Below, in pieces: positions 1 to 64,000 of a stretch of 64,000 bases of DNA. Below the pieces are notes generated by a model. That model searched no databases, was not told the origin of the DNA, and was given only the letters and a program-made list of their open reading frames with translations. The DNA comes from Haloarcula rubripromontorii (GTDB taxonomy: Archaea > Halobacteriota > Halobacteria > Halobacteriales > Haloarculaceae). The translations under genes and the position numbers were made by a program. Numbering within the stretch: position 1 is the stretch's first letter; each line of letters starts with the position of its first letter. The DNA is taken from NCBI RefSeq assembly GCF_001280425.1, contig NZ_LIUF01000006.1, positions 62,001-126,000 on the forward strand, in the 5' to 3' direction.

Positions 1-161
1 ACATTGCAATGTTCGGCATGACCCAGCGGATTCACAGCGCTGTCCACCACGCGCAGGGCGAGCCGGACGAGCAGATCGTCGCGCTCGAAGAGGAAACCAG
101 CGAGCTGTTCGAGGAGCGCTTCGGCCAGTCCTTCGCCGAACTGACCGGCCACGACCACTAA
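1..161 (+). CDS. C-terminal end of an unidentified protein (5' truncated)
   Basis: An open frame enters from the left edge (codons in phase from base 3) and stops at 159-161. The visible 52 residues are acidic and probably helical, rich in Glu and Gln, and end in a His-rich GHDH tail. I do not recognise the family and the start is outside the window. It converges on the riboflavin reductase gene with about 16 bases between the two stops. Confidence 0.6.
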   Translation, partial: IAMFGMTQRIHSAVHHAQGEPDEQIVALEEETSELFEERFGQSFAELTGHDH

Positions 162-177
162 TTCTGCCGGCCAGTTC

Positions 178-837
178 TCAGAATTGCCAGTGTAGTACCA
201 CTCCGTCGTCAAGCCGCTGGACGTCGGCCAGCTCCGGCTCCGGGAAGTCCTCGATGAAGCCGTCGCCGTCGGCCAGCGTCGGCGCGTCCCGGCCGCCGAT
301 GACCTTCGGACCGACGTAGACGAACAGGTCGTCGACCAGCGCCTCCTCAAGCAGGCCGAAGATGAGTTCGCCGCCGCCTTCGACCATGAGCTGGTCGATG
401 CCGTCGCCTTCAAGCTTCGCGAGCGTCGTCGTGAGGTCGACACGGTCCTCGCCAGCGGCGATAACGTACGCGCCAGCGTCTTCCATCTCCTCGATGAAGT
501 CCGGCGGCGCGGCTTCGCTGACGAGGAGGTAGGTCTGGGCGCGGTCGTCAAGCACCGTTGCGTCCGGTGGCGTTCGGATGCGGGAGTCGGCGACGACGCG
601 CGCGGGGTTCTCCGGGTCGCCACGCTCGACCCGGGCGGCGCGGCGGTCGGGGTCATCGATAGTCAGTGAGGGGTCGTCGGCGAGAATCGTGCCGACACCG
701 ACCATCACGGCGTCGCTGTCGGCCCGAAGCTGGTCGACGCGGTCGAAATCGTCCGGGCCGGAGATGGCGATCTGTTCGCGGCGGCGGGAGGAGAGCTTCC
801 CGTCGACACTCATGGCGGCGTTGACGACGACGTGCAT
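178..837 (-). CDS. arfC: 2,5-diamino-6-(ribosylamino)-4(3H)-pyrimidinone 5'-phosphate reductase
   Basis: This 219-residue protein is a stand-alone RibD C-terminal (dihydrofolate-reductase-like) domain. In archaeal riboflavin synthesis this family reduces the ribosyl side chain of the pyrimidinone intermediate with NAD(P)H. The N-terminus has the family pattern VVVNAAMSVDGKLSS, followed by a DAVMVGVGTILADDPSLT segment and a late glycine-rich VEGGGELIFGLL segment that fits cofactor binding. Length matches single-domain archaeal enzymes, and there is no deaminase domain as in bacterial RibD. The ATG at 837 opens directly on the conserved start. It is monocistronic and convergent with the gene at the left edge. 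The cytosolic role is known for the family; the assignment here rests on motifs. Confidence 0.9.
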   Translation of the reverse strand: MHVVVNAAMSVDGKLSSRRREQIAISGPDDFDRVDQLRADSDAVMVGVGTILADDPSLTIDDPDRRAARVERGDPENPARVVADSRIRTPPDATVLDDRAQTYLLVSEAAPPDFIEEMEDAGAYVIAAGEDRVDLTTTLAKLEGDGIDQLMVEGGGELIFGLLEEALVDDLFVYVGPKVIGGRDAPTLADGDGFIEDFPEPELADVQRLDDGVVLHWQF

Positions 838-875
838 ACTCGTTCGTGCCGGTGATACGTCAAACGGCTTTTGGG

Positions 876-1340
876 TTACGTTCGGGAGGAGGTCGTCTCG
901 GGGCGCTTGGAGAGCTTTCGGACGTCGAGTTTCTTGACGGTGCCGTCGGCGGTTTGCAGCTTCAACACCGTCTTGTTCAGTACCAGCTCCGCGACGTCAA
1001 GCGTTACTTCGCTGGTCCAGCCCCGGAGTCTGACCATCCCTTCCTCGTCGATTTCAAGGAACGTCCGCGGCTTGCGCTGGGTGCCCATCGTCCACTCCTC
1101 GTCGCCGACAGAGAGTTCCTGCCCGCCGCTTTCCGTCCAGCGGAACACGCAGGCGAACTGCTCGCGGGGTTGGTCGGCGCGGTCGTGATCGACCCGCGTC
1201 CACTGCTCGAAGTCGACGCCGAAATGGGCGGCCCACAGTTCCAGATACTCGAAGTCGAACTTCTTTTTGCCGTCGTTGTTCCGACCGCTCCGCCAGATGA
1301 CGTGAGCCGCAGATGGTTTCGACCCGAACAGACTGCCCAT
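876..1340 (-). CDS. Conserved haloarchaeal protein of unknown function
   Basis: This is a 154-residue soluble protein with no signal peptide or membrane segment. The N-terminal half is rich in aromatic residues (WAAHFGVDFEQW, FACVFRW), the middle contains short beta-like stretches, and the C-terminus is basic and Ser/Thr rich, unusual for an acidic proteome. The ATG at 1340 is the first in-frame start. It is divergent from rpa1, with 244 bases between them. I recognise no catalytic motif and assign no function. Confidence 0.7.
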   Translation of the reverse strand: MGSLFGSKPSAAHVIWRSGRNNDGKKKFDFEYLELWAAHFGVDFEQWTRVDHDRADQPREQFACVFRWTESGGQELSVGDEEWTMGTQRKPRTFLEIDEEGMVRLRGWTSEVTLDVAELVLNKTVLKLQTADGTVKKLDVRKLSKRPETTSSRT

Positions 1341-1584
1341 AGTCAGGACCTCCGGTATCCGCGTTCGGTATCAGGTCCGATATTTTCCTTCCCGGTTAGC
1401 TTGACAGGCCCAGTAACGAGAAATTCAGCCGTCTGGAACACACTAACTCGGTCAGAGAGCATACACTGAGAGATTGCAGTATCACAAATAAGAATTTTGG
1501 GCGATTTCAAACAGGTTGTCGACGGCCGTGCCCGCGAGGGCCGGCCGAAAACGCTTTTGAGTGCGCCCACCGAACCGTCGGTCG
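1341..1584. promoter_or_regulatory. Divergent intergenic region upstream of rpa1
   Basis: This 244-base gap separates two divergently read genes. It is richer in A/T than its surroundings around 1470-1500. A TATA-like GCTTTTGAG lies near 1550-1558, about 28 bases before the rpa1 ATG at 1585, fitting a leaderless transcript. An AAAATATC stretch on the minus strand near 1377-1387 could serve the leftward gene. A GGCCG-rich partial palindrome lies at about 1523-1545. Confidence 0.4.
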
Positions 1585-2865
1585 ATGTCTCTCGAAGACC
1601 ATGCCGAGGAGCTCGCCTCCGACCTCGGTGTTGACAAAGAGGAGGTCACACGCGACCTAAAGAACCTCGTGAACTACTCCGTCCCCATGGACGAGGCCAA
1701 GCAGAGCCTCAGGCGGAAGTACGGCGACGGCAGCTCGGGCGGCGACGCCACGCCGTCGAGCAAGGCCATCAGCGAGGTCTCGACCGACGACTCGAACGTG
1801 ACGGTCACCGCCGTGGTGCTCACGTCGGGTCGCCGGTCCATCCAGTACAACGGGGAACAGCACGTCATCCGCGAGGGCGAACTCGCCGACGAGACGGGGA
1901 AGATATCCTACACCGCGTGGGACGGTTTCTCCGGCGATCTCGAACCCGGCCAGACGGTCCGGCTCGGAAACGCTGGTGTCCGCGAGTGGGACGGCCAGCC
2001 GGAACTCAATCTGGGTGACAGCACCGACCCCGAGGTCGTCGACGAAACCCTCGACATCGACTACGATGTCGGCGGCCGCGCTGCGCTGCAGGACCTCGCA
2101 CCGGGCGACCGCGGCATCAGTGCCGAGGTGCAAGTGCTGGAGTGCGAGCAGAAAGTTATCGACGGCCGCGACGGCGAGACGACGATTCTCAGCGGCGTCC
2201 TCGGCGACGAGAGCGGCCGGCTCCCGTTCACCGACTGGGAGCCCCACGACGAAATCGAAGAAGGGGCGTCCGTGCGCTTAGACGAGACGTTTGTCCGTGA
2301 GTTCCGCGGCGCGCCATCGGTGAACGTCTCCGAGTTCTCGACCGTGACCGCGCTGGACCGCACGGTCGAGGTGGCCGAAGACGCACCGCGGCTGTCCATC
2401 CGCGAGGCCGTCGAGAGCGGCGGCCTGTTCGACGTGGAACTGGCTGGCAACGTCATCGAGGTCCGGGACGGCTCTGGCCTCATCGAGCGGTGCCCGGAGT
2501 GTGGCCGTGTCATCCAGAACGGCCAGTGTCGCTCCCACGGCGCGGTCGAGGGCGAGGACGACCTGCGGACGAAGGCGATTCTCGACGACGGGACCGCCAC
2601 CGTCACCGCGGTGCTTGACGCCGAACTGACCGCCAGAGTCTACGGCGGTGACCTCGACGACGCCCGCGAGCACGCCCGCGACGCCATGGACAAGGAAGTC
2701 GTCGCCGACCGCATCAGCGATCGCATCGTCGGCCGCGAGTTCGTCGTCCGCGGGTCGCTGTCGGTCGACGAGTACGGCGCGAACCTCACCGCCTCGACAT
2801 TTACCGAGGCAGACGACGACCCGGCAGCGCGTGCGCAGACCCTTCTACAGGAGGCAGACACATGA
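1585..2865 (+). CDS. rpa1: Replication protein A, single-stranded DNA-binding protein
   Basis: RPA coats and protects single-stranded DNA during replication and repair. This 426-residue protein starts with a helical acidic region, followed by OB-fold regions over roughly residues 70-400. A zinc finger near the C-terminal OB fold has C303, C306, C315 and H318 as candidate ligands. The start is the ATG at 1585; an in-frame GTG eight codons upstream looks like promoter sequence because a TATA-like element sits there. The stop overlaps the next start by four bases (ATGA). Order and overlap match the haloarchaeal rpa1-rpap1-rpe operon characterised in Haloferax, in which the RPA and RPAP proteins interact. 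Length also matches Haloferax RPA1. Confidence 0.95.
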   Translation: MSLEDHAEELASDLGVDKEEVTRDLKNLVNYSVPMDEAKQSLRRKYGDGSSGGDATPSSKAISEVSTDDSNVTVTAVVLTSGRRSIQYNGEQHVIREGELADETGKISYTAWDGFSGDLEPGQTVRLGNAGVREWDGQPELNLGDSTDPEVVDETLDIDYDVGGRAALQDLAPGDRGISAEVQVLECEQKVIDGRDGETTILSGVLGDESGRLPFTDWEPHDEIEEGASVRLDETFVREFRGAPSVNVSEFSTVTALDRTVEVAEDAPRLSIREAVESGGLFDVELAGNVIEVRDGSGLIERCPECGRVIQNGQCRSHGAVEGEDDLRTKAILDDGTATVTAVLDAELTARVYGGDLDDAREHARDAMDKEVVADRISDRIVGREFVVRGSLSVDEYGANLTASTFTEADDDPAARAQTLLQEADT

Positions 2866-4622
2866 GCGAATCCGGAGACGGCGGCCCCGGCCGCCGTGAA
2901 GTCGCCCACCGGCTGTTCGCCGCGGAGTTCGACGACGCCGACTTCTCGTACTCTGAGTCCGACGAGGAGCGGGCCCCGAACTACGTCGTCACGCCGACCG
3001 GCGCGCGTGTCAACCGCCTGTTCCTCGTCGGTGTCCTCACCGAACTCGAACAGGTCAACGACGACGTGCTTCGGGCCCGCGTGGTCGACCCGACCGGCCC
3101 GTTTGTCATCTATGCTGGCCAGTATCAGCCCGACGAACTGGCCTTCCTCGAAGCCGCCGACCCGCCGATGTTTGTCGCCGTCACGGGCAAGGCCCGCACC
3201 TTCCAGCCCGACGACAGCGACCGGGTGTTCACCTCGGTCCGGCCCGAGAGCATCAGCGAGGTCGACGCGGACACCCGGGACCGCTGGGTCGTGCAGGCCG
3301 CCGAGCAGACCGTCTCGCGCATCGGACAGTTGGCCAGTGCGAAGCAGGCCGGTCTGGCCGGCGACGACCTCCGCCTCGCGCTGCTCGACCGGGGTGTCGG
3401 CGAGAGCGCTGCGGCCGGCATCACGCTCGCGCTGGACCACTACGGCACCACCGGCGACTACCTCGATGCACTTCGAACGACAGCGCTTGACGCCGCTCGC
3501 GTCGTCGCTGGCGACACGGACGAAGCGGAGGGGCTGTCGCTGTCACCGGGGGACGGGACCGACGACCCGATTCCGCTGCTTGCCTCCCTCGACCTCGATA
3601 CTGCCCTTTCGACGCCGGAGACGACCGACGAAGACATCAGCGCGTCAGCCGAATCAGGGTCGCCATCGGAGGGAGCGACCGACGACGGAGACGTGACCGA
3701 GCCGAGCGCACAGACGGCCGCAACGCCAGATAGCGAACCGGCGACGGCCGACGTGGCCGACGCGGCCGAGACAGGTGCGCCCGCAGACGCCGCCGACGCC
3801 GAGCCGGCCCCAGAGTCAGCCGGTGCGCCGGCCGGCGACGAATCGCCCGAGCCGGACGCTGACGCGGCCACCAGCAACGCTCCCGCCGAGACCCCCGAAA
3901 CCGCAACCGACGCAGCGGCGGACGAGACCACCGCAGACGACTCCGCAAGCGAGGACGCCTCGACGCCCGCATCGAGTGAGTCCGTGGACGAGGCGACGAC
4001 GTCGGGCGAGCCATCGACCGACGCGACGCCGGGGGACGTGCCTGACGCGTCGTCGGAACCCGACGATGACCTCGGCGACTTCGATACCGAGTTCGAACTG
4101 GATGCAGACGAGCGCGAAGAGATAGAACAGGAGTACGGTACGGACTTCCAGAGCGGGACCGAGGTCGACGAGCCCGGCGCGGCCGACATCGAGACACCGG
4201 ATCCCGAGGAACTGGCCGACGCGGCCGAGACAGGTGCGCCCGCCGACGCCGCCGACGCCGAGCCGGCCCCAGAGTCGGCCGGTGCGCCGGCCGGCGACGA
4301 ATCGCCCGAGCCGGACGCCGACGCGGCCACCAGCGACGCCCCCGCCGAGACGCCCGAAACCGCGACCGATGCGTCGGCGGACGAGACTACCGCCGGCGAG
4401 GCCGCGAGCGAGGACGCCGCCGAGGATGTGGACCTCGAAGACGCCGCTATGGAAGTCATGGACGAACTCGACGACGGCAGCGGGGCCGACCGCGAGGAAC
4501 TCCGGTCGACGGTCGCGGGCCGGTACGGCGCGGACGCCGACGCCGTCGAAGACGCCATCCAGGACGCCCTGATGGGCGGTCGCTGCTACGAGCCTGAGGA
4601 CGGGAAGCTCAAGCCAATATAA
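2862..4622 (+). CDS. rpap1: RPA-associated protein RPAP1 (COG3390), with duplicated acidic linker
   Basis: This is the partner of RPA1, translationally coupled through an ATGA overlap. Residues 1 to about 200 form the conserved OB-fold-containing region, including a segment around VDPTGPFVIYAGQYQPDELA. The last 60 or so residues resemble a winged helix and end in GRCYEPEDGKLKPI. Between them lies a very long Ala/Asp/Glu/Thr/Pro linker, which makes this protein (586 residues) much longer than typical RPAPs. The linker contains a near-perfect duplication of about 69 residues, visible as direct DNA repeats at 3754-3959 and 4213-4418. The linker is probably disordered. RPAP proteins are known to associate with their cognate RPA; the role of the extended linker is unknown. 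Confidence 0.9.
   Translation: MSESGDGGPGRREVAHRLFAAEFDDADFSYSESDEERAPNYVVTPTGARVNRLFLVGVLTELEQVNDDVLRARVVDPTGPFVIYAGQYQPDELAFLEAADPPMFVAVTGKARTFQPDDSDRVFTSVRPESISEVDADTRDRWVVQAAEQTVSRIGQLASAKQAGLAGDDLRLALLDRGVGESAAAGITLALDHYGTTGDYLDALRTTALDAARVVAGDTDEAEGLSLSPGDGTDDPIPLLASLDLDTALSTPETTDEDISASAESGSPSEGATDDGDVTEPSAQTAATPDSEPATADVADAAETGAPADAADAEPAPESAGAPAGDESPEPDADAATSNAPAETPETATDAAADETTADDSASEDASTPASSESVDEATTSGEPSTDATPGDVPDASSEPDDDLGDFDTEFELDADEREEIEQEYGTDFQSGTEVDEPGAADIETPDPEELADAAETGAPADAADAEPAPESAGAPAGDESPEPDADAATSDAPAETPETATDASADETTAGEAASEDAAEDVDLEDAAMEVMDELDDGSGADREELRSTVAGRYGADADAVEDAIQDALMGGRCYEPEDGKLKPI
3754..3959 (+). repeat. Direct repeat copy 1 inside rpap1
   Basis: This 206-base unit encodes an acidic Ala/Pro/Asp-rich segment starting ADAAETGAPADAADAEP. 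The second copy lies exactly 459 bases (153 codons) downstream, so the reading frame is preserved. The copies are almost identical at the 5' end and diverge gradually toward GAGGACGCC at the 3' end. Confidence 0.9.
4213..4418 (+). repeat. Direct repeat copy 2 inside rpap1
   Basis: This is the second copy of the linker duplication. Differences from copy 1 are mainly single substitutions (for example Asn to Asp after the ATS triplet, and changes near the end), pointing to a fairly recent duplication or ongoing gene conversion. Confidence 0.9.
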
Positions 4623-4641
4623 CCGAAGGACGGCTCATGGC

Positions 4642-4666
4642 CGGTTCCGGGAGCGCTCTGGAACCG
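4642..4666 (+). terminator. Hairpin between rpap1 and rpe
   Basis: A seven-base-pair stem (CGGTTCC/GGAACCG) with an 11-base loop lies in the 85-base gap between rpap1 and rpe, followed after ten bases by CTTTT. It could be a partial terminator or processing site that separates rpe from the first two genes. It is only a predicted structure. Confidence 0.3.
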
Positions 4667-4707
4667 AGCCGCGGTGCTTTTCTCGCCCGACGGCTAACAC
4701 AGGAGCG

Positions 4708-5457
4708 ATGCGCGTCGAACCGCTCCCCGGCGTTCCAGCGGCCACCGTCGATACTGACGGCGAGCGGTTGCTGGCGGTGGCCGACTACCACGCCGGCATC
4801 GAAGCGGGCCTCAGATACGAGGGCGTCGAACTCCAGTCGGCCGCCGCGGCCCGTCGGGAGCGGTTGCTGGTGTGTCTGGACCGCGCCCGTGCTGACCGCC
4901 TCGTAGTCGTCGGCGATCTGGGCCACGCTATCGGCGATCCGTTCGATGACGAACGGGGGGAGCTTGAAACGCTGTTCGGTGCCCTCGACATACCTGTAAC
5001 GCTGGTGAAAGGGAATCACGACGGCGGGCTGGAGTCCGTCCTGACCGACTTCGACGCCGATATCGAAGTGACGCCGGGACATGGCACGCGTATTGGTTCG
5101 GTCGGGTTCGCCCACGGCCACACCTGGCCTGCGCCGGATGTACTCGAATCCAACGTCGTCTGTGTCGGCCACGAACACCCGGTCGTCCGACTTGAGGACA
5201 GCGTCGGCGGCACACAGAAGGAGCGCGCCTGGCTCCGCGGCTCGCTGGTGGCCGACCCCTTTGCCGAGCAGTTCGGCCAGCCGCTCGATGACGCTCCTGA
5301 TATTGTGGTCTTCCCAGCGTTTAACGACCGCTCCGGCGGGACATGGGTCAACGTCGACGGGCAGGAGTTCCTCGCTCCGTTCCTGCCCGAGGGGCTGGCG
5401 GACGCCGAAGCGTTCCTCCTCGATGGCACGCGGTTAGGGGCCTACCAGCAGGTCTGA
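4708..5457 (+). CDS. rpe: Calcineurin-like metallophosphoesterase of the rpa operon (Rpe)
   Basis: This is a binuclear-metal phosphoesterase of 249 residues. The motif ladder is clear: ADYHAGIE (D-x-H), VVGDLGH (GD), KGNHDGG (GNHD), then GFAHGHTW and GHEHPVV supplying the late histidines. It belongs to the MJ0037-like single-domain phosphoesterases found beside rpa genes in haloarchaea. A Haloferax homologue lies in the rpa1 operon and is called rpe; its substrate is unknown to me. The ATG at 4708 follows a purine-rich AGGAGCG, a plausible ribosome-binding site consistent with operon expression. It converges on fbp. Confidence 0.88.
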   Translation: MRVEPLPGVPAATVDTDGERLLAVADYHAGIEAGLRYEGVELQSAAAARRERLLVCLDRARADRLVVVGDLGHAIGDPFDDERGELETLFGALDIPVTLVKGNHDGGLESVLTDFDADIEVTPGHGTRIGSVGFAHGHTWPAPDVLESNVVCVGHEHPVVRLEDSVGGTQKERAWLRGSLVADPFAEQFGQPLDDAPDIVVFPAFNDRSGGTWVNVDGQEFLAPFLPEGLADAEAFLLDGTRLGAYQQV

Positions 5458-5474
5458 GCCGACTGTCTGTCAAC

Positions 5475-6323
5475 CTATTCTTCCGAAAGCCCCGCTTCGA
5501 GTTCGTCGACAAGTTCGGTGTTGCCGAGGAACGTCGGCGTCCGGTCGTGGATACCATCCGGTTCGACAGCGAGTAACGACTGCGAGCCATCGCTGGAAGC
5601 GCCACCGGCCGCCTCGACGAGGTATGCGAGTGGGGCCGATTCGAAGTGGACCCGGAGTTTCCCGTTCGGATACCCCGTCGTCGCCGGATAGCCGAACAGC
5701 CCGCCGTACTCGAGGACCTGCGCCAGATCGGCGACAGTCGCCCCACCGTAGCGGAGCTTCAGGTCCCGCTCGAAGGACTGCGCGATGGCGTTGAACTCGT
5801 CGGTTCGCTCGCCGGTCTTACCCGCGAGACCGACAACTGTCGCCTCCGCCGGCAGTTCGAACTGTCCCCAGCGCTCGCTGTGCCCGTCCCGGAGGAGGTG
5901 CTCCTGAACGACATCGCGGTCGGACCGGGCGATAGTTAGCGTCGTGTACGGGCCGTACAGCACCATCAGCGACGCGACCATTTCCCGACCTGCCGCGGGG
6001 AGTTCGGCGTCGTAGACCCCGATTATTGTCCCCACGGAGTTGTTCGAGGCGAGGTTCGAGGAGCCATCGAGCGGGTCGATAGCGATACTGTAGCCATCGC
6101 CGCAGTCGACCACGTCGCTGCGCTCCTCGCTCGCGTACGCACCGATGCCGTCGATGTACGCGAGCGCGTCGAAAAACAGGTCGTCGGCCCACACGTCGCC
6201 ACCGACCTGTTGTTCCCCGCTCGGGTTCTCGCCGGCGGCTCTGTTGGCGTAGTTCGCCAGATTCCCACTGACGTAATGTGCCGTATCCTTCACCGCTCGT
6301 TCGATTTCATCGAGCGTGTTCAC
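5475..6323 (-). CDS. fbp: Fructose-1,6-bisphosphatase class I
   Basis: This enzyme removes the 1-phosphate of fructose 1,6-bisphosphate in gluconeogenesis. The 282-residue protein has the metal-binding signature [17 protein letters not shown] around residues 90-107, typical of class I FBPases rather than archaeal class IV or V enzymes. An upstream YASEERSD segment and a C-terminal [19 protein letters not shown] segment (substrate and metal site) are also present. The start is GTG at 6323; the ATG just upstream is out of frame. It is monocistronic, head to head with the Lhr helicase gene. Haloarchaea generally use class I FBPase, consistent with this call. Confidence 0.93.
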
Positions 6324-6500
6324 GGGCCATCACCGGTCGCAGTTGCACAGGTGTCAGTCATGGTTTCACATGTCTCTGTGCAACGACATAAGGCTGTACC
6401 CGCCACGCCCCTGCAACGCCCGCAATGCCCTGGTTACCGACGGGGGACGAGAGAATGTGACACAACGTGTTTAACCCGGTGTAGTCGCTAGAGAGGGGCG
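6324..6500. promoter_or_regulatory. Divergent fbp / lhr promoter region
   Basis: This 177-base gap carries a TATA-like GTTTAACCC at about 6470-6477, some 27 bases before the lhr ATG at 6501, fitting a leaderless lhr transcript. On the minus strand a CCTTATGTC element near 6389-6397 could serve fbp with a short leader. No clear operator palindrome is seen. Confidence 0.4.
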
Positions 6501-9335
6501 ATGACTGACGGGGTCGCTCGCGGCGATGACGCCTTTACTGCACTCGGTCCGGCCGTCCGCAGTGCGCTCTCAGAGCGCGGCTTCACGACGCCGACTGACC
6601 CACAGCGAAAGGCGATTCCGACCCTGGCTGACGGGCGGGACGCGCTGGTGGTCGCACCGACCGGTACCGGTAAAACAGAGACGGCGATGTTGCCGGTCTT
6701 CGACGCATTAGCACAGTCCGAGGACCGTTTTGGCATCGGCGCGCTGTATATCACGCCGCTTCGGGCGCTCAACCGCGACATGCGCCAGCGCCTCGACTGG
6801 TGGGGCGAAACGCTCGGCCTCGAAGTGGACGTTCGCCATGGCGACACGACGGACTACCAGCGCCAGAAGCAGGCCGACGACCCGCCGGACGTGCTCGTAA
6901 CCACGCCCGAGACGCTTCAGGCGATGCTTACCGGGTCGAAGCTCCGGACGGCGCTCGAAGACGTGGAACATATCGTTATCGACGAGGTGCACGAACTCGC
7001 CGCGGCCAAGCGAGGTGCGCAGTTGACCATCGGACTCGAACGGCTCCGAGAACTGTCCGGGCAGTTCCAGCGCATCGGACTCTCGGCGACTGTCGGCGAC
7101 CCACACGAGGTCGGCCGGTTTCTCACTGGCGGCCGGACGTGTGCCATCGTGGAAGTGGACATCGGCAGTCGACTGGACATCGAGGTGGTCCGGCCCCAGA
7201 TTACCGACCGTGACGAAGAGCTGTCGAGTACACTCGTCACCGACGCCGGGACGGCCAGCCACGTTCGGTATATCGCGGATCTCATCGGCGAGCACGAGTC
7301 TGTCCTGCTATTTGTCAATACCCGGCAGACAGCGGAGGCACTGGGCTCGCGGTTCAAGGAACTGGGAACCGACCTCGGCGTCCATCACGGCTCGCTGTCG
7401 AAAGAAGCGCGAATCGACGTGGAGGACCGGTTCAAAGCCGGCGACCTCGACGCCCTGCTGTGTACCTCTTCGATGGAATTGGGTATCGACGTGGGCCACG
7501 TCGACCACGTCGTCCAGTACGGCAGCCCCCGGCAAGTGTCCCGCCTCGTCCAGCGGGTCGGCCGCGCCGGCCACCGGCGCGATCTCGTCTCCTCGGGGAC
7601 GGTTGTCACCACCGACACCGACGACACGCTGGAGGCGCTGGCGATTGCGAGACAGGCCGAAGCTGGCGACGTCGAACCGGCCGAAATCCACGACGGCAGC
7701 CTCGATACCGTTGCCAACCAGATCGCCGGGCTGGTGATGGACACCGGCGAAATCCGGGCGATGCGGGCCTTCGAGATACTGACCCGCGCGTACCCGTTTC
7801 GTGATCTCGGCGAGACCCAGTTCAAGCAGGTCGTCGAAGAACTCGCGGCGAACAACGTCATCTGGCTGGACGAGGACCGGGACACTCTGGAGAAGCGGCG
7901 CGGGACCTGGCAGTACTTCTATCAGAACCTCTCGATGATCCCCGACGAGGCCACCTACGACGTGGAGGACGTGGCCTCGGGCCAGCAGGTCGGAACCCTC
8001 GATGAGAAGTTCGTCGTCAACTTCGCCACGCCGGGCGAGGTGTTCGTCCAGCGCGGGGAGATGTGGCGCATCACGAACATCGACGAGGAGGAAGAGGTCG
8101 TGACCGTCTCGCCCATCGAGGACCCCGCCGGCGAGGTCCCCTCGTGGGTCGGCCAGGAGATTCCGGTTCCAAGAGCTGTCGCCGCAGAGGTCGGTGAACT
8201 CCGCCGCGTGGCTGGTCGACAGCTACAGGACGGAGCCGAGACTGACGCCGTCGCCAGAGACGTAGCGACTCGCTACGCCGCCGGCCCCGAGACTGTCGCC
8301 GACGGCCTCTCGCAGGTCGAGAACCACGAGGGGCCGATCCCCGACGACACGACTATTCTGGTTGAGTTCCACGGCCGAGAGGTCATCATCAACGCCTGCT
8401 ACGGCCACAAAATAAACGAGACGCTGGGCCGGGTACTCTCTGCGCTGCTCGGCCAGCGAGCGGGCGAATCAGTCGCGATGGAGGTCGACCCCTACCGGAT
8501 CACGCTCGAAGTCCCGCGGCGCATCACCGCCGGCGACGTCATCGAGGTCATCGAGGATACTGACCCCGACCACCTGCCCGCTCTCGTCGAACTGAGCCTC
8601 AAGAACGCCGACGCGCTGAAGTTCAAACTGGCGCAGGTGGCGACGAAGTTCGGCTCACTCAAGCGCTGGCGGGGCCGCGGGTCGACGGATTTCGGCCGCG
8701 ACCGTCTGCTCGCTGCGCTGGAGGACACGCCGATGTACGACGAAGCCCTCCGAGAGGTACGCCACGAGGACCTCGCCATCGGGGCGACGGCTGACCTCCT
8801 CCGGGACATCCAGCGCGGTGACGTAGCCCTCGAAACGGTGGGCGAGCAAACGCCAATCGGGACCGGCGGGAGCGCCTCCGGGCGAGAACTCCTCTCGCCG
8901 GAGAACGCCGACGCGAGCGTCATCAAGACGGTCAAGGAACGAATCCAGAGTGACCGTGTCATCCTCATGTGTTTACACTGCAAGGAGTGGGACCGAAAAC
9001 AGCAGGTCAAGCGTGTGCGCGACCAGCCGTCGTGTCCACACTGTGGCTCGACCCGCATCGCCGCGCTGAATCCCTGGGCCGACGAAGTCGTTTCGGCCGT
9101 CCGGACCGATGACAAGGACGACGAGCAGGAGAAGATGACCGAACGAGCCTATCGCTCGGCCTCGCTGGTCCAGAGTCACGGGAAGCGAGCGGTGGTCGCG
9201 CTGGCGGCCCGCGGCGTCGGTCCGCACAACGCCGCCCGCATCATCAACCGTCTGCGGGAGGACGAAGACGAGTTCTATCGGGACATCCTCCGACAGGAGC
9301 GGGAGTACGCCCGCACCCAGTCATTCTGGGGTTGA
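6501..9335 (+). CDS. lhr: Lhr-type superfamily 2 DNA helicase
   Basis: This is an ATP-dependent 3'-5' helicase of the Lhr family, linked to DNA repair in archaea. Walker A (APTGTGKTE) is near residues 51-59, Walker B is the DEVH box near residue 160, and SATVGDP is motif III. The second RecA domain has VNTRQTAEALG and the terminal VQRVGRAGHRRD of motif VI. A long Lhr-core follows (winged-helix and beta-bundle region). A zinc-binding motif pair, CLHC and CPHC, lies near residues 824-848, followed by a short helical C-terminus with a TERAYRSASLVQSHGKRA segment. At 944 residues it matches haloarchaeal Lhr proteins. It is monocistronic. Confidence 0.92.
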   Translation: MTDGVARGDDAFTALGPAVRSALSERGFTTPTDPQRKAIPTLADGRDALVVAPTGTGKTETAMLPVFDALAQSEDRFGIGALYITPLRALNRDMRQRLDWWGETLGLEVDVRHGDTTDYQRQKQADDPPDVLVTTPETLQAMLTGSKLRTALEDVEHIVIDEVHELAAAKRGAQLTIGLERLRELSGQFQRIGLSATVGDPHEVGRFLTGGRTCAIVEVDIGSRLDIEVVRPQITDRDEELSSTLVTDAGTASHVRYIADLIGEHESVLLFVNTRQTAEALGSRFKELGTDLGVHHGSLSKEARIDVEDRFKAGDLDALLCTSSMELGIDVGHVDHVVQYGSPRQVSRLVQRVGRAGHRRDLVSSGTVVTTDTDDTLEALAIARQAEAGDVEPAEIHDGSLDTVANQIAGLVMDTGEIRAMRAFEILTRAYPFRDLGETQFKQVVEELAANNVIWLDEDRDTLEKRRGTWQYFYQNLSMIPDEATYDVEDVASGQQVGTLDEKFVVNFATPGEVFVQRGEMWRITNIDEEEEVVTVSPIEDPAGEVPSWVGQEIPVPRAVAAEVGELRRVAGRQLQDGAETDAVARDVATRYAAGPETVADGLSQVENHEGPIPDDTTILVEFHGREVIINACYGHKINETLGRVLSALLGQRAGESVAMEVDPYRITLEVPRRITAGDVIEVIEDTDPDHLPALVELSLKNADALKFKLAQVATKFGSLKRWRGRGSTDFGRDRLLAALEDTPMYDEALREVRHEDLAIGATADLLRDIQRGDVALETVGEQTPIGTGGSASGRELLSPENADASVIKTVKERIQSDRVILMCLHCKEWDRKQQVKRVRDQPSCPHCGSTRIAALNPWADEVVSAVRTDDKDDEQEKMTERAYRSASLVQSHGKRAVVALAARGVGPHNAARIINRLREDEDEFYRDILRQEREYARTQSFWG

Positions 9336-9356
9336 CGGCCAGCGGACGCCGGCAGT

Positions 9357-10094
9357 TTAGCTCAATTCCCGGATCGCTTCCGCGAGTCGCGGCTCGATAG
9401 CAGCAGGATCAGGCGCTTCTATCGTGAGTTTCGTGTGTCGCTCGTCGGCGTCGGTCATCTCCGAGAGCAGTCCGGCGCTGCGGTCGACCTCCAGATACAC
9501 CGTGAGATGGCTGTCGTCGAACACTGGAACGACTTCCACCTCGTCGACCTGGTCCGCGAACTCGCCGCGCTGTGGCCGAAACTCGAACTCCTGAACGAAG
9601 TTCGTCGAGGCGGTAAACAGACTCCCGGCTGTGGCCTCGCAGGCAGAGGCATAGAGCGAGAAGCCAAGCGAATCGAGCGCGTCGAACACTACCTGCGTGC
9701 GCTGTGTCGGTTCGACCTCGATGTAGTCCTCGTCACCGGGGTCGACCGCCATCGAGATGTCGAGGCCAGTCTCGATTTCAACGGCCGTCGAGCGTGTGGT
9801 CACTGGTGTCTCCCGGGGAACATCGATAGTAGTCTCGAAACGGCGTTCCTCGCCCGCTTCGATGGTGAACGGCTCGGTGAGTTGCCACTGGTCGATGATG
9901 GCGTCCTTGTACCCCTCGTCGGACCTGTACTCAGTTTCCAGCGCGAAGTAGATCGCGTCGATATCCTGGTCCGTCGATCCGCCCTCAACGTGAACTTCGG
10001 CACGGACGGCCTCACCGGCTCTGACAGAATCTGTCGGCAACACCGTGTCCACCGTAGCAGACCCGATGCCGATTCTGGAAAGCACGTCTTTCAT
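9357..10094 (-). CDS. Spo0M-family (sporulation-control, arrestin-like) protein
   Basis: This 245-residue cytosolic protein is recognisable from its start (MKDVLSRIGIGSATVDTVL), a signature of the Spo0M family. The family is named after a Bacillus sporulation regulator and is widespread in haloarchaea, which do not sporulate. The fold is an arrestin-like beta sandwich; the alternating hydrophobic pattern across two halves fits. No catalytic motif is present and the function in archaea is unknown. A TATA-like TGATATAAAG (10121-10130) lies about 30 bases upstream of the ATG at 10094. Confidence 0.85.
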   Translation of the reverse strand: MKDVLSRIGIGSATVDTVLPTDSVRAGEAVRAEVHVEGGSTDQDIDAIYFALETEYRSDEGYKDAIIDQWQLTEPFTIEAGEERRFETTIDVPRETPVTTRSTAVEIETGLDISMAVDPGDEDYIEVEPTQRTQVVFDALDSLGFSLYASACEATAGSLFTASTNFVQEFEFRPQRGEFADQVDEVEVVPVFDDSHLTVYLEVDRSAGLLSEMTDADERHTKLTIEAPDPAAIEPRLAEAIRELS

Positions 10095-10120
10095 TGGTAG
10101 TGTGCAATTCAGCCGTCATG

Positions 10121-10130
10121 TGATATAAAG
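10121..10130 (-). promoter_or_regulatory. TATA-like element for the Spo0M-family gene
   Basis: CTTTATATCA read on the minus strand is centred about 31 bases upstream of the start at 10094. It is the only A/T-rich core in the flanking sequence. Confidence 0.5.
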
Positions 10131-10252
10131 TTCAGGGCGATACGGAGCGAAGAAATTGTCTGTCGACGGATACAGACATTTCTGCGCGTGGCGGCCCGTC
10201 AGCACACAGGGTCGTCGATACCGACCGGTATCTGCGACAGTTGTCCAATCGA

Positions 10253-11389
10253 TCAGCTATCAGGGGCATCCTGACCGAGTATGACCAGCCCTGCTATGTT
10301 GTTATCCAGGTCAGTCAGGGAGTGAGCGCGGAACTCGTATGGCTGTCGCTGACCGCTGTCGAGTCGGAGGCTGGCCGTGACAGTCGTTCGGCCAGTACGG
10401 AGTGCGTCGTCAACCGCGTCAGTAATCATCTCCCGCTCGTTGTCAGGAAACAAGTCAGTGATCGGCGTTCCGACGGCTGTTTGTTCAGTGTGGCCAGTAG
10501 CCTCGAGTGCGCGGCGGTTACAGTGCTTGAGGCTGCCATGAGTATCGGTAACGAACAGTGGCTCATCGAGCGTATCAAGCGCTTGCTGAATGACGGCCCG
10601 TTCTTCGCGTAACTTCTGCTCACGGGCGTGCCGTTCGGTGATGTCGGTAAACGCGACGACGAGTTGCTCAACCTCACCGTCTCTGATGATCGGCGTGGTG
10701 TTGACTTCGTGAACGACCTCGCCGACCGGATGGGTAAGGGTCACCGTATATGAAATCGTCTCTCGCATGTCGACGCATGTCCGATACGCGCCGACGACCG
10801 CTCTGGCATTCTCGTCTCCAAGTGCCTCCTGCGGGGTCTTACCGATAAGTTCCGACTCTGAAAGTCCGGTGAACTCCTGAACCCGTGAGTTACACCGACG
10901 GAAGCGAAACCCGTCTTGCTCGACATCAACAAGCAGGAGTCCGTTCCGAGCGTTCTCGAAAACAGCGGCGTACTCCTCTTTCGTCTCGCGTAGCTGTTTT
11001 TCTGAGTGATAGCGAGTGACAGCGTTGTTGATACGGTTGGCCAGTAGTTCGTACTGATCGGTTCCGGATTGTTTCTGCAGGTAGTCAGTTGCGCCGGCAG
11101 AGATCGCATCGCTTGCGATCTCTTCGCTGCCTCGGCCAGTAAACAGGATGAACGGGAGCTTGGAGTGTTCCGCCCGGACGGCCTCTAAAAACTCAAGTCC
11201 GTCAATACCGGGCATCTCAAAGTCGGAAACGATGCAGTCAGGGGAGAAATCGTCGAGTAGCTGTAGGCCCTCTGTCGCGCTTGCGGCAGTCTCCACGTTG
11301 AACCGACTGTCCTTGCGTTCGAGGAGGTCGGCGGTCAGACTGGCAAGCCCCTTGTCGTCATCAACGTGTAGAATGTCAACGCCCCCCAT
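10253..11389 (-). CDS. Response regulator with receiver and two PAS domains, no kinase domain
   Basis: This 378-residue protein begins with a receiver domain (ILHVDDDKGLA, with acidic pocket DDD; phospho-acceptor Asp in CIVSDFEMPG; conserved Lys in YLQKQ), covering residues 1 to about 120. Two PAS domains follow at about 135-250 and 260-375, the first with a PAC-like tail ending ITERHAREQKL. It ends without a histidine kinase, HTH or bat-type output domain, so it must act through a partner, for example by relaying phosphate or sensing a ligand. Such receiver-PAS proteins are common in haloarchaea. No kinase gene is adjacent. The ATG at 11389 is the first start. Confidence 0.88.
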   Translation of the reverse strand: MGGVDILHVDDDKGLASLTADLLERKDSRFNVETAASATEGLQLLDDFSPDCIVSDFEMPGIDGLEFLEAVRAEHSKLPFILFTGRGSEEIASDAISAGATDYLQKQSGTDQYELLANRINNAVTRYHSEKQLRETKEEYAAVFENARNGLLLVDVEQDGFRFRRCNSRVQEFTGLSESELIGKTPQEALGDENARAVVGAYRTCVDMRETISYTVTLTHPVGEVVHEVNTTPIIRDGEVEQLVVAFTDITERHAREQKLREERAVIQQALDTLDEPLFVTDTHGSLKHCNRRALEATGHTEQTAVGTPITDLFPDNEREMITDAVDDALRTGRTTVTASLRLDSGQRQPYEFRAHSLTDLDNNIAGLVILGQDAPDS

Positions 11390-11589
11390 ATTCTCTGCTT
11401 GGACTGTACGGGATTATTTCTTTCTATCAGCTAGGTCACACTCACAATCCGGAAACCGCCGCAAAGACAGCGCACTCTGTTGCACTGGTCGTGCTATGTT
11501 GTGGCTGAGTATCATTGCATCTACTGACCAAAGCCAGTGTGTTTGACACTATCCGGGTCACTCAAACCGCTCGGGGCACAAAGGGGAGC

Positions 11590-12198
11590 ATGACCGAGTG
11601 GCGTGACGCGTCGGCTCCCGCCTGTCCGGAGTGTGGTGAGTCGCTGGAACCCACAGCGATGGCCTGCCAACACTGTGACGCGTCGCTGCTCACCGACGAA
11701 CAGGCCGAAATGCTCGACGAGCGTCTGACCGAGACGCTGGAGGCGATGGACTCCGGTGCGCCGACGTGGGCAGTCACGCTCACTGGCCTCTCGCTTGGAA
11801 TCGCCATTGCGCCGCTCGTGCTGTACGCCGTCGTCATTCTCGTCGGCACTCTCTCGCTTCCCGTGGCCCTCGGCGTCCTGCTGGCCGGCTGGCTCTGCCC
11901 GGCCGCGTATCTCTCTCGGCTCCGCAACCCCAGCGAGGTGCTGGCCCGCGGACTGTACCTCGTCGTCGCCGGTGTAGGCGTCGTCGTACTCGTAGTGGGA
12001 TATGAAGTCTTCCTGTCAGATGGCCCATCAGTCGTCTCCGAGCAGACTGCGCTCGTGTCGCTCGGTCTGGCGATTCCGGCGGCACTGGGCGCACTCATCG
12101 CGCGTCGCGCCGCCCGCCGGGCAGACCGGCAGGCCCGTGGCGAGCCGGGACCGCTGCACGAGCGGTTCGGCCCCGACGACGACGAGCCGGAGAACTGA
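11590..12198 (+). CDS. Zinc-ribbon membrane protein of unknown function
   Basis: A 202-residue protein opens with a single zinc ribbon (CPECGESLEPTAMACQHCD, residues about 12-30), then a short helical linker, then four hydrophobic segments over residues 55-175, and a basic/acidic C-terminal tail. The chosen start is ATG at 11590, preceded by AAGGGGAG, because it opens directly on the ribbon; an in-frame start 25 codons upstream adds non-haloarchaeal sequence. Zinc-ribbon plus membrane-bundle architecture is frequent in haloarchaea but has no assigned role. It precedes the MutS-like gene by 35 bases and may be co-transcribed. Confidence 0.75.
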   Translation: MTEWRDASAPACPECGESLEPTAMACQHCDASLLTDEQAEMLDERLTETLEAMDSGAPTWAVTLTGLSLGIAIAPLVLYAVVILVGTLSLPVALGVLLAGWLCPAAYLSRLRNPSEVLARGLYLVVAGVGVVVLVVGYEVFLSDGPSVVSEQTALVSLGLAIPAALGALIARRAARRADRQARGEPGPLHERFGPDDDEPEN

Positions 12199-12233
12199 AA
12201 ACGCCTAAGCGGGCCGCCCGTGTCCACCCGTGC

Positions 12234-13991
12234 ATGCGACTGGAGGAGTACTGGGGCATCGGCCCGAAGACGTCCGAACTGCTCACCGAGGAGCTGGGCG
12301 TCGAGCGGGCCATCGAGGCCATCGAGTCGGCGGACACACGAGCGCTAACCACGGCCGGCCTCTCCCGGGGGCGCGCGACGCGCATCCTCCGGCGGGCGAC
12401 CGGGGCCGAATCGATGGACTTGCTCGCCACCAGAGACACCCGCGACGTGTACAAAGAACTGCTCGACCTCGCCGAAGAGTACGCGGTCACGGCGGATGCG
12501 GCCGACAGCATCCGGGTGCTGACGCCGCTACCGACCCGCGAGGCGATGGACGAGCGGCTGGACGACGTACTCGAAGCGCGGGACACGTGGGCTGGCCTCG
12601 CCGACGAGGACCAGCGGGCCGTCCTCGACGCCTTTGCTGCCTTCGACGCGGACGGAGGGGAACTGGCCGCGGTCGACGTGGCGCTTGCCCTCCGGGACAC
12701 CGGCATCGAGAACGGAGTGTTCGAGCCGCTAGCGGCCATCGACGGCGAGTCCCTGTCGGCGGGCCGGGCAGCACTCGCCGGCCTCGCGGGCGACAGCGAG
12801 TCCGTCGGCGAAGGGGCCGACGAGGAACTCGACCGCCTGCGCGACCAGCTGGGGCAAATCGAAGACCTCGCGGCCGCCTCGATGGAGGTCGTCGAGGCCG
12901 TACAGGAGGGCGCGCGGCGGCCCGACGAGTTCCAGGACGCGCTCGTCCGCCACGTCACGACCGAGACAGGTATCGACGCCGCCAGAGTCCGAGACGCGAT
13001 GCCACGAGAGGCGACCGACGCGCGTGACTTCGTCGACGTGGCGCTCAGGGAGCTTCGGACCACGCTGCGAAGCGACGTGCAAGACCGTGAGCAGGCGGTC
13101 GCCGACCGGCTGGAAGACGACCTCTCCGACGCCCGCGAGGACATCGACGCCGCGGTCGAGGCGGTGGACGACATCGCCTTCTCCGTCTCGCTCGCCCGCT
13201 TTGCCATCGCGTTCGACCTGACACGGCCCAGCTTCGTCGAGGACCGCAAGACTATCGCAGTCAAGCGCGCTCGGAACCTCAGTATCGCCGACGCCGAGAG
13301 CGTCCAGCCGGTTACCTACGCTATCGGCGACCACGCGCTGGAGCTGGACCGGGCGAACCAGCCGCCCAGCGGCGACCGCGTGGCCGTCCTGACTGGCGCG
13401 AACTCCGGCGGGAAGACGACCCTGCTGGAGACGCTGTGTCAGGTGCAACTGCTGGCCCAGATGGGGCTGCCGGTCCCCGCCGAGGCCGCCGAGGTGGGCG
13501 TCGTCGATACCGTCGTGTTCCACCGCCGGCACGCCTCGTTCAACGCCGGCGTCCTCGAATCGACGCTGCGCTCGGTCGTGCCGCCGCTGACCGAGAGCGA
13601 CCGGACGCTGATGCTCGTCGACGAGTTCGAGGCCATCACCGAACCCGGCTCCGCCGCCGACCTGCTGCACGGGCTGGTGACCCTGACCGTCGACCGCGAC
13701 GCCCTCGGCGTGTTCGTCACCCATCTCGCGGAGGACCTCGAACCCCTGCCCACCGAGGCCCGCGTCGACGGCATCTTCGCTGAGGGGTTGAATCAAGAGC
13801 TTGAACTCCAAGTGGACTATCAGCCCCGCTTTGGCACTGTCGGGAAGTCCACCCCGGAGTTCATCGTCTCCCGACTGGTTGCGAACTCGAACGACCCTGT
13901 CGAGCGAAACGGGTTCGAGACACTCGCCACAGCCGTCGGCGAAGAGGCGGTTCAGCGGACGCTTTCCGACGCGCTCTGGACCGACGAGTAG
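12234..13991 (+). CDS. MutS5-type MutS-family ATPase with N-terminal helix-hairpin-helix
   Basis: This 585-residue protein carries the MutS core and ATPase but lacks the mismatch-recognition domain of MutS1. The N-terminus (EYWGIGPKTSELLTEELG) is a helix-hairpin-helix DNA-binding motif. The clamp/core region spans roughly residues 60-370. The ABC-type ATPase has Walker A GANSGGKTT near residue 388, Walker B LMLVDEFEA near 459, and FVTHLAEDLE as the switch region. There is no Smr nuclease domain, unlike bacterial MutS2. Haloferax has two paralogues of this type (MutS5a and MutS5b), whose roles remain unclear. Mismatch repair itself cannot be claimed from the sequence. It converges on the SRPBCC gene. 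Confidence 0.85.
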   Translation: MRLEEYWGIGPKTSELLTEELGVERAIEAIESADTRALTTAGLSRGRATRILRRATGAESMDLLATRDTRDVYKELLDLAEEYAVTADAADSIRVLTPLPTREAMDERLDDVLEARDTWAGLADEDQRAVLDAFAAFDADGGELAAVDVALALRDTGIENGVFEPLAAIDGESLSAGRAALAGLAGDSESVGEGADEELDRLRDQLGQIEDLAAASMEVVEAVQEGARRPDEFQDALVRHVTTETGIDAARVRDAMPREATDARDFVDVALRELRTTLRSDVQDREQAVADRLEDDLSDAREDIDAAVEAVDDIAFSVSLARFAIAFDLTRPSFVEDRKTIAVKRARNLSIADAESVQPVTYAIGDHALELDRANQPPSGDRVAVLTGANSGGKTTLLETLCQVQLLAQMGLPVPAEAAEVGVVDTVVFHRRHASFNAGVLESTLRSVVPPLTESDRTLMLVDEFEAITEPGSAADLLHGLVTLTVDRDALGVFVTHLAEDLEPLPTEARVDGIFAEGLNQELELQVDYQPRFGTVGKSTPEFIVSRLVANSNDPVERNGFETLATAVGEEAVQRTLSDALWTDE

Positions 13992-14001
13992 CGCAGCGCG
14001 G

Positions 14002-14466
14002 TTACGACAGCGACCTGGCGACGACTTGCTCCTCCCCTTCGACTGCTTCGGCGACGGTAGCCAGAAGCTGCCGAACCTCTCGGCGATTGTACCACCTGAT
14101 GATCGGTGCGAGGAGAGTCTCTGGGAGTGGTCCCGGAACCTCGTAGTCGGCCGCGTAGGTGAGGCGCGTGCCGCCGTCCTCGGGTTCGAACCGCCAGGCG
14201 ATGCGCCCCGTCAGGTCACCACGCATCTCGTAGACGATTCGCTCCGGCGGTTCGTACATCGACGCTCGAACTTCGCCGGTAAACGTGAGTCCGAACATCG
14301 TGTACTCGTAGGCAGCGCGGTTCCCACCGTTTGGCAGGCGCTCGATGCGGTCGGCACGCGTCAGGCTCGGCGTGACGGTCGCCTGATTCGACGGCTCGTC
14401 CATGAACACGAACACCGTCTCGACTGGCGCATCGAGCCAGCGGTCGTCGGAGGTGTGGACCGTCAT
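14002..14466 (-). CDS. SRPBCC (START-like / polyketide cyclase) domain protein
   Basis: This 154-residue soluble protein forms a single helix-grip domain. Typical features are the opening WLDAPVETVFVFMDEPSN, a central FTGEVRASMYEPPERIVYEM, the strand pair GRIAWRFEPEDGGTRLTYAADYEVP, and a long C-terminal helix. The family binds hydrophobic ligands; substrate and role here are unknown. The ATG at 14466 fits the conserved start. The gene ends convergently with the MutS-like gene with only ten bases between the two stops. Confidence 0.82.
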   Translation of the reverse strand: MTVHTSDDRWLDAPVETVFVFMDEPSNQATVTPSLTRADRIERLPNGGNRAAYEYTMFGLTFTGEVRASMYEPPERIVYEMRGDLTGRIAWRFEPEDGGTRLTYAADYEVPGPLPETLLAPIIRWYNRREVRQLLATVAEAVEGEEQVVARSLS

Positions 14467-14653
14467 ATGTGGCAGTTCGCGCTCCAGTATCTTACAGGCT
14501 CGGCCACACAGACCAGCAGACCAGTCCGGGATCAGAATACTTCGACCGGTCCCGGCGGCTACAGCCGGCGAGTGCGGCGTGACTGTACTCGGCTCTTCGA
14601 GTCGCGTCGCCGCCTACCGATGACAGCGGCGAGGTATCGTCGGTCCATAGATC

Positions 14654-14721
14654 TGGACTTCCCGGCAGGAGTCGAACCTGCGCCGGGCGAAGGCCCGGAT
14701 CCGTCTGGAACGTTCGGGAAG
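14654..14721 (-). other. tRNA-like element lacking a D arm (T arm, perfect acceptor stem, encoded CCA)
   Basis: Read on the minus strand, 14721 to 14654 gives a 7-bp acceptor helix (CTTCCCG with CGGGAAG), a canonical T arm (GCAGG, TTCGACT loop, CCTGC), a T discriminator and CCA. Between the 5' acceptor strand and the T arm are only 33 bases, including a strong hairpin (CCGGGC, CTTC, GCCCGG at 14683-14698). No D arm and no seven-base anticodon loop can be drawn. It is therefore not a normal tRNA gene. It may be a tRNA relic, a tRNA-like 3' end or terminator of the gene at 14740-15051, or a former integration site. Confidence 0.45.
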
Positions 14722-14739
14722 GCAGTGACGAGGCGGTGC

Positions 14740-15051
14740 TTACGCGTCACCGGTCACGTCGACGCGGTTGACCGCCATCACGCCGAACCCCTCTTGGAGG
14801 AGTTCAGTGCGGCCATCGACAGTGTTCTGTTCGTCGTTGACCCGCAGTGTCAGCGACACGTCGGCGTCGACCCGGATGTCGGTCCAGGTGGGCCGCACGC
14901 TGGTCACGCGGTCGACGGCCACGTCTTCGACGCCGTCGACGGCCGCGAGGACGTCGGCGACACCGGCTTCGAGGGTCTCGGACCCGCCACGCGGAACGCG
15001 CAGTGATACGTCGGCCGATACCTCGGTCGGGGGGGTCGCCTGCAGCGACAT
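14740..15051 (-). CDS. Small acidic protein of unknown function
   Basis: This 103-residue protein has alternating hydrophobic strands (VSADVSLRVPRG, VAVDRVTSVRPTW, VDADVSLTLRVND) separated by an Ala/Val/Asp helix, compatible with a small alpha/beta fold with two similar halves. The start is taken at ATG 15051 because the sequence in front reads through a tRNA T-arm-like stretch. It has no signal peptide, membrane segment or catalytic motif. It sits between two tRNA-like sequences on the same strand. I do not recognise the family. Confidence 0.6.
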   Translation of the reverse strand: MSLQATPPTEVSADVSLRVPRGGSETLEAGVADVLAAVDGVEDVAVDRVTSVRPTWTDIRVDADVSLTLRVNDEQNTVDGRTELLQEGFGVMAVNRVDVTGDA

Positions 15052-15406
15052 AACGCCGACGGCCGGAGTCGAACCGGGCCGAGAGGGCACTCACCAATCG
15101 AGTCGCGTCGGTCGGGGGCTGCGCGGGTGGCGGGCGCGTGCGTCCGGCTTGGAGCGGCCGGTGACGGATTCCCACACCGGGGCGGTGGGGAACCCGAGGG
15201 CTGGACAGCGAGATAGCTACACGATGCAGTGCAGGCTCAGGGCCGAGTGGGGACATACCGGCAGACCACACTGACCGGCGCAGGCCTCTCAGACGGAGCA
15301 GTCGAGCGGTGGGTGGAGTCCTGCTGCTCGACAGTGAGCCAAATCGAATCGCCGCCGCAGTGCGGCGTCCGTGAGTGGGACGCCGGTCCCACGGGGGCGA
15401 ACTAGT
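15052..15406. other. Structured gene-free segment
   Basis: I see no convincing gene in these 355 bases. A second T-arm-like sequence lies at about 15062-15078 on the minus strand, with four of five T-stem pairs and no full tRNA around it. Several stems can be drawn: GTCGAGC/GCTCGAC (15301-15331), CGCCG/CGGCG (about 15350-15366) and a perfect GTGGGAC/GTCCCAC with a 4-base loop (15375-15392). I looked for SRP RNA and RNase P RNA signatures on both strands and did not find them. Confidence 0.4.
15375..15392 (-). terminator. Hairpin downstream of the 56-residue ORF
   Basis: A perfect 7-bp stem with a tetraloop lies 15 bases beyond the stop codon of the minus-strand ORF at 15407-15577. Position and strength fit a transcript end, though archaeal terminators usually rely on T tracts, and none is adjacent. 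Confidence 0.3.
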
Positions 15407-15577
15407 CTATGGTGCCACGGGCGGAATTTTCACCGAGCGGGTGTCCGCGGCGGCCCGTTCCCCGATAAGGGATGCATACTCGACCGTAGCGTCGAGGCTA
15501 CGTTCGATGGCCGACCGCCCGCTGTATAGCCAGCGAGCGAACGACGTTGGTGCGGGAACGGGAATTGCGTAGGTCAT
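15407..15577 (-). CDS. Small hypothetical protein (56 residues)
   Basis: This short frame encodes a 56-residue protein starting MTYAIPVPAPTSFARWLYSG with a helical acidic middle (DATVEYASLIGERAAAD). Codon third positions are largely G/C like real genes around it. Upstream is a minus-strand TATA-like TTTAATATATC (about 15625-15635), giving a predicted leader of about 25 bases, and a GGTGA that could pair with 16S rRNA just before the ATG. A hairpin follows the stop. Promoter, SD-like site and codon use together support a real gene. Function unknown. Confidence 0.5.
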   Translation of the reverse strand: MTYAIPVPAPTSFARWLYSGRSAIERSLDATVEYASLIGERAAADTRSVKIPPVAP

Positions 15578-15624
15578 GGGTCACCACGTCGGTGAAAGCG
15601 ACGTACATACGACCAGAACCGGTG

Positions 15625-15635
15625 ATATATTAAAT
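15625..15635 (-). promoter_or_regulatory. TATA-like element for the 56-residue ORF
   Basis: TTTAATATATC on the minus strand is the strongest A/T core in this stretch. It lies about 52 bases before the ATG at 15577 and is not positioned for any other gene, because the copper ATPase on the same strand ends at 15706. Confidence 0.45.
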
Positions 15636-15705
15636 CTGTTTCAGACATGATAGCAGATAACAACCTTCAGCGGTTACTGCTACGGCTGCAACCGACAGCA
15701 CGATG

Positions 15706-18093
15706 TCAGTCGGCCGCTGCTGGCTGTTTCGGTGCGGCCGGTTCGTCAGGATTCGGCTCGCCGTGTGAAGCCGTGCCCGCCAGCGTCCGCGTGGAGTTCC
15801 CCACGACGAGCAGACTGCTCGCCGTCATTGCCAGGGCCGCAAACAGTGGGTTCAGGACGCCGAGCAGCGCGAGTGGGAGGGCAACGGCGTTGTAACAGAA
15901 CGCCCACGCGAGGTTCTGACGGACCCGCGTACGGGTCGCGGCCGTCACCGCGAAGACGTCAGGGACGGCCCGCAGGTCGTCCGTCGTCACGACTGCATCA
16001 GCCGCGTCGGCAGCCAGCGACGTGCCCGACGCCATGGCGATGCCAACGTCAGCAGTTGCGAGTGCCGGGGCATCGTTGCTCCCGTCACCGACCATCGCGA
16101 CGGTCCCGCGGGACTGCAGTCGCTCGACGACCTCGGCTTTCGCCTCGGGCGGAACGCCAGCGAACACCTCGTCGACGCCGTCGTGGCGCTCGAACGGGGT
16201 GGCGGCTTCGGGCCGGTCGCCGGTGATGACGACGACATCGCGGTCACGAGAAAGCGTCGAGACGACTGACTCCCAGTGCGAGCGGAGCCTGTCGCCCGCA
16301 ACGAGCACGTCCCGTGCTTCATCCTCCCAGCCAACGAGCGCCGGGACGCGCCCGTTCGCGGTCGCACGCTCACACCGGGCCCGGAGGTCGGCGGGCACGT
16401 CGAACCCGAGGTCGTCGAACAGCGCTTGTGTCCCGACAACGACGTGGTCCCCATCGACCGTCGCGCTGACGCCCTGACCCGGATGTTGCTCGAACGCCGA
16501 GACGGCCGCGTCCGGGATCCGAACAGCGTCCGTCACCGCCTCGGCGATGGGGTGGTCCGCGAACTGCTCGACTGCGGCCGCCCGGGTCATCGCGTCCTCG
16601 TCAGCCCGCTCCAGCAGTTCCATCTCGCCGGTGGTCAGTGTGCCCGTTTTGTCGAAGGCCACCACGTCCGCGTCGGTCGCCGTCTCGAATACCGCGTCAC
16701 CGGTGACGACGGTCCCGCCGTCGAGTGCCCGACGGATGCCGGCCGCGGTCGCAAGCGGCGTCGCCAGCCCGAGCGCGCAGGGACAGGAGACCACGAGTAC
16801 CGCCAGCCCGGTCAGCATCGCGTCCGTGGGTGTCGCTCCAGTGGCGAGGTGCCCGCCGGTGGCGAGGACAGCCAGGACGACAACAAGTGGGACGAAGACG
16901 GCGGCAATGCGGTCGACCAGTCGCTGGACGCCGCCGCGCGTACTCTGGACCTCCCACAGCAGGTTCGTGAGCCGGTCGACCGTGCTCTCGGCGTCAGGCC
17001 CGACACGGGCGACAATACCGCCCTGTGTCACGAGCGACCCACCGATAACCTCGTCGCCGTCCGTCTTCCTGACGGCCAGCGACTCGCCGGTGACGAGCGA
17101 TTCGTCGACGGCCGCGGTCCCCTCGACGACGGTCCCGTCGACAGGGATTCGCTCGCCGGAGCGGACGACGACAGCATCGCCGGCCGACAGCGCCGCTACG
17201 TCGACCTCCTCGTGGCCTCCGTCGATGCGTCGCCGGGCGCTATCGGCCCGCTGTGTCGTGAACTCCGTGAGGCGGTCCAGCGCGCGCCGCCGGACCCGAT
17301 CCTGATAGTAGTCGCCGACTGAGACGGCCATGACGATGACCGTCGCCACGTCGAAGTACACCTCCGTCCGACCGAGGATGACGGCGACGACACTGTACAG
17401 GAAAGCAGTCACGGCGGCCATCGCCACCAGCAAGTCCATGTTCGGACGGCCGGCACGGAGGCTGACGTACGCGCCGCGGAGCAACGGCCACCCGGTGTAC
17501 CCGACCACAACACCGGTCATCACGGCCATGTTCCACAGCAGGTAAGCCCCCGCCTGCCCCGACGGGTCGAACAGTAACAGGGACTGGTCCACGCCGAGAT
17601 ACGCCGGGTAGAGAAAGAGGATGTACCACAGCATGGTCATCATCCCGAAGAAGCCACCAACGATGAGCCGCCCCTCAAGTTCGTACTCGTCGTCGGTCTC
17701 CGTGGCCTGCAGGCTTGCGTCGTAGCCGGTGCCGGCCACCGCGTCCGCGAGGTCCGACTCCGAGAGCGCGTCGGTGTCGTAGGTGAGTTTCATCGTCCCC
17801 GTCGGATAGCTGGCGGCCGCGGCGGCGATGCCATCGTGGTCTGTGGCCCGCGCTTCGAGGAACGTCTCGCAGGTCGCACAGTGCATCCCGTCGACCGAGA
17901 GGAACGTGGTCTCGCCGTCGGCGTCGTCCGGATCGGGGCCAGTGTCGGCAGCATCGCGGGTCTCCGTAGCCGGGTCGTCGAGCGTCCGCGCGACCTCCAG
18001 ACAGCCGCGACAGCAGAACGTCCCCTCCACGGCGTCGTCGCTGACGGGCGCGTCAACCGGTAGGTCACAGAGCGTGCAGGTGGTCACATCCAT
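15706..18093 (-). CDS. copA: Copper-translocating P1B-type ATPase, CcoI/FixI-like
   Basis: A 795-residue membrane pump hydrolyses ATP to move copper. The N-terminus has a cysteine-rich metal domain (CTLCDLPV and CCRGC, residues about 6-34), followed by an HMA domain with GMHCATC near residue 70. Eight hydrophobic segments surround the CPC metal site (SCPCALGLATP). The phosphorylation site is DKTGTLTTGE and the hinge is VGDGSNDAPAL. The cysteine-rich front domain is typical of CcoI/FixI pumps that supply copper to terminal oxidases, and here the pump sits in the ba3 oxidase locus. The start at 18093 is chosen because the frame upstream is only an overlap with the previous gene (10 bases). Copper specificity is inferred from CPC and context. 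Confidence 0.92.
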   Translation of the reverse strand: MDVTTCTLCDLPVDAPVSDDAVEGTFCCRGCLEVARTLDDPATETRDAADTGPDPDDADGETTFLSVDGMHCATCETFLEARATDHDGIAAAAASYPTGTMKLTYDTDALSESDLADAVAGTGYDASLQATETDDEYELEGRLIVGGFFGMMTMLWYILFLYPAYLGVDQSLLLFDPSGQAGAYLLWNMAVMTGVVVGYTGWPLLRGAYVSLRAGRPNMDLLVAMAAVTAFLYSVVAVILGRTEVYFDVATVIVMAVSVGDYYQDRVRRRALDRLTEFTTQRADSARRRIDGGHEEVDVAALSAGDAVVVRSGERIPVDGTVVEGTAAVDESLVTGESLAVRKTDGDEVIGGSLVTQGGIVARVGPDAESTVDRLTNLLWEVQSTRGGVQRLVDRIAAVFVPLVVVLAVLATGGHLATGATPTDAMLTGLAVLVVSCPCALGLATPLATAAGIRRALDGGTVVTGDAVFETATDADVVAFDKTGTLTTGEMELLERADEDAMTRAAAVEQFADHPIAEAVTDAVRIPDAAVSAFEQHPGQGVSATVDGDHVVVGTQALFDDLGFDVPADLRARCERATANGRVPALVGWEDEARDVLVAGDRLRSHWESVVSTLSRDRDVVVITGDRPEAATPFERHDGVDEVFAGVPPEAKAEVVERLQSRGTVAMVGDGSNDAPALATADVGIAMASGTSLAADAADAVVTTDDLRAVPDVFAVTAATRTRVRQNLAWAFCYNAVALPLALLGVLNPLFAALAMTASSLLVVGNSTRTLAGTASHGEPNPDEPAAPKQPAAAD

Positions 18094-18857
18094 GGCATCG
18101 GCAGGGGTGGTTTCGGGATGGCGATACCGAACGCCGCCAGCCCGTTCGACAGCGGGACGAGCGCGAGCGCGATGAAAACGACACCGAGCGCCCGATGCAA
18201 CGTCGCGCGATGGCCCGGCGACAGTGTTCCGAAGGCGGTCCCGTAGGCGAACACCAGCGGAAACGTCCCGAGGCCGAGCGCGGCAAGCGAGAGGCCGCCG
18301 GTGAACGCGGAGCCAGTCGCGAACGCGTACAGGAACGCCGGGTACAGCAGCGGACAGGGGAGCAGGCCGTGCATCGCACCCAGCGCGACCATCCCCGGGC
18401 CGTCGACCCACCGGTCGACCCGCTCGACGAGCGACGCGGAGAGCCGCTGGAACAGGTCTCCGACCAGCGGCAGCGACCGGGCCACGTCGACGGCGCGGCC
18501 GCGGGAGAGATACCCCAGTCCAACGGTAATGATAGCGAGGCCGACGAAAATCCCGACGGTTCCACGGACGGCGGTTCCGAGGCGTGCCAGGCCGGCCACG
18601 TCGTACAGTACACTCCCAGCAGCGCCGAGTACCGTCCCGACGAGCGCGTAGCTCACCGTCCGTCCGGCGTTGAACAGCGCGTGTTGGCGTATCTCGTGGC
18701 CTGACACCGGTCCGCCGTCGTCGAGTCTGTCGGCGTAAGTAGTGACTAACGGCCCGCACATCCCGAGGCAGTGGACACTCCCGACGAGTCCCAGCCCGAC
18801 GAACGCCGCGAGACCGGCCGTCTCACCGGAACTCAGCCCCGCCGTCCCAAACTGCAT
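18084..18857 (-). CDS. UreH/DsbD-like (TauE/SafE-type) polytopic membrane protein
   Basis: This 257-residue protein has about six hydrophobic helices and the signature GSVHCLGMCGPLV near residues 26-38, with two cysteines that may bind copper or act as a thiol pair. A second PCP motif occurs in HGLLPCPLLYPAF. In bacteria, proteins of this family are encoded next to CcoI/CcoS genes and are linked to copper delivery to oxidases. Here it lies between a small oxidase-linked protein (one base upstream) and the copper ATPase (10-base overlap), so an oxidase-assembly role is likely by context. Annotation as sulfite exporter would be misleading. Confidence 0.82.
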   Translation of the reverse strand: MQFGTAGLSSGETAGLAAFVGLGLVGSVHCLGMCGPLVTTYADRLDDGGPVSGHEIRQHALFNAGRTVSYALVGTVLGAAGSVLYDVAGLARLGTAVRGTVGIFVGLAIITVGLGYLSRGRAVDVARSLPLVGDLFQRLSASLVERVDRWVDGPGMVALGAMHGLLPCPLLYPAFLYAFATGSAFTGGLSLAALGLGTFPLVFAYGTAFGTLSPGHRATLHRALGVVFIALALVPLSNGLAAFGIAIPKPPLPMPWM

Positions 18858-18858
18858 A

Positions 18859-19035
18859 TCAGACGGTACTCGACTCTGTTGGTTGTGTCATCCAGAACAG
18901 ACTGCCGGCGATGATGACGACGCTGACCAGCGAGAGCGCGACAATGGAGCGGCCGGTTCCCTGCATGTAGTACGCGACCGGCGCGAGCCCGAGCAGCGCC
19001 AGCAACGTTACGAGCCGAGGGCTTGACGCAGACAT
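18859..19035 (-). CDS. Small two-helix membrane protein linked to ba3 oxidase
   Basis: This 58-residue protein consists of two hydrophobic helices (LVTLLALLGLAPVAYYM and IVALSLVSVVIIAGSLFWM) joined by a short QGTGRS turn, with a polar C-terminus. The start at 19035 fits a leaderless transcript because a TATA box (19058-19066) sits 27 bases upstream. It heads the leftward operon with the UreH-like protein and copper ATPase. Comparable small proteins are annotated as ba3 oxidase subunits in haloarchaea; whether it is a true subunit or an assembly factor cannot be told from sequence. Confidence 0.7.
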   Translation of the reverse strand: MSASSPRLVTLLALLGLAPVAYYMQGTGRSIVALSLVSVVIIAGSLFWMTQPTESSTV

Positions 19036-19057
19036 ATCTGGCCGTACGTTAGAGGGA

Positions 19058-19066
19058 TTATAAAAA
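19058..19066 (-). promoter_or_regulatory. TATA box for the leftward copper-assembly operon
   Basis: TTTTTATAA on the minus strand is centred 27 bases before the ATG at 19035, so the transcript should be leaderless. Confidence 0.6.
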
Positions 19067-19106
19067 GAAGCGGGTCGTTCCTGCCTGCTGAAAACACCAT
19101 CAGGGG

Positions 19107-19116
19107 TTTTTTTAGG
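19107..19116 (+). promoter_or_regulatory. Promoter core for the rightward oxidase operon
   Basis: A T-rich TTTTTTTAGG is centred about 27 bases upstream of the ATG at 19138, which opens a 24-codon leader frame, and about 90 bases upstream of the halocyanin-fusion start. It is back to back with the leftward TATA box about 50 bases away, so both arms may share regulators. Confidence 0.5.
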
Positions 19117-19137
19117 TAATCTGCTATTCTCCCAGAT

Positions 19138-19212
19138 ATGGTACGGCACGAAGCTAGAGGCAGTCAGCTGCCAGATTCGCACGACGCGGTGGGGGTGCGA
19201 CAATGGCGCTGA
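19138..19212 (+). CDS. Possible leader peptide upstream of the halocyanin-oxidase operon
   Basis: A 24-codon frame begins MVRHEARGSQLPDSH and stops with TGA at 19210-19212, overlapping the halocyanin-fusion start (ATG at 19203) in another frame. If transcription begins about 26 bases after the T-rich promoter core, this ATG would be at the 5' end of the RNA and be read first. Ribosomes ending here would be well placed to reinitiate on the overlapping ATG. It may equally be an untranslated leader. Confidence 0.35.
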   Translation: MVRHEARGSQLPDSHDAVGVRQWR

Positions 19213-20432
19213 GTCGGCGACAGTTCGTCGGTGCCGCAGCCGGGACAGCGGCGCTGGCCGCGACCGGCACGGCGACGGCACAGGAGGAACCGGACTACGG
19301 CGGCTGGTTCGATGACGTTTCGAACTACGACGGGACCGTCGACAAGCGGGGCCAGGACACCGTTACGATCACCGTCGGCGCGCAGGGCAACAACGGCGCG
19401 TTCGCCTTCGACCCGCCCGCGGTGATGGTAAACCCTGGCACAGAGGTTGTCTGGGAATGGAACGGCGAAGGCGGCGGCCACAACGTCGTTTCGGACGGCG
19501 ACGGACCGCTTGACTCAGGCAGCCCGGTCAGCGAGGCCGGAACGACCTACAGCCACACCTTCGAGTCAGAGGGGATGTTCAAGTACGTCTGTACACCCCA
19601 CAAAACGCTCGGGATGAAAGGCGCAGTCGTCGTTCGACCCGGCGGCTCCGGTGGCAGTGGCTCCGGCGGCCAACAGCAGCAAGGCCCGCCGGCGAACCCG
19701 GACTACGGCGGCTGGTTCGATGACGTTTCGAACTACGACGGCACTACCGTCGACAGAACCGGCGCCGACAGCGTCGAGATATCGGTCGGCGCGCAGGGCA
19801 ACAACGGCGCGTTCGCCTTCGACCCGCCCGCGGTTCGGGTGACGCCTGGGACAGAAGTGACGTGGAAGTGGACCGGTGAAGGTGGCGGCCACAACGTCGT
19901 CTCGGACGGCGATGGCCCCCTCGACTCCGGTGACCCAGTCAGCGAATCGGGGACCACCTACAGCCATACCTTCGAAGAGATGGGCGTATACAAGTACGTC
20001 TGTACGCCTCACGCGTCACTCGGCATGAAGGGCGCTGTCGTTGTCGGTGGCCCGCTCGATGGCAGCGGTGGCGGCAGTGGCGGCGGAAGCGGACAGGAGG
20101 GTAGCGGTATCGAACTCTCCGGCCCGCAGTGGCTCCTCTCAGGCTCGGTCCTGCTTGCGTTCTTCTCGCCGCTGTTGTTCGCAGTCGCGATGCGACGCCG
20201 ACAGAACGGGCGGCCGCCACAGACGGGTGACAGTGGCGAGCTGCGTCGGGCGACCGGTCCGGAGCCGGTTGAAGAGGCTGCCGAAACTGAACCGGCCGTC
20301 GAGCTGGGCCACGACGAGTACGACCCGAAGGGAACGGCGGCGCTGGTCGCCTTCTACTTCGTGTTGATTGCCCTGCTGTGGGTGTTCATGTACTTCGTCG
20401 AGTTCCTCGGCCGCGTCTCCATAATCGGGTGA
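19203..20432 (+). CDS. Tandem halocyanin fused to a CbaD-like oxidase membrane segment
   Basis: This 409-residue protein starts with a Tat signal (RRQFVGAAAGTAALAAT). Two near-identical blue-copper halocyanin domains follow (about residues 31-145 and 165-280), each with a GHNVVSDG His, a KYVCTPH Cys/His and a GMKG Met as type I copper ligands. After a Gly/Ser linker comes a helix (QWLLSGSVLLAFFSPLLFAVAM), an acidic cytoplasmic loop, and a terminal helix preceded by DEYDPKGTAALVAFYFVL, which resembles the small CbaD subunit of Natronomonas cytochrome ba3. It heads the oxidase operon, four bases before subunit II. The likely role is to pass electrons directly to the CuA site. The fusion call rests on local similarity. 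Confidence 0.85.
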   Translation: MALSRRQFVGAAAGTAALAATGTATAQEEPDYGGWFDDVSNYDGTVDKRGQDTVTITVGAQGNNGAFAFDPPAVMVNPGTEVVWEWNGEGGGHNVVSDGDGPLDSGSPVSEAGTTYSHTFESEGMFKYVCTPHKTLGMKGAVVVRPGGSGGSGSGGQQQQGPPANPDYGGWFDDVSNYDGTTVDRTGADSVEISVGAQGNNGAFAFDPPAVRVTPGTEVTWKWTGEGGGHNVVSDGDGPLDSGDPVSESGTTYSHTFEEMGVYKYVCTPHASLGMKGAVVVGGPLDGSGGGSGGGSGQEGSGIELSGPQWLLSGSVLLAFFSPLLFAVAMRRRQNGRPPQTGDSGELRRATGPEPVEEAAETEPAVELGHDEYDPKGTAALVAFYFVLIALLWVFMYFVEFLGRVSIIG

Positions 20433-20436
20433 TACC

Positions 20437-21006
20437 ATGCAGGTTCATAGATTCGAAAAAGTCTGGCTCGGTGCAGCGATACTGCTCATCGTCGGATTTA
20501 TCGCCACCATCGCGTACGGTTCGGTCGGCGTTGGCGTCGGGATGGTCGACGATTCGGGCGGACAGATCAGCGCGCAAGCGGTACAGAACGGGAACACTGG
20601 CACCCATTTCGATGATCCCGGTGTCGTCAAAGAGGACGGGCAGTACGTCGTGTACGTCGTCGCCCGGCAGTTCCAGTTCGTTCCGGGGAGCGGGGACAAT
20701 CCGGTCCAGGTCCCCGCAGGTGCCAACGTAACGTTCAGAGTAACCAGTGCAGACGTGGTGCACGGCTTCTCTGTGGTCGAAACCAACATCAACACGATGG
20801 TGATCCCGGGTCAGGTTTCCGAAGTCTCGGCCCGGTTCAACGAACCCGGTACCTACGGGCTCATCTGCCACGAGTACTGCGGGGCGGCCCATCACACGAT
20901 GGGTGGTTCCGTCGAAGTCGTCCCGCCGGAGGAGTACGATATGCAACAGGAGAACATCGAGCAGTCCGCAGATGATGCACAGGCGAAGGAGGAGGCGGAT
21001 CAGTAA
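20437..21006 (+). CDS. cbaB: Cytochrome c oxidase subunit II, ba3 type (CuA protein)
   Basis: This 189-residue protein has one N-terminal membrane anchor (about residues 10-30) and an extracellular cupredoxin domain. The binuclear CuA site is complete: a His in ADVVHGFSV, then C, C, H and M in the segment ICHEYCGAAHHTMGG. A short acidic tail follows. Length and single helix match ba3-type (B-family) subunit II rather than aa3-type, which has two helices. It lies between the halocyanin fusion and subunit I, overlapping the latter by one base (TAATG). Confidence 0.93.
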   Translation: MQVHRFEKVWLGAAILLIVGFIATIAYGSVGVGVGMVDDSGGQISAQAVQNGNTGTHFDDPGVVKEDGQYVVYVVARQFQFVPGSGDNPVQVPAGANVTFRVTSADVVHGFSVVETNINTMVIPGQVSEVSARFNEPGTYGLICHEYCGAAHHTMGGSVEVVPPEEYDMQQENIEQSADDAQAKEEADQ

Positions 21007-22694
21007 TGGTGTTCGTCGACTCCTATCCGAAAACGTCGAAACTCGTCCGGAGCGAGTTTATTGTAGCATTCGTCGCGCTTGGAATCGGCGCGCTGTTTGG
21101 CATCATCCAGTCGCTTCACCGCACTGGCGTGTTCCGCGGGTTCGTCAGTTCGGCGGACTACTACACGATTCTGACGGGCCACGGCGTCCTGCTGGCGCTC
21201 GTGTTCACTACGTTCTTCATTGCGGGGCTGTTCACGTGGGCTGTCGCTAACAGCCTCGAACGCGAGTTACCACACCGCATCGCCTGGTCGGCCTTCTGGG
21301 TTATGCTCACGGGGACAGTGCTCGCGGCCGTGTCCATCATCGGCGGTATCGTCGGCGCGCCGTCGGTTCTGGGTCACGACCTCGAAGCCGACGTGCTGTT
21401 TACCTTCTACGCCCCGATGAAGGCACACCCGGCGTTCTACATCGGTGCCGCGCTCATCATCGTCGGTTCGTGGATCGCCGGCCTCGCGTATTTCAAGGCG
21501 CTGTGGGAGTGGCGCTCTGAGAACCCAGATGAGCGCATCCCGCTGCAGACGTTCATGGTCCTGACGACGATGCTGATGTGGTACGTCTCCACCATCGGCG
21601 TCGCCGTCGAGGTAGTCGCCTTCCTCATTCCGTGGTCGCTCGGACTCATCCAGAACGTCGACCCGCTGCTGACGCGGACGCTGTTCTGGTACTTCGGTCA
21701 CCCGGTCGTGTACTTCTGGCTCATGCCGGCGTACCTCGTCTGGTACACTATCCTGCCGAAACTGGCCGGCGGGCGACTGTTCAGTGACCCGCTGGCTCGC
21801 GTGGTCTTCGTCGCCTTCCTGCTGCTGTCGACCCCGGTCGGCTTCCACCACCAGTACACCGACCCCGGCATCCCGTCGGGCTACAAGTTCATCGCGATGA
21901 CGAACACGATGTTCTTGCTGTTGCCCTCGCTGTTGACCGCGTTCACCGTGGTCGCCTCAGTTGAACACGGCGCTCGCCAGCGGGGTGCAAAGGGCTACCT
22001 CTCCTGGCTTCGGGATCTGCCGTGGGGTAAGCCGGCCTTCGCCGGCTGTATGCTCGCCGGGCTGATGTTCGCCGCCGGTGGCTTCTCCGGCATGATCAAC
22101 GCCGGGATGAACATCAACTACCTCATCCACAACACCATCTGGGTGCCCGGCCACTTCCATCTCACCGTCGGGACTGCGTTCGCACTGACGGCGATGGCTA
22201 TCAGTTACTGGCTGGTCCCACAGATCACCGGGAAAAAACTCCGACAGCGGAGCCTCGCTTCAGTGCAGCCGTACGTCTGGTTCGTGGGCATGGCAATAAT
22301 GTCGAACGCCATGCACCGGGCCGGCCTCGCCGGCATCCCGCGACGGACTGCCGAACCGACGTACGACGAGTTCGCGTTCGAGGGCGTCGCCGGAACGGTC
22401 GGCGAGATGCGCCTTCAGATCGCTATCGGCGGCTTCCTGCTGTTCGTCGGCGCGGCGATGTTCCTCATCGTCATGGCCGACACCCTGCTCGCTCGCCGTG
22501 GCGGGACGCTGTCGGTCAACGGCAATATCCCGGAACCGCTGTCCGGCGCCGATCACAGCCCGCGTATCCTCGACAACTACAAGCTCTGGACGGCGATTGC
22601 ACTGCTGCTCATCGTCATCGCCTACGGGCCGCCGCTCGCCAGCATGGTTGCTGACGGACTGTTCGCGCCCGGTAGTCCGCCGATCCCAGTCTAA
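21006..22694 (+). CDS. cbaA: Cytochrome c oxidase subunit I, ba3 type
   Basis: The catalytic haem-copper subunit reduces oxygen to water and pumps protons. The 562-residue protein has about 13 hydrophobic helices. GHGVLLALVF carries a low-spin haem His. HPVVYFWLMPAYLVWYT supplies the CuB His cross-linked to Tyr. HHQYTDP supplies two more CuB histidines. GHFHLTVGTAFALT supplies the haem a3 and second low-spin haem ligands. YFWLMPAY instead of the aa3 pattern and lack of the D-channel motif place it in the B family. The electron donor is probably the upstream halocyanin domains because haloarchaea lack soluble cytochrome c. Confidence 0.95.
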   Translation: MVFVDSYPKTSKLVRSEFIVAFVALGIGALFGIIQSLHRTGVFRGFVSSADYYTILTGHGVLLALVFTTFFIAGLFTWAVANSLERELPHRIAWSAFWVMLTGTVLAAVSIIGGIVGAPSVLGHDLEADVLFTFYAPMKAHPAFYIGAALIIVGSWIAGLAYFKALWEWRSENPDERIPLQTFMVLTTMLMWYVSTIGVAVEVVAFLIPWSLGLIQNVDPLLTRTLFWYFGHPVVYFWLMPAYLVWYTILPKLAGGRLFSDPLARVVFVAFLLLSTPVGFHHQYTDPGIPSGYKFIAMTNTMFLLLPSLLTAFTVVASVEHGARQRGAKGYLSWLRDLPWGKPAFAGCMLAGLMFAAGGFSGMINAGMNINYLIHNTIWVPGHFHLTVGTAFALTAMAISYWLVPQITGKKLRQRSLASVQPYVWFVGMAIMSNAMHRAGLAGIPRRTAEPTYDEFAFEGVAGTVGEMRLQIAIGGFLLFVGAAMFLIVMADTLLARRGGTLSVNGNIPEPLSGADHSPRILDNYKLWTAIALLLIVIAYGPPLASMVADGLFAPGSPPIPV

Positions 22695-22717
22695 CACCAC
22701 TTCACTACTCTCTCATC

Positions 22718-23266
22718 ATGTTCGAAGACGTCGACGGTCCGGAGCAGAAAACGCTGCTACGACTCCTCATTATCGTCGGAATCGGCCTCCCGATTCTCAT
22801 CGAAGTCGTTACCTTCGGGAGTATGATGGGGCATCACTTGCTTGGAGACAGCGGGGCTGAGGCGGTCCCTGAAACACCGACGGCGGCGGAGACCGGTGCC
22901 GGCGTCGGTGACCCGATTCTGGAATCTGCGGACATCTCGGCCCGGATCGATGCGGCGTCTGTCGTCACCGCTGACGAGGGGTGGCGGTTCACGCTTACGA
23001 TCAACGTGACGAACACCGGGTCAGACCCCGCAGCGGTTCGTCTCGACAGCGTTACCACCCGCGGCGGGGAGACAGTTGCGGATACCGCGAGCACTGGACA
23101 GCTATCAGTGGGCAACACTGACGACCTAACGCAGTCGTGGCTCCTCCCGCCCGGCGAGCGCCCGGACAGCGTCTCTATAACGGTGTTCGTGTATCCGGAC
23201 GGGGAATCAGTACAGTCGACGCAATACACCGTTGCGCTCGGTGACATTCCCGTTTCGAACCGCTGA
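22718..23266 (+). CDS. Single-helix anchored extracellular protein of the oxidase operon
   Basis: This 182-residue protein has one N-terminal membrane helix (LLRLLIIVGIGLPILIEVVTF) and an external beta-sandwich-like domain of about 120 residues with repeated strand patterns (WRFTLTINVTNTG, SVSITVFVYPDG). It resembles the alternating layout of COX-like CARDB/DUF4352-type domains, without metal ligands. It starts 23 bases after subunit I, so it is probably an oxidase accessory subunit. Natronomonas ba3 has four subunits, and this may correspond to one of them, but I cannot confirm that. Confidence 0.7.
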   Translation: MFEDVDGPEQKTLLRLLIIVGIGLPILIEVVTFGSMMGHHLLGDSGAEAVPETPTAAETGAGVGDPILESADISARIDAASVVTADEGWRFTLTINVTNTGSDPAAVRLDSVTTRGGETVADTASTGQLSVGNTDDLTQSWLLPPGERPDSVSITVFVYPDGESVQSTQYTVALGDIPVSNR

Positions 23267-23271
23267 CCGCC

Positions 23272-24534
23272 TCACCCGTCGGCGGGGTCATCACAGGACG
23301 GGCAGGTGTCGGCGTCGGACGGGAGCGACTCGCCGCATTCGCTACAGTACGATTGTCCGGCGTCGCGGCCGCCCGGCGTGAAGACGGACGTATCATCCAT
23401 CCACGCTTCGTCGGTTGTCGAGGGAGTCTCATCCGGTCCGCCCGTTTCCAAGTCCGTGTCTCTACCACTGTGGTCAACAGGGCCCGCCGGGTCCGTGTCG
23501 TCATCTGACGACTGCGCGTTGTTCTGTGCTGATTCGTGAGCGGCCGGTTCCGCCGCCGGAACCTCGTCGGGTGAAAACACTCGTGTCCCGGTGTGCCCCG
23601 GAGACTCCACGTCACTGCCAGCATCTCCGGTGTCGGTTTCCCCACCAGTCTGGTCCCGGGACTTCGGTGCAGCGTCGGCAGCCTGTTCGGCGGCTGGACT
23701 CTCCTCGCCGTTTTGCACCGTCCCGACCGGTGGCATAACTGGGAACCGCTGGTCAGGACGGCGTTGCGGGTTCGAAAGCGGGGCGCGGATTCTGACAGCG
23801 GCCCCGGCGAGCAACTGGAAGAGGAGGTACGCACTCACCAGTACACCGGGGACAGCAATGAAGAGGGATGTGGCCTGTGCTGGCTGGACGCCCATCAGTT
23901 GGATCGCTGTCTCACCCACGGGACTGACCCCGGCCTGAGTCAGCCACGGTGACAGCGCCGGCGGGACGCCGGGTGCGATGACCGTCTGGACCAGCCACCC
24001 AGTGCTGAGCGAGACTGCGCTTACAAACACCAGCAGCGACAGGAACGGGGGGACCGAAAGTGTGTACACACGGTGACCGTAAGCGACGGTCCGGACGACC
24101 AGATGCACTGTTCCGAACAGTGCAACCACCGTGAGCGGCCCTCGCTGACCGAGAGTGAGAGTTACCAGCAGGCAGCCAATGAGCACACTGCCGGGAATAG
24201 CGAGCAACACACTCGGATGGTCCAGCCGATACGCGTCGGCAAGGTTACCGTGTCTGTTCCGAAGTCGTCGGTTGATGAGGACGACGGTCGCCAGTGACGG
24301 ACCGCCGAGCCAGAGACCGGCGGCAAGCACGGTTCGTAACGAGACGGTTCGGCCAGCAAATGTCGTGAGAACAGTTCGTTCGAGCCCCGGGAACTGCGCC
24401 AACAGCAGCCCCGTCGCGAGTACCCAGCCACCGTAGACGAGCCATGCCACGGCCACGCCGACAAATAGCCAGGTTTCAACTCGCAGTAGTGCGGCGGACT
24501 CACGGACTTCCAACCACAGTCGACCACGCTCCAT
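23272..24534 (-). CDS. Polytopic membrane protein with acidic linker and C-terminal zinc ribbon
   Basis: This 420-residue protein has six or seven hydrophobic helices in residues 20-250, then a long disordered Asp/Glu/Thr/Pro linker with a DEAWMDDTSVFTPGG motif, and a C-terminal zinc ribbon (CSECGESLPSDADTCPSC). It is the last gene of the leftward phospho-signalling cluster, 40 bases after the zinc-ribbon/FHA protein. The TDEAW and TSVFTPG patches are Thr-rich and could be phosphorylated and recognised by the neighbouring FHA domains, which is inference. No transporter signature is visible. It ends five bases from the oxidase operon (convergent). Confidence 0.75.
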   Translation of the reverse strand: MERGRLWLEVRESAALLRVETWLFVGVAVAWLVYGGWVLATGLLLAQFPGLERTVLTTFAGRTVSLRTVLAAGLWLGGPSLATVVLINRRLRNRHGNLADAYRLDHPSVLLAIPGSVLIGCLLVTLTLGQRGPLTVVALFGTVHLVVRTVAYGHRVYTLSVPPFLSLLVFVSAVSLSTGWLVQTVIAPGVPPALSPWLTQAGVSPVGETAIQLMGVQPAQATSLFIAVPGVLVSAYLLFQLLAGAAVRIRAPLSNPQRRPDQRFPVMPPVGTVQNGEESPAAEQAADAAPKSRDQTGGETDTGDAGSDVESPGHTGTRVFSPDEVPAAEPAAHESAQNNAQSSDDDTDPAGPVDHSGRDTDLETGGPDETPSTTDEAWMDDTSVFTPGGRDAGQSYCSECGESLPSDADTCPSCDDPADG

Positions 24535-24574
24535 CAGCCTGATGTTTCCCGACCGACCGCTTAATTGTGGGTGG

Positions 24575-25702
24575 TCACGCCGCCCGAATTGTCATCGTGA
24601 CGACGCCCGATAGTTCAAGTTCGTCGCCCGGTTGGATTGGTTCCCGGTCGCCCTTCTGCAGTTGGGTCTCGTTCAGTCGCGTCGGGTTGTCCCCGAGGTC
24701 AACGACATAGTATCCTTCGGGCTGGCGGTCGAACCGGACGTGTTCGCGGTGGATCCGAACCGCTTCGTCTTCCGGTCGCCCGGCGTCCAGTAGCGCCGCC
24801 CGGATCTCCCGGCCGATGCGGTCCCCGTCTTCGACGGTGATGTCTCGACCTTCGACCGAGAGGACGAGTTTGTCCGGGACTGTCGCGTCGTCGGTGGACT
24901 GTGAGGCGAGTGTGTCGACGGCGTTGCCCGTGGCTGCTGTCTCACGCGCTGTCTCGTCGGGAGTCGACGACCCGGCTGCCGAATCAGCCGTCGATGTGTC
25001 ACGCTCGCCGCGATGCGCATCGAGGTCCTCTCCACAGTTGACACAGAAACTGGCGTCGTCGTCAACAGCGGTGTCACAGGACGGGCACGCGTCAAGCGAC
25101 CCGTCGTCTCCCGGTGTGATGTCCTGTACATCGGCACCACAGGCGGCACAGAAATTCGCATCGGCGTCAAGCTCGCGGTCACAGTCCGGACAGCTAATGG
25201 TCGCCGCATCGTCATCTGCCTCCGGGGTTCCGTCGAATGTCTCGCCGTCCTCGTCGGGCTCACTACCGTGCTGTTTCGAGGTGCCGTCGGTCTCGTCAGG
25301 GTCCCCCGAACCGTTCGGCCTGGTTCCGTTTTCGGTCTCGGTGTCGGCGTCAGTTTCCTGCTCCGTCGCTGTCTCTGTCATTCCCGCCGTCTCGTCGCCG
25401 GCCTCGGCTGCCCCAGTGTCCGAAGCCTCGTCGTCGCTTTCGTCGTCGGCGTGGCCGTCTGGAGTGTCGTGTTCGTCGGTGACCCCTATCGGCCGACCGT
25501 CTGCCGGATCCGCCTCGTCCGTGCCTTCCGGTATCAGGTCAGCGTCGTCCGGCACCCCATCATCGGTGTCAAAATCGGCGGCGCTTTCGTCAGTGTGTTG
25601 CCACTCACCACAGTCCGGGTTTGTGCACCATCCGCCCGCGACTGTCGGATCAAAATCCTCGTCGCATATGGGGCATTTTACCGTACGGTCGGATTCAGGC
25701 AT
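24575..25702 (-). CDS. Zinc-ribbon and FHA domain signalling adaptor
   Basis: This 375-residue soluble protein has an N-terminal zinc-binding motif (CPICDEDFDPTVAGGWC), an acidic Thr/Glu linker of about 120 residues, two successive zinc ribbons (CPDC...FCAAC and CPSC...FCVNC) and a C-terminal FHA domain from about residue 280. The FHA core shows IGREIRAALLDAG, IHREHVRF and a DNPTRLNETQL turn. FHA domains bind phosphothreonine peptides, so it probably reads the output of the kinase two genes upstream. A TATA-like element at 25733-25741 suggests its own promoter. The role as adaptor is inferred from domains and neighbours. Confidence 0.82.
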   Translation of the reverse strand: MPESDRTVKCPICDEDFDPTVAGGWCTNPDCGEWQHTDESAADFDTDDGVPDDADLIPEGTDEADPADGRPIGVTDEHDTPDGHADDESDDEASDTGAAEAGDETAGMTETATEQETDADTETENGTRPNGSGDPDETDGTSKQHGSEPDEDGETFDGTPEADDDAATISCPDCDRELDADANFCAACGADVQDITPGDDGSLDACPSCDTAVDDDASFCVNCGEDLDAHRGERDTSTADSAAGSSTPDETARETAATGNAVDTLASQSTDDATVPDKLVLSVEGRDITVEDGDRIGREIRAALLDAGRPEDEAVRIHREHVRFDRQPEGYYVVDLGDNPTRLNETQLQKGDREPIQPGDELELSGVVTMTIRAA

Positions 25703-25732
25703 GGATTTCGTTAGGTCCTACAGAGTCGAGAA

Positions 25733-25741
25733 ATAAAATAC
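25733..25741 (-). promoter_or_regulatory. Internal promoter core before the zinc-ribbon/FHA gene
   Basis: GTATTTTAT on the minus strand lies about 34 bases before the ATG at 25702, in the only A/T-rich part of the 60-base gap after the phosphatase gene. It suggests that the last two genes can also be expressed separately. Confidence 0.4.
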
Positions 25742-25762
25742 TTGTCCCACGAAACTTTCTCT

Positions 25763-26968
25763 CTATTCGTCTGTCATAATCACTGTGTCGCGTTCGGAGA
25801 TATCGAGGTCTGGATCGATATCTCGAACTGGCATACCGCCGCTTTCCGGCGTTTTCGGAAGCGCGCTGTCAGCAAACAGGAGTACGGAGATGTTGTCCTT
25901 CCCGCCACGGTCGTTTGCCAGTGACACGAACTCCTGACTCGCCGCGGCGAGGGACGCCGCGTCGAGGACAACGTCACGAATCTCGTCGTCGGTGACGGCT
26001 GCTTCGCGGATACGCTCGGCCACCGACTCGGCGTGGTCCGAATCGACATACTCCTCGTACAGTTCCGGCGCGTCGGTCTGTGCGTCGATGAGTCCGTCGC
26101 TGGTCGCCAGCACCGTGTCTTCCGCGTACAGCCTGACCGTTCGCGTGTCCACCCCGACAGTCGCATCGTCGGGGTCCTCGTAGCCCGACCCGCCCAGCGC
26201 GCGCGTGATCTCATTGCCGTTCGGGTGGACGTGTGCCTCAACGGGGTCAATTTCGTCGTTGTCGACCCACTCCTGAACAACGGCGTGGTCTCTGGTCAGT
26301 GGCGAGATCGTCTCACGGGCACTATTGACGACGTAGGCCCGACTATCACCGACCCAGCCGTAGTGGAGCTTTCCGTCGGCATAGATCCCCGCGACGACCG
26401 TCGTGTAGGACTGGGTCCCAGTTTCGTTTGCGTACCGGATGATCTCGCGATGCGCCGCCGTAATCGCCTCTGCAACGGCAGTTTCGAGGTCCCGCTCACC
26501 GGGCGGGTCCGGAAGGACATCACGGGCCACGTCCACATCGAAGCCTCCGGGATAGCTCCGGGCCGCCCGGATCGCCACGGGAGCAAGCTGTTCAGCCACG
26601 ATGGTGGTCGTGATGTACGACGCGATATCCCCGGCGTCGTGTCCGCCGGCCCCGTCGGCGACCACGAACACGCCGGCCGAGCGGTTCATCGGTTTCCCCT
26701 CGCTATCGGTGTCAGACGTATCTGCGTCGGCAGTGTCAGCTGTGTCCGTCTCGGCAGCGATATCCGCCGCCGCCTCGGTATCGGCTGCCGCGTCTGTCGC
26801 CTCCGCTGTCTCGTCGTCATCCGCTGTGGCCGGCTTCTGTTGCGGTCTGTCTTGCCCGCGGTAGCCGTCCCGGTGGCCCTCCTCGAACACTGCCAGAGAA
26901 ACGCTGTCCTCGTTGATGCCCTGTCCTCGCTTCCTGTCGCCGATGTCGTAGTTCGTGCTGTATCTCAT
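25763..26968 (-). CDS. PP2C-family serine/threonine protein phosphatase
   Basis: This metal-dependent phosphatase of 401 residues contains the expected PP2C motifs: GINEDSV near residues 18-24, VADGAGGHDAGDIAS, GWVGDSRAYV, TSDGLIDAQ and GGKDNISVLL. An acidic Ala/Asp/Thr insertion of about 55 residues follows motif 1 and is absent from typical members; it may be a docking or halophilic loop. The start at 26968 overlaps the kinase stop by four bases (ATGA), so kinase and opposing phosphatase are translationally coupled. Together with the kinase and VWA gene it resembles the TerY-phosphorylation triad described for bacterial stress systems. Confidence 0.92.
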   Translation of the reverse strand: MRYSTNYDIGDRKRGQGINEDSVSLAVFEEGHRDGYRGQDRPQQKPATADDDETAEATDAAADTEAAADIAAETDTADTADADTSDTDSEGKPMNRSAGVFVVADGAGGHDAGDIASYITTTIVAEQLAPVAIRAARSYPGGFDVDVARDVLPDPPGERDLETAVAEAITAAHREIIRYANETGTQSYTTVVAGIYADGKLHYGWVGDSRAYVVNSARETISPLTRDHAVVQEWVDNDEIDPVEAHVHPNGNEITRALGGSGYEDPDDATVGVDTRTVRLYAEDTVLATSDGLIDAQTDAPELYEEYVDSDHAESVAERIREAAVTDDEIRDVVLDAASLAAASQEFVSLANDRGGKDNISVLLFADSALPKTPESGGMPVRDIDPDLDISERDTVIMTDE

Positions 26969-28203
26969 GACTCCTCCGGATGGAACTCGAACGTAACCCC
27001 GTAGGTCGGATGGACCAGCGACACCAGATCGCCGTCGGTGAGTGTCACCGATTCGGGGGGCACGTCGCCGTGTCTGTCGGTCGGGTCCTCGCCTTCGGAG
27101 CGTAGACGGTTGCGTCCGGGTTCGGAGAGGACCCGCTGCCAGCCGGCGCCTTTCTGGACGAACGTCCCGTTGAGGCTCCGGTCGTGGAGGGCCCACTCGC
27201 CGTCCTCGATATCGAACTGTACCTGCACCGAGGAGATGTACTCTCCCTGCGGGTCTTCGATTGTTATCGATGCCGGGGGACCGCTCGCGCCCTGTCGCCC
27301 GATAGTGTCGCCCGGTTCGACGGTGAACTGCCTGTCCGCCTGGATGTACGTCACCGACGCCGTCGCGGGCGGCGTCGGATCGCGCCGTTCGAGGACTTCT
27401 TTGAGAACCGTCGCGTTCCGGTATCGGTCGCGGTAATGTGACTGCGTGGCCCGTTCGACGATTTCAGCCAGATACTCGTCGCAGTCGGCCCCGAACGCCT
27501 GCGGGTTCACGCCGTCTTTCTTCGGGACGCTCCCTTTCAGGAGGAACAAGAGGATCTTCCCGATTGAATACACGTCCGACCAGGGACCCTGCCGAACGTC
27601 GGTTCGGCTGGCCTCGGCGACTTCGCGGGGCTTGAACGGCCCCAGAATTGTCGTCCCGGTGTTCCCGGAGGACGGGTCCTCTGTAGCATCGAAGCCCGTC
27701 GCCGTGTTGAAATCGATCAGCGTGGGCGTGATATCGGGCGTAAGCATCACGTTCTCCGGTTTCAGGTCCCGGTAGACGATCTCGTTCTCGTGAAGAAAGC
27801 CCATCGCGTCACAGAGGTCGATGCCGATCTGGCGGACCTGCTCGCTATCGTCGATCGGGCCGTGCTGGTCGATGACCTCGTCGAGTTCGATCCCGTCGAC
27901 GATTAGCTGGACGACCAGGAACGGAACGTCACGCTCCGTGACCTGGTCGTAGTAGTCCATCACATTCTCGTGACCGCCGGCCCGGCGGATGCGTTCCAGC
28001 GAGCCGACCTCCTTTTTGAAGTATTCCTCGATGATGTCGGGGTCGTTCTGGGATTCGGTGTAGTTGGGGTACTTTACGGCGACCGACTCGCCGCTGTCGA
28101 TGTCTTTAGCGCGGAACGCCTTTGCGAACCCTCCCTTGCCGAGGAACTCCGCAAGTTTGTACTGACCGGCGATGACATCACCGCTCTCAGGTTCCCAGTT
28201 CAT
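26965..28203 (-). CDS. Eukaryotic-type Ser/Thr protein kinase with C-terminal FHA domain
   Basis: This 412-residue protein has a Hanks-type kinase domain in residues 1-270. The glycine loop is GKGGFAKAF, the ATP-binding lysine is in VAVKYP, the catalytic loop is YRDLKPENV and the metal-binding aspartate is in LIDFNTAT. The last is DFN rather than DFG, and HRD is YRD; both catalytic aspartates remain, so activity is plausible. A C-terminal FHA domain (about residues 285-400) has TIGRQGAS and LHDRSLNGTFV, a textbook phospho-peptide fold. No membrane helix is present, so it is a cytosolic kinase unlike PknB. It is 57 bases after the VWA gene and coupled to the PP2C gene. Confidence 0.92.
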   Translation of the reverse strand: MNWEPESGDVIAGQYKLAEFLGKGGFAKAFRAKDIDSGESVAVKYPNYTESQNDPDIIEEYFKKEVGSLERIRRAGGHENVMDYYDQVTERDVPFLVVQLIVDGIELDEVIDQHGPIDDSEQVRQIGIDLCDAMGFLHENEIVYRDLKPENVMLTPDITPTLIDFNTATGFDATEDPSSGNTGTTILGPFKPREVAEASRTDVRQGPWSDVYSIGKILLFLLKGSVPKKDGVNPQAFGADCDEYLAEIVERATQSHYRDRYRNATVLKEVLERRDPTPPATASVTYIQADRQFTVEPGDTIGRQGASGPPASITIEDPQGEYISSVQVQFDIEDGEWALHDRSLNGTFVQKGAGWQRVLSEPGRNRLRSEGEDPTDRHGDVPPESVTLTDGDLVSLVHPTYGVTFEFHPEES

Positions 28204-28259
28204 GAATCACCTGTTTCTCCGGCCAGTAGCAGCCAAGCTGACAACACAGATCGGGACGG

Positions 28260-29444
28260 TCACTTCTGGATACCTTCGTCAGTGACGATTTTTGTCGCCT
28301 TGTTTTGCTCCTTGCGCCCGCCTTCCATCACGATGCGCGTCTCCCGCTCGGCTGTCTGGACGGCTTCGGTGTCCTCACCGTGGATGCGCGTCATTCGCTC
28401 CAGTTGCGTCTGGGCTTCGGCGACGTTGCCCTTGCCGAGTTCCGTCTTGATTACAGTCTGGCGGTGGTCCACGTCGACCTGTTCGTTGTGCTCGGCCAGT
28501 TTTGACTCGTCGTCGGTGTAGTCGACGGTGATTGATTCCCGCGTCGTCTCACCGCCAGCGTGCAGCGTGACATCCGCAAGGGACACAGCGTCCTGTGGGT
28601 CATTGGCCGGAGCGTGTATTTTCAGCACGACCCGCTGAGTCTCCCGCTCAAGCAGGTCGGGCAGCGGCACGACAGCCGTGTTGTCCTCCCAGTCCGGGTT
28701 CACGGACTGTGTCTGTGGGAGCGAGCGGTACACCTCGCTCACTTCGACACCGTCAGTCACGTCGAGTTCGAGACGCGCGTCGGGAGCAACAACGGTCCCG
28801 GCCTCCTCGACTGCGTCCCCGAAGAACGACTCGATGTCACCGGCGGCGTCCAGATGTGTCCACTCGCCGCGAGCAACGGTCCCAAGCGTCCGAATCGTCT
28901 CCTCGCGGTAGTCGCTCCCGATGCCGGCCGCCTTGATTCTGATACCCTCAGTGTCGATTTCACGCGCTAGCGTCCCGAATGCTTCCGGGTCGTGGGAGTT
29001 GTCTTTCCCGTCAGAGAGGAGCAGGACCCGTCGGGCCGTGTTGTCGTCGGTCGGTAAATCCTGCAGGGACGCTTTCGCTTCCAGCAGGCCGCTGTACATA
29101 TCAGTACCCCCGCCAGCGGAGATGTCGGCGACCGCGTCCACTGCCGTTTCGCGCGAAATAGTCCCCCACCGTGTCGGTGCAAGAACCGTCGTAACCTCGT
29201 TGTCGAAGGCGATGATCGAAACGTAGTCGTCTTCGTCGAGGAGTCCAAACACCCATTCAGCGCCGGCGCGTGCCTGCTCGATGTCGTCGCCGGCCATCGA
29301 CCCACTGGCGTCGATACAGAGGGCGATCTGTCGCGTGGGTGGTTCCTCCAACCGTCCGGGCTCGACTTCGATTTCAGCGGTCAGTTTCGCCCCGCCCGTC
29401 GGCACGTAGGGTCGGTTGACCTCGCTCACGACAGTAGCGGTCAT
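28260..29444 (-). CDS. von Willebrand factor A domain protein (first gene of the signalling cluster)
   Basis: A 394-residue protein contains a VWA domain in residues about 38-200 with a complete MIDAS: D45-A-S-G-S, the Thr in GGGTDMYSG, and the Asp in LLSDGKDN. The C-terminal half has a beta-rich part and a helical tail, with no membrane helix or signal. VWA domains bind partners through a metal ion and are part of TerY-type phospho-signalling operons. The promoter carries a TATA box at 29468-29477 and a perfect 8-bp inverted repeat just upstream (29478-29498), suggesting repressor control. It begins the leftward cluster of kinase, phosphatase and FHA proteins. Confidence 0.9.
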   Translation of the reverse strand: MTATVVSEVNRPYVPTGGAKLTAEIEVEPGRLEEPPTRQIALCIDASGSMAGDDIEQARAGAEWVFGLLDEDDYVSIIAFDNEVTTVLAPTRWGTISRETAVDAVADISAGGGTDMYSGLLEAKASLQDLPTDDNTARRVLLLSDGKDNSHDPEAFGTLAREIDTEGIRIKAAGIGSDYREETIRTLGTVARGEWTHLDAAGDIESFFGDAVEEAGTVVAPDARLELDVTDGVEVSEVYRSLPQTQSVNPDWEDNTAVVPLPDLLERETQRVVLKIHAPANDPQDAVSLADVTLHAGGETTRESITVDYTDDESKLAEHNEQVDVDHRQTVIKTELGKGNVAEAQTQLERMTRIHGEDTEAVQTAERETRIVMEGGRKEQNKATKIVTDEGIQK

Positions 29445-29467
29445 ACTGGTAGATGGGTCGTACGGAG

Positions 29468-29477
29468 TAATTATATG
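29468..29477 (-). promoter_or_regulatory. TATA box for the VWA-kinase-phosphatase operon
   Basis: CATATAATTA on the minus strand is centred about 28 bases before the ATG at 29444, predicting a leaderless transcript. Confidence 0.6.
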
Positions 29478-29498
29478 TTTCCCTCAAATCGAGGGAAA
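29478..29498. promoter_or_regulatory. Perfect inverted repeat abutting the TATA box (candidate operator)
   Basis: TTTCCCTC and GAGGGAAA flank a 5-base spacer (AAATC). The repeat lies directly upstream of the TATA box, overlapping the place where TFB contacts DNA. That position is typical for an archaeal repressor or activator dimer. No regulator gene is next to it in this window. Confidence 0.55.
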
Positions 29499-29577
29499 AA
29501 AGTTACACGCACTGTCCGGTTCGGTAGCCTGTTGCTACTATTTGTTCCCGGGTAGTAGGCACTATTTACGGTGGCTG

Positions 29578-30180
29578 TCACGCTGTCTCAACTCGACTCC
29601 CCACCCAGAGAAGGGTTCCGAACAGCGCCACGACAGTGAGCGGGAGGAGCCACTGGAACAGTGAGAGCAGCCCAGCGCTTGCCTGCACGCCGATGACGAG
29701 CAGGATAGTAGGCCCACAGCAGGCGAACCCGGAGAGCAATCCCGGGAGTCCCGACACAGCCCCTGCACCCGGGCCGAGACGGCAGGCCGCTGGGCCGCGC
29801 CACGCGACGACGGAGACCGCAAGATTGAGTCCGACCAGCAACGCCAGGACTGCCCCGAGAAACATATTCAGCGGGGCGACGAGCAGTTCGACCGGGCCGG
29901 CGACCACTAGTGCAATCGGTTCCCACTGGAACGGGCCGACCTGTCGGAACGTACGGGTAAGCGGGTTACTGACGACAGACACCTCGTAGCCGACGGGGCC
30001 GAGACCGAGGTGTCTGAGCCCAGTGAGATACAGCAGGAAGTACGCCAGTCCAGACACCGCCAGACCCACCTGTCCGTCACGGCGGCTAAGCGCTCCGCTG
30101 ACCGCAACCACGGTGTTCCGAAACAAGCGTTGGATGCTGGCAGCCATACCAGCCCAGTCGGTCGGATTGTCAGTCGACAT
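29578..30180 (-). CDS. Polytopic membrane protein with a CCGP motif
   Basis: This 200-residue protein has about five hydrophobic helices. In the third quarter it carries GFACCGPTILLVIGVQ, a vicinal cysteine pair at a membrane edge that recalls MerT-like metal-transport proteins, although overall similarity is not evident. The start at 30180 overlaps the end of the DUF3179 gene by 11 bases, so the two are likely co-expressed. Cysteine position suggests metal or redox handling, but this is only a motif-level idea. Confidence 0.65.
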   Translation of the reverse strand: MSTDNPTDWAGMAASIQRLFRNTVVAVSGALSRRDGQVGLAVSGLAYFLLYLTGLRHLGLGPVGYEVSVVSNPLTRTFRQVGPFQWEPIALVVAGPVELLVAPLNMFLGAVLALLVGLNLAVSVVAWRGPAACRLGPGAGAVSGLPGLLSGFACCGPTILLVIGVQASAGLLSLFQWLLPLTVVALFGTLLWVGSRVETA

Positions 30181-31285
30181 ACGCACTCTCCGGATAGAAA
30201 CCGGCCCAGGCGAACCACATCGCGTCGAAGGACAGCGTGCGGTCCAGCGGGAGCGAATCGGCATCATACGTCGTCCCGTGGACCGTGTAGCCGTCGTCCG
30301 ACGCCGTAACTGACAGCGATTCCGGGTTCGCGTACACGTACCCGGTTGCGAGGTCAGTATCCGCGACAGCGACGTACAGCGTGTCGTCGATACGGCCGGT
30401 CAGCACTCGCTGGCGCAGCAGTGTTTCCTTATCGAATGCGAGCGCCCCTGTTTCCGTCCGGGTTCCGATGACGACAGCCTTCGGATGTGTGCGGCTGTCG
30501 TCGTGTAGCGGCTCGAACAGCGTCCGGGTACTCGAATAGTAGCCGCGCTTCTCGTTGTACTGGCCGTACGGGTCAACGCCGTAACGCCGCTGGAAACCGG
30601 TGTCTTCGGTGAGGGTACGCGTCTCCGGGTAGGTACTGGACCAGCGGTCCCACGTCGTCCAAGTGACCCTGAACTCCCGCAGAGATTCACCAGCTAGTGG
30701 GCCAGTAATCGCTGTTGCCAGCATCTGTGGCCACCAGCTATCGGTGCCCCGGTCGTACATCGTCAGGTTCGAGTTCACAAGCCGCCCGGAGACGCCGAAC
30801 TCCACCGGGCCACGCTCGAATCCCTGTGCAGTACCCGTCAGCGGACAGTATGTCACAGCGACGGAGTCGCCAGCAATAGTGTCGTTCACGATTTCGTGGT
30901 GGACAAGAATGTACTGGGGGTAGGCTTTCGCCTCCCCGTCCCGGACCAGACCGAATACCGGGTCATCCGGAGCCAGTCCGTCCGGGGGCGTGTCGGCGAA
31001 CGTCGGGTCGTCGATGGCTGGAATACCGTCTTTGGGAACGCCGCCGCTGACGATATTCTCCTCGAGTGTCCCGATTTCGTAGTCCAGATGCAGGCGGCTA
31101 TCCGCTGTCGGTGGTTCTGGTCCGTCGTTCCTGTCGGTTACCGTCGACGCCGCGCTGGTTTCAGTACCAGACCCAGGTGCCGAGCCGGCTCCAGGAGTAG
31201 ACCCATCACTCCCAACACAGCCTGCGCTACCGAGTGTCACGCCGGCCCCAGCTGTCGCGAGAAACCGTCGGCGGGAAAGCCCCAT
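30170..31285 (-). CDS. DUF3179-family Tat lipoprotein
   Basis: This 371-residue secreted protein begins with a twin-arginine signal and lipobox (GLSRRRFLATAGAGVTLGSAGC, Cys near residue 22), then a Ser/Gly/Thr-rich tether. The body matches DUF3179: repeated DDPVFGLV, YPQYILVHHEIVNDTI and VTYCPLTGTAQGFERG segments with a conserved Cys. The ATG at 31285 is preferred to a start eight codons upstream because it opens on the signal peptide. The family function is unknown. It is paired with the CCGP membrane protein downstream. Confidence 0.85.
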   Translation of the reverse strand: MGLSRRRFLATAGAGVTLGSAGCVGSDGSTPGAGSAPGSGTETSAASTVTDRNDGPEPPTADSRLHLDYEIGTLEENIVSGGVPKDGIPAIDDPTFADTPPDGLAPDDPVFGLVRDGEAKAYPQYILVHHEIVNDTIAGDSVAVTYCPLTGTAQGFERGPVEFGVSGRLVNSNLTMYDRGTDSWWPQMLATAITGPLAGESLREFRVTWTTWDRWSSTYPETRTLTEDTGFQRRYGVDPYGQYNEKRGYYSSTRTLFEPLHDDSRTHPKAVVIGTRTETGALAFDKETLLRQRVLTGRIDDTLYVAVADTDLATGYVYANPESLSVTASDDGYTVHGTTYDADSLPLDRTLSFDAMWFAWAGFYPESAYVD

Positions 31286-31393
31286 ACAATGTGTGCGTTT
31301 CCCAACCACTAAGTCTCGCGGTGAGGGACCGGTAACTCCCTGTTTGGCCGCTTATCCAAGAGAACTCGGCGACCGGGCCAGCGGTCGGACCGC

Positions 31394-32032
31394 CTAACTG
31401 ACGAGGGTATCGACCAGCGACGAAACGTACGCCAGTTCGTCCTCGTTCACGCCGTGGCCCATCCCTTCGTAGATGCGTTCCTCTACGTCGCCGTTGAGTC
31501 GCTCAAAGACCGAGGCCGTGACGTGAACGCGCTCTTCGGGGATGTGCGGGTCAACATCGCTACAGCCCAGAAACACCGGCGTCTCCTCGAGGTCGCCCTC
31601 GTACGCGCGTTCGTCGATAGACTCGCCGATGAGACCGCCACTGAGGGCCACTAGGCCGCCGTAGCGTTGTGGGTTGCGAGCAACGAACTCGCTTGCGAGA
31701 CAGGCCCCTTGAGAGAAGCCCAGCACGAGCACGTGATCGGTCGGAATCCCGGCTTCCTCGGCCTCCGTGACGGCGTCCTCGATAGCCTGCAGTCCCGAGG
31801 TCCGCCCGGGTTCGTTCTGCTCAACCGGCGAAAGAAACGAATTGGGATACCAGGTGTTCCGCGCGGCCTGTGGCGCGAGGAGAGCCAGTGCGTCCTGCTG
31901 GAACTCCGCCCCCATCTGGACGATGCTTCGAGCCGTCGCACCTCGGCCGTGGACCAGCACTGCCGCTGCGCTCGCCTGCGACAGCGCGGTTCCCGCGGTC
32001 ACGAGCTGCTGCCCCTGATGAGGGCCGCTCAT
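31394..32032 (-). CDS. Alpha/beta hydrolase of the phospholipase/carboxylesterase family (MhqD-like)
   Basis: This 212-residue serine hydrolase has an oxyanion-hole region LVHGRGATARS, the nucleophile elbow GFSQGA, an acid in GCSDVDPHIP, and the catalytic His in GMGHGVNEDE. The length fits single-domain phospholipase/carboxylesterases. It lies 166 bases downstream of a two-domain VOC dioxygenase gene on the same strand. This pairing is known in Bacillus as MhqO/MhqD, a quinone/hydroquinone detoxification set. The substrate is inferred from that context only. Confidence 0.85.
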   Translation of the reverse strand: MSGPHQGQQLVTAGTALSQASAAAVLVHGRGATARSIVQMGAEFQQDALALLAPQAARNTWYPNSFLSPVEQNEPGRTSGLQAIEDAVTEAEEAGIPTDHVLVLGFSQGACLASEFVARNPQRYGGLVALSGGLIGESIDERAYEGDLEETPVFLGCSDVDPHIPEERVHVTASVFERLNGDVEERIYEGMGHGVNEDELAYVSSLVDTLVS

Positions 32033-32077
32033 CGCTCTCTTCCCGGCCGTCGGCTGCGCCCTGTCACGCCCGTCCAG

Positions 32078-32155
32078 TCAGTCTCTGTTCTCGGTCGCCC
32101 GCCGTTCCAAGTCGGCCACAGTGTCGGGTGCATACCCCAGATAGCGCCCGGAGAT
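32078..32155 (-). pseudogene. Possible gene remnant between the VOC and hydrolase genes
   Basis: A frame encoding a protein-like C-terminus (GRYLGYAPDTVADLERRATE) ends at 32078 and has no ATG or GTG before it leaves into the VOC gene in another phase. The wording resembles a genuine acidic haloarchaeal tail. It may be a decayed fragment or chance. Confidence 0.2.
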
Positions 32156-32198
32156 ACTTGACTTCGCACATCGGTCAGTCGGTCTAACTGTCCCGTAT

Positions 32199-33032
32199 TC
32201 AGGTTCGCAGGCGGAGTTCGATGTCGTCACCGTCGCGTACTGTGAGACCAGTACCGGTTTCCGAGACAGCGTAGTCAGACTGACGCAGGCGCTTCTGTGT
32301 CGCATCAAGAGCCGCTTCGTCGGGGAGTCGAATTTCGAACCATGCCAGCCCCTGCCCGGCGTGGGGCTTGGATCGCCGTTGCCAGACGTTGGCCCCGATG
32401 TGATGGTGGTAGTCACCGGCCGCCAAGAACACCGCGCCGTCGTATGTGGCCCTGACGCGGAGTCCGAGTGCATCAGCGTAGAACGTCCGGGCCGTCTCCA
32501 CTGACGAGACTTCCAGATGCACGTGTCCGATATCGGAGTCGGCGGGCATCGACTGTCTGCCGGTCGCAGCGGCCGCGACTGACTGCGTATCGAGGGGGTC
32601 GGTTACCATTTCGACGTGACCCGACGGTGTCTCGTCCCACGACGCCCGCGGAAAGTCCCGATAGATTTCGACGCCGTTCCCGGCCGGGTCCGACAGGTAC
32701 AGCGCCTCGCTGACACCATGGTCCGATGCGCCGTCAAGTGTCCACTCCGAGTTGATACGCCGGAGTGCGTCACCCAGCGCTGCTCGCGATGGGACGCGAA
32801 ACGCGACGTGATACAGCCCGGTCGCTGAAGCCTCTCTTGCTGGTGCGTCTGGACGATGATTCAGAACCAAGAGCGCCTGTTTGCCCGCACCGAGTATCGC
32901 CCGGTCGTCGTCTGCGTCTATAACGTTGAGGCCGACAACATCACGGTAGAACTCGACAGTCGGTGATAACGCAGCAACAGTCAGGGCCACCCGACCGATC
33001 TCGGTTTCCGATGGAAGGGTCGCGTTATCCAT
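32199..33032 (-). CDS. Two-domain VOC family ring-cleaving dioxygenase-like protein (MhqO/CatE-like)
   Basis: This 277-residue protein contains two glyoxalase-fold modules (about residues 8-130 and 165-275). Candidate metal ligands are the first-module H in YHVAFRVPS, and in the second module the H in IGHVHLEVSS, H in GDYHHHIGANVW, and E in WFEIRLP. It is the size of extradiol-type dioxygenases such as CatE/MhqO. A TATA-like CCATAATTC at 33055-33063 is 27 bases from the ATG at 33032, so the longer upstream frame is rejected. The downstream hydrolase completes an Mhq-like pair. The aromatic substrate is unknown. Confidence 0.85.
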   Translation of the reverse strand: MDNATLPSETEIGRVALTVAALSPTVEFYRDVVGLNVIDADDDRAILGAGKQALLVLNHRPDAPAREASATGLYHVAFRVPSRAALGDALRRINSEWTLDGASDHGVSEALYLSDPAGNGVEIYRDFPRASWDETPSGHVEMVTDPLDTQSVAAAATGRQSMPADSDIGHVHLEVSSVETARTFYADALGLRVRATYDGAVFLAAGDYHHHIGANVWQRRSKPHAGQGLAWFEIRLPDEAALDATQKRLRQSDYAVSETGTGLTVRDGDDIELRLRT

Positions 33033-33054
33033 GCTGAAAAGAGGCGTAGCCGGC

Positions 33055-33063
33055 CCATAATTC
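33055..33063 (-). promoter_or_regulatory. TATA-like element for the VOC dioxygenase gene
   Basis: GAATTATGG on the minus strand lies 27 bases upstream of the start at 33032, supporting that start and a leaderless transcript. Confidence 0.5.
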
Positions 33064-33284
33064 TGGGTGCCGGCCGTCGGCACCTGCAGCACGGTTGAGG
33101 TGACAGTGGTCTCCCTGGCCCGGCCCGTCGTCAATAGTGTGTACTTTGCTATCATTCCCCGTCGAGGTTTGAGAAATGGTAAAATTTAGCGTAAAATACC
33201 TAGAATATACTCCGTGCGAGGAATTATACATAAACTATTACGTAGTACTGGCAGAGACGTGTGTTAACCTTCATCAGAGTAGTA

Positions 33285-33290
33285 CTATAA
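33285..33290 (+). promoter_or_regulatory. TATA core and upstream TAACCTTCAT motif for the UPF0058 gene
   Basis: TACTATAA lies about 30 bases before the ATG at 33318. TAACCTTCAT (33265-33274) lies just upstream, and the TATA core itself runs into a second ATAACCTTC. The same TAACCTTCAT abuts the TATA box of the DUF555 gene at 34160. The surrounding 33168-33310 stretch is unusually A/T rich. Confidence 0.45.
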
Positions 33291-33317
33291 CCTTCGAGTT
33301 GTTACCTTGGGTTGACT

Positions 33318-33554
33318 ATGAAAAAGCAGGAGCTCATCCACCTTCACGGCCTGCTTGCACAGGTACAGAACCACTACGAAGCCGAATCCGGGACAGAAGT
33401 AGACCACGACGAATACGAGGAACTTGGCGTCAAGCCGACATCGATTCACAAGTCGAAAACAGACCACAAGGCCGCTGTCTTTGCGATTGCTGACGGTATT
33501 GCCTCCGAGATGGCTGACGAGACCAAAGAGCCTGTTTCTGCCGCCGCGGACTGA
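33318..33554 (+). CDS. UPF0058 family protein
   Basis: This 78-residue helical protein starts MKKQELIHLHGLLAQVQ, the signature of UPF0058, a small archaeal family with conserved histidines that may bind metal. The middle contains the family segment GVKPTSIHKSKTDHK. The function is unknown. The ATG at 33318 is chosen over a TTG two codons earlier. It converges on the DUF555 gene, with which it shares a promoter motif. Confidence 0.85.
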   Translation: MKKQELIHLHGLLAQVQNHYEAESGTEVDHDEYEELGVKPTSIHKSKTDHKAAVFAIADGIASEMADETKEPVSAAAD

Positions 33555-33686
33555 CGGTTCTCCGGTAGCTTCTACGCAATTCTCTCAACGAGCGCTACGG
33601 CTAGTGACTGTATAACCACTATCATAGATATGTGAGAGTTACAATACGATGAGAGTGTAGCGCACCCTGCTGCTCGGAAGCCAGAC

Positions 33687-34160
33687 TTACTCGTCGATTA
33701 GTTCCTCGAACTCGGGTAACACGTCGTCCGATTCGTCTCCAGACTGGTCCGATGGCAGGTCGTCGGATTCGGCTGCCGGTTCCGCGGACGAGGACTCGTC
33801 TTCAGTCGTCTCGTCGGACTCCTCTGGAATCTCCTCGATTTCCAGCACGTCGAGCGGGATGTTCTCAAGTCGCTGCCCGATCTCCTTGCGAGCAATCCGA
33901 GCGGCGTGTTCGTCCCGTTCGACGTTGAACACAGTCATCTCCAGTTCGAGTGCGACGAGACTCTCGTCGGCTGCGAGAAAGGCAGGTTCCAGTGTCTCAC
34001 CGCAGTGTGGACAGTGCCGGTCTCCCATATTGATTTCGACGTAGTTGAGGTCAGGATTCAACATCTCGCCCGTCTTCGAGATGGCGATACGAACTGCCTC
34101 ATCCGCAGATGCCACGTCGTATACTGGGACTGCGGCCTCGACAACAACTCGGCAATTCAT
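33687..34160 (-). CDS. DUF555 / UPF0212 family zinc-binding protein
   Basis: This 157-residue protein has the family core MNCRVVVEAAVPVYDV, ISKTGEMLNPDLNYVEINMG and a CPHC pair in HCPHCGETLEPAF, followed by RIARKEIGQRLENIPL. The last 50 residues form an acidic Glu/Asp/Ser tail typical of halophiles. A TATA box (34180-34187) lies about 24 bases before the ATG at 34160. The family is archaeal and uncharacterised; the Cys pair probably binds zinc with another ligand. Confidence 0.85.
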   Translation of the reverse strand: MNCRVVVEAAVPVYDVASADEAVRIAISKTGEMLNPDLNYVEINMGDRHCPHCGETLEPAFLAADESLVALELEMTVFNVERDEHAARIARKEIGQRLENIPLDVLEIEEIPEESDETTEDESSSAEPAAESDDLPSDQSGDESDDVLPEFEELIDE

Positions 34161-34179
34161 GGTAGTATGTTTGTTTCCC

Positions 34180-34194
34180 AATATAATGAAGGTT
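34180..34194 (-). promoter_or_regulatory. TATA box with adjoining AACCTTCAT motif, DUF555 gene
   Basis: On the minus strand, TAACCTTCAT is followed directly by TATATT, about 24 bases before the ATG at 34160. The position overlaps the BRE, so a regulator bound to the motif would affect TFB binding. Confidence 0.45.
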
Positions 34195-34409
34195 AGCCCT
34201 GAACCAGTGAGTACCACACGCCACGGATATCAGGAGTCAGCAAGACAGAACGGACGGTCAAGCGGTACACAGACAGGCACCCCAAAACATCACGACGGCG
34301 AAACGCAGGGACAGGCGAGCCGTCTTCGGTTTCCTGCTTGCGAGTGTGTGCCACTGTGGCGCGGACGCAACTCGTAACGCCATTACCTCCGGGACTGTAT
34401 ACTCGGACA

Positions 34410-35318
34410 ATGGAACAGGGCGTCATCGATGTCGGGTCGCTTGCCGGCGGTATCGATTTGCAGGCAACTGTCGAGAGCGGGCAATCCTACCTCTGGAACC
34501 GGGAGGATGGCGAGATGTACCAGCGCGACGGGGCAACCGGCGGCGGCGCGTGGTACTGGACGACAGTCCAGCGAGACGGGTCACCAGCGGTCATCCGTGT
34601 CCGGCAGCGAGACGGGGTGCTCGAATGGGAATCGACAGTCGACGCCGAGGCAGAACTCAGGCGACTCCTTCGGCTTGACGACGACCTCGCCGCGATTCGG
34701 GCAACGGCACCGGACGATGACGTGGTCCAGTCGGCCTACGAGACGTTCTGGGGGATGCGACTCGTTCAGGACCCCCCGTTTGGCGCCCTCATCTCGTTCA
34801 TTTGTTCGGCCCAGATGCGCGTGGCGAGGATCCACAGTATGCAACAGGCGCTCCGCGACGCGTTCGGCGAGACAATTGAGTTCGGCGGGCGGACGTACAA
34901 CGCCTATCCGACGCCGTCCGCGCTGGCAGAGACAACAGAGGAGCGGCTCCGGGACCTCGGACTGGGCTATCGCGCCCCGTACGTCCAGCGCACCGCGGAG
35001 ATGGTCGCTACTGGCGAAGCCCATCCCGAAGAAGCCGTCGGACTAAGCTACGAGGACGCCAGAGAGTCGCTCACCCGCTTTGTCGGCGTCGGTGACAAGG
35101 TCGCGGACTGCGTGTTGCTGTTCTCGCTTGATTACCTCGAAGCGGTCCCGCTAGACACCTGGATTCGAACGACCATCGAGGAGTATTACCCGGAGTGTGA
35201 GCGGGGGAACTACGCTGACACGTCGCGGGCCATCCGGGCCGCACTGGGTGGGGAGTACGCCGGCTACACGCAGACGTATCTGTTCCATTACCTCCGAACA
35301 GGCAGTAACGAGGAGTGA
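34410..35318 (+). CDS. ogg1: 8-oxoguanine DNA glycosylase, OGG1 type
   Basis: This 302-residue base-excision repair enzyme removes 8-oxoguanine. The N-terminal beta domain has the GQSYLW segment. The helix-hairpin-helix plus active-site region is GVGDKVADCVLLFSL, with catalytic Lys at about residue 230, followed by the catalytic Asp at about 249 in VPLDTWI, all as in eukaryotic OGG1. The second half has the canonical DPPFGALISFICSAQ. Many archaea have Ogg2 or AGOG enzymes, so a full-length OGG1-like protein is a haloarchaeal/bacterial trait. The ATG at 34410 is chosen because the frame upstream lacks conserved sequence. Confidence 0.9.
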   Translation: MEQGVIDVGSLAGGIDLQATVESGQSYLWNREDGEMYQRDGATGGGAWYWTTVQRDGSPAVIRVRQRDGVLEWESTVDAEAELRRLLRLDDDLAAIRATAPDDDVVQSAYETFWGMRLVQDPPFGALISFICSAQMRVARIHSMQQALRDAFGETIEFGGRTYNAYPTPSALAETTEERLRDLGLGYRAPYVQRTAEMVATGEAHPEEAVGLSYEDARESLTRFVGVGDKVADCVLLFSLDYLEAVPLDTWIRTTIEEYYPECERGNYADTSRAIRAALGGEYAGYTQTYLFHYLRTGSNEE

Positions 35319-35371
35319 GACGCATAGCGGAAGGCGACAGTATAACGGAGTCCGCCGGCAAACTCTCGGCC

Positions 35372-35647
35372 ATGGCACGCACGCGAGCACACGTGTTCGT
35401 CTCCGGTCGTGTTCAGGGTGTCTATTACAGAGCTACCACGCGGGAGCGCGCACAGGCCCAGGGCGTCGACGGGTGGGTCCGAAACCTCGACGACGGCCGC
35501 GTCGAGGCAGTGTTCGAAGGCCCCGAAGCCGACGTGGAAGCGATGGTCGAGTACTGCCACGAGGGGAGCGAGCGCGCGAACGTCACCGACGTCGAAGTCG
35601 AGTACGGGGACCCCGAAGGGCTGGACGGCTTCGAGGTCAAGTGGTAA
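35372..35647 (+). CDS. acyP: Acylphosphatase
   Basis: This 91-residue enzyme hydrolyses acyl phosphates. The motif VSGRVQGVYYRATTRERAQA contains the phosphate-binding loop and catalytic Arg; GWVRNLDDGRVEAVFEG contains the catalytic Asn. The length matches the single-domain family exactly when starting at the ATG at 35372. It lies between the glycosylase and the NAD(P)HX repair gene on the same strand and may belong to one transcript, although the functions are unrelated. Confidence 0.95.
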   Translation: MARTRAHVFVSGRVQGVYYRATTRERAQAQGVDGWVRNLDDGRVEAVFEGPEADVEAMVEYCHEGSERANVTDVEVEYGDPEGLDGFEVKW

Positions 35648-35687
35648 GTCCCGTAGAGTTACTTCGCTGGCGGGCGAACCCGCGGCT

Positions 35688-37121
35688 ATGCTCACCGGCT
35701 CGGAAATGGGTGTGGTCGACGAGAACGCCGCCGCGCTCGGCGTCCCGCGCAAGCAGCTGATGGAGTCGTCCGGTCACGCCGTCGCACAGGCGGTCCGTAC
35801 CATCGCTGACCCCGGCGAACAGGTCGTCATCGTCGCCGGCAGGGGAAACAACGGCGGAGACGCGCTCGTCGCCGCCCGCTTCCTCGACGACTACGACCTC
35901 CGGGTCCTCCTGTTGGGTCGTCCGGATGCTATCTCGACGACGATTGCCAGGGAGAACTGGGACGCGCTTCAGCACGCCGAGTATCCGACAGAGACGGTCA
36001 GGGATTCCTCGGCGCTGGACCTCTGCACTCCCGACATCGTCATCGACGCGATGCTTGGCACAGGTATCGCCGGCGACCTCCGGGAACCGGAGGCGACGGC
36101 CGCCGCGGCGATGAACGGGAGCGACGCGACCGTTCTTTCGGTGGATGTTCCGTCCGGCCTCGACGCTGAAACGGGGCGACTGGCCGACAACGCCGTCGAC
36201 GCCGACCACGTCGTCACGTTCCACGACACCAAGCCGGGCCTGCCGGACCTCGACGTGCCAGTCACCGTCGCCGACATCGGCATCCCTGACGCGGCGGAAC
36301 TGTTCGTCGAGCAGGGCGACCTCACGCGACTCGAACGCGACCCCGCGAGCCACAAGGGCGACAACGGCGAAGTGCTGGTCGTCGGTGGCGGGCCGTACAC
36401 CGGCGCGCCGGCGCTGACGGCCCAGGCCGCGCTCAGAGGCGGAGCCGACCTCGTCCGGGTCGCCTGCCCGGCCGTCGTCGCACGCGAGATTCAGTCCTAC
36501 AGCGAGAACCTCATCCTGCGGCCGTTCGACGGTGACCACCTCGCGCCGCCACACGTGGACCGCCTGGCCGACCTGGCGGCGGACCACGACACCCTGGTCG
36601 TCGGGCCGGGGCTGGGGGACCACGACGCGACGCTGGAAGGGGTCGCGGAGCTACTGTCGGGGTTCGACGGGACGGCCGTCGTCGACGCCGACGCGCTGTC
36701 AGTAGTCCCGGACGTTGAGACGGACGCCGACCTCGTCTGCACGCCCCATCAGGGCGAACTCCTCGGGATGGGCGGAGAGACATCCGAGGACTGGCGGGAA
36801 CGGGCAGACCTCGTGGAGTCCTTCGCAGCGGAGATCGGACACACGATGCTGGTCAAAGGCCCGTACGACATCGTCTCCAACGGCGAGCGGACTCGCGTCG
36901 GCCGAACGGGCAATCCGGGGATGACGGTCGGCGGAACCGGCGACGTGCTTGCGGGTGTGACAGGCGCACTCGCTTGCGTGCAGGCCCCGCTCGACGCGGC
37001 CGCCATCGCCGCCCATACCGTCGGCACCGTCGGCGACCGTGTCGTCGAGGATCGCGGCTACGGACTGGTCGCGACGGACCTGCTAGAAGAGATACCGAGC
37101 GTGCTGTGGCAGCGAGAATAG
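35688..37121 (+). CDS. nnr: Bifunctional NAD(P)H-hydrate epimerase / ADP-dependent dehydratase
   Basis: This 477-residue fusion repairs hydrated NAD(P)H. The N-terminal epimerase domain (residues 1-210) has VAGRGNNGGDALVAARFL and a substrate loop around VDVPSGLDAETG. The C-terminal ribokinase-like dehydratase (about 225-477) has VVGGGPYTGAPALTA, VVGPGLGD, a TPHQGEL segment and the glycine-rich GNPGMTVGGTGDVLAG active site. The ATG at 35688 is the first residue of the conserved epimerase start; the longer frame upstream is the acylphosphatase gene in another phase. It converges on hflX with six bases between the two stops. Confidence 0.95.
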   Translation: MLTGSEMGVVDENAAALGVPRKQLMESSGHAVAQAVRTIADPGEQVVIVAGRGNNGGDALVAARFLDDYDLRVLLLGRPDAISTTIARENWDALQHAEYPTETVRDSSALDLCTPDIVIDAMLGTGIAGDLREPEATAAAAMNGSDATVLSVDVPSGLDAETGRLADNAVDADHVVTFHDTKPGLPDLDVPVTVADIGIPDAAELFVEQGDLTRLERDPASHKGDNGEVLVVGGGPYTGAPALTAQAALRGGADLVRVACPAVVAREIQSYSENLILRPFDGDHLAPPHVDRLADLAADHDTLVVGPGLGDHDATLEGVAELLSGFDGTAVVDADALSVVPDVETDADLVCTPHQGELLGMGGETSEDWRERADLVESFAAEIGHTMLVKGPYDIVSNGERTRVGRTGNPGMTVGGTGDVLAGVTGALACVQAPLDAAAIAAHTVGTVGDRVVEDRGYGLVATDLLEEIPSVLWQRE

Positions 37122-37127
37122 GCCGAG

Positions 37128-38438
37128 TCAGGCCGACGCACCGACCAGCTCCCCCGCTTTTGCCCGGGATTGCTCGATGATCGCTGGCCGCGCTTCGAAC
37201 TCGATGACCACCTGGTCGCCGTAATCGACTGTTTCGACGCTAGCGTGGTCGTGAATCCACGAGACGAGGCTCATCGTGTCGTCGGTCATCGGAAGCACGA
37301 GTCGTTCGCGCTCGTAGTCAGGCAGTTCGTGGTCGATGCGCTCGGCCAAGTCCTCGATATTAAGCCCCTGTTTGGCGCTGACGGCGACGGGGTTCGGTGC
37401 CAGCGAGGAGAGCGCGTCTCGCTTGCGACGGACCTCCTCGTCGTCGACCATGTCGGTCTTGTTGAGGACCGTGACGATGGGGGCCTCGTTGCGCTCGTAC
37501 AGCGTATCGTGGCTCGTCACCAGTTTCTCCCGGATTTCCTCGACAGACTCTGAGACATCGACGACAAGCAAGACGAGGTCGGCGTGGTACACCGACCCGA
37601 GCGTCGACTTGAACGACTCGACGAGCCAGTGTGGGAGGTCCTGAATGAACCCCACCGTGTCAGTGACCAGCACCTCGCGCTTCCCGACCTCGGCGCGGCG
37701 AGTGGTCGTCCCGAGTGTTGTGAACAGCCGGTCTTCGCTCTCGGCCGTCGTGTCGAGGTCGGGGTGGAGGTCGTCGTTCTCGTCGACATCGAGGTCGTCA
37801 GCGAGGCGCCGCAGGAGCGTCGACTTCCCGGCGTTAGTGTAGCCGGCGAGGGCAACAAGGTCGAAGCCGGACTCTCGACGCTGTTCTCGGCGATGGCGCT
37901 CGGTCTCCTCGATGGATTCCAGTTCATCCCGGATGTTGGCGATCTGCTTTTTAATGTCCTCTTCGCGGGACTCGTCGTACTCGCCGAGGCCCATAAACCC
38001 CGGGCGCTCGTCGCGTTTGGCCAGGCTGGCCTTGGCCTCGGCCCGCGGGAGTTCGTAGCGGAGTTCCGCGAGTTCGACCTGTAGCTGGGCTTTCCGCGTC
38101 TGGGCCCGCTGGCCGAAGATTTCGAGAATGAGCCGGAAGCGGTCGATGACACGCACCCGCTCGGGGAGTTCGTTCCCGATATTGTATGTCTGGTACGGCC
38201 CGAGCTGGTTGTCGAAGATGACGACGGCAGCCCCTTCGCGGGCAACCACGTTGCTCAGCCGCGTTACTTTCCCCTCGCCGAGGTGGTACGCCGGGTCCTC
38301 CGTTCTGGTCTGTGTGACCTCGCCGACGACATCGTACCCGGCCGCCCGGGCAAGGTCCCGGATTTCCGTCGTATCAGCGGTACCACTGTCGACGCGCTTC
38401 GCGATGACCGCTCGTTCGGTGGTGTGTGTCGCCGTCAC
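37128..38438 (-). CDS. hflX: GTPase HflX
   Basis: This ribosome-associated GTPase of 436 residues has the HflX N-terminal domain (residues 1-180, with FDNQLGPYQTYNIG and RLILEIFGQRAQTRKAQLQVELAEL). The G domain has G1 GYTNAGKST, G3 DTVGFIQDLP and G4 LNKTDMVD. The C-terminal region extends beyond G5 by about 80 residues. In bacteria HflX splits stalled ribosomes after stress; an archaeal role is presumed similar. It is monocistronic. Confidence 0.95.
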   Translation of the reverse strand: MTATHTTERAVIAKRVDSGTADTTEIRDLARAAGYDVVGEVTQTRTEDPAYHLGEGKVTRLSNVVAREGAAVVIFDNQLGPYQTYNIGNELPERVRVIDRFRLILEIFGQRAQTRKAQLQVELAELRYELPRAEAKASLAKRDERPGFMGLGEYDESREEDIKKQIANIRDELESIEETERHRREQRRESGFDLVALAGYTNAGKSTLLRRLADDLDVDENDDLHPDLDTTAESEDRLFTTLGTTTRRAEVGKREVLVTDTVGFIQDLPHWLVESFKSTLGSVYHADLVLLVVDVSESVEEIREKLVTSHDTLYERNEAPIVTVLNKTDMVDDEEVRRKRDALSSLAPNPVAVSAKQGLNIEDLAERIDHELPDYERERLVLPMTDDTMSLVSWIHDHASVETVDYGDQVVIEFEARPAIIEQSRAKAGELVGASA

Positions 38439-38612
38439 TCGTCGTGAAGATACGGTGTCCGATTATTTAACCCCCCGGGCGGTTCACGGCACCATCCAGT
38501 GAGCCGGCAGTTCGGTAATAAAACGGCAGATTCCGCGGGGTAATGGCGGCCGATAACTAAAGTGGAATCACCTGTCTTGCGATAGCCACCACGGCGGTGG
38601 CGTTTCGCTCGC

Positions 38613-41007
<2,395 letters not shown>

Positions 41008-41355
41008 ATGGGTGAGTTCGTACTCCAGCTAGATGGGTTGGGCCTCCAGCAGATGGGCCTCGAATTCGGTGGCGGCGGCCTTATCGGCGGCATCATCGGG
41101 TTCGCTGCCAAGAAGGTCGCAAAGCTCATCGCCGTCATCGTCGGCATCGAACTGGCGCTGTTCAAGTTCCTTGAGACACGCGGAATCCTCGAAGTGAACT
41201 GGAACGCGATAGGGGGAGCCGCACAGAACGCGACTGGGACTGCCGGGAACGCGGCAGCGACACAACCGCCGTCCTGGGTCACGTCGCTGCTCTCGGCCCT
41301 GCCGGTCAGCGCTGGTTTCACGGCCGGCTTTCTCGTCGGATTCAAGAAGGGGTAA
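41008..41355 (+). CDS. FUN14 family membrane protein
   Basis: This 115-residue protein carries two or three hydrophobic helices with the FUN14 pattern: GGGGLIGGIIGFAAKKVAKL, AVIVGIELALFKFLETRGIL and a glycine-rich C-terminal helix (AGFTAGFLVGFKKG). The family includes eukaryotic mitophagy receptor FUNDC1; the archaeal function is unknown. It is divergent from katG and convergent with SBDS. Confidence 0.85.
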   Translation: MGEFVLQLDGLGLQQMGLEFGGGGLIGGIIGFAAKKVAKLIAVIVGIELALFKFLETRGILEVNWNAIGGAAQNATGTAGNAAATQPPSWVTSLLSALPVSAGFTAGFLVGFKKG

Positions 41356-41370
41356 CGCGACGCCGCGGCG

Positions 41371-42099
41371 TCAACCGCGTGTACTGATATCGTCTTCGTC
41401 TTTGATAATTCGGGTCTCCGCCTCGCCGCTTGTGTGTTCGTTTACCACGTCGTAGAAGTCGTTCTGGAGACCGGCCGGGAACGTCATGACGCCGACCCAC
41501 GAGCCGTCGGACTGCCACTCCTCGCGTTCGAGGTCGCCGAACTGCCGGATCTGTGCCTGTGCGCTCCCGGCGTAGTCTGCGGGGACCTGCACCGCGACGG
41601 TGACCTCGTCGAACCGGATAGGGATGACCGGCCGGAGTGCATCGAGGGCATCGTCGACCTGCGCCTCGACTGGCTCCATCGGGTCAACTCTGAAATCCGT
41701 TTCTTCGAGCGCGGATTCGATGCGCTCCGGCGGGTGTGGCGCGTCGTCCATCTGCGGGTTGACCGCGTTGCGCGTGATCCGCTGGATGAGCTGTTTGTGC
41801 TTTTGTTCCTGCATCTCGCGGCGCTGGTCGGCCGTAATCTGAATTTCCCCCCGCTTGATGACCTCGGGGATGATAGCCATCGGATCGGTGGTGTCAAACA
41901 CCTCTTCGAGCATGTTCTCTGGCGGCCGGTCACCCCGAGAAGCGTCCTCGAACACGTCTTCCGCTGCGATAACGTCTTCGAGGTCACCGTCGAAGTCATC
42001 ACGTTTTATCGCTAGTGCAGCGTCCGGTTCCACCAGTACCTCGAACCGCTGGCCGTGGGATTCGAGGCGCGCCGTCACCGCCTCGTCAAGCGATATCAT
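41371..42099 (-). CDS. Ribosome maturation protein SBDS (Sdo1 homologue)
   Basis: This 242-residue RNA-binding protein has the three-domain SBDS layout. Domain I has SHGQRFEVLVEPDAALAIKR and FDTTDPMAIIPEVIKRGEI. Domain II has the helical IQRITRNAVNPQMDDAPHPP. Domain III has the ferredoxin-like PIRFDEVTVAVQVPADYAGS. SBDS releases the anti-association factor aIF6/eIF6 from 60S/50S subunits in eukaryotes. Its place at the end of the proteasome/RNase P operon matches the archaeal superoperon described by comparative genomics. Confidence 0.95.
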   Translation of the reverse strand: MISLDEAVTARLESHGQRFEVLVEPDAALAIKRDDFDGDLEDVIAAEDVFEDASRGDRPPENMLEEVFDTTDPMAIIPEVIKRGEIQITADQRREMQEQKHKQLIQRITRNAVNPQMDDAPHPPERIESALEETDFRVDPMEPVEAQVDDALDALRPVIPIRFDEVTVAVQVPADYAGSAQAQIRQFGDLEREEWQSDGSWVGVMTFPAGLQNDFYDVVNEHTSGEAETRIIKDEDDISTRG

Positions 42100-42186
42100 A
42101 CCCTTCGGTAGCAGTGGGCCAGTTAAAGGCCTTACTGCGTGGTCGGACAGAAAAGGTCCGAGCCGCCCCGAAGGCCGTCGGAAGCG

Positions 42187-42957
42187 TTACTCTTCCTCGG
42201 TGTCTTCGTCGTCCTCGTCGTCGCCAGTGTCGAGCAAGTCGGCCTCCGCGAGATGGGCCTCTTTTTCTTCGTCGGTCAGTTGGCCGAACGTCTCCGTTTC
42301 GACGTCGACTGTGGCGACGCCGATTCCTTCAGGGGAAAGTTCGTCGTCGTTGGCCGACGCGAGGGCGGCCAGCGCAAGGTCGACGCCCTCGTCGAGGGTC
42401 ATCCCTTCGTCGTAGTGTTCTTCGAGGTAGTCCCGGATATCGCCGCGGTCGGCCCCGACAGCAAGGGCCTTCCACTCGTAGGGCGTCCCGGAGGGATCCG
42501 TCTCGAACAGGCGCGGCTCGCCGTTGACGATGCCGCCGATGATGAGCGCAACGCCGAACGGGCGCGCGCCGCCGACCTGCGTGTACTGCTGGATGTAGTC
42601 GGTGATTTCCTTGGTGAGGGTCTCGACGCCGACCGGCTCGCCGTAGCGAAGCTGGTTCACCTGCGCCTGTCGGCGGGCGAAGTCGATGAGCTGTCGGGCG
42701 TCGGCGACGTGGCCGGCTGAGGCGATGCCGATGTGGTCGTCGGCCTTGTGGATCTTTTCGACCGAGGAGCGCTCCATCAGCGGCGACCGGATGCGCTTGT
42801 CCACGGCGAGAACGACGCCGTCGCTCGTTCTGACGCCGATGCTTGCTGTGCCGCGTTTGACCGCTTCGCGGGCGTACTCGACCTGGTAGAGGCGTCCGTC
42901 CGGCGAGAAGATAGTGATCCCGCGGTCGTAGGCCTGCTGTTGGTTTTGTCCCTGCAT
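42187..42957 (-). CDS. psmA: Proteasome alpha subunit
   Basis: Alpha subunits form the outer rings and gate of the 20S proteasome. The 256-residue protein begins with the typical YDRGITIFSPDGRLYQVEYA helix and tail, followed by VKRGTASIGVRTSDGVVLAVD. The C-terminus is a 25-residue acidic extension ending DDEDTEEE. It starts two bases after rnp2. Start at ATG 42957. Haloarchaea usually have a second alpha subunit elsewhere; none is in this window. Confidence 0.97.
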   Translation of the reverse strand: MQGQNQQQAYDRGITIFSPDGRLYQVEYAREAVKRGTASIGVRTSDGVVLAVDKRIRSPLMERSSVEKIHKADDHIGIASAGHVADARQLIDFARRQAQVNQLRYGEPVGVETLTKEITDYIQQYTQVGGARPFGVALIIGGIVNGEPRLFETDPSGTPYEWKALAVGADRGDIRDYLEEHYDEGMTLDEGVDLALAALASANDDELSPEGIGVATVDVETETFGQLTDEEKEAHLAEADLLDTGDDEDDEDTEEE

Positions 42958-42959
42958 AG

Positions 42960-43445
42960 TTATCGGAAATCGAGTGCTGTCGCGCCGACGAACGCGCCGT
43001 CGGAGGCCGTTTCGACATCGTAGCGCGGCGGCCGAACCGTAGCCCCCCGGTCTGCGTTCTCGAACACGACGTGTCTCTGTTCAGTGGCTTCCGGCGGCCC
43101 GCGTATATACTTTTCTTCACAGGCGCGCACGGTGCCGCTAATCCCCCGGATGCGGACCCGAACCTCGTCGTCATCGACGCTGTGCAAACAGGTCAGAGCG
43201 GCCCGTGCCGGGTCCGTCTGGCCGCGTCTGGTCCGGACGATAGCCTCGGCCGTGCCGTCGTAGTCGTGGAACTGCAGGACGGTCATATCCGTTTCGGCAC
43301 TGCCAGTGTCGCCGAGCAGGTTCTGGGCGGCGTACCACACCTCGCGCTGGAACGCCCGGCGGCCGAAAGAGGCGTTCGGCCACGTCTCGATACCGACGGC
43401 GAGGTAGCGCCACCGGGGCCGGAGATGTTTCGGGAGGTGTTTCAT
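42960..43445 (-). CDS. rnp2: RNase P protein component 2 (Pop5)
   Basis: This 161-residue protein is the archaeal Pop5 homologue that, with Rpp30, activates the RNase P catalytic RNA. The start MKHLPKHLRPRWRYLAVGIE is characteristic (basic PKHLRPRWRY). The middle segment TVLQFHDYDGTAEAIVRTRR fits the RRM-like core. Neighbour Rnp3 is 68 bases upstream and psmA two bases downstream, the standard archaeal order. Confidence 0.93.
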   Translation of the reverse strand: MKHLPKHLRPRWRYLAVGIETWPNASFGRRAFQREVWYAAQNLLGDTGSAETDMTVLQFHDYDGTAEAIVRTRRGQTDPARAALTCLHSVDDDEVRVRIRGISGTVRACEEKYIRGPPEATEQRHVVFENADRGATVRPPRYDVETASDGAFVGATALDFR

Positions 43446-43513
43446 GCGTGGTCGTTGGCGCGAAGAACAATGAGCGGTGCGGTGTGGTGACCGGTCAATG
43501 CGGGGTAGCAGAG

Positions 43514-44233
43514 CTACTGCTCGGCACCGTCGGCATCGTCTGCGTCGTCTGCCAGCCGAACGCCCGGCTCAATGACGGCGTCGCTCTGGCGCTCGCGGTT
43601 GCGCTCAACCACGCGGCCCCACTCGGCCAAGCCCTCGCGGACCGCATCGGCGTCGAAGCCGATGGTCTCGCCCACGGCAATGATGTCCCGGGGCGCACGG
43701 ATTTGCAGGTGATTGGTCGGTGACGCTGAGATGACAAACGGCGCGCCCGCATCCTCGACCAGTTCCCTGAGCTTCCGGAGTTCCTTGATGGCCCGGACGC
43801 GACTGCCGCCGGAGGCCCGGAGCACTGGGCCAAAATCAAACTCGACGCGGACGCCGTTGTCGGCCGCCGCGTTCGCCAGCACGTGATTGAAGTCACCGTC
43901 CTCACGCATTGGGTGGGCAAGCACGTCGACGGTCGGTTGCTCGACCGCGAACCGATTGATTCGGCGGTCGCCGCCGTGGACGACCACGACCGTCCGGTCG
44001 CTCCGGTAGTTCCCGACGAAGCCGCTGGCCCGCGAGGGGTCGTCAGCCCGGACCTCGACGCCCTCGGCCACGTCGACGCCGTACTCGTCGGCGATGGCGT
44101 CGGCGTCATACTCGGCCGGCTCGTCGCCGTGGTTCCTGACGACGACGCCGTCGTAGTCCGAGTCGGCGGCCGTCAGCGCGTGCCGGGCGACGGTGCTGTC
44201 GCCGTCGGGGTGGGCGTAGACGGCCTCGTACAT
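43514..44233 (-). CDS. rnp3: RNase P protein component 3 (Rpp30)
   Basis: This 239-residue TIM-barrel protein is the Rpp30 homologue. Signature segments are GVVVRNHGDEPAEY, DVLAHPMREDGDFNHVLANAAADNGVRVEFDFGP, a lysine-rich KELRKLRELVEDAG helix and VISASPTNHLQIRAPRDI. The start is taken as ATG 44233, which overlaps the upstream stop by one base (TGATG), rather than the GTG three bases upstream. Rnp3 pairs with Rnp2 in RNase P. Confidence 0.93.
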   Translation of the reverse strand: MYEAVYAHPDGDSTVARHALTAADSDYDGVVVRNHGDEPAEYDADAIADEYGVDVAEGVEVRADDPSRASGFVGNYRSDRTVVVVHGGDRRINRFAVEQPTVDVLAHPMREDGDFNHVLANAAADNGVRVEFDFGPVLRASGGSRVRAIKELRKLRELVEDAGAPFVISASPTNHLQIRAPRDIIAVGETIGFDADAVREGLAEWGRVVERNRERQSDAVIEPGVRLADDADDADGAEQ

Positions 44234-44658
44234 CACAACTCCTCGAGGAGGTCGCGGGCGTTTTCGACGGCCTTCTCCCGCTTTGCGGGGTAGGCCTCGA
44301 CTTTCGCCCGGAGCGTGATGCCGTCGCCGCGCTCCACGCTCCCGCCGAACGCGACCTGTTTGTCGAAGGTGAGGAAAAACGAACAGTTGTCGTCGACCCG
44401 GTCGTCCAGTTCCGAACGCACGGCGTCGATGTCCGGCGCTGACGCGACCTGCGTGAGGACGTGGCGGATGTCGTCGGCGTTCTCGACGCGAGCCGAGAGG
44501 ACGATAATGCGGTCGCCGTAGTGCCCCTCGCTTTTGGCGCGCTCGATGGGGTAGTCCTCCGGCAGGAACGTCCGGAGCGCTTGCTCGACACGTTTGTCGT
44601 CCTCCGTCGCGTAGCAGAAGGTCCGAAGGTCGACGTAATGGAACGGAACCGACGACAT
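44233..44658 (-). CDS. RNA-binding protein of the exosome-linked COG1325 family
   Basis: This 141-residue protein with the start PFHYVDLRTFCYATEDDKRVEQAL belongs to the predicted exosome-subunit / ribosome-binding family (COG1325, PF01877). Conserved parts are HYGDRIIVLSARV and an RNA-binding-like FFLTFDKQVAFGGS. It overlaps rnp3 by one base and lies seven bases after the DUF1918 gene. Physical membership in the exosome was proposed from gene order and is not shown here. Confidence 0.88.
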   Translation of the reverse strand: MSSVPFHYVDLRTFCYATEDDKRVEQALRTFLPEDYPIERAKSEGHYGDRIIVLSARVENADDIRHVLTQVASAPDIDAVRSELDDRVDDNCSFFLTFDKQVAFGGSVERGDGITLRAKVEAYPAKREKAVENARDLLEEL

Positions 44659-44665
44659 CGAGGCC

Positions 44666-44851
44666 CTACTCGTCCTCAGCGGCTTCGAGGTTGTCCTCAG
44701 GGACGCCCTGCTCCTGTCCGTCCTCGAAGGAAACCGTGTAGTTGGCGTCGCCGAACATCGTCTCGACGACCTGCGTGATTGTGCCTTCCTCGCCGTCGTA
44801 GTCGCTGTGCTCGTCGTGGAGAATAACGCTGTCGTCCTCTTCGAATGCCAT
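44666..44851 (-). CDS. DUF1918 domain protein
   Basis: This 61-residue acidic protein has one SH3-like barrel: EDDSVILHDEHSDYDGEEGTI, then a VVETMFGDANYTVSFEDGQEQ segment. The start at 44851 opens on the domain; the longer in-frame extension upstream is not domain-like. It heads the leftward superoperon. Function unknown. Confidence 0.8.
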   Translation of the reverse strand: MAFEEDDSVILHDEHSDYDGEEGTITQVVETMFGDANYTVSFEDGQEQGVPEDNLEAAEDE

Positions 44852-45062
44852 ACGGGGCGGTACTCGGTGGCTCGTCAAAAAGGGACTGATTCGGGTTTGC
44901 TCGGCCCAGCCGCGGACGTGGTCGGAAAGTGCACTGTGATACGTCCTGTTTGGACCAATCGGGACGGCGACGAACCTCGGTCGGACGTAGAGTAGGGGTG
45001 TGCCCACAAGAGACGACCGCTCCGATTGGATTCTATCGCTTCCATTACGAAATGAGGAGAGA

Positions 45063-45090
45063 TTAGACTAGTCTAAATATTTGTTTAGAC
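45063..45090. promoter_or_regulatory. Palindromic TTAGAC/GTCTAA cluster (candidate operator)
   Basis: TTAGACTAGTCTAA is a perfect 14-base palindrome, and GTCTAAA/TTTAGAC (45071-45090) forms a second overlapping inverted repeat with a 6-base loop. The TTAG...CTAA ends recall DtxR/IdeR-type operators (TTAGG...CCTAA), but the middle differs. No gene begins immediately beside it. Confidence 0.4.
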
Positions 45091-45274
45091 AAATAGAATT
45101 AAGTGGGCGGGAGTTCCACATCCACGTGCGTTCCGCCAATCACGGAACGCAAAGGCGTACAGATCGAGTGGATGGAACGACCCGTCAGGTCGTCACAACA
45201 GCCAAAGAGTTCCTGCTACACGGGAGCGTGGCTATCATTGTTCGGACCGCTTCCCGTGTTTCACTTCGACTGAC

Positions 45275-45442
45275 TCAGACCAGCATGTATCCGCACCCAT
45301 ATTTCACAGCCAGTGTCAGCAGCGCATCGGATCCAGCGGCGAAATCTCCCGAGAGACGCCCCGACAGCCGATCTGTCACAACAACTGTTATGGGACTCTC
45401 TAAACTATCAATCGGCATGATCAGCCCACCGCTTTCCCCCAT
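45275..45442 (-). CDS. Doubtful 55-residue ORF
   Basis: A frame begins MGESGGLIMPIDSLESPITV and ends GYMLV. It looks mildly protein-like (acidic, mixed hydrophobic) but has lower third-position G/C than neighbouring genes and no clear promoter. It may be a remnant or chance frame. Confidence 0.2.
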   Translation of the reverse strand: MGESGGLIMPIDSLESPITVVVTDRLSGRLSGDFAAGSDALLTLAVKYGCGYMLV

Positions 45443-45487
45443 CGAGACGGTTGTTTCGTCGAGGTGTCAGACACAGATAGGACACAG

Positions 45488-46057
45488 ATGACGAGCGTCG
45501 ACGACCTGTGGTATCTCTCCGACGGAGCCTGTCAGACGGCCGAGCAGACGTATCACGACCTCCGGAAGCGCTACACGGATTTTGTCGAGTTCACGCGCCA
45601 TCGGAACGTCCCGCGGAACCGATTCCGAGACGTGGCCACTGTCGCCCGGGACCACGGTGCGCCCTACGGCGCGCATGCGCTCACCTACCGATCCACTGGC
45701 GAACTCCTGCTTGTTCGCCACGAGGGTGTCGACATGTGGGTGCTTCCCGGCGGTGAACTCGATGCCAGCGAATCGTTTCAGGAGGCCGCACTGCGGGAGT
45801 TAGACGAGGAGAGCGGCATTGAAGCGACAATCGAGGGACTGGCGATGCTCGGGCGGGTCGAGTTCTACTGTGACGGCAACATGGCCTGGGGCGTCCTACC
45901 GGTGTACGAGGCGCGAGCGGAGACGACCGACATCGCCGTCGACGACCCGGACCACGAGATCAGTGAGGCCCGGTGGTTCGACGAACTACCGGCCGACACG
46001 CGCGACCGCGAGGAAATTCTGCAGTGGCGCGGACAGCGGTTCGGCGACGGGGCCTAA
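45488..46057 (+). CDS. Nudix hydrolase
   Basis: This 189-residue protein has a 65-residue helical N-terminal extension followed by a Nudix domain. The Nudix box matches GX5EX7REUXEEXGU, reading GGELDASESF, QEAALRELDEESGI with the metal-binding Glu residues in place. Substrate is a nucleoside diphosphate linked to a moiety X, not further predictable. The ATG at 45488 is preferred to a GTG eight codons upstream. The N-terminal extension is common in haloarchaeal members. Confidence 0.88.
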   Translation: MTSVDDLWYLSDGACQTAEQTYHDLRKRYTDFVEFTRHRNVPRNRFRDVATVARDHGAPYGAHALTYRSTGELLLVRHEGVDMWVLPGGELDASESFQEAALRELDEESGIEATIEGLAMLGRVEFYCDGNMAWGVLPVYEARAETTDIAVDDPDHEISEARWFDELPADTRDREEILQWRGQRFGDGA

Positions 46058-46076
46058 GCCGTCAGAATCAGGTTCG

Positions 46077-46901
46077 TTACTCCGGCCCGAACGACTGGCC
46101 TTCGCGAGCGTCGGCGTTCATCCGCCGGACGGTCGCACGGGCGTTGCTGGCGTCGTACCCGAACAGCACGCTCTCGGCGTACTCGTCGGCCACCTCGACG
46201 GCCTTTGAGAGGTCGTCGACATCCACGTCGACAGCGTACAGCTCGATACTGAACGGGGTTGAGAGACGGTCCTGCCAGCCTTTTGCGAGAATCTCTAGCC
46301 AGTAGGTCGTCGAGTACGCCATGTCGTAGATGGGGACGACGAACTCGTCGACGTACTCAGCGATGTCGTCGACGGCGACGCCGGAGCGGGCTTCGAGATG
46401 GCCGGGGTAGGGGTCCGGATACAGCGTGAGGTACATCTCACCGGGCACGCGCTCGCGGGCCTCGGCGACGAACTCCGTGATAACGTTACTGCGCCAGGCC
46501 GACCAGTCCTCGAACTCGCTGTCGGCGAAACGTTGCTCGCACCGGTCGCAGTGACAGTACTCGTCCCGGGGGAAGCCAACATCGTCGAGGCGGACATCCT
46601 CGTTGACGGCTGCCGCCTCCTCGATGATGTCGAGCAGTCCCTCGCGGTAGCGGTCGTGAGTGGGACAGACGTACGTCCAGTCGAAGTACGGCTGATTCCG
46701 TGTCGCCGGCGTTCCCTCGTCGTCGAACGCGAGCAGTTCTTCCTCGCTCTCGACCGCGTTATCGCCGAAACAGGACACCATGTTGACCGCGCCCGCAATC
46801 GGTTCGACAGCGCGGCCGGTCACGTCCTTGACCTCGTAGAACGCCCGGTCGAACTCGGACCACTCCGTCTCCTCCTCGTTACGGGTGACGACGCCGTACA
46901 T
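46077..46901 (-). CDS. Conserved protein with TIM-barrel-like (glycoside-hydrolase-like) features
   Basis: This 274-residue soluble protein has alternating strands and helices with acidic residues at strand ends (LYPDPYP, FVVPIYDMAYST, SIELYAVDVD), and a four-Cys cluster (CPTH and YCHCDRC) that could bind metal. The layout suggests a barrel of glycoside-hydrolase type, but I recognise no named family or catalytic pair with certainty. It is convergent with the Nudix gene, with 19 bases between the two stops. Confidence 0.65.
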   Translation of the reverse strand: MYGVVTRNEEETEWSEFDRAFYEVKDVTGRAVEPIAGAVNMVSCFGDNAVESEEELLAFDDEGTPATRNQPYFDWTYVCPTHDRYREGLLDIIEEAAAVNEDVRLDDVGFPRDEYCHCDRCEQRFADSEFEDWSAWRSNVITEFVAEARERVPGEMYLTLYPDPYPGHLEARSGVAVDDIAEYVDEFVVPIYDMAYSTTYWLEILAKGWQDRLSTPFSIELYAVDVDVDDLSKAVEVADEYAESVLFGYDASNARATVRRMNADAREGQSFGPE

Positions 46902-47078
46902 ACACGCTGGTACGGCGGTTCACCGGGTAAGGGTTCGGAAAGCGACGGCACTGCCAATGAAATAGCTGAGAGAATACTGCCGACCGTCGGGACCCCACCC
47001 CAGACGACACCGCTGAGGACCAGTGGGCAGGGCGGCCGACAGTAGGTTTAGAGGGCGATACAGCCGAGTTATGCAGCC

Positions 47079-47147
47079 TTACCGCTTGACGACGTACACG
47101 AGGGCAAGCGCCGCGACCGCGACGAGGGCGATGACTTTCTTTGACAT
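47079..47147 (-). CDS. 22-residue single-helix membrane peptide
   Basis: A tiny frame encodes MSKKVIALVAVAALALVYVV followed by KR: a positively charged start, one hydrophobic helix and a positively charged end. A TATA box (ATTATAAAG, 47169-47177) is centred about 26 bases before the ATG at 47147, precisely the leaderless spacing. The codons are typical of the genome. It is too short for usual gene finders. Function unknown; comparable microproteins often bind larger membrane complexes. Confidence 0.6.
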   Translation of the reverse strand: MSKKVIALVAVAALALVYVVKR

Positions 47148-47168
47148 CGTTTCAATAAACGAACACCG

Positions 47169-47177
47169 ATTATAAAG
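47169..47177 (-). promoter_or_regulatory. TATA box for the 22-residue peptide
   Basis: CTTTATAAT on the minus strand is centred 26 bases upstream of the ATG at 47147. No other gene on this strand starts between it and 46901. Confidence 0.55.
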
Positions 47178-47190
47178 AACTACCGCCGTG

Positions 47191-48633
47191 CTAATCGTCG
47201 GCACGCCCCTCTGTATCAGCGGGCATATCGGCATCAGGGGCAGGGATATCGGCCTCGTCGTGAGTCCCGACCGGCGGCCGGTTTACCTCCGCCGCTGGCG
47301 AGTCATCGAGGGGAGTCCGGTCGTCAGCGTCGGCTTCAATCGACTCCATGTCGCCATCAGATCGTGCATCCTGATCGATGCGCATCGAACAGAACTCCAC
47401 ACCACACATCGAGCAAAAGCGCGCCTCTTTGTAGTTGTCGCCGGGGAGCGTCTGGTCGTGGTACTCGCGGGCGCGGTCGGGGTCCAGCGCTAGATCGAAC
47501 TGCTCGCGCCAGTCGAAGGCGTACCGGGCCTCCGAGAGCGCGTCGTCCCAGTCCCGTGCCCCCTCGCGCCCGTTTGCCACATCGGCAGCGTGGGCCGCGA
47601 TTCGATAGGCCGCAAGCCCGTCTCGAACGTCGGATTTCTCCGGGAGGCCCAGATGTTCCTTGGGAGTCACGTAACAGAGCATCGCTGCACCGGCACGGCC
47701 AGCCTCTGTCGCGCCGATAGCGCTCGTGATGTGGTCGTACCCCGGCGCAACGTCGGTCACAAGCGGGCCGAGGACGTAGAACGGCGCGCCGTCACAGACT
47801 TCCTGCTGGCGTTCGACTTGCTCGGTGACCTGATCCATCGGGACATGGCCCGGTCCCTCGACCATCACCTGCACGTCGTGTTCCCAGGCGGTCCGCGTGA
47901 GTTCGCCGAGCGTGTCCAGTTCGGCGAACTGCGCGTCGTCGCCGGCGTCAGCGAGACAGCCCGGCCGGAGCCCGTCGCCGAGGCTGAAGGTCACGTCGTA
48001 CTCGCGGAATATCTCACAAATGGCCTCGAATTTCGTGTACAGTGGGTTTTCCATCCCGTTTTCCTCCATCCACTGGGCGAGGATAGAACCGCCGCGGGAG
48101 ACGATACCCGTCTTCCGGCCGTCAGTCAGCGGCAGGTGTTCCATCCGAACGCCGGCGTGAATGGTCATGTAGTCGACGCCCTGTTTCGCCTGCTTCTCGA
48201 TGACATCGAGCAGCAGTTCGTGGGTAATCTCGCTCGGGTCGCTGGCGCGCTTGACCGCCTCGTAGATGGGGACCGTTCCGATGGGGACCGGGGAATGCTC
48301 GACGTTGGCCGACCGTATCTCGTCGAGGTTGCTCCCCGTCGAGAGGTCCATCACCGTGTCCGCACCGTAGTGGACAGCGGTGTGGAGCTTCTCCAGTTCG
48401 CCCTCGATGTCGCTTGTCTCCTCGCTGTTGCCGATGTTTGCGTTGACCTTCGTTGCAAACTCCCGGCCGATAATCATCGGGTCCAGCGCGTCGTGGCCGA
48501 CGTTCGCGGGAATCACCGCCTGCCCGTCGGCGACCTGCTGTCGGACGAACGCCGGGTCGACACCTTCTCGTGCTGCGACTCGCTCCATCTCTTCGGTGAC
48601 GGTCCCGTTCCGCGCTGCTTCCATCTGCGTCAT
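47191..48633 (-). CDS. thiC: Phosphomethylpyrimidine synthase (ThiC)
   Basis: ThiC is a radical-SAM enzyme making the thiamine pyrimidine from aminoimidazole ribotide. The 480-residue protein has [14 protein letters not shown] and the C-terminal cluster motif [13 protein letters not shown] (CX2CX4C) binding the [4Fe-4S] cluster. A Pro/Asp-rich acidic tail of about 50 residues follows. No TPP riboswitch can be drawn upstream; instead a TATA box lies 28 bases before the ATG, giving a leaderless message. In Haloferax, thiC is transcriptionally controlled by ThiR, so the DNA between TATA and ATG may be the operator. Confidence 0.96.
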
Positions 48634-48665
48634 AATTACTAGGTTATACTACTAAGTGATAAAAC
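48633..48665 (-). promoter_or_regulatory. thiC promoter with AT-rich repeat downstream of the TATA box
   Basis: GTTTTATCAC (minus, 48656-48665) is centred 28 bases before the ATG at 48633. Immediately downstream lies TTAGTAGTATAACCTAGTAA, which contains two similar TTAGTAG/CTAGTAA halves. Its location at the transcription start suits repressor binding. Confidence 0.45.
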
Positions 48666-48750
48666 GCCGTGGTCAAGCGCGTGAAAGGCACCCTGTCAAT
48701 ACTGGGAATAACCCCAACACAGATGTATCCGAACAAGAAATGAGCGAATA

Positions 48751-49632
48751 ATGGCCCGACAAACCCGGCGTGCAGTGCTTGCGGCACTGGGAAGTGGCAT
48801 CGCCGCAACTGCAGGCTGTGGGGCGTTCGGTCGAGAGCGAGTGGACGTGCTGGTCGCAGGGAGCTTGCAGAAAGCGGCCAGTGAGACGCTCCAGGCCCAG
48901 ACAGACGTCGAACTTGCCGTCGAGGCCCGCGGGTCAGTACAGGCCGCTCGTCTAGTCGCCGACGGGAAGCGCGACCCGGCCATCGTCGCGCTGGCGGACC
49001 CGGCCCTGTTCGACCGAGTCATGGACGCCGCCTGGCACGCTGTGGTCGCCAGTAACGAGATGGTGCTCGCGTACAACCCGGAGACGGACGGCGGAACACG
49101 CGTCGCCGCCGCGGAACCATGGTACGGTCCGCTCCGGACTGGCAGTGTTTCCCTGGGCCGCACCGACCCGAGGCTGGACCCACTCGGCTACCGGACGCTG
49201 TTTACGCTCGACCTGGCTGCCGACTACTACGACGAACCGGATCTAGCCGACGCGGTTCTCTCGCCAGACCAGACCTACCCCGAGACGCAACTGCTCGCGC
49301 AGTTCGAGACAGGAGCCGTCAACGCCGCGTTTGTCTACCGGAGCATGGCAATGGAGCGGGACTACCCGTTCCGGGAGTTCCCAGCCGAGATACACCTTGG
49401 CGACCCCGCACACGCGGAGCGGTATCGGACCACCAGCTACGAACTGCCAAACGGCACGGCAGTCGCCGGCAACCCAATCGAATACGGAGCCGTCCGCCGT
49501 GACGAACAAGAAGCGACACGTACAGCTTTCGAGACAGTCCTGTCCGGTGACTGGCTCGCACCACACGGATTTACCGTCCGTCAGACGTATCCTCGACTGG
49601 TGGGAGATGTCCCGAGCACTGTCACGCGGTGA
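48751..49632 (+). CDS. Oxyanion (molybdate/tungstate) ABC transporter substrate-binding lipoprotein
   Basis: This 293-residue protein has a Tat-like start (RQTRRAVLAALGSGIAATAGC) with a lipobox Cys near residue 24. The mature part begins VDVLVAGSLQKAASETLQ, the pattern of ModA/WtpA-type binding proteins, followed by DPAIVALADPALFDRV and SNEMVLAYNPE. It binds molybdate or tungstate by family; sequence does not decide which. It overlaps the permease gene by 26 bases. It lies near molybdenum cofactor and nitrate reductase genes, supporting molybdate/tungstate. Confidence 0.85.
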   Translation: MARQTRRAVLAALGSGIAATAGCGAFGRERVDVLVAGSLQKAASETLQAQTDVELAVEARGSVQAARLVADGKRDPAIVALADPALFDRVMDAAWHAVVASNEMVLAYNPETDGGTRVAAAEPWYGPLRTGSVSLGRTDPRLDPLGYRTLFTLDLAADYYDEPDLADAVLSPDQTYPETQLLAQFETGAVNAAFVYRSMAMERDYPFREFPAEIHLGDPAHAERYRTTSYELPNGTAVAGNPIEYGAVRRDEQEATRTAFETVLSGDWLAPHGFTVRQTYPRLVGDVPSTVTR

Positions 49633-50407
49633 GACCAGAGCCGGCCATACGGTCGGCGTGCGAGAGCTCGTTCCCGTTCTGGGAGCGGTGCTGCTCTTGT
49701 ATTTCGTCGTTCCGGTGCTAGTGCTCGTTCTCACGTACTCCCCGACGGCGCTGCTGACGAGTCTGACAGAGACGTACGTCATTAACGCCGCAGTCACGTC
49801 TCTCGTTGCCGCACTCGGCAGTACGGCCATCGCTGTCGTGTTCGGCCTGCCGCTTGCCTACTGGCTCTCGCGGAACACGAGTGTGCTGGCGACCGTAGCG
49901 ATGGGTGCCGTCGTCCTCCCGCTCGTCCTCCCGCCAGTCGTCAGCGGGATGTTGCTGTTGACAGTCGTCGGCCCGAACGGACTCGGCGGTCTCACCGACC
50001 TGGCGCTGACGCGGTCGCTACTTGGCGTCATCGCCGCCCAGACGTTCGTCGCGTCGCCGTTTTTCGTCGTTACTGCCAAAGCCGCCTTCGATGGCATTGA
50101 CGACCGGCTCGAAGAAGCCTCACGGTCACTCGGGCGCGACTGGGTCGGGACGATGCGCTCGGTGACGGTCCCACTCGCAAAGCCCGGACTCCTTGCCGGC
50201 CTCGTCCTGACGTTTGCCCGCGCGATGGGCGAGTTCGGCGCGACGATGATGCTGGCGTACTACCCGCGGACACTCCCGGTCCAGATCTGGGCCTCGTTCA
50301 TCTCTGACGGGCTGGACGCGGCGCTGCCCGTGGCAGTGATGCTACTCGGCGTTGCGCTCGGAACACTGCTGGTGGTGCATGCACTGCGGGCGACGCCGTG
50401 GCGGTAG
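49607..50407 (+). CDS. Oxyanion (molybdate/tungstate) ABC transporter permease
   Basis: This 266-residue permease has about five or six membrane helices and the ABC coupling loop (EEASRSLGRDWVGTMRSVTVP). It continues with GLLAGLVLTFARAMGEFGATMMLAY, a ModB/WtpB signature. The start at 49607 lies within the binding-protein gene. No ATPase gene follows; the next gene is on the opposite strand. The ATP-binding subunit must be encoded elsewhere or shared. Confidence 0.87.
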   Translation: MSRALSRGETRAGHTVGVRELVPVLGAVLLLYFVVPVLVLVLTYSPTALLTSLTETYVINAAVTSLVAALGSTAIAVVFGLPLAYWLSRNTSVLATVAMGAVVLPLVLPPVVSGMLLLTVVGPNGLGGLTDLALTRSLLGVIAAQTFVASPFFVVTAKAAFDGIDDRLEEASRSLGRDWVGTMRSVTVPLAKPGLLAGLVLTFARAMGEFGATMMLAYYPRTLPVQIWASFISDGLDAALPVAVMLLGVALGTLLVVHALRATPWR

Positions 50408-50438
50408 CGGTCACTGCGGAACAAGTCCCACGGCCGAC

Positions 50439-51266
50439 TTACCGCTCGTGAGCCCAGAACTCCTCGTCGACGGTGACCTCTTTCTTGAACAGCGGCACTT
50501 CCTCTTTCAGTCGGTTGATGCCGTCCTCGACCGCGCGGAACGCCTCGCCGCGGTGGCCGGCCAGAACAACGACGAAAACGATGTCCTCGCCGGCCTCGAC
50601 CACGCCGGTCTTGTGGTGCAATCGGACCGCATAGACGCCGTCGCGGGCTTCGAGGTCCCGCCGGAGCGCGGCCATCTTCTCGGCGGCGACCTCGTCGTAG
50701 CGCTCGAACTCCAGCAGTTCCGTCGGCGGGTCCTCGGGCCCCTCCTGTGCGCGGACGCGCCCGGTGAAGGTCGCTATCGCGCCGGAGTAAACCTCGTCCG
50801 GTTCCCGCTTTACGTCCGCGACGAGTGTTTCCAGCGTGATGTATGGGTCTCGCTCCTCCAAGGCCGTGACAATCTCGTCAAGGTCGGCATCCGCGCCGTG
50901 GGACGCACGGTGGAGGACCGGGTCGGTGGCCTCGCGGTCGCCGAGGGCGACCTTCGGTATCGCCGCGTCCGAGTACCCCTCGACGAGCGCGTAGTCGTAA
51001 TCGGGCGCAAGGGCGTCCAGCGTCTCTGTGAGCGTCCGCGACTGCCCTGTCGCGTACCATTCGCCGTCGTCGGTGAGCGCGACCGTCTCGGCCGCCCCGG
51101 CGTCGCGGTGTCTCGCGGTGTCCTTGCCCGCCGTGTCCACGTCCGGCGGGTGCGTACAGTGTTTCACCGTCGCGACGCGGCCGGTCCCGGAGAGCCGCTG
51201 TGTCAACCGCTCGACCAGCGTGGTCTTCCCCGACTCGGAGTGGCCGACGATACCGAGGACTTGCAT
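50439..51266 (-). CDS. moaE: MobB-MoaE fusion (molybdenum cofactor synthesis)
   Basis: A 275-residue fusion has an N-terminal MobB-type P-loop GTPase (GIVGHSESGKTTLVERL, residues about 5-21) and, from about residue 140, a MoaE molybdopterin-synthase large subunit domain (YSGAIATFTGRVRAQEG, LEFERYDEVAAEKM, RLHHKTGVVEAGEDIVFV). MoaE inserts sulfur into precursor Z with MoaD; MobB assists nucleotide attachment. This fusion is found in haloarchaea. MoaD is not in this window. It is 73 bases downstream of moaC on the same strand. Confidence 0.92.
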   Translation of the reverse strand: MQVLGIVGHSESGKTTLVERLTQRLSGTGRVATVKHCTHPPDVDTAGKDTARHRDAGAAETVALTDDGEWYATGQSRTLTETLDALAPDYDYALVEGYSDAAIPKVALGDREATDPVLHRASHGADADLDEIVTALEERDPYITLETLVADVKREPDEVYSGAIATFTGRVRAQEGPEDPPTELLEFERYDEVAAEKMAALRRDLEARDGVYAVRLHHKTGVVEAGEDIVFVVVLAGHRGEAFRAVEDGINRLKEEVPLFKKEVTVDEEFWAHER

Positions 51267-51339
51267 GTATGCCAGTAACAGGGCGATGTAGATAGACCTT
51301 GTTCATAGCAGCGGTGCGGCTGGCGTCAGTCACCCCCTC

Positions 51340-51813
51340 TCAGCGTTCGACCGTTTTCTCGACGACGCGGATGTCCTCGATTGCCGTCGTCGGATACTCG
51401 CCGTCCGCGTCTTTCTCGTTTGCCTTCACCATGTCCCAGACGACGTTGAGGCCGGTCGTCACGCCCTCCAGCGCTTCCATCTCGCAGCCGGTTTTGCCGA
51501 CCGTTTCGACGGCGACCGTAATTTCGACGGCCTCGTCGCCGACGGTGAATTCGACTTCGACGTTCGTGATGGGGATCTGGTGGCACATCGGCACCGTCTC
51601 CCACGTGTGTTTCACCGCCTGAATCGCGCCGATGCGGGCCGTCGTCAGCACGTCGCCTTTCTCCACCTCGTCGGCGTCGATGGCCGCAAGCGTGGATGCA
51701 GAAAGTCGAATCTGTCCGCGCGCGACTGCGCGGCGCTCGCTCTCGGTCTTGTCGCCCACATCGACCATCTGTGCGTCCCCTTCCTCATCGACGTGCGTGA
51801 ACTCCTCGGGCAT
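51340..51813 (-). CDS. moaC: Cyclic pyranopterin monophosphate synthase (MoaC)
   Basis: This 157-residue enzyme closes the cyclic phosphate of precursor Z in molybdenum cofactor synthesis. Typical segments are TARIGAIQAVKHTWETVPMCHQIPI, VGKTGCEMEALEGV and NVVWDMVKANEKD, carrying the catalytic Lys and Asp residues. The ATG at 51813 is used; the few residues upstream are not conserved. It lies 44 bases after moaB. Confidence 0.95.
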   Translation of the reverse strand: MPEEFTHVDEEGDAQMVDVGDKTESERRAVARGQIRLSASTLAAIDADEVEKGDVLTTARIGAIQAVKHTWETVPMCHQIPITNVEVEFTVGDEAVEITVAVETVGKTGCEMEALEGVTTGLNVVWDMVKANEKDADGEYPTTAIEDIRVVEKTVER

Positions 51814-51857
51814 ACCTCCCTGTAGCCGATGCCGGCCCAAAACCGTGCGGGTCCGTG

Positions 51858-52472
51858 CTACCGACGGACGAGGCCGAGCAGGTGGCCCACGGCTGGCGCG
51901 ACGAGTTTCTCCGCACCCGTCCGAGCGGCGTTCTCGCTGCCGGGGAGACAGAACACCAGGCGGTCGTCGACGACGCCGGCGGTCGCCCGGGAGGCCATCG
52001 CCATCGGCCCGACTTCCTCGTAGGAGAGCCAGCGGAACAGTTCGCCGAAACCGGGGACCGGCCGGTCGAACAGCGGTTCGATAGCGTCGACGGTCACGTC
52101 GTCGGGCGTGAGGCCGGTCCCGCCGGTCGTCAGAACCACGTCGACACCGTCATCTAACAGGGCGGCGACAGCGTCTTCGATAGCGTCCATCTCGTCCGCA
52201 ACGAGTCGGCGTTCGGCGATTTCGTGGCCCGCGTCCTCGCAGGCCGCGGCGATGATGTCGCCCGCGGGGTCATCATCGAGTGTTCTGGAGGTGGAAACTG
52301 TGAGAACCCCTATTTCAACCCCTTCGGCGTCGTGAGCGTGATGGCCATCGTGAGTGTGTTCCGCGTGGCTCTGGCCGTGGTCACTGTCGTGTTCGTGCTC
52401 TCCGTGTTCATGCTCGCCGTGGCTGTGACCCGCCTCGTCGTGGCCGGTCGTTTCGTCGTGGTCGTGTCCCAT
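51858..52472 (-). CDS. moaB: MoaB/MogA molybdopterin adenylyltransferase with His-rich N-terminus
   Basis: This 204-residue protein has a MogA/MoaB core from about residue 51 (GVLTVSTSRTLDDDPAGD), with LTTGGTGLTPDDVTVDA and PVPGFGELFRWLSYEEVGP as substrate-binding motifs. The first 48 residues are extraordinarily rich in His and Asp/Glu (HDHDETTGHDEAGHSHGEH and onward), a likely metal-binding tail not needed for the fold. The family adenylates molybdopterin before molybdenum insertion. It is the first gene of the moaB-moaC-mobB/moaE run. Confidence 0.92.
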   Translation of the reverse strand: MGHDHDETTGHDEAGHSHGEHEHGEHEHDSDHGQSHAEHTHDGHHAHDAEGVEIGVLTVSTSRTLDDDPAGDIIAAACEDAGHEIAERRLVADEMDAIEDAVAALLDDGVDVVLTTGGTGLTPDDVTVDAIEPLFDRPVPGFGELFRWLSYEEVGPMAMASRATAGVVDDRLVFCLPGSENAARTGAEKLVAPAVGHLLGLVRR

Positions 52473-52578
52473 ACAGGAGATGACAGTCGGCGGGAAAATA
52501 TACCCTCGGCTGCGTGGCCGGCGGTCGCGCTAACTCCGGCAGCGTGCCACGGCAGGTGTCGGTCGACAGGCGCTGTGC

Positions 52579-53091
52579 TTATTCGTAGTAGGGGAGCCGT
52601 TCGACGATCTCAGCGAAGGCCACGTTCTCGCGGACCTGATTCATTTTGACACGGAGGCGCTCCCCCACATCAGCGTCGGAGACGATAACGACGTACCCGC
52701 CGTCGATGCGTGCGACGCCGTCGCCCTTGTCGCCGATGTTGTCGATCTCGACGACACGCGTTTCACCCTCGGCAACGGGCGGGGACGACGGTTCGAACTC
52801 CGGCTCCGGGCCCGGTTCGCCGGACCGCGAATCGGACCGCGGCTTGGATCGGGACTGTTGCTCTGACTTGGAGCTGGAACTGGGCTCCGGGTCGGGCCTG
52901 GTTCGGGACCCGGACTGTGACTGTGGTGTGGGTGCCTCGGCCGCCGACTGGAACAGTGCGATCCGGTACAGCGTCTCTGTGTCCAGTGTTCCCAGCTCGA
53001 CTTCCTGTTTCGGAATCTCGATCACGTACGAGTCGTCCTGCTCCTCAACAAGTCCGGTAAAGAGACAGTGAAGATCTGAATCGGTCGCCAT
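52579..53091 (-). CDS. TRAM-domain RNA-binding protein with a Ser/Arg-rich linker
   Basis: This 170-residue protein has a short N-terminal region with CLFTGLVEEQDDSYVIEIPK, then a Ser/Pro/Arg-rich linker of about 50 residues, and a C-terminal TRAM domain (VVEIDNIGDKGDGVARIDGGYVV) in the last 60 residues. TRAM domains bind RNA and are common as small haloarchaeal proteins; some act as RNA chaperones in cold-adapted methanogens. The linker, with many Arg and Ser, is unusual for an acidic proteome. Role inferred from the domain only. Confidence 0.82.
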   Translation of the reverse strand: MATDSDLHCLFTGLVEEQDDSYVIEIPKQEVELGTLDTETLYRIALFQSAAEAPTPQSQSGSRTRPDPEPSSSSKSEQQSRSKPRSDSRSGEPGPEPEFEPSSPPVAEGETRVVEIDNIGDKGDGVARIDGGYVVIVSDADVGERLRVKMNQVRENVAFAEIVERLPYYE

Positions 53092-53227
53092 TAGTATAAT
53101 TGATTCGGCTAGGATCGGAACTGCATTGATTCTGGTGTTTTCGATCCGCCGGGCCGGGCGCTGCTAGAGAGTGGCAAACTGGCTGTGTACGTCCGCTATT
53201 GAGCGAGCCATCGAGAGACTGCGGCGA

Positions 53228-53545
53228 TTACTCGAATTCGAACAGCCGACGGAGTTCGCGCTCGATGGCGTCGGTAAACGCAGACAGCACTGTGTCGAAC
53301 GTCTCTTCGTCACCCGGTAGCGATTGCGCACGCGCCTCGGTGTCGTCGGGCAGTCGGACGCTGAACGTGCCCTCGCCCTCGTACACCGGCTCGCTCTCGC
53401 TGAGAATCTGCCGGTCGATTCCGCGAAGGACTTCGGAGTCGTACTGCCCGTGCAGCTCCTGATACGCGTTCGAGTACGCCGTTTCGAGCTCCTCGAAGTA
53501 GTGGACGTACTTCTCGTCGAACTTGTCGGCGTCGAACTCGGTCAT
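53228..53545 (-). CDS. DUF5783-like haloarchaeal protein
   Basis: This 105-residue acidic helical protein starts MTEFDADKFDEKYVHYFEEL and closely resembles the Halobacteria-specific DUF5783 family in my memory; I cannot verify by search. There is no membrane segment or metal motif. The start at 53545 opens on the conserved sequence; the upstream extension is not protein-like. Function unknown. Confidence 0.75.
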   Translation of the reverse strand: MTEFDADKFDEKYVHYFEELETAYSNAYQELHGQYDSEVLRGIDRQILSESEPVYEGEGTFSVRLPDDTEARAQSLPGDEETFDTVLSAFTDAIERELRRLFEFE

Positions 53546-53684
53546 GAATCCAGTGTTGCCGGGGTGAGAGTAAAGGGTTCTGTGACGCCGGGGGAAGCAG
53601 ACCCGGTCACGACCGCCGGTCTCAGTCGACACCGACGCGCTCGAAGCCGGGTTTCGCTGCCCATCGGCTCCGGCCGGACACCGT

Positions 53685-54350
53685 CTATCGCTCCCCCGTC
53701 ACTCCGATTTCACCGGCGAATTGCGTGAAGAACTCGTCCATGAATTCCCGACGCCGCCGACCAAGACGCCGGCCGGGGTGGGTGTACAACATATCTACGC
53801 GTTCCTGCGCCCAGTTCCGGAGGAGTCCGATGTCCGGATAATCCGACGTTTCGAGGTCTGTGGCTGACGCATCATCGATAACGGCATACTTCTCGTCGGT
53901 CCGTCCAGACCGTTCGCCGACGATACAGGCCAGTCGGATGAGTCCGCGCGCGCCGGCAGCGTCCAGCTTGTCCGCGTCGAAGAGGAGTTTCGCCTCCAGC
54001 GTTTCCGGTTCCGGGGAGCTCGCCCGGATACTGTGTGCTCGGATACAGTGTTTCAGACGGCTGATTCGGTCGGATTCCACACCTTCGGCCGTGAGTAGCT
54101 GCGCGGCTTCCGCTGTGGCCCATTCGTCGTGATCATCGATTGCACCGGCCCGCTCCCGGGGCCGACCGATATCGTGGAGCCACGCCGACGCGGCGAGGAC
54201 ATCCCGGTCGACCGAGCCGTCGCAGTCGCCCGCGAGCCGAAGCGCGATGTCTCTGACTCGCTTGGCGTGAAACTGGTCGTGGGCTGGGAGGGCGTCTTCG
54301 TAGTACGGCACCGACAGTGTTCGAGCGAGCGGACCCAGTTCCTGTGTCAT
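53685..54350 (-). CDS. HD-domain phosphohydrolase
   Basis: This 221-residue protein has the metal motif H...HD...D: QFHAKRVRDIALRLAG, then WLHDIGRP, with a late Asp in LLFDADKLDAAG. This fits a YedJ/YfbR-like HD phosphohydrolase that removes phosphate from nucleotides or similar small molecules; the substrate is unknown. The start at 54350 is preferred as it opens directly on the domain. It lies downstream of narO on the same strand with 85 bases between, without clear functional link. Confidence 0.87.
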   Translation of the reverse strand: MTQELGPLARTLSVPYYEDALPAHDQFHAKRVRDIALRLAGDCDGSVDRDVLAASAWLHDIGRPRERAGAIDDHDEWATAEAAQLLTAEGVESDRISRLKHCIRAHSIRASSPEPETLEAKLLFDADKLDAAGARGLIRLACIVGERSGRTDEKYAVIDDASATDLETSDYPDIGLLRNWAQERVDMLYTHPGRRLGRRRREFMDEFFTQFAGEIGVTGER

Positions 54351-54435
54351 TGGCGGCGGTGGCACCTCGCGTTCCGGCTGAAATAACTGCTGTGAAATGC
54401 GTCCGCATCGCTGACATGTATCGGAGGCGTGCCAC

Positions 54436-55095
54436 TCAACGGGCGTCGAGCAGGTCGTCGAGGAGCTTCCGCTGGGCGGCAGCAAGGTGCTCGGTGAACG
54501 TCGAAGTGGAGATGTCCAGCGCGTCGGCCACGTCGCCGGCGGTCGCCTCGCGCGGGTGTTCGAAGTACCCCATCTCGTGGGCCCGGGTCAGCACCTCATG
54601 CTGGCGGCCAGTCAGTTTTGCGCGGTCGAGGACGACCGGCTGGTCCGTCTCTGTGGACGTGTCCTCCAGTAGCCGCCGGAGTTTGACCGTCTCACCTTCC
54701 GACTGGAGGTCAGCGACGATCTCTCGCAGGGTTGGAACATCGTCAACGAGGAACGTGACGACGATGGAGTCGGTGTCCGCTGTGAACTTCTGGACGACAC
54801 AGCCGGCCGCTTCGATGCGTTCACAGACACAGCCCTGCCCGGCCGCTCTGGACAGCTGGAACACGTGTCGCTGGTCGTAGGCGAACACGTGTTCGACGGT
54901 CGCGCTCTTGCCCTGAAGCGCGACCGGCGGCTCGTCGCCGCCCTTGAGCGTGAACTCTTCAACAACGCGACCAGCACCGCCACTCGTTGCGCTCCGGGAG
55001 ACCTCCGACACCGACCACTCCTCGTCAGCGTGCGGTTGCACCTGACACGACCGAGGACCGAACACTTCGACCTCGGCAAGCATTCGGCCCGACAT
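54436..55095 (-). CDS. narO: NarO-type anaerobic transcription activator (bat-family HTH)
   Basis: This 219-residue regulator sits upstream of the nar operon, on the opposite strand. The C-terminal HTH of the bacterio-opsin activator family (GDVADALDISTSTFTEHLAAA) binds DNA. The N-terminal half has four cysteines, C17, C89, C91 and C99, fitting the CXnCXCX7C pattern described for Haloferax volcanii NarO. In NarO each of these is required for denitrifying growth, and they are thought to sense oxygen. A minus-strand TATA box (CTTTTATG, 55118-55125) is 26 bases before the ATG at 55095. Orthology is supported by motif plus location. Confidence 0.9.
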   Translation of the reverse strand: MSGRMLAEVEVFGPRSCQVQPHADEEWSVSEVSRSATSGGAGRVVEEFTLKGGDEPPVALQGKSATVEHVFAYDQRHVFQLSRAAGQGCVCERIEAAGCVVQKFTADTDSIVVTFLVDDVPTLREIVADLQSEGETVKLRRLLEDTSTETDQPVVLDRAKLTGRQHEVLTRAHEMGYFEHPREATAGDVADALDISTSTFTEHLAAAQRKLLDDLLDAR

Positions 55096-55117
55096 GTGTG
55101 GGGAATCCCCCGGCTGG

Positions 55118-55125
55118 CATAAAAG
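55118..55125 (-). promoter_or_regulatory. TATA box for narO
   Basis: CTTTTATG on the minus strand is centred about 26 bases before the narO ATG, predicting a leaderless message. Confidence 0.5.
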
Positions 55126-55133
55126 AGTCTGTG

Positions 55134-55145
55134 CGAACATGTTCG
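55134..55145. promoter_or_regulatory. Perfect palindrome between the narO and nar promoters
   Basis: CGAACATGTTCG is a perfect 12-base palindrome. It ends exactly one base before the rightward TATA-like sequence (TATAAAAAAC, 55146-55155) and lies about ten bases upstream of the leftward TATA box. It is therefore a strong candidate for the binding site of NarO or another dimer controlling both directions. A cis element has been reported for haloarchaeal denitrification promoters, but I cannot confirm that this is the same motif. Confidence 0.55.
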
Positions 55146-55155
55146 TATAAAAAAC
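55146..55155 (+). promoter_or_regulatory. TATA-like core for the nar operon
   Basis: TATAAAAAAC lies about 25-30 bases before the ATG at 55176 of a short leader frame and about 125 before narA. A second TATAAT at 55161-55166 is an alternative core and would leave a longer leader. Confidence 0.45.
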
Positions 55156-55175
55156 CGCCATATAATGGGCCTAAG

Positions 55176-55265
55176 ATGTCGGGCTGGCAGTTCATCGGGG
55201 TGCTGGAACAAACCCCGAATACAGCGACGCAGATAGCCGTTCGAATCGCTGGCGAACCGAGATGA
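55176..55265 (+). CDS. Possible 29-residue leader peptide before narA
   Basis: A frame encodes MSGWQFIGVLEQTPNTATQI followed by AVRIAGEPR, ending at TGA 55263-55265, nine bases before the narA ATG. If transcription starts where the TATA core predicts, this ATG would open the message. The sequence is more hydrophobic than a random leader, but its translation is unproven. Confidence 0.35.
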   Translation: MSGWQFIGVLEQTPNTATQIAVRIAGEPR

Positions 55266-55274
55266 CACAAGATT

Positions 55275-55850
55275 ATGAGACGCAACACGATACTCATCGG
55301 TCTGTTGATAACGGCGGTGCTGCTGCCGATGTGGTACGTCGCCTTGCACGGCGAGCCACCGTCGGAGGAGATAGCCATCGACGAGAGCGTCAGCGACATC
55401 CGACCGCTGGATGGCCCGGTCGAGACGCCGAACAAGCTGTCGCCGAGCCAGGTCGGCGTCGTCGTCTGGGTCGCCCTGTTCGGCCTCGTGGGCGTGCTGA
55501 CGGCCGCTCACCAGTTCATGAACAGAGCGGTCCGGCCGCCCGACGAGGCCGAGCCGGTCACTGACGGCGGGATGGTCTCGCTACCGTGGCTCAACACAGA
55601 GCACCGCTGGGTCGTCGAGTACCACGACGCCTCGGACGCGATAGAGGGGCTCGTCGCCATGAGCGGGCTAACGGTCCTCTCTATCGTCTTCGCGGCGCTG
55701 TTCACCGGCGAGTATCTCACGCTCGCCCGCACCCAGTACTTCGGGCTGTACGCGACCGGGATGTTCCTCTCGCTCGCGCTCTCGACGGTCACGTACTACG
55801 CCTGGTTCATGCCACACGTCGAAGTCGCCGAACTCAGGGGGCACGAATGA
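55275..55850 (+). CDS. narA: NarA-like membrane protein, first structural gene of the nar operon
   Basis: This 191-residue protein has an N-terminal helix (ILIGLLITAVLLPMWYVALH) and three further hydrophobic segments. A conserved histidine-containing part (HRWVVEYHDASDAIEGL) might bind haem but this is not established. In haloarchaeal nar operons the first gene, narA, precedes the Rieske protein NarB and cytochrome b NarC; this gene matches that place and is coupled to narB by an ATGA overlap. Function inferred from position. Confidence 0.78.
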   Translation: MRRNTILIGLLITAVLLPMWYVALHGEPPSEEIAIDESVSDIRPLDGPVETPNKLSPSQVGVVVWVALFGLVGVLTAAHQFMNRAVRPPDEAEPVTDGGMVSLPWLNTEHRWVVEYHDASDAIEGLVAMSGLTVLSIVFAALFTGEYLTLARTQYFGLYATGMFLSLALSTVTYYAWFMPHVEVAELRGHE

Positions 55851-56497
55851 TAGAGTATCCGAAACCGGACGACGACGAGGAACAGGGCGACGACTGCTCG
55901 TGTGACGAGGCCGGCACGTCCCCCACGCTGTACGGGGACGCCCGCGCGGAGCTTCGCCGCCGGGACTTCGCGAAGTTCCTCGCGACTGTCGGCGGCCTGA
56001 CCGCCGTCGCCAGCCTCACCGCACCCCTTGCAAGCACCACGCAGGTGTTCGAGCGAGGGTACAAGGGGCCGGTGTACTCCGACGGCATCCACCTCGTCGA
56101 CAGCGAAGGCGAGCGAATCACGGAAAGTCGGCTCTCTGAAGGCGAACACATGACCGTGTTCCCGGAGCCCCGGCCCGGCATCGAAGACGCACCGACGCTG
56201 CTGGTGCGCTACGCCGAGTCGGACTACGGGAGTGACATCTCGGAGGGGTTCACTGTCAACGGCTACGCCGCCTTCTCGAAGGTGTGTACCCACGCCGGCT
56301 GTATGGTATCAGATCGGGAGGAAGACCTGGTCGTCTGTCCCTGCCACTTCGGGAAATTCAACGTTCTGGAAGGGGCGGCGGTCAGCGGCGGCCCGCCGGG
56401 CCGCGCGCTCCCGCAGCTCCCGATTACGGTGACCAGCGACGGATTCCTCGTCGCCACGGGTGACTTCGAGGGGCCAGTCGGCCCCGGAGGTGGATAA
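55847..56497 (+). CDS. narB: Rieske iron-sulfur protein NarB
   Basis: This 216-residue protein has an acidic N-terminus with a CSCDE motif, then a Tat-like region ([15 protein letters not shown]) and a Rieske domain. The cluster ligands are CTHAGC and CPCHFG, two Cys and two His. The sequence is that of a Rieske protein of a bc-type complex. With NarC it is thought to pass electrons from quinol to the outward-facing NarGH in haloarchaea. It overlaps the narA stop by four bases and the narC start by one (TAATG). Confidence 0.92.
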
Positions 56498-57891
56498 TGT
56501 CCCGCGCCAAAGCCGTCTACGACTGGTTCGACACCCGCCTCGATCTGGAGAACGGCCAGAAATTCCTCGGGAAAGCGTTCCCGGCCGAGGACTCGTTCCT
56601 GCTGGGGGAGGTGGCGCTGTTCTGTTTCCTCCTCTTGATTCTATCGGGGGTCTTCCTCGGGTTCTTCTTCGAACCCTCCACGTCCGACGTGGAGTACGAC
56701 GGCAGCGTCCAGAAGTTCCAGGGCGAGGAGATGCCCGAGGCGTTCGTCTCGGTGTTGCACATCACCTACGACGTGCCCTTCGGGATGTTCATCCGCCGGC
56801 TCCACCACTGGGCGGCTCACCTCTTTGTCGCCTCGATAGGGTTGCACATGTTACGGGTGTTCTTTACCGGCGCGTACCGCAATCCGCGGGAGCCAAACTG
56901 GGTCGTCGGCACGGGCCTCGCGGCCCTGTCGATGGGCGCGGCCTACACCGGCTACGCCCTGCCGTTCGACGAGTTCGCCGCCACCGCCACGAGCATCGGC
57001 TACAACCTCACGATATCGATACCGCTGTTGGGTGATTTCCTCGGCCAAGTGGTGTTCGGGGGGGAGTTCCCCTCCAGCGCCACCATCCCGCGGCTGTACT
57101 TCCTGCACGTCCTCGTGATACCGGCGGCCATCGCCGTGGGGCTGGCCGTCCACATGGCCATCCTCATCCGGCAGAAACACACCGAGGCCCCGCGGGACGA
57201 GGACGTGACGGGCGGTCGCCAGCCCGTTGACGAGGAGGACGACGACATCATCATCGGCCTGCCCGCGTTCCCGAACCAGGCCGCGGTGTCGGCCGTCGTG
57301 TTCTTCGTCACGGCGGCGACGCTATCGGCGCTCGCGGGGCTACTGCCGGTCCACAACGTCGCCGAGTACGGCCCGAACGACCCCGCGTCAACGCCGGAAC
57401 TCATCATGCCGGACTGGTTCCTGATGTGGGTGTACGGCTTCCTGAAGCTCCTTCCACAGATCAGCTTCAACGTCGGCCCCGCCCACATCAACGGGGAGTT
57501 CGTCGGCGGCATCGTCCTCCCGGGACTCGTGTTCGCCGCGGTTGCCGTCTGGCCCTTTATCGACCGGTCGGAGCCGACCCACTTCACCGCGGACCCGCTA
57601 GACCGGGCCTGGCAGACCGGCGTCGGCGTGGCCGCCGTCGCGTTCATCATGATCGCCTCCATCGCTGGGATGAACAATATCCTCGCGGGCCAGGTGCTTG
57701 GAACGACGACCGGCGTGGTCAACCCCATCCTGACGGCCGCGCTACTGGTCGTGCCGCCGGTGTTCGGCGGCATTACGTACCTGCTGTTGCGCGACGGCGA
57801 GCCGACGCCGTCACAGGAAGGCGACGTGGCCGCGGACGGCGGCGCTGTCGACGGCGACACAGACCGTACCGAATCGGAGGGAGACGGATGA
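56497..57891 (+). CDS. narC: Cytochrome b (NarC) of the nar operon
   Basis: This 464-residue protein has about eight or nine hydrophobic helices like cytochrome b of bc complexes, with N- and C-terminal parts fused. The haem ligands are in [20 protein letters not shown] and [15 protein letters not shown]...[23 protein letters not shown] segment corresponds to the quinol-site PEW region, here PDW. The last 40 residues are acidic. With Rieske NarB it forms a quinol oxidase that feeds NarGH. Strict coupling (one-base and four-base overlaps) ties it to the operon. Confidence 0.93.
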
Positions 57892-58070
57892 CAGCGAACG
57901 TCGAACTGACTGAGCGACAGTATCGGCTGCTGGATACGACGAGCAAGCTGGTCGGCCTCGTGCTAGTCGCCGCCGGCCTCGACGTCGGCGGCAGCACGCT
58001 CGCCGGCATCGCGCTGGCCGTGGCCGGCACTGCCTGCGCGACTGCGACAGTGTTCATCACCAATGAGTAG
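57888..58070 (+). CDS. Small two-helix membrane protein between narC and narG
   Basis: This 60-residue protein has a polar start ([15 protein letters not shown]) followed by two hydrophobic helices ([16 protein letters not shown] and [19 protein letters not shown]). It overlaps narC by four bases and narG by eight, so it is translated within the operon. I know no function; it may stabilise the NarC-NarGH contact, which is speculation. Confidence 0.75.
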
Positions 58071-60921
58071 ACACGACCTGACCGACGACGAAACGGACAG
58101 TGCGGGAATCAGTCGCCGCGACTTCGTGCGCGGCCTCGGAGCCGCGTCGCTGCTGGGCGCGACGGGGCTGTCCTTCGCTGACGACGGCATGGACGGCCTG
58201 CAAGCGGTCGACGACCCCATCGGCAACTACCCCTACCGGGACTGGGAAGACCTCTACCGCGACGAGTGGGACTGGGACTCCGTCGCCCGGTCGACCCACA
58301 GCGTCAACTGCACCGGCTCCTGTTCCTGGAACGTTTACGTCAAGGACGGGCAGGTCTGGCGCGAGGAGCAGGCCGGCGACTACCCCACCTTCGACGAGAG
58401 CCTCCCGGACCCGAACCCGCGGGGCTGTCAGAAGGGGGCCTGTTACACCGACTACGTCAACGCCGACCAGCGGGTCCTGCACCCGCTCCGTCGCACCGGC
58501 GAGCGCGGCGAGGGCCAGTGGGAGCGCATCTCCTGGGACGAGGCGTTGACCGAAATCGCCGACCACGTCATCGACGAGGTGCAGGCGGGCCGGTACGACG
58601 CCATCTCCGGGTTCACGCCGATTCCGGCGATGTCGCCCGTGAGCTTCGCCTCCGGCTCCCGGCTCGTAAACCTGCTCGGCGGCGTCTCGCACAGCTTCTA
58701 CGACTGGTACTCGGACCTGCCGCCGGGCCAGCCCATCACCTGGGGCACCCAGACGGACAACGCCGAGTCCGCCGACTGGCACAACGCCGACTACATCATC
58801 GCCTGGGGGTCGAACATCAACGTCACGCGCATCCCCGACGCGAAGTACTTCCTCGACGCCGGCTACGAGGGGGCGAAGCGGGTCGGTATCTTCACCGACT
58901 ACTCCCAGACAGCCATCCACACCGACGAGTGGCTCTCGCCCCACGGCGGCAGCGACACCGCCCTCGCGCTGGGCATGGCCCAGACCATCGTCGACGAGGG
59001 GCTGTACGACGAGGACCACCTCAAAGAGCAGACCGACATGCCGCTGCTGGTGCGAGAGGACACCGGGAAGTTCCTCCGGGCCAGCGAGGTCGGCCTCGCC
59101 GAGGACGCCGACGACCCCGAGAAAGTGTTCGTCATGGTCGACGCCGACGGGAACCTCCGTCGTGCGCCCGGCTCGCTCGGCGAGCGGGACGGCCAGAAGG
59201 ACTACTCGGCGAGCATCGAACTCGACTTCGACCCGCAGTTGTCGGTCGAGCGCAGCGTCGACACCGACGAGGGCAGCGTCCCGGTCCGGTCGGTCTGGGA
59301 GAACCTCACCGACGAACTCAGCCAGTACACGCCGGAGTTCGTCCACGAGGAGACCGGCGTCGGCGAGAACACATACCAGCGGGTCGCCCGCGAGTTCGCC
59401 GAGGCCGACGCGGCCAAGATAATCCACGGCAAGGGGGTCAACGACTGGTACCACAACGACCTGGGCAACCGCGCCATCCAGTTGCTCGTGACGCTGACGG
59501 GCAACCTCGGCGACCCCGGGACCGGCCTGGACCACTACGTCGGCCAGGAGAAGATATGGTCGTTCCACGGCTGGAAGGTGCTGTCGTTCCCGACCGGCAG
59601 CGTCCGCGGCGTCCCGACGACGCTGTGGACGTACTTCCACGCCGGCATCCTCGACAACACCGACCCCGACACCGCCAAGAAGATACGCGAGTCCATCGAC
59701 GAAGGGTGGATGCCGGTCTATCCCGAGGAACGGGACGACGGCGGCCGACCGGACCCGTCGACGATGTTCGTCTGGCGGGGGAACTACTTCAACCAGGCCA
59801 AGGGCAACGTCGCCGTCGAGGAACAGCTCTGGCCCAAACTCGACCTCGTGGTCGACATCAACTTCCGGATGGACTCGACGGCGATGTACTCCGACATCGT
59901 CCTGCCGGCGGCCAGTCACTACGAGAAACACGACCTCTCGGAGACGGACATGCACACCTACGTCCACCCGTTCACGCCCGCCGTCGAGCCGCTGGGCGAG
60001 GCCAAGACCGACTGGGAAATCTTCCGCCTGCTCGCCGAGAAGATACAGGAGCGGGCCCGTGAACGCGGTGTCGAGCCGGTCGAGGACCGGAAGTTCGACC
60101 GGACCATCGACCTCACGACCATCCACGACGACTACGTCCGCGACTGGGAGACCGGCGAGGACGGGGCGCTGGAAGAGGACCGGGCCGCCGCGGAGTTCAT
60201 CCTCGAACACTCCGAGGAGACCAACCCCGAGGACAGCGACGAGCAGATTACCTTCGACGACATCGACGACCAGCCCCAGCGGTTCCTCGAAGCTGGCGAC
60301 CACTGGAGCTCCGACATCAAGGACGGGGAGGCCTACGTCCCGTGGCAGGACTACGTCCACGACAAGAACCCCTGGCCGACCTTCACCGGCCGCCAGCAGT
60401 ACTACATCGACCACGACTGGTACCTCGAACTCGGCGAGGAACTGCCGACCCACAAGGAGGGGCCGGAGAACACCGGCGGCGACTACCCGCTGTCGTACAA
60501 CACGCCCCACGGCCGGTGGTCCATCCACTCGACGTGGCGCGACGACCCCAAGATGCTCAGGCTCCAACGCGGCGAGCCGGTGGTGTACATCAACCCCGAG
60601 GACGCCGACGAGCGCGGCATCGAGGACGGGGACACCGTGGAGGTGTACAACGACCTCGGGAGCGTCGAGGTGCAGGCCAAAATCTACCCGTCCAGCGAAC
60701 CGGGGACTGTCAGGCACTTCTTCTCCTGGGAGAAGTTCCAGTACCCTGACCGGGACAACTTCAACACGCTCGTCCCGATGTACATGAAGCCGACCCAGCT
60801 GGTACAGTACCCGGAAGACACCGGCGAGCACCTGCACTTCTTCCCGAACTACTGGGGGCCGACGGGGGTCAACAGCGACGTCCGCGTGGACGTGCGACCG
60901 ACCGGAGGTGACAGCGAATGA
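58063..60921 (+). CDS. narG: Nitrate reductase alpha subunit NarG (outward-facing type)
   Basis: The catalytic subunit of 952 residues contains Mo-bis-PGD and reduces nitrate to nitrite. A Tat signal ([17 protein letters not shown], residues about 12-30) exports the folded enzyme to the outside. The FS0 iron-sulfur site is [15 protein letters not shown] with a His and two Cys ligands, followed by [10 protein letters not shown] with a third Cys, as in NarG proteins. The [24 protein letters not shown] segment carries the Asp that coordinates molybdenum. It overlaps narH by four bases. External location is typical for haloarchaeal NarG. Confidence 0.96.
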
Positions 60922-61991
60922 GCACCGACCAACAGGACGAGGGAGAGGAGGACACGCTGGTCAACGTCGCCGACGGCGTCGACCACCAGGTCGCCATGGT
61001 GATGGACCTGAACAAGTGCATCGGCTGCCAGACGTGTACCATCGCCTGCAAGAGCCTCTGGACGGAGGACGGCGGGTCGGAGTACATGTACTGGAACAAC
61101 GTCGAGACCAAGCCCGGCGAGGGTTACCCGCGGGGCTGGGAGGACTCCGGCGGCGGCTGGGAGTCGAGCGAGCACAAAGAGCGCTCGCCCGGCGAGATTC
61201 CGGACGAGGAGGACTACGGCCGCGCCTGGGAGTTCAACCACAGCGAGATAATGTACGAGGGCAGCGACGAGCCGCTCCGGCCCCGCGAGGGCGCGGAGTG
61301 GGGCCCCAACTGGGACGAAGACCAGGGGGCCGGCGAGTACCCCAACAGCTACTACTTCTACCTCCCGCGCATCTGCAACCACTGCACCCACCCCTCCTGT
61401 GTCGAGGCCTGCCCGCGCTCGGCGCTGTACAAGCGCGAGGAGGACGGCATCGTCCTCGTCGACCAGGACCGCTGTCGGGGCTACCGCTACTGCGTCGAGG
61501 GGTGTCCCTACAAGAAGGTGTACTACAACACCGTCTCGAAGAAATCGGAGAAGTGCATCTTCTGTTACCCCCGCATCGAGGGCGAGGGCCCCGAGGGGGA
61601 GACGTTCGCCCCAGCCTGTGCCGAGGAGTGTCCGCCACAGCTCCGGCTTGTCGGCTTCCTCGACGACGAGGAGGGCCCGATTCACAAGCTCGTCAACGAG
61701 TACGAGGTGGCGCTGCCGCTGCACCCGGAGTTTCAGACCCAGCCGAACGTCTACTACATCCCGCCGTTCGCGCCCGGCCAGCACACGGAGAACGGGGAGA
61801 CGGTCGACATCGACCGCATCCCGCGGCAGTACCTCCGGGAGCTGTTCGGCGACGGCGTCGACGAGGCGCTCGACACCATCGAACGGGAGCGCCAGCGGGC
61901 CCGACAGGGCGAGGACAGCGAGCTGATGGAACTGCTCCAGGACAAGAACCCGGCGAAACAGTACCGGTTGGAGGTCTTTGACGATGACTGA
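60918..61991 (+). CDS. narH: Nitrate reductase beta subunit NarH
   Basis: This 357-residue ferredoxin-like subunit relays electrons to NarG through four iron-sulfur clusters. Cys groups are [38 protein letters not shown] and [14 protein letters not shown]...CAEECPP. It has no Tat signal, so it is exported in complex with NarG. Its end overlaps the next gene by eight bases. It lacks a NarI partner in this operon; the electron donor is probably NarB/NarC. Confidence 0.95.
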
Positions 61992-62817
61992 CCACCGACG
62001 CACGCTCGCACTCACGGCGGTGCTGGCGGGGCTCATCGTCGTTTCGACGGTGGCCGCGCCGATGGCCAGCGCCCGGCCAGCACACGAGATTCCGGTCGCG
62101 GAGGTATCGACAGCCGACCTCGCACAGCCGAACGCCGACGGCTGGACGGAGGTCCCGGCCTCGGACGTGCCACTCGCGAGCGCCCCGAGTAGCGTCCCGA
62201 ACGCCGACGACACGTCCGTCGAGACGGTCGACGTGCAGGCGGCCCGCACCGAGCAGCGGCTGTACGTCCGTCTGCAGTGGCACGACGCGACACGGGACAC
62301 GAACGCCAGCGCAACGCGGGCGTTCGCTGACGCGGTTGCGGTCCAGTTCCCGGCCAACACGAGTTCCCGGCCGCCGATAGCGATGGGCGGCCCGGACAAC
62401 CGAGTCAACGTCTGGTACTGGAGCGGGGCGACCGGGACGCAGGAGCTGCTGGCCGGCGGTGCCGGCTCCACGACGGCGTTCGAGAACCCAACCGTCTCGG
62501 CCAACGCGAGCCACACCGGGACCGGCGGCAACGCCACCTGGACGGTGGTCTACTCGCGCCAGCTTGACGCCCCGAGCGAGAACCGGACTGACCTGCGGAC
62601 CGACGGTGACCTCGACGTGGCCTTCGCTGTCTGGAACGGCTCCAACGGCGAGCGGTCCGGCCAGAAAGCGGTCAGCGAGTGGCACTACTACCCGTTCAGC
62701 GGTGGCCCGCAGGGGCCGCCCTACGAGACGCTGCTGTGGACCGTCGCCGGCATTGCCATCGTCGCCGTCGTCGGCGTCACCAGCTTCGGCATCTACCGCA
62801 CGCGGGGGGTCGAGTGA
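61984..62817 (+). CDS. Ethylbenzene-dehydrogenase-related haem b protein of the nar operon
   Basis: This 277-residue protein has a cleavable signal (TLALTAVLAGLIVVSTVAAPMASA), a beta-rich domain similar to the gamma subunits of ethylbenzene dehydrogenase (with YVRLQWHDATRDTN and AVAVQFPAN), and a C-terminal membrane helix (LLWTVAGIAIVAVVGVTSFG). The gamma subunits carry a haem b. In haloarchaeal nar operons this position (between narH and narJ) is occupied by a comparable open reading frame. It may be the membrane-anchored haem link between NarGH and quinol oxidase. It starts at ATG 61984. Confidence 0.85.
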   Translation: MTDHRRTLALTAVLAGLIVVSTVAAPMASARPAHEIPVAEVSTADLAQPNADGWTEVPASDVPLASAPSSVPNADDTSVETVDVQAARTEQRLYVRLQWHDATRDTNASATRAFADAVAVQFPANTSSRPPIAMGGPDNRVNVWYWSGATGTQELLAGGAGSTTAFENPTVSANASHTGTGGNATWTVVYSRQLDAPSENRTDLRTDGDLDVAFAVWNGSNGERSGQKAVSEWHYYPFSGGPQGPPYETLLWTVAGIAIVAVVGVTSFGIYRTRGVE

Positions 62818-63497
62818 TGGCGACCACGCCGACCGACCCAGTCGACGACGTAGACGAGGACGCGGCCGCCCGCGGCGCGGTGTACGCGACGCTGGCGAAG
62901 GCGTTCGAGTACCCCGGGGAGTCGTTCCACGAGGCCGCCGCGAACGGCTCGCTCGAAGCCGACCTCCGGGCCTGTCTCGACCGCACCGCGCTGGACGTGG
63001 CCGTCCCGTCGCTGACCACCGACGACGACTACGAGACGCTCGCGGCCCGCTACAACGACATCTTCGAACTCGGCTACAGCGAGTACACGGACCGGACCGA
63101 CGGCTCGCTGGAGGCGGAGGGGCCGCCGGTCCCGCTGTACGAGTCCAAATACCGGCCGGACCACTCCTGGAACGACGTGAACCTCGACCTCGCGCGGGCC
63201 TACAGCCACTACGGCCTGGAAATCGACCAGGACGAACGTGACAACCACGACGCCGTGACCTACGAACTGGAGTTCGCGGGGTACCTGGCCCGCCGGGAGG
63301 CCGCCGTCGGTGACGACGCCGCGACGGCCCGGCTGGACTTCCACGACCGCCACCTCGGCCACGCGGCGGCCGGCGTCGCGGACCGACTGGCCGACGAGCC
63401 GGGAACCGACGTCTACGGCGGCTTCGGCGAACTGCTGGAGGCGTTCGTCCGGGCCGACCGCAACGACCTCGCGGCGCGTCTGGAGGGGCAGCGATGA
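62817..63497 (+). CDS. narJ: Nitrate reductase assembly chaperone NarJ (TorD/DmsD family)
   Basis: This 226-residue helical protein of the TorD/NarJ family helps insert the molybdenum cofactor into NarG before Tat export. The pattern YATLAKAFEYPGESFHEAAAN near the start and PPVPLYESKYRPDHSWNDVN are typical of the family. The start ATG overlaps the previous stop by one base (TGATG), and the next gene overlaps by four. Fits the nar operon position. Confidence 0.9.
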   Translation: MATTPTDPVDDVDEDAAARGAVYATLAKAFEYPGESFHEAAANGSLEADLRACLDRTALDVAVPSLTTDDDYETLAARYNDIFELGYSEYTDRTDGSLEAEGPPVPLYESKYRPDHSWNDVNLDLARAYSHYGLEIDQDERDNHDAVTYELEFAGYLARREAAVGDDAATARLDFHDRHLGHAAAGVADRLADEPGTDVYGGFGELLEAFVRADRNDLAARLEGQR

Positions 63498-64000
63498 CAG
63501 CCACGCTCCAACAACGGCTCCGACCACTGATACGCGGCGGCGACCACTCGCTCGCAGACCTCGCGGTCGGCACGGCGGCCGTCGCAGTTGCCGCCCGCTA
63601 CCTCGCCGTTCTGTTCGTCAACGCGCCGGGGTACGGGGCCCCGGTCGCGCCCGGCCTGGCGACGGGCGTGTCCACGGCCGTCGTCGCCGTCGCGGCAATC
63701 GCCGTCGCCGTCACCGACGCCGACCCCCTGACCGGCGTCGGCCTGCTGTTCGTCGGCGTGTTCGGCCTGCTGTCGCTGGTCAGTAGCGCGGCAGCGCTCC
63801 CAGCGGCCACCGCGGTCGTCCTCGGGACGGCGACCGTCGCCGCCGTCGCAGGCCGGCGGCTGGACCTCGTCTCGGCCGGCGCGACCGCCCTGCTCGTCGC
63901 GGCCCTGAGCGTCGGCCTGGCCAGCGGCGTCGGCGGCTGGACCGGCCTCCGACCGGCGGCCTCGACCGTCGCGCTGCTCGGGGTCGCGTCGACGCCGGCC
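63494..64000 (+). CDS. Polytopic membrane protein downstream of narJ (3' truncated by window)
   Basis: At least 169 residues are visible, starting MTATLQQRLRPLIRGGDHSL and followed by five to six Ala/Val/Leu-rich helices. It has few charges and no metal or cofactor motif. The four-base overlap with narJ (ATGA) shows membership of the nar operon. Similar open reading frames follow narJ in other haloarchaea; function unknown. Confidence 0.75.
   Translation, partial: MTATLQQRLRPLIRGGDHSLADLAVGTAAVAVAARYLAVLFVNAPGYGAPVAPGLATGVSTAVVAVAAIAVAVTDADPLTGVGLLFVGVFGLLSLVSSAAALPAATAVVLGTATVAAVAGRRLDLVSAGATALLVAALSVGLASGVGGWTGLRPAASTVALLGVASTPA

Follow-up and report, generated by a model that had tools for sequence, protein, structure and literature searches.

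The locus and its genes

The window, by which we mean the whole stretch of 64,000 nucleotides of Haloarcula rubripromontorii DNA that was analysed, contains five co-oriented genes encoding a VWA protein, a kinase with an FHA domain, a PP2C phosphatase, a zinc-ribbon/FHA protein and a membrane protein with a zinc ribbon (Table 1). All five genes proposed here by the initial annotation were confirmed, as was their placement on one strand. From the end of the VWA gene to the membrane-protein gene, they are separated by 56, -4, 60 and 40 nt, the negative value being an ATGA overlap. Upstream of the cluster, the probable promoter has its TATA-like box some 30 nt ahead of the start codon of the VWA gene, and both this box and the preceding inverted repeat are kept in five genomes of the genus, with the sequence further upstream diverging.

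The domain assignments of the initial annotation were borne out by Pfam, which identified VWA (7e-16), Pkinase (4e-28) with FHA (7e-6), PP2C_2 (2e-10), and a double zinc ribbon (5e-12) with FHA (1e-6). The catalytic and metal residues of the kinase, the PP2C and the VWA protein, the last with a complete MIDAS, are invariant among homologues. The kinase carries YRD and DFN motifs. FHA-fused homologues of the PP2C occur in other families. The pairing of zinc ribbons with FHA in the fourth protein was likewise confirmed, although the ribbons number three and not two, and the FHA domain that its profile matches best is that of GarA. In the genus of the window, this FHA domain reads HREH in place of the canonical SxxH and N-P in place of N-G; phosphothreonine binding by the protein is therefore uncertain, as the canonical Ser and the Gly of N-G are both lost. 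The corresponding residues are canonical in the family members of the second cluster layout described below. The zinc ribbon of the membrane protein falls under the Pfam cut-off, but the CxxC...CxxC pattern is evident, and 13 homologues all keep its cysteines unchanged. The predicted model of this protein (pLDDT 44) is too poor for its fold to be read.

Table 1. Features of the five-gene cluster, in positions of the window
Feature	Position	Strand	Description
Five-gene cluster	23272-29444	minus	Co-oriented: VWA, kinase-FHA, PP2C, zinc-ribbon/FHA, membrane zinc-ribbon
Probable promoter	29466..29495	(-)	Inverted repeat CCCTC-gattt-GAGGG, then TATA-like box
VWA protein, 394 aa	28260..29444	(-)	Beta-sandwich split by VWA domain, C-terminal helical domain, disordered tail; ArnB-like
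VWA motif T369-R-I-V	28329..28340	(-)	End of last helix; Thr invariant in 13/13 homologues
VWA motif T384-K-I-V	28284..28295	(-)	Disordered tail; Thr invariant in 13/13 homologues; candidate phosphothreonine
Hanks Ser/Thr kinase, cytosolic, 412 aa	26965..28203	(-)	Kinase residues 15-249, C-terminal FHA about 300-400
PP2C-type phosphatase, 401 aa	25763..26968	(-)	ATGA overlap with kinase gene
PP2C tail motif D-T395-V-I	25778..25789	(-)	Thr invariant in 12/12 homologues
Zinc-ribbon/FHA protein, 375 aa	24575..25702	(-)	Three CxxC..C ribbons, acidic linkers, C-terminal FHA; ArnA-like layout
Polytopic membrane protein, 420 aa	23272..24534	(-)	Disordered tail, C-terminal zinc ribbon
Second motif copy in membrane protein, T317-R-V-F	23575..23586	(-)	
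GarA-like motif D-T382-S-V-F, membrane protein tail	23380..23394	(-)	Just before zinc ribbon; Thr in 12/13 homologues

Distribution of the cluster and fold of the VWA protein

The VWA, kinase and PP2C genes are adjacent and collinear in 19 of the 145 Halobacteria genomes sampled (6 genera, 3 families), an order conservation far above chance. The conserved neighbourhood that the initial annotation proposed to look for is thus found for this trio, whereas the complete five-gene order occurs in the genus of the window and at one locus of a second genus (g4). The other clusters hold the same five families in a different order, or have the membrane gene unlinked. Because all five families recur together, in two layouts with unrelated flanks, we regard the cluster as a real module. 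The zinc-ribbon/FHA family adjoins the VWA gene or sits two genes off in every full cluster read. Distribution is patchy, and most Halobacteria do not have the cluster. PP2C matches in six further genomes (G037, G062 and G066, with weaker ones in G041, G059 and G113) were not accepted as module members, as they do not lie beside the module; those of these stray loci that were read (L049-L051) belong to another cluster. Among the matches listed from other classes of the phylum, no relative of the VWA protein covered most of its length, and a search for close plasmid homologues of the kinase and the zinc-ribbon/FHA protein found none.

The top PDB sequence match of the VWA protein is ArnB (8s05_A; phmmer 2e-9, profile 8e-21), to which the C-terminal helical part also aligns weakly. 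In the AlphaFold model (pLDDT 86), the protein has a split beta-sandwich, a VWA domain and a C-terminal helical bundle, and this model matches ArnB (Foldseek 8e-26; Z 30.5 over 348 residues) and ArnE (5a8j; Z 26.7), so that the predicted fold agrees with both over nearly its full length. The same fold is present in the bacterial, non-Arn protein 4fx5, with a Z of 33.9 that is as high as the ArnB score; the three-domain VWA fold is widespread and not Arn-specific (PMC12852372). In a tree whose support is weak and whose branches are long, the module VWAs of haloarchaea fall together with other VWAs from haloarchaea, and the bacterial ones lie outside; in this tree, the haloarchaeal and bacterial-cluster VWAs do not form a group exclusive of other VWAs.

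Conserved threonines in the protein tails

Three of the cluster proteins, namely the VWA protein, the PP2C and the membrane protein, have conserved tail threonines within a T-x-[IV] consensus, which the present analysis adds as candidate sites recognised from sequence comparison. The module VWAs contain three to five T-x-[IV] in their last 60 residues (shuffle P 0.0004-0.04), compared with zero to two in the same region of five VWA relatives from haloarchaea whose genes have no kinase gene next to them (P 0.28-1), and the conserved tail motifs themselves are missing from these paralogues. The motif was recognised post hoc; its T-x-[IV] form in the VWA protein and PP2C is loose, and about 11% of all proteins have one in their last 14 residues. 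For the membrane protein, a stricter pattern, [DE]T[RSQK][IV][FY], occurs 12 times in 375 proteins against a shuffled mean of 1.4, and 11 of these occurrences are in the membrane-protein family. The twelfth is in a soluble protein that combines the motif with a zinc ribbon and is encoded beside the cluster of genome G111, the sole cluster without a membrane homologue. A relocated membrane homologue, which was outside the set used for motif discovery, retains TTRVY. The membrane protein motif matches the phospho-motif of GarA, whose substrate peptide contains ETTSVF (PMC8546545).

Elsewhere in the organism's own genome, the combination of motif and zinc-ribbon tail gave partial matches only. 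Two of these, a TFIIB-like protein and a HEAT-repeat-like protein with a C-terminal ribbon, were not taken as motif-bearing partners. The suggestion of the initial annotation that Thr-rich linkers could be phosphorylation targets can be narrowed. Threonines of tails or linkers are likely targets, and a motif can now be given for them, but Thr-rich linkers as such are common in halophiles; the real signal is one short motif inside them.

A candidate phospho-switch and its alternatives

Taken together, the five genes probably constitute one self-contained Ser/Thr phospho-switch that is similar to ArnA/ArnB but has its own enzymes. In such a switch, the kinase would phosphorylate the T-x-[IV] tails of the VWA protein, the PP2C and the membrane protein, and the FHA domains of the kinase and the zinc-ribbon/FHA protein would bind the resulting phosphothreonines. 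Through this binding, the VWA scaffold may pass from loose association into a tight complex and be drawn to the membrane protein, which would be the likely input or an anchor tethering the complex. The PP2C, itself recruited through its own tail, would reverse the phosphorylation. A shared neighbourhood of five families is not proof of physical contact, and motility may be one output of the switch but is not established as such. More tentatively, and with rather less confidence than we place in the switch itself, one kinase could write the same GarA-like T-x-[IV] phosphothreonine code on scaffold, phosphatase and membrane anchor, with two FHA domains (one of them the kinase's own) reading it and the cluster assembling at the membrane in a phosphorylation-dependent manner. 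The locus would then be a complete archaeal write-read-erase operon, and the ArnA/ArnB pair of Sulfolobus a reduced and dispersed form of it.

The closest precedent comes from the archaellum regulatory network of Sulfolobus, namely its ArnA/ArnB module (PDB 8S05; PMC6509490, PMC12852372, PMC7472852), for which gene neighbourhoods were taken from the papers. There, phosphorylated threonines in the C-terminal helical bundle of ArnB are read by the FHA domain of ArnA, with ArnC as kinase and PP2A as phosphatase (PMC6509490, PMC12852372). Both systems place a VWA protein with a split beta-sandwich and a C-terminal helical domain beside a zinc ribbon-linker-FHA protein, have threonines in the VWA C-terminus, and come with a Hanks-type kinase and a phosphatase. 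In contrast to the Sulfolobus module, the haloarchaeal kinase and phosphatase are encoded in the same operon, the kinase bears an FHA domain, and a membrane zinc-ribbon member is present. True orthology with the Arn network, in which the cluster would control the archaellum or pilus genes of haloarchaea, is nevertheless very unlikely. The ArnB-like VWA beside a zinc-ribbon/FHA protein speaks for it, but ArnB_C (PF18677) is absent from the VWA protein and was found in 0 of 141 Halobacteria genomes, with the S. acidocaldarius control positive; the phosphatase is a PP2C and not a PP2A; ArnB does not fall inside the haloarchaeal module clade; most Halobacteria do not have the cluster; and no motility genes lie near it in the stretches examined. 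An ArnB fragment searched against the genome contigs gave three short bacterial matches only, none from Sulfolobales.

The initial annotation had instead likened the VWA-kinase-phosphatase trio to the TerY-P triad. On this reading, the three proteins would act in a response to metals or stress like that of Ter systems, and the zinc ribbons would sense the metal. The same three core genes are adjacent in that system, two of the partner proteins here have zinc ribbons, and the kinase of bacterial clusters bears a zinc ribbon itself. However, TerY_C was not matched in the VWA protein (Pfam at E up to 0.1 returned VWA-type models only), ArnB and not TerY is the closest solved relative, and neither TerC nor TerD was among the neighbours scanned, a selection of those present across the genomes. 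With no TerY_C and no Ter genes seen in the stretches read, TerY was dropped as the best comparison, and we consider this explanation improbable. A role in conflict or defence, either as a triad like those beside GAP1-N2 NTPase systems or as a kinase-based anti-phage system, is also unlikely. It has a precedent in the actinobacterial kinase(zinc ribbon)-PP2C-vWA triads described in GAP1-N2 NTPase systems (PMC7159879), the patchy distribution (19/145 genomes) is in keeping with it, and PADLOC kinase models match the kinase protein. These matches are generic, however, and the other four proteins match no defence model; the conserved set includes no nuclease, NTPase or toxin-like effector, and within the genus the cluster occupies one fixed neighbourhood of housekeeping-type genes. 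Relative to both the TerY-P and the GAP1-N2-linked triads (PMC7159879), with which it shares the adjacent VWA, PP2C and kinase genes and the zinc ribbons, the present cluster has an additional FHA reader and a membrane tail member, and no GAP1-N2 genes were seen.

Returning to the phospho-switch, clusters of VWA, zinc-ribbon-FHA, PP2C and Ser/Thr kinase genes also occur in Tolypothrix, Trichormus, Gloeothece and D. radiodurans plasmids. As in the haloarchaeal cluster, the four activities are adjacent on one strand, a short zinc-ribbon protein is joined through a Thr/Pro-rich linker to an FHA domain, and the VWA tails are Thr-rich; Gloeothece also has an FHA kinase. The VWAs are 24-28% identical to the haloarchaeal protein, with the tail motif KTVKMG as opposed to T-x-[IV], and the PP2C and one kinase have other N-terminal domains. 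Furthermore, no membrane-protein homologue was found in these clusters, and the cyanobacterial ones have extra vWA genes upstream. The literature searched yielded no description of them. As to the remark of the initial annotation that it knew of no described system of this kind, the literature searched bears this out for haloarchaea, but the remark overlooked the ArnA/ArnB precedent as well as the clusters of cyanobacteria and Deinococcus, which have the same parts. The GarA/OdhI system of Actinobacteria likewise uses a T-S-V-F / T-R-I-F motif with FHA reading; in GarA, motif and FHA are on one protein, whereas here the motif is on the membrane protein and the FHA domains are on the kinase and the zinc-ribbon/FHA protein.

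The links between the ArnB/ArnA design, the cyanobacterial and Deinococcus clusters, and the GarA motif suggest one widely reused phosphothreonine/FHA logic. To our knowledge, the mechanism of archaeal Ser/Thr phospho-signalling is known almost only from Sulfolobus, in which the genes for writer, eraser and reader are scattered. In the cluster described here, one haloarchaeal operon holds a putative writer and eraser along with putative readers, a scaffold and a membrane partner, and candidate phosphosites can be named, which would make substrate assignment directly testable in genetically tractable haloarchaea.

Gene order, putative promoter region and conservation of the module

The five genes follow one another on one strand, here the minus strand, as the initial annotation had claimed for a single strand. 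Pfam places P0001 among the VWA proteins (7e-16), and its MIDAS residues D45-S47-S49, T114 and D145 are invariant among 13 homologues. P0002 carries a kinase domain followed by an FHA domain, with YRD instead of HRD and DFN or DFT instead of DFG; G24-G25, K44, E65, D146, N151, D164, E194, D210 and R260 are invariant in the homologue alignment. P0003 is a PP2C with acidic metal ligands invariant in its homologues, and P0004 combines three zinc ribbons with one FHA domain. In P0005, several membrane segments are accompanied by a disordered tail and by a zinc ribbon. A TATA-like box lies ~30 nt 5′ of the VWA start codon, preceded by an inverted repeat that is a candidate operator. The ~60 nt of this putative promoter region are near-identical in five genomes of the Haloarcula rubripromontorii genus (the window genus), diverging farther upstream, and the repeat is retained in five (1-nt loss in one). 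These features are consistent with a single transcript that would begin at the VWA gene.

Coordinates of the module and associated features
Feature	Location	Coordinates	Remarks
Five co-oriented ORFs	Window, minus strand	29444 down to 23272	Intergenic gaps 56, -4, 60, 40 nt
Inverted repeat CCCTC-gattt-GAGGG	Window	29481-29495	Immediately before TATA-like box of VWA gene
Halocyanin-like protein, cytochrome oxidase subunits, small membrane protein	Window	19203-23266	Convergent cluster
Soluble 125-residue protein	L040 (genome G111)	5003-5380	DTQVY motif, C-terminal zinc ribbon
Second FHA-bearing kinase-like protein	L041	10813-12027	Layout II
Second FHA-bearing kinase-like protein	L042	10793-12070	Layout II
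Second FHA-bearing kinase-like protein	L044	10871-12082	Layout II
Second FHA-bearing kinase-like protein	L046	10475-11692	Layout II

Among 145 genomes of the class, P0003, P0002 and P0001 matched 22, 32 and 67, respectively, at E up to 0.001, the weak P0001 and P0002 matches being mostly other VWAs and other kinases. VWA, kinase and PP2C are adjacent and collinear in 19 of the 145 genomes (20 loci): eight of eight in the window genus, four in genus g4, six in family f3 and one in family f4. Two layouts are found. Layout I (window genus, g4) runs VWA, kinase-FHA, PP2C, zinc-ribbon/FHA. The proposed five-gene order, with the membrane protein included, holds in the window genus and at one g4 locus; other loci have layout II or, in three g4 genomes, a membrane homologue located elsewhere. 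Layout II (f3, one locus of genome G137, partly G111) runs zinc-ribbon/FHA, VWA, kinase-FHA, FHA-fused PP2C; a second kinase-like protein that bears an FHA often follows, and the membrane protein gene lies beside the cluster on the opposite strand. G137 carries both layouts. The flanking genes vary from genus to genus, so the five parts belong together.

The second kinase-like protein of layout II, which adjoins the FHA-fused PP2C, has HLD for HRD, DLN for DFG and a shortened activation-loop stretch, and may be a pseudokinase. A separate conserved haloarchaeal PP2C neighbourhood occurs at loci L049, L050 and L051 (genomes G037, G062 and G113). At L049 it includes an AAA ATPase as well as kinases, of which one is fused to a PQQ-type propeller; at L050 it includes a zinc-ribbon Band 7 protein.

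Archaeal and bacterial relatives

The initial annotation likened the cluster to the TerY-phosphorylation triad. TerY has been replaced as the model for P0001 by ArnB of Sulfolobus acidocaldarius, its best solved-structure match (8s05_A, identified as ArnB in PMC12852372; phmmer 2e-9; profile 8e-21), and the C-terminal helical regions of the two align weakly as a second stretch. Structural matches to the AlphaFold model (pLDDT 86) span residues 1-384 and include 8s05_A (Foldseek 8e-26; Z 30.5, 348 residues, rmsd 4.0), ArnE (5a8j; Z 26.7) and 4fx5 of Catenulispora (Z 33.9). The 8S05 authors describe the three-domain VWA design as widespread (PMC12852372); therefore, the fold alone does not make P0001 an Arn member. 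ArnB_C is absent from the 141 Halobacteria genomes searched. In a small tree with long branches and weak deep support, the module VWAs group together (91/94) next to other haloarchaeal VWAs, with ArnB and bacterial VWAs outside. P0004 resembles ArnA, the FHA partner of ArnB, in that a zinc ribbon is followed by a linker and then an FHA; the best match of its FHA profile, however, is actinobacterial GarA. On Haloplanus and Halorubrum plasmids (L057, L058), VWA relatives of P0001 adjoin an Hsp70 family gene; genes for tubulin-like proteins lie close by, and Haloplanus also has GrpE and an AAA ATPase there.

Searching plasmids at the protein level with P0001 as query pointed to Tolypothrix, where genes for a VWA protein, a zinc-ribbon/FHA protein, a PP2C and a zinc-ribbon kinase are consecutive. 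This gene set also occurs in Trichormus (VWA, FHA, PP2C, where the record ends), Gloeothece (VWA, zinc-ribbon/FHA, PP2C, FHA-kinase, a further gene, kinase) and Deinococcus radiodurans (VWA, kinase, zinc-ribbon protein, FHA, PP2C). In the literature searched, with partial coverage, we found no description of these clusters as a system, nor of such a haloarchaeal module. Directly upstream of the cyanobacterial clusters (L061, L086, L087) lie additional vWA genes together with genes for an ARC6-like protein and for a serine hydrolase, an arrangement conserved between plasmids.

Threonine motifs in the tails

Within poorly conserved tails, VWA T369 and T384 and PP2C T395 are invariant in alignments, and membrane-protein T382 is conserved in 12 of 13 homologues; all four have I, V or L at +2. 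The membrane-protein motif, [DE]T[RSQ][IV][FY], occurs 12 times among the 375 proteins encoded at the loci read, and 11 of these occurrences fall in the membrane-protein family (shuffled sequences: mean 1.4, maximum 5), and T[RSQK][IV][FY] in a shuffled linker has a chance of 0.003 to 0.013 per lineage. A relocated g4 homologue from outside the motif-discovery set keeps TTRVY. The twelfth occurrence is a soluble protein beside the G111 cluster, for which no membrane homologue was found; this protein may take the place of one. The GarA substrate peptide, SDEVTVETTSVFRADFL (PMC8546545), shares T-S-V-F with P0005.

Among their final 60 residues, module VWAs carry 3-5 copies of T-x-[IV] (shuffle P 0.0004 to 0.04). 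Related haloarchaeal VWAs that lack kinase neighbours, standing alone or next to Hsp70 genes, carry 0-2, the chance level, and none has Thr at position 384. As the lineages are related, the tests are not independent, and the motif had been noticed before testing.

Proposed mechanism

The module is real, conserved and coherent; its parts and their conservation are observed directly. By analogy with ArnA/ArnB and GarA, phosphorylation, FHA binding and complex formation may be expected: the kinase P0002 would write phospho-marks, the FHA domains would read them and the PP2C P0003 would erase them, with P0001 as a putative scaffold and P0005 as a possible anchor or sensor. A weak point is P0004, because its FHA domain in the window genus lacks both the usual Ser and N-G; its way of reading the mark may differ there, or the task may have passed to the kinase's FHA.

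In Sulfolobus, the output of the Arn system is archaellum expression and metabolism. Nearby genes in the window (an oxidase/halocyanin cluster, DUF3179, a carboxylesterase-like hydrolase and glyoxalase) give no clear hint of the module's output; the halocyanin/cytochrome oxidase cluster adjoins the module in every window-genus genome read. The module is a novel form of the VWA/FHA/kinase/phosphatase type, not a new category, and it offers specific candidate phosphosites open to testing.
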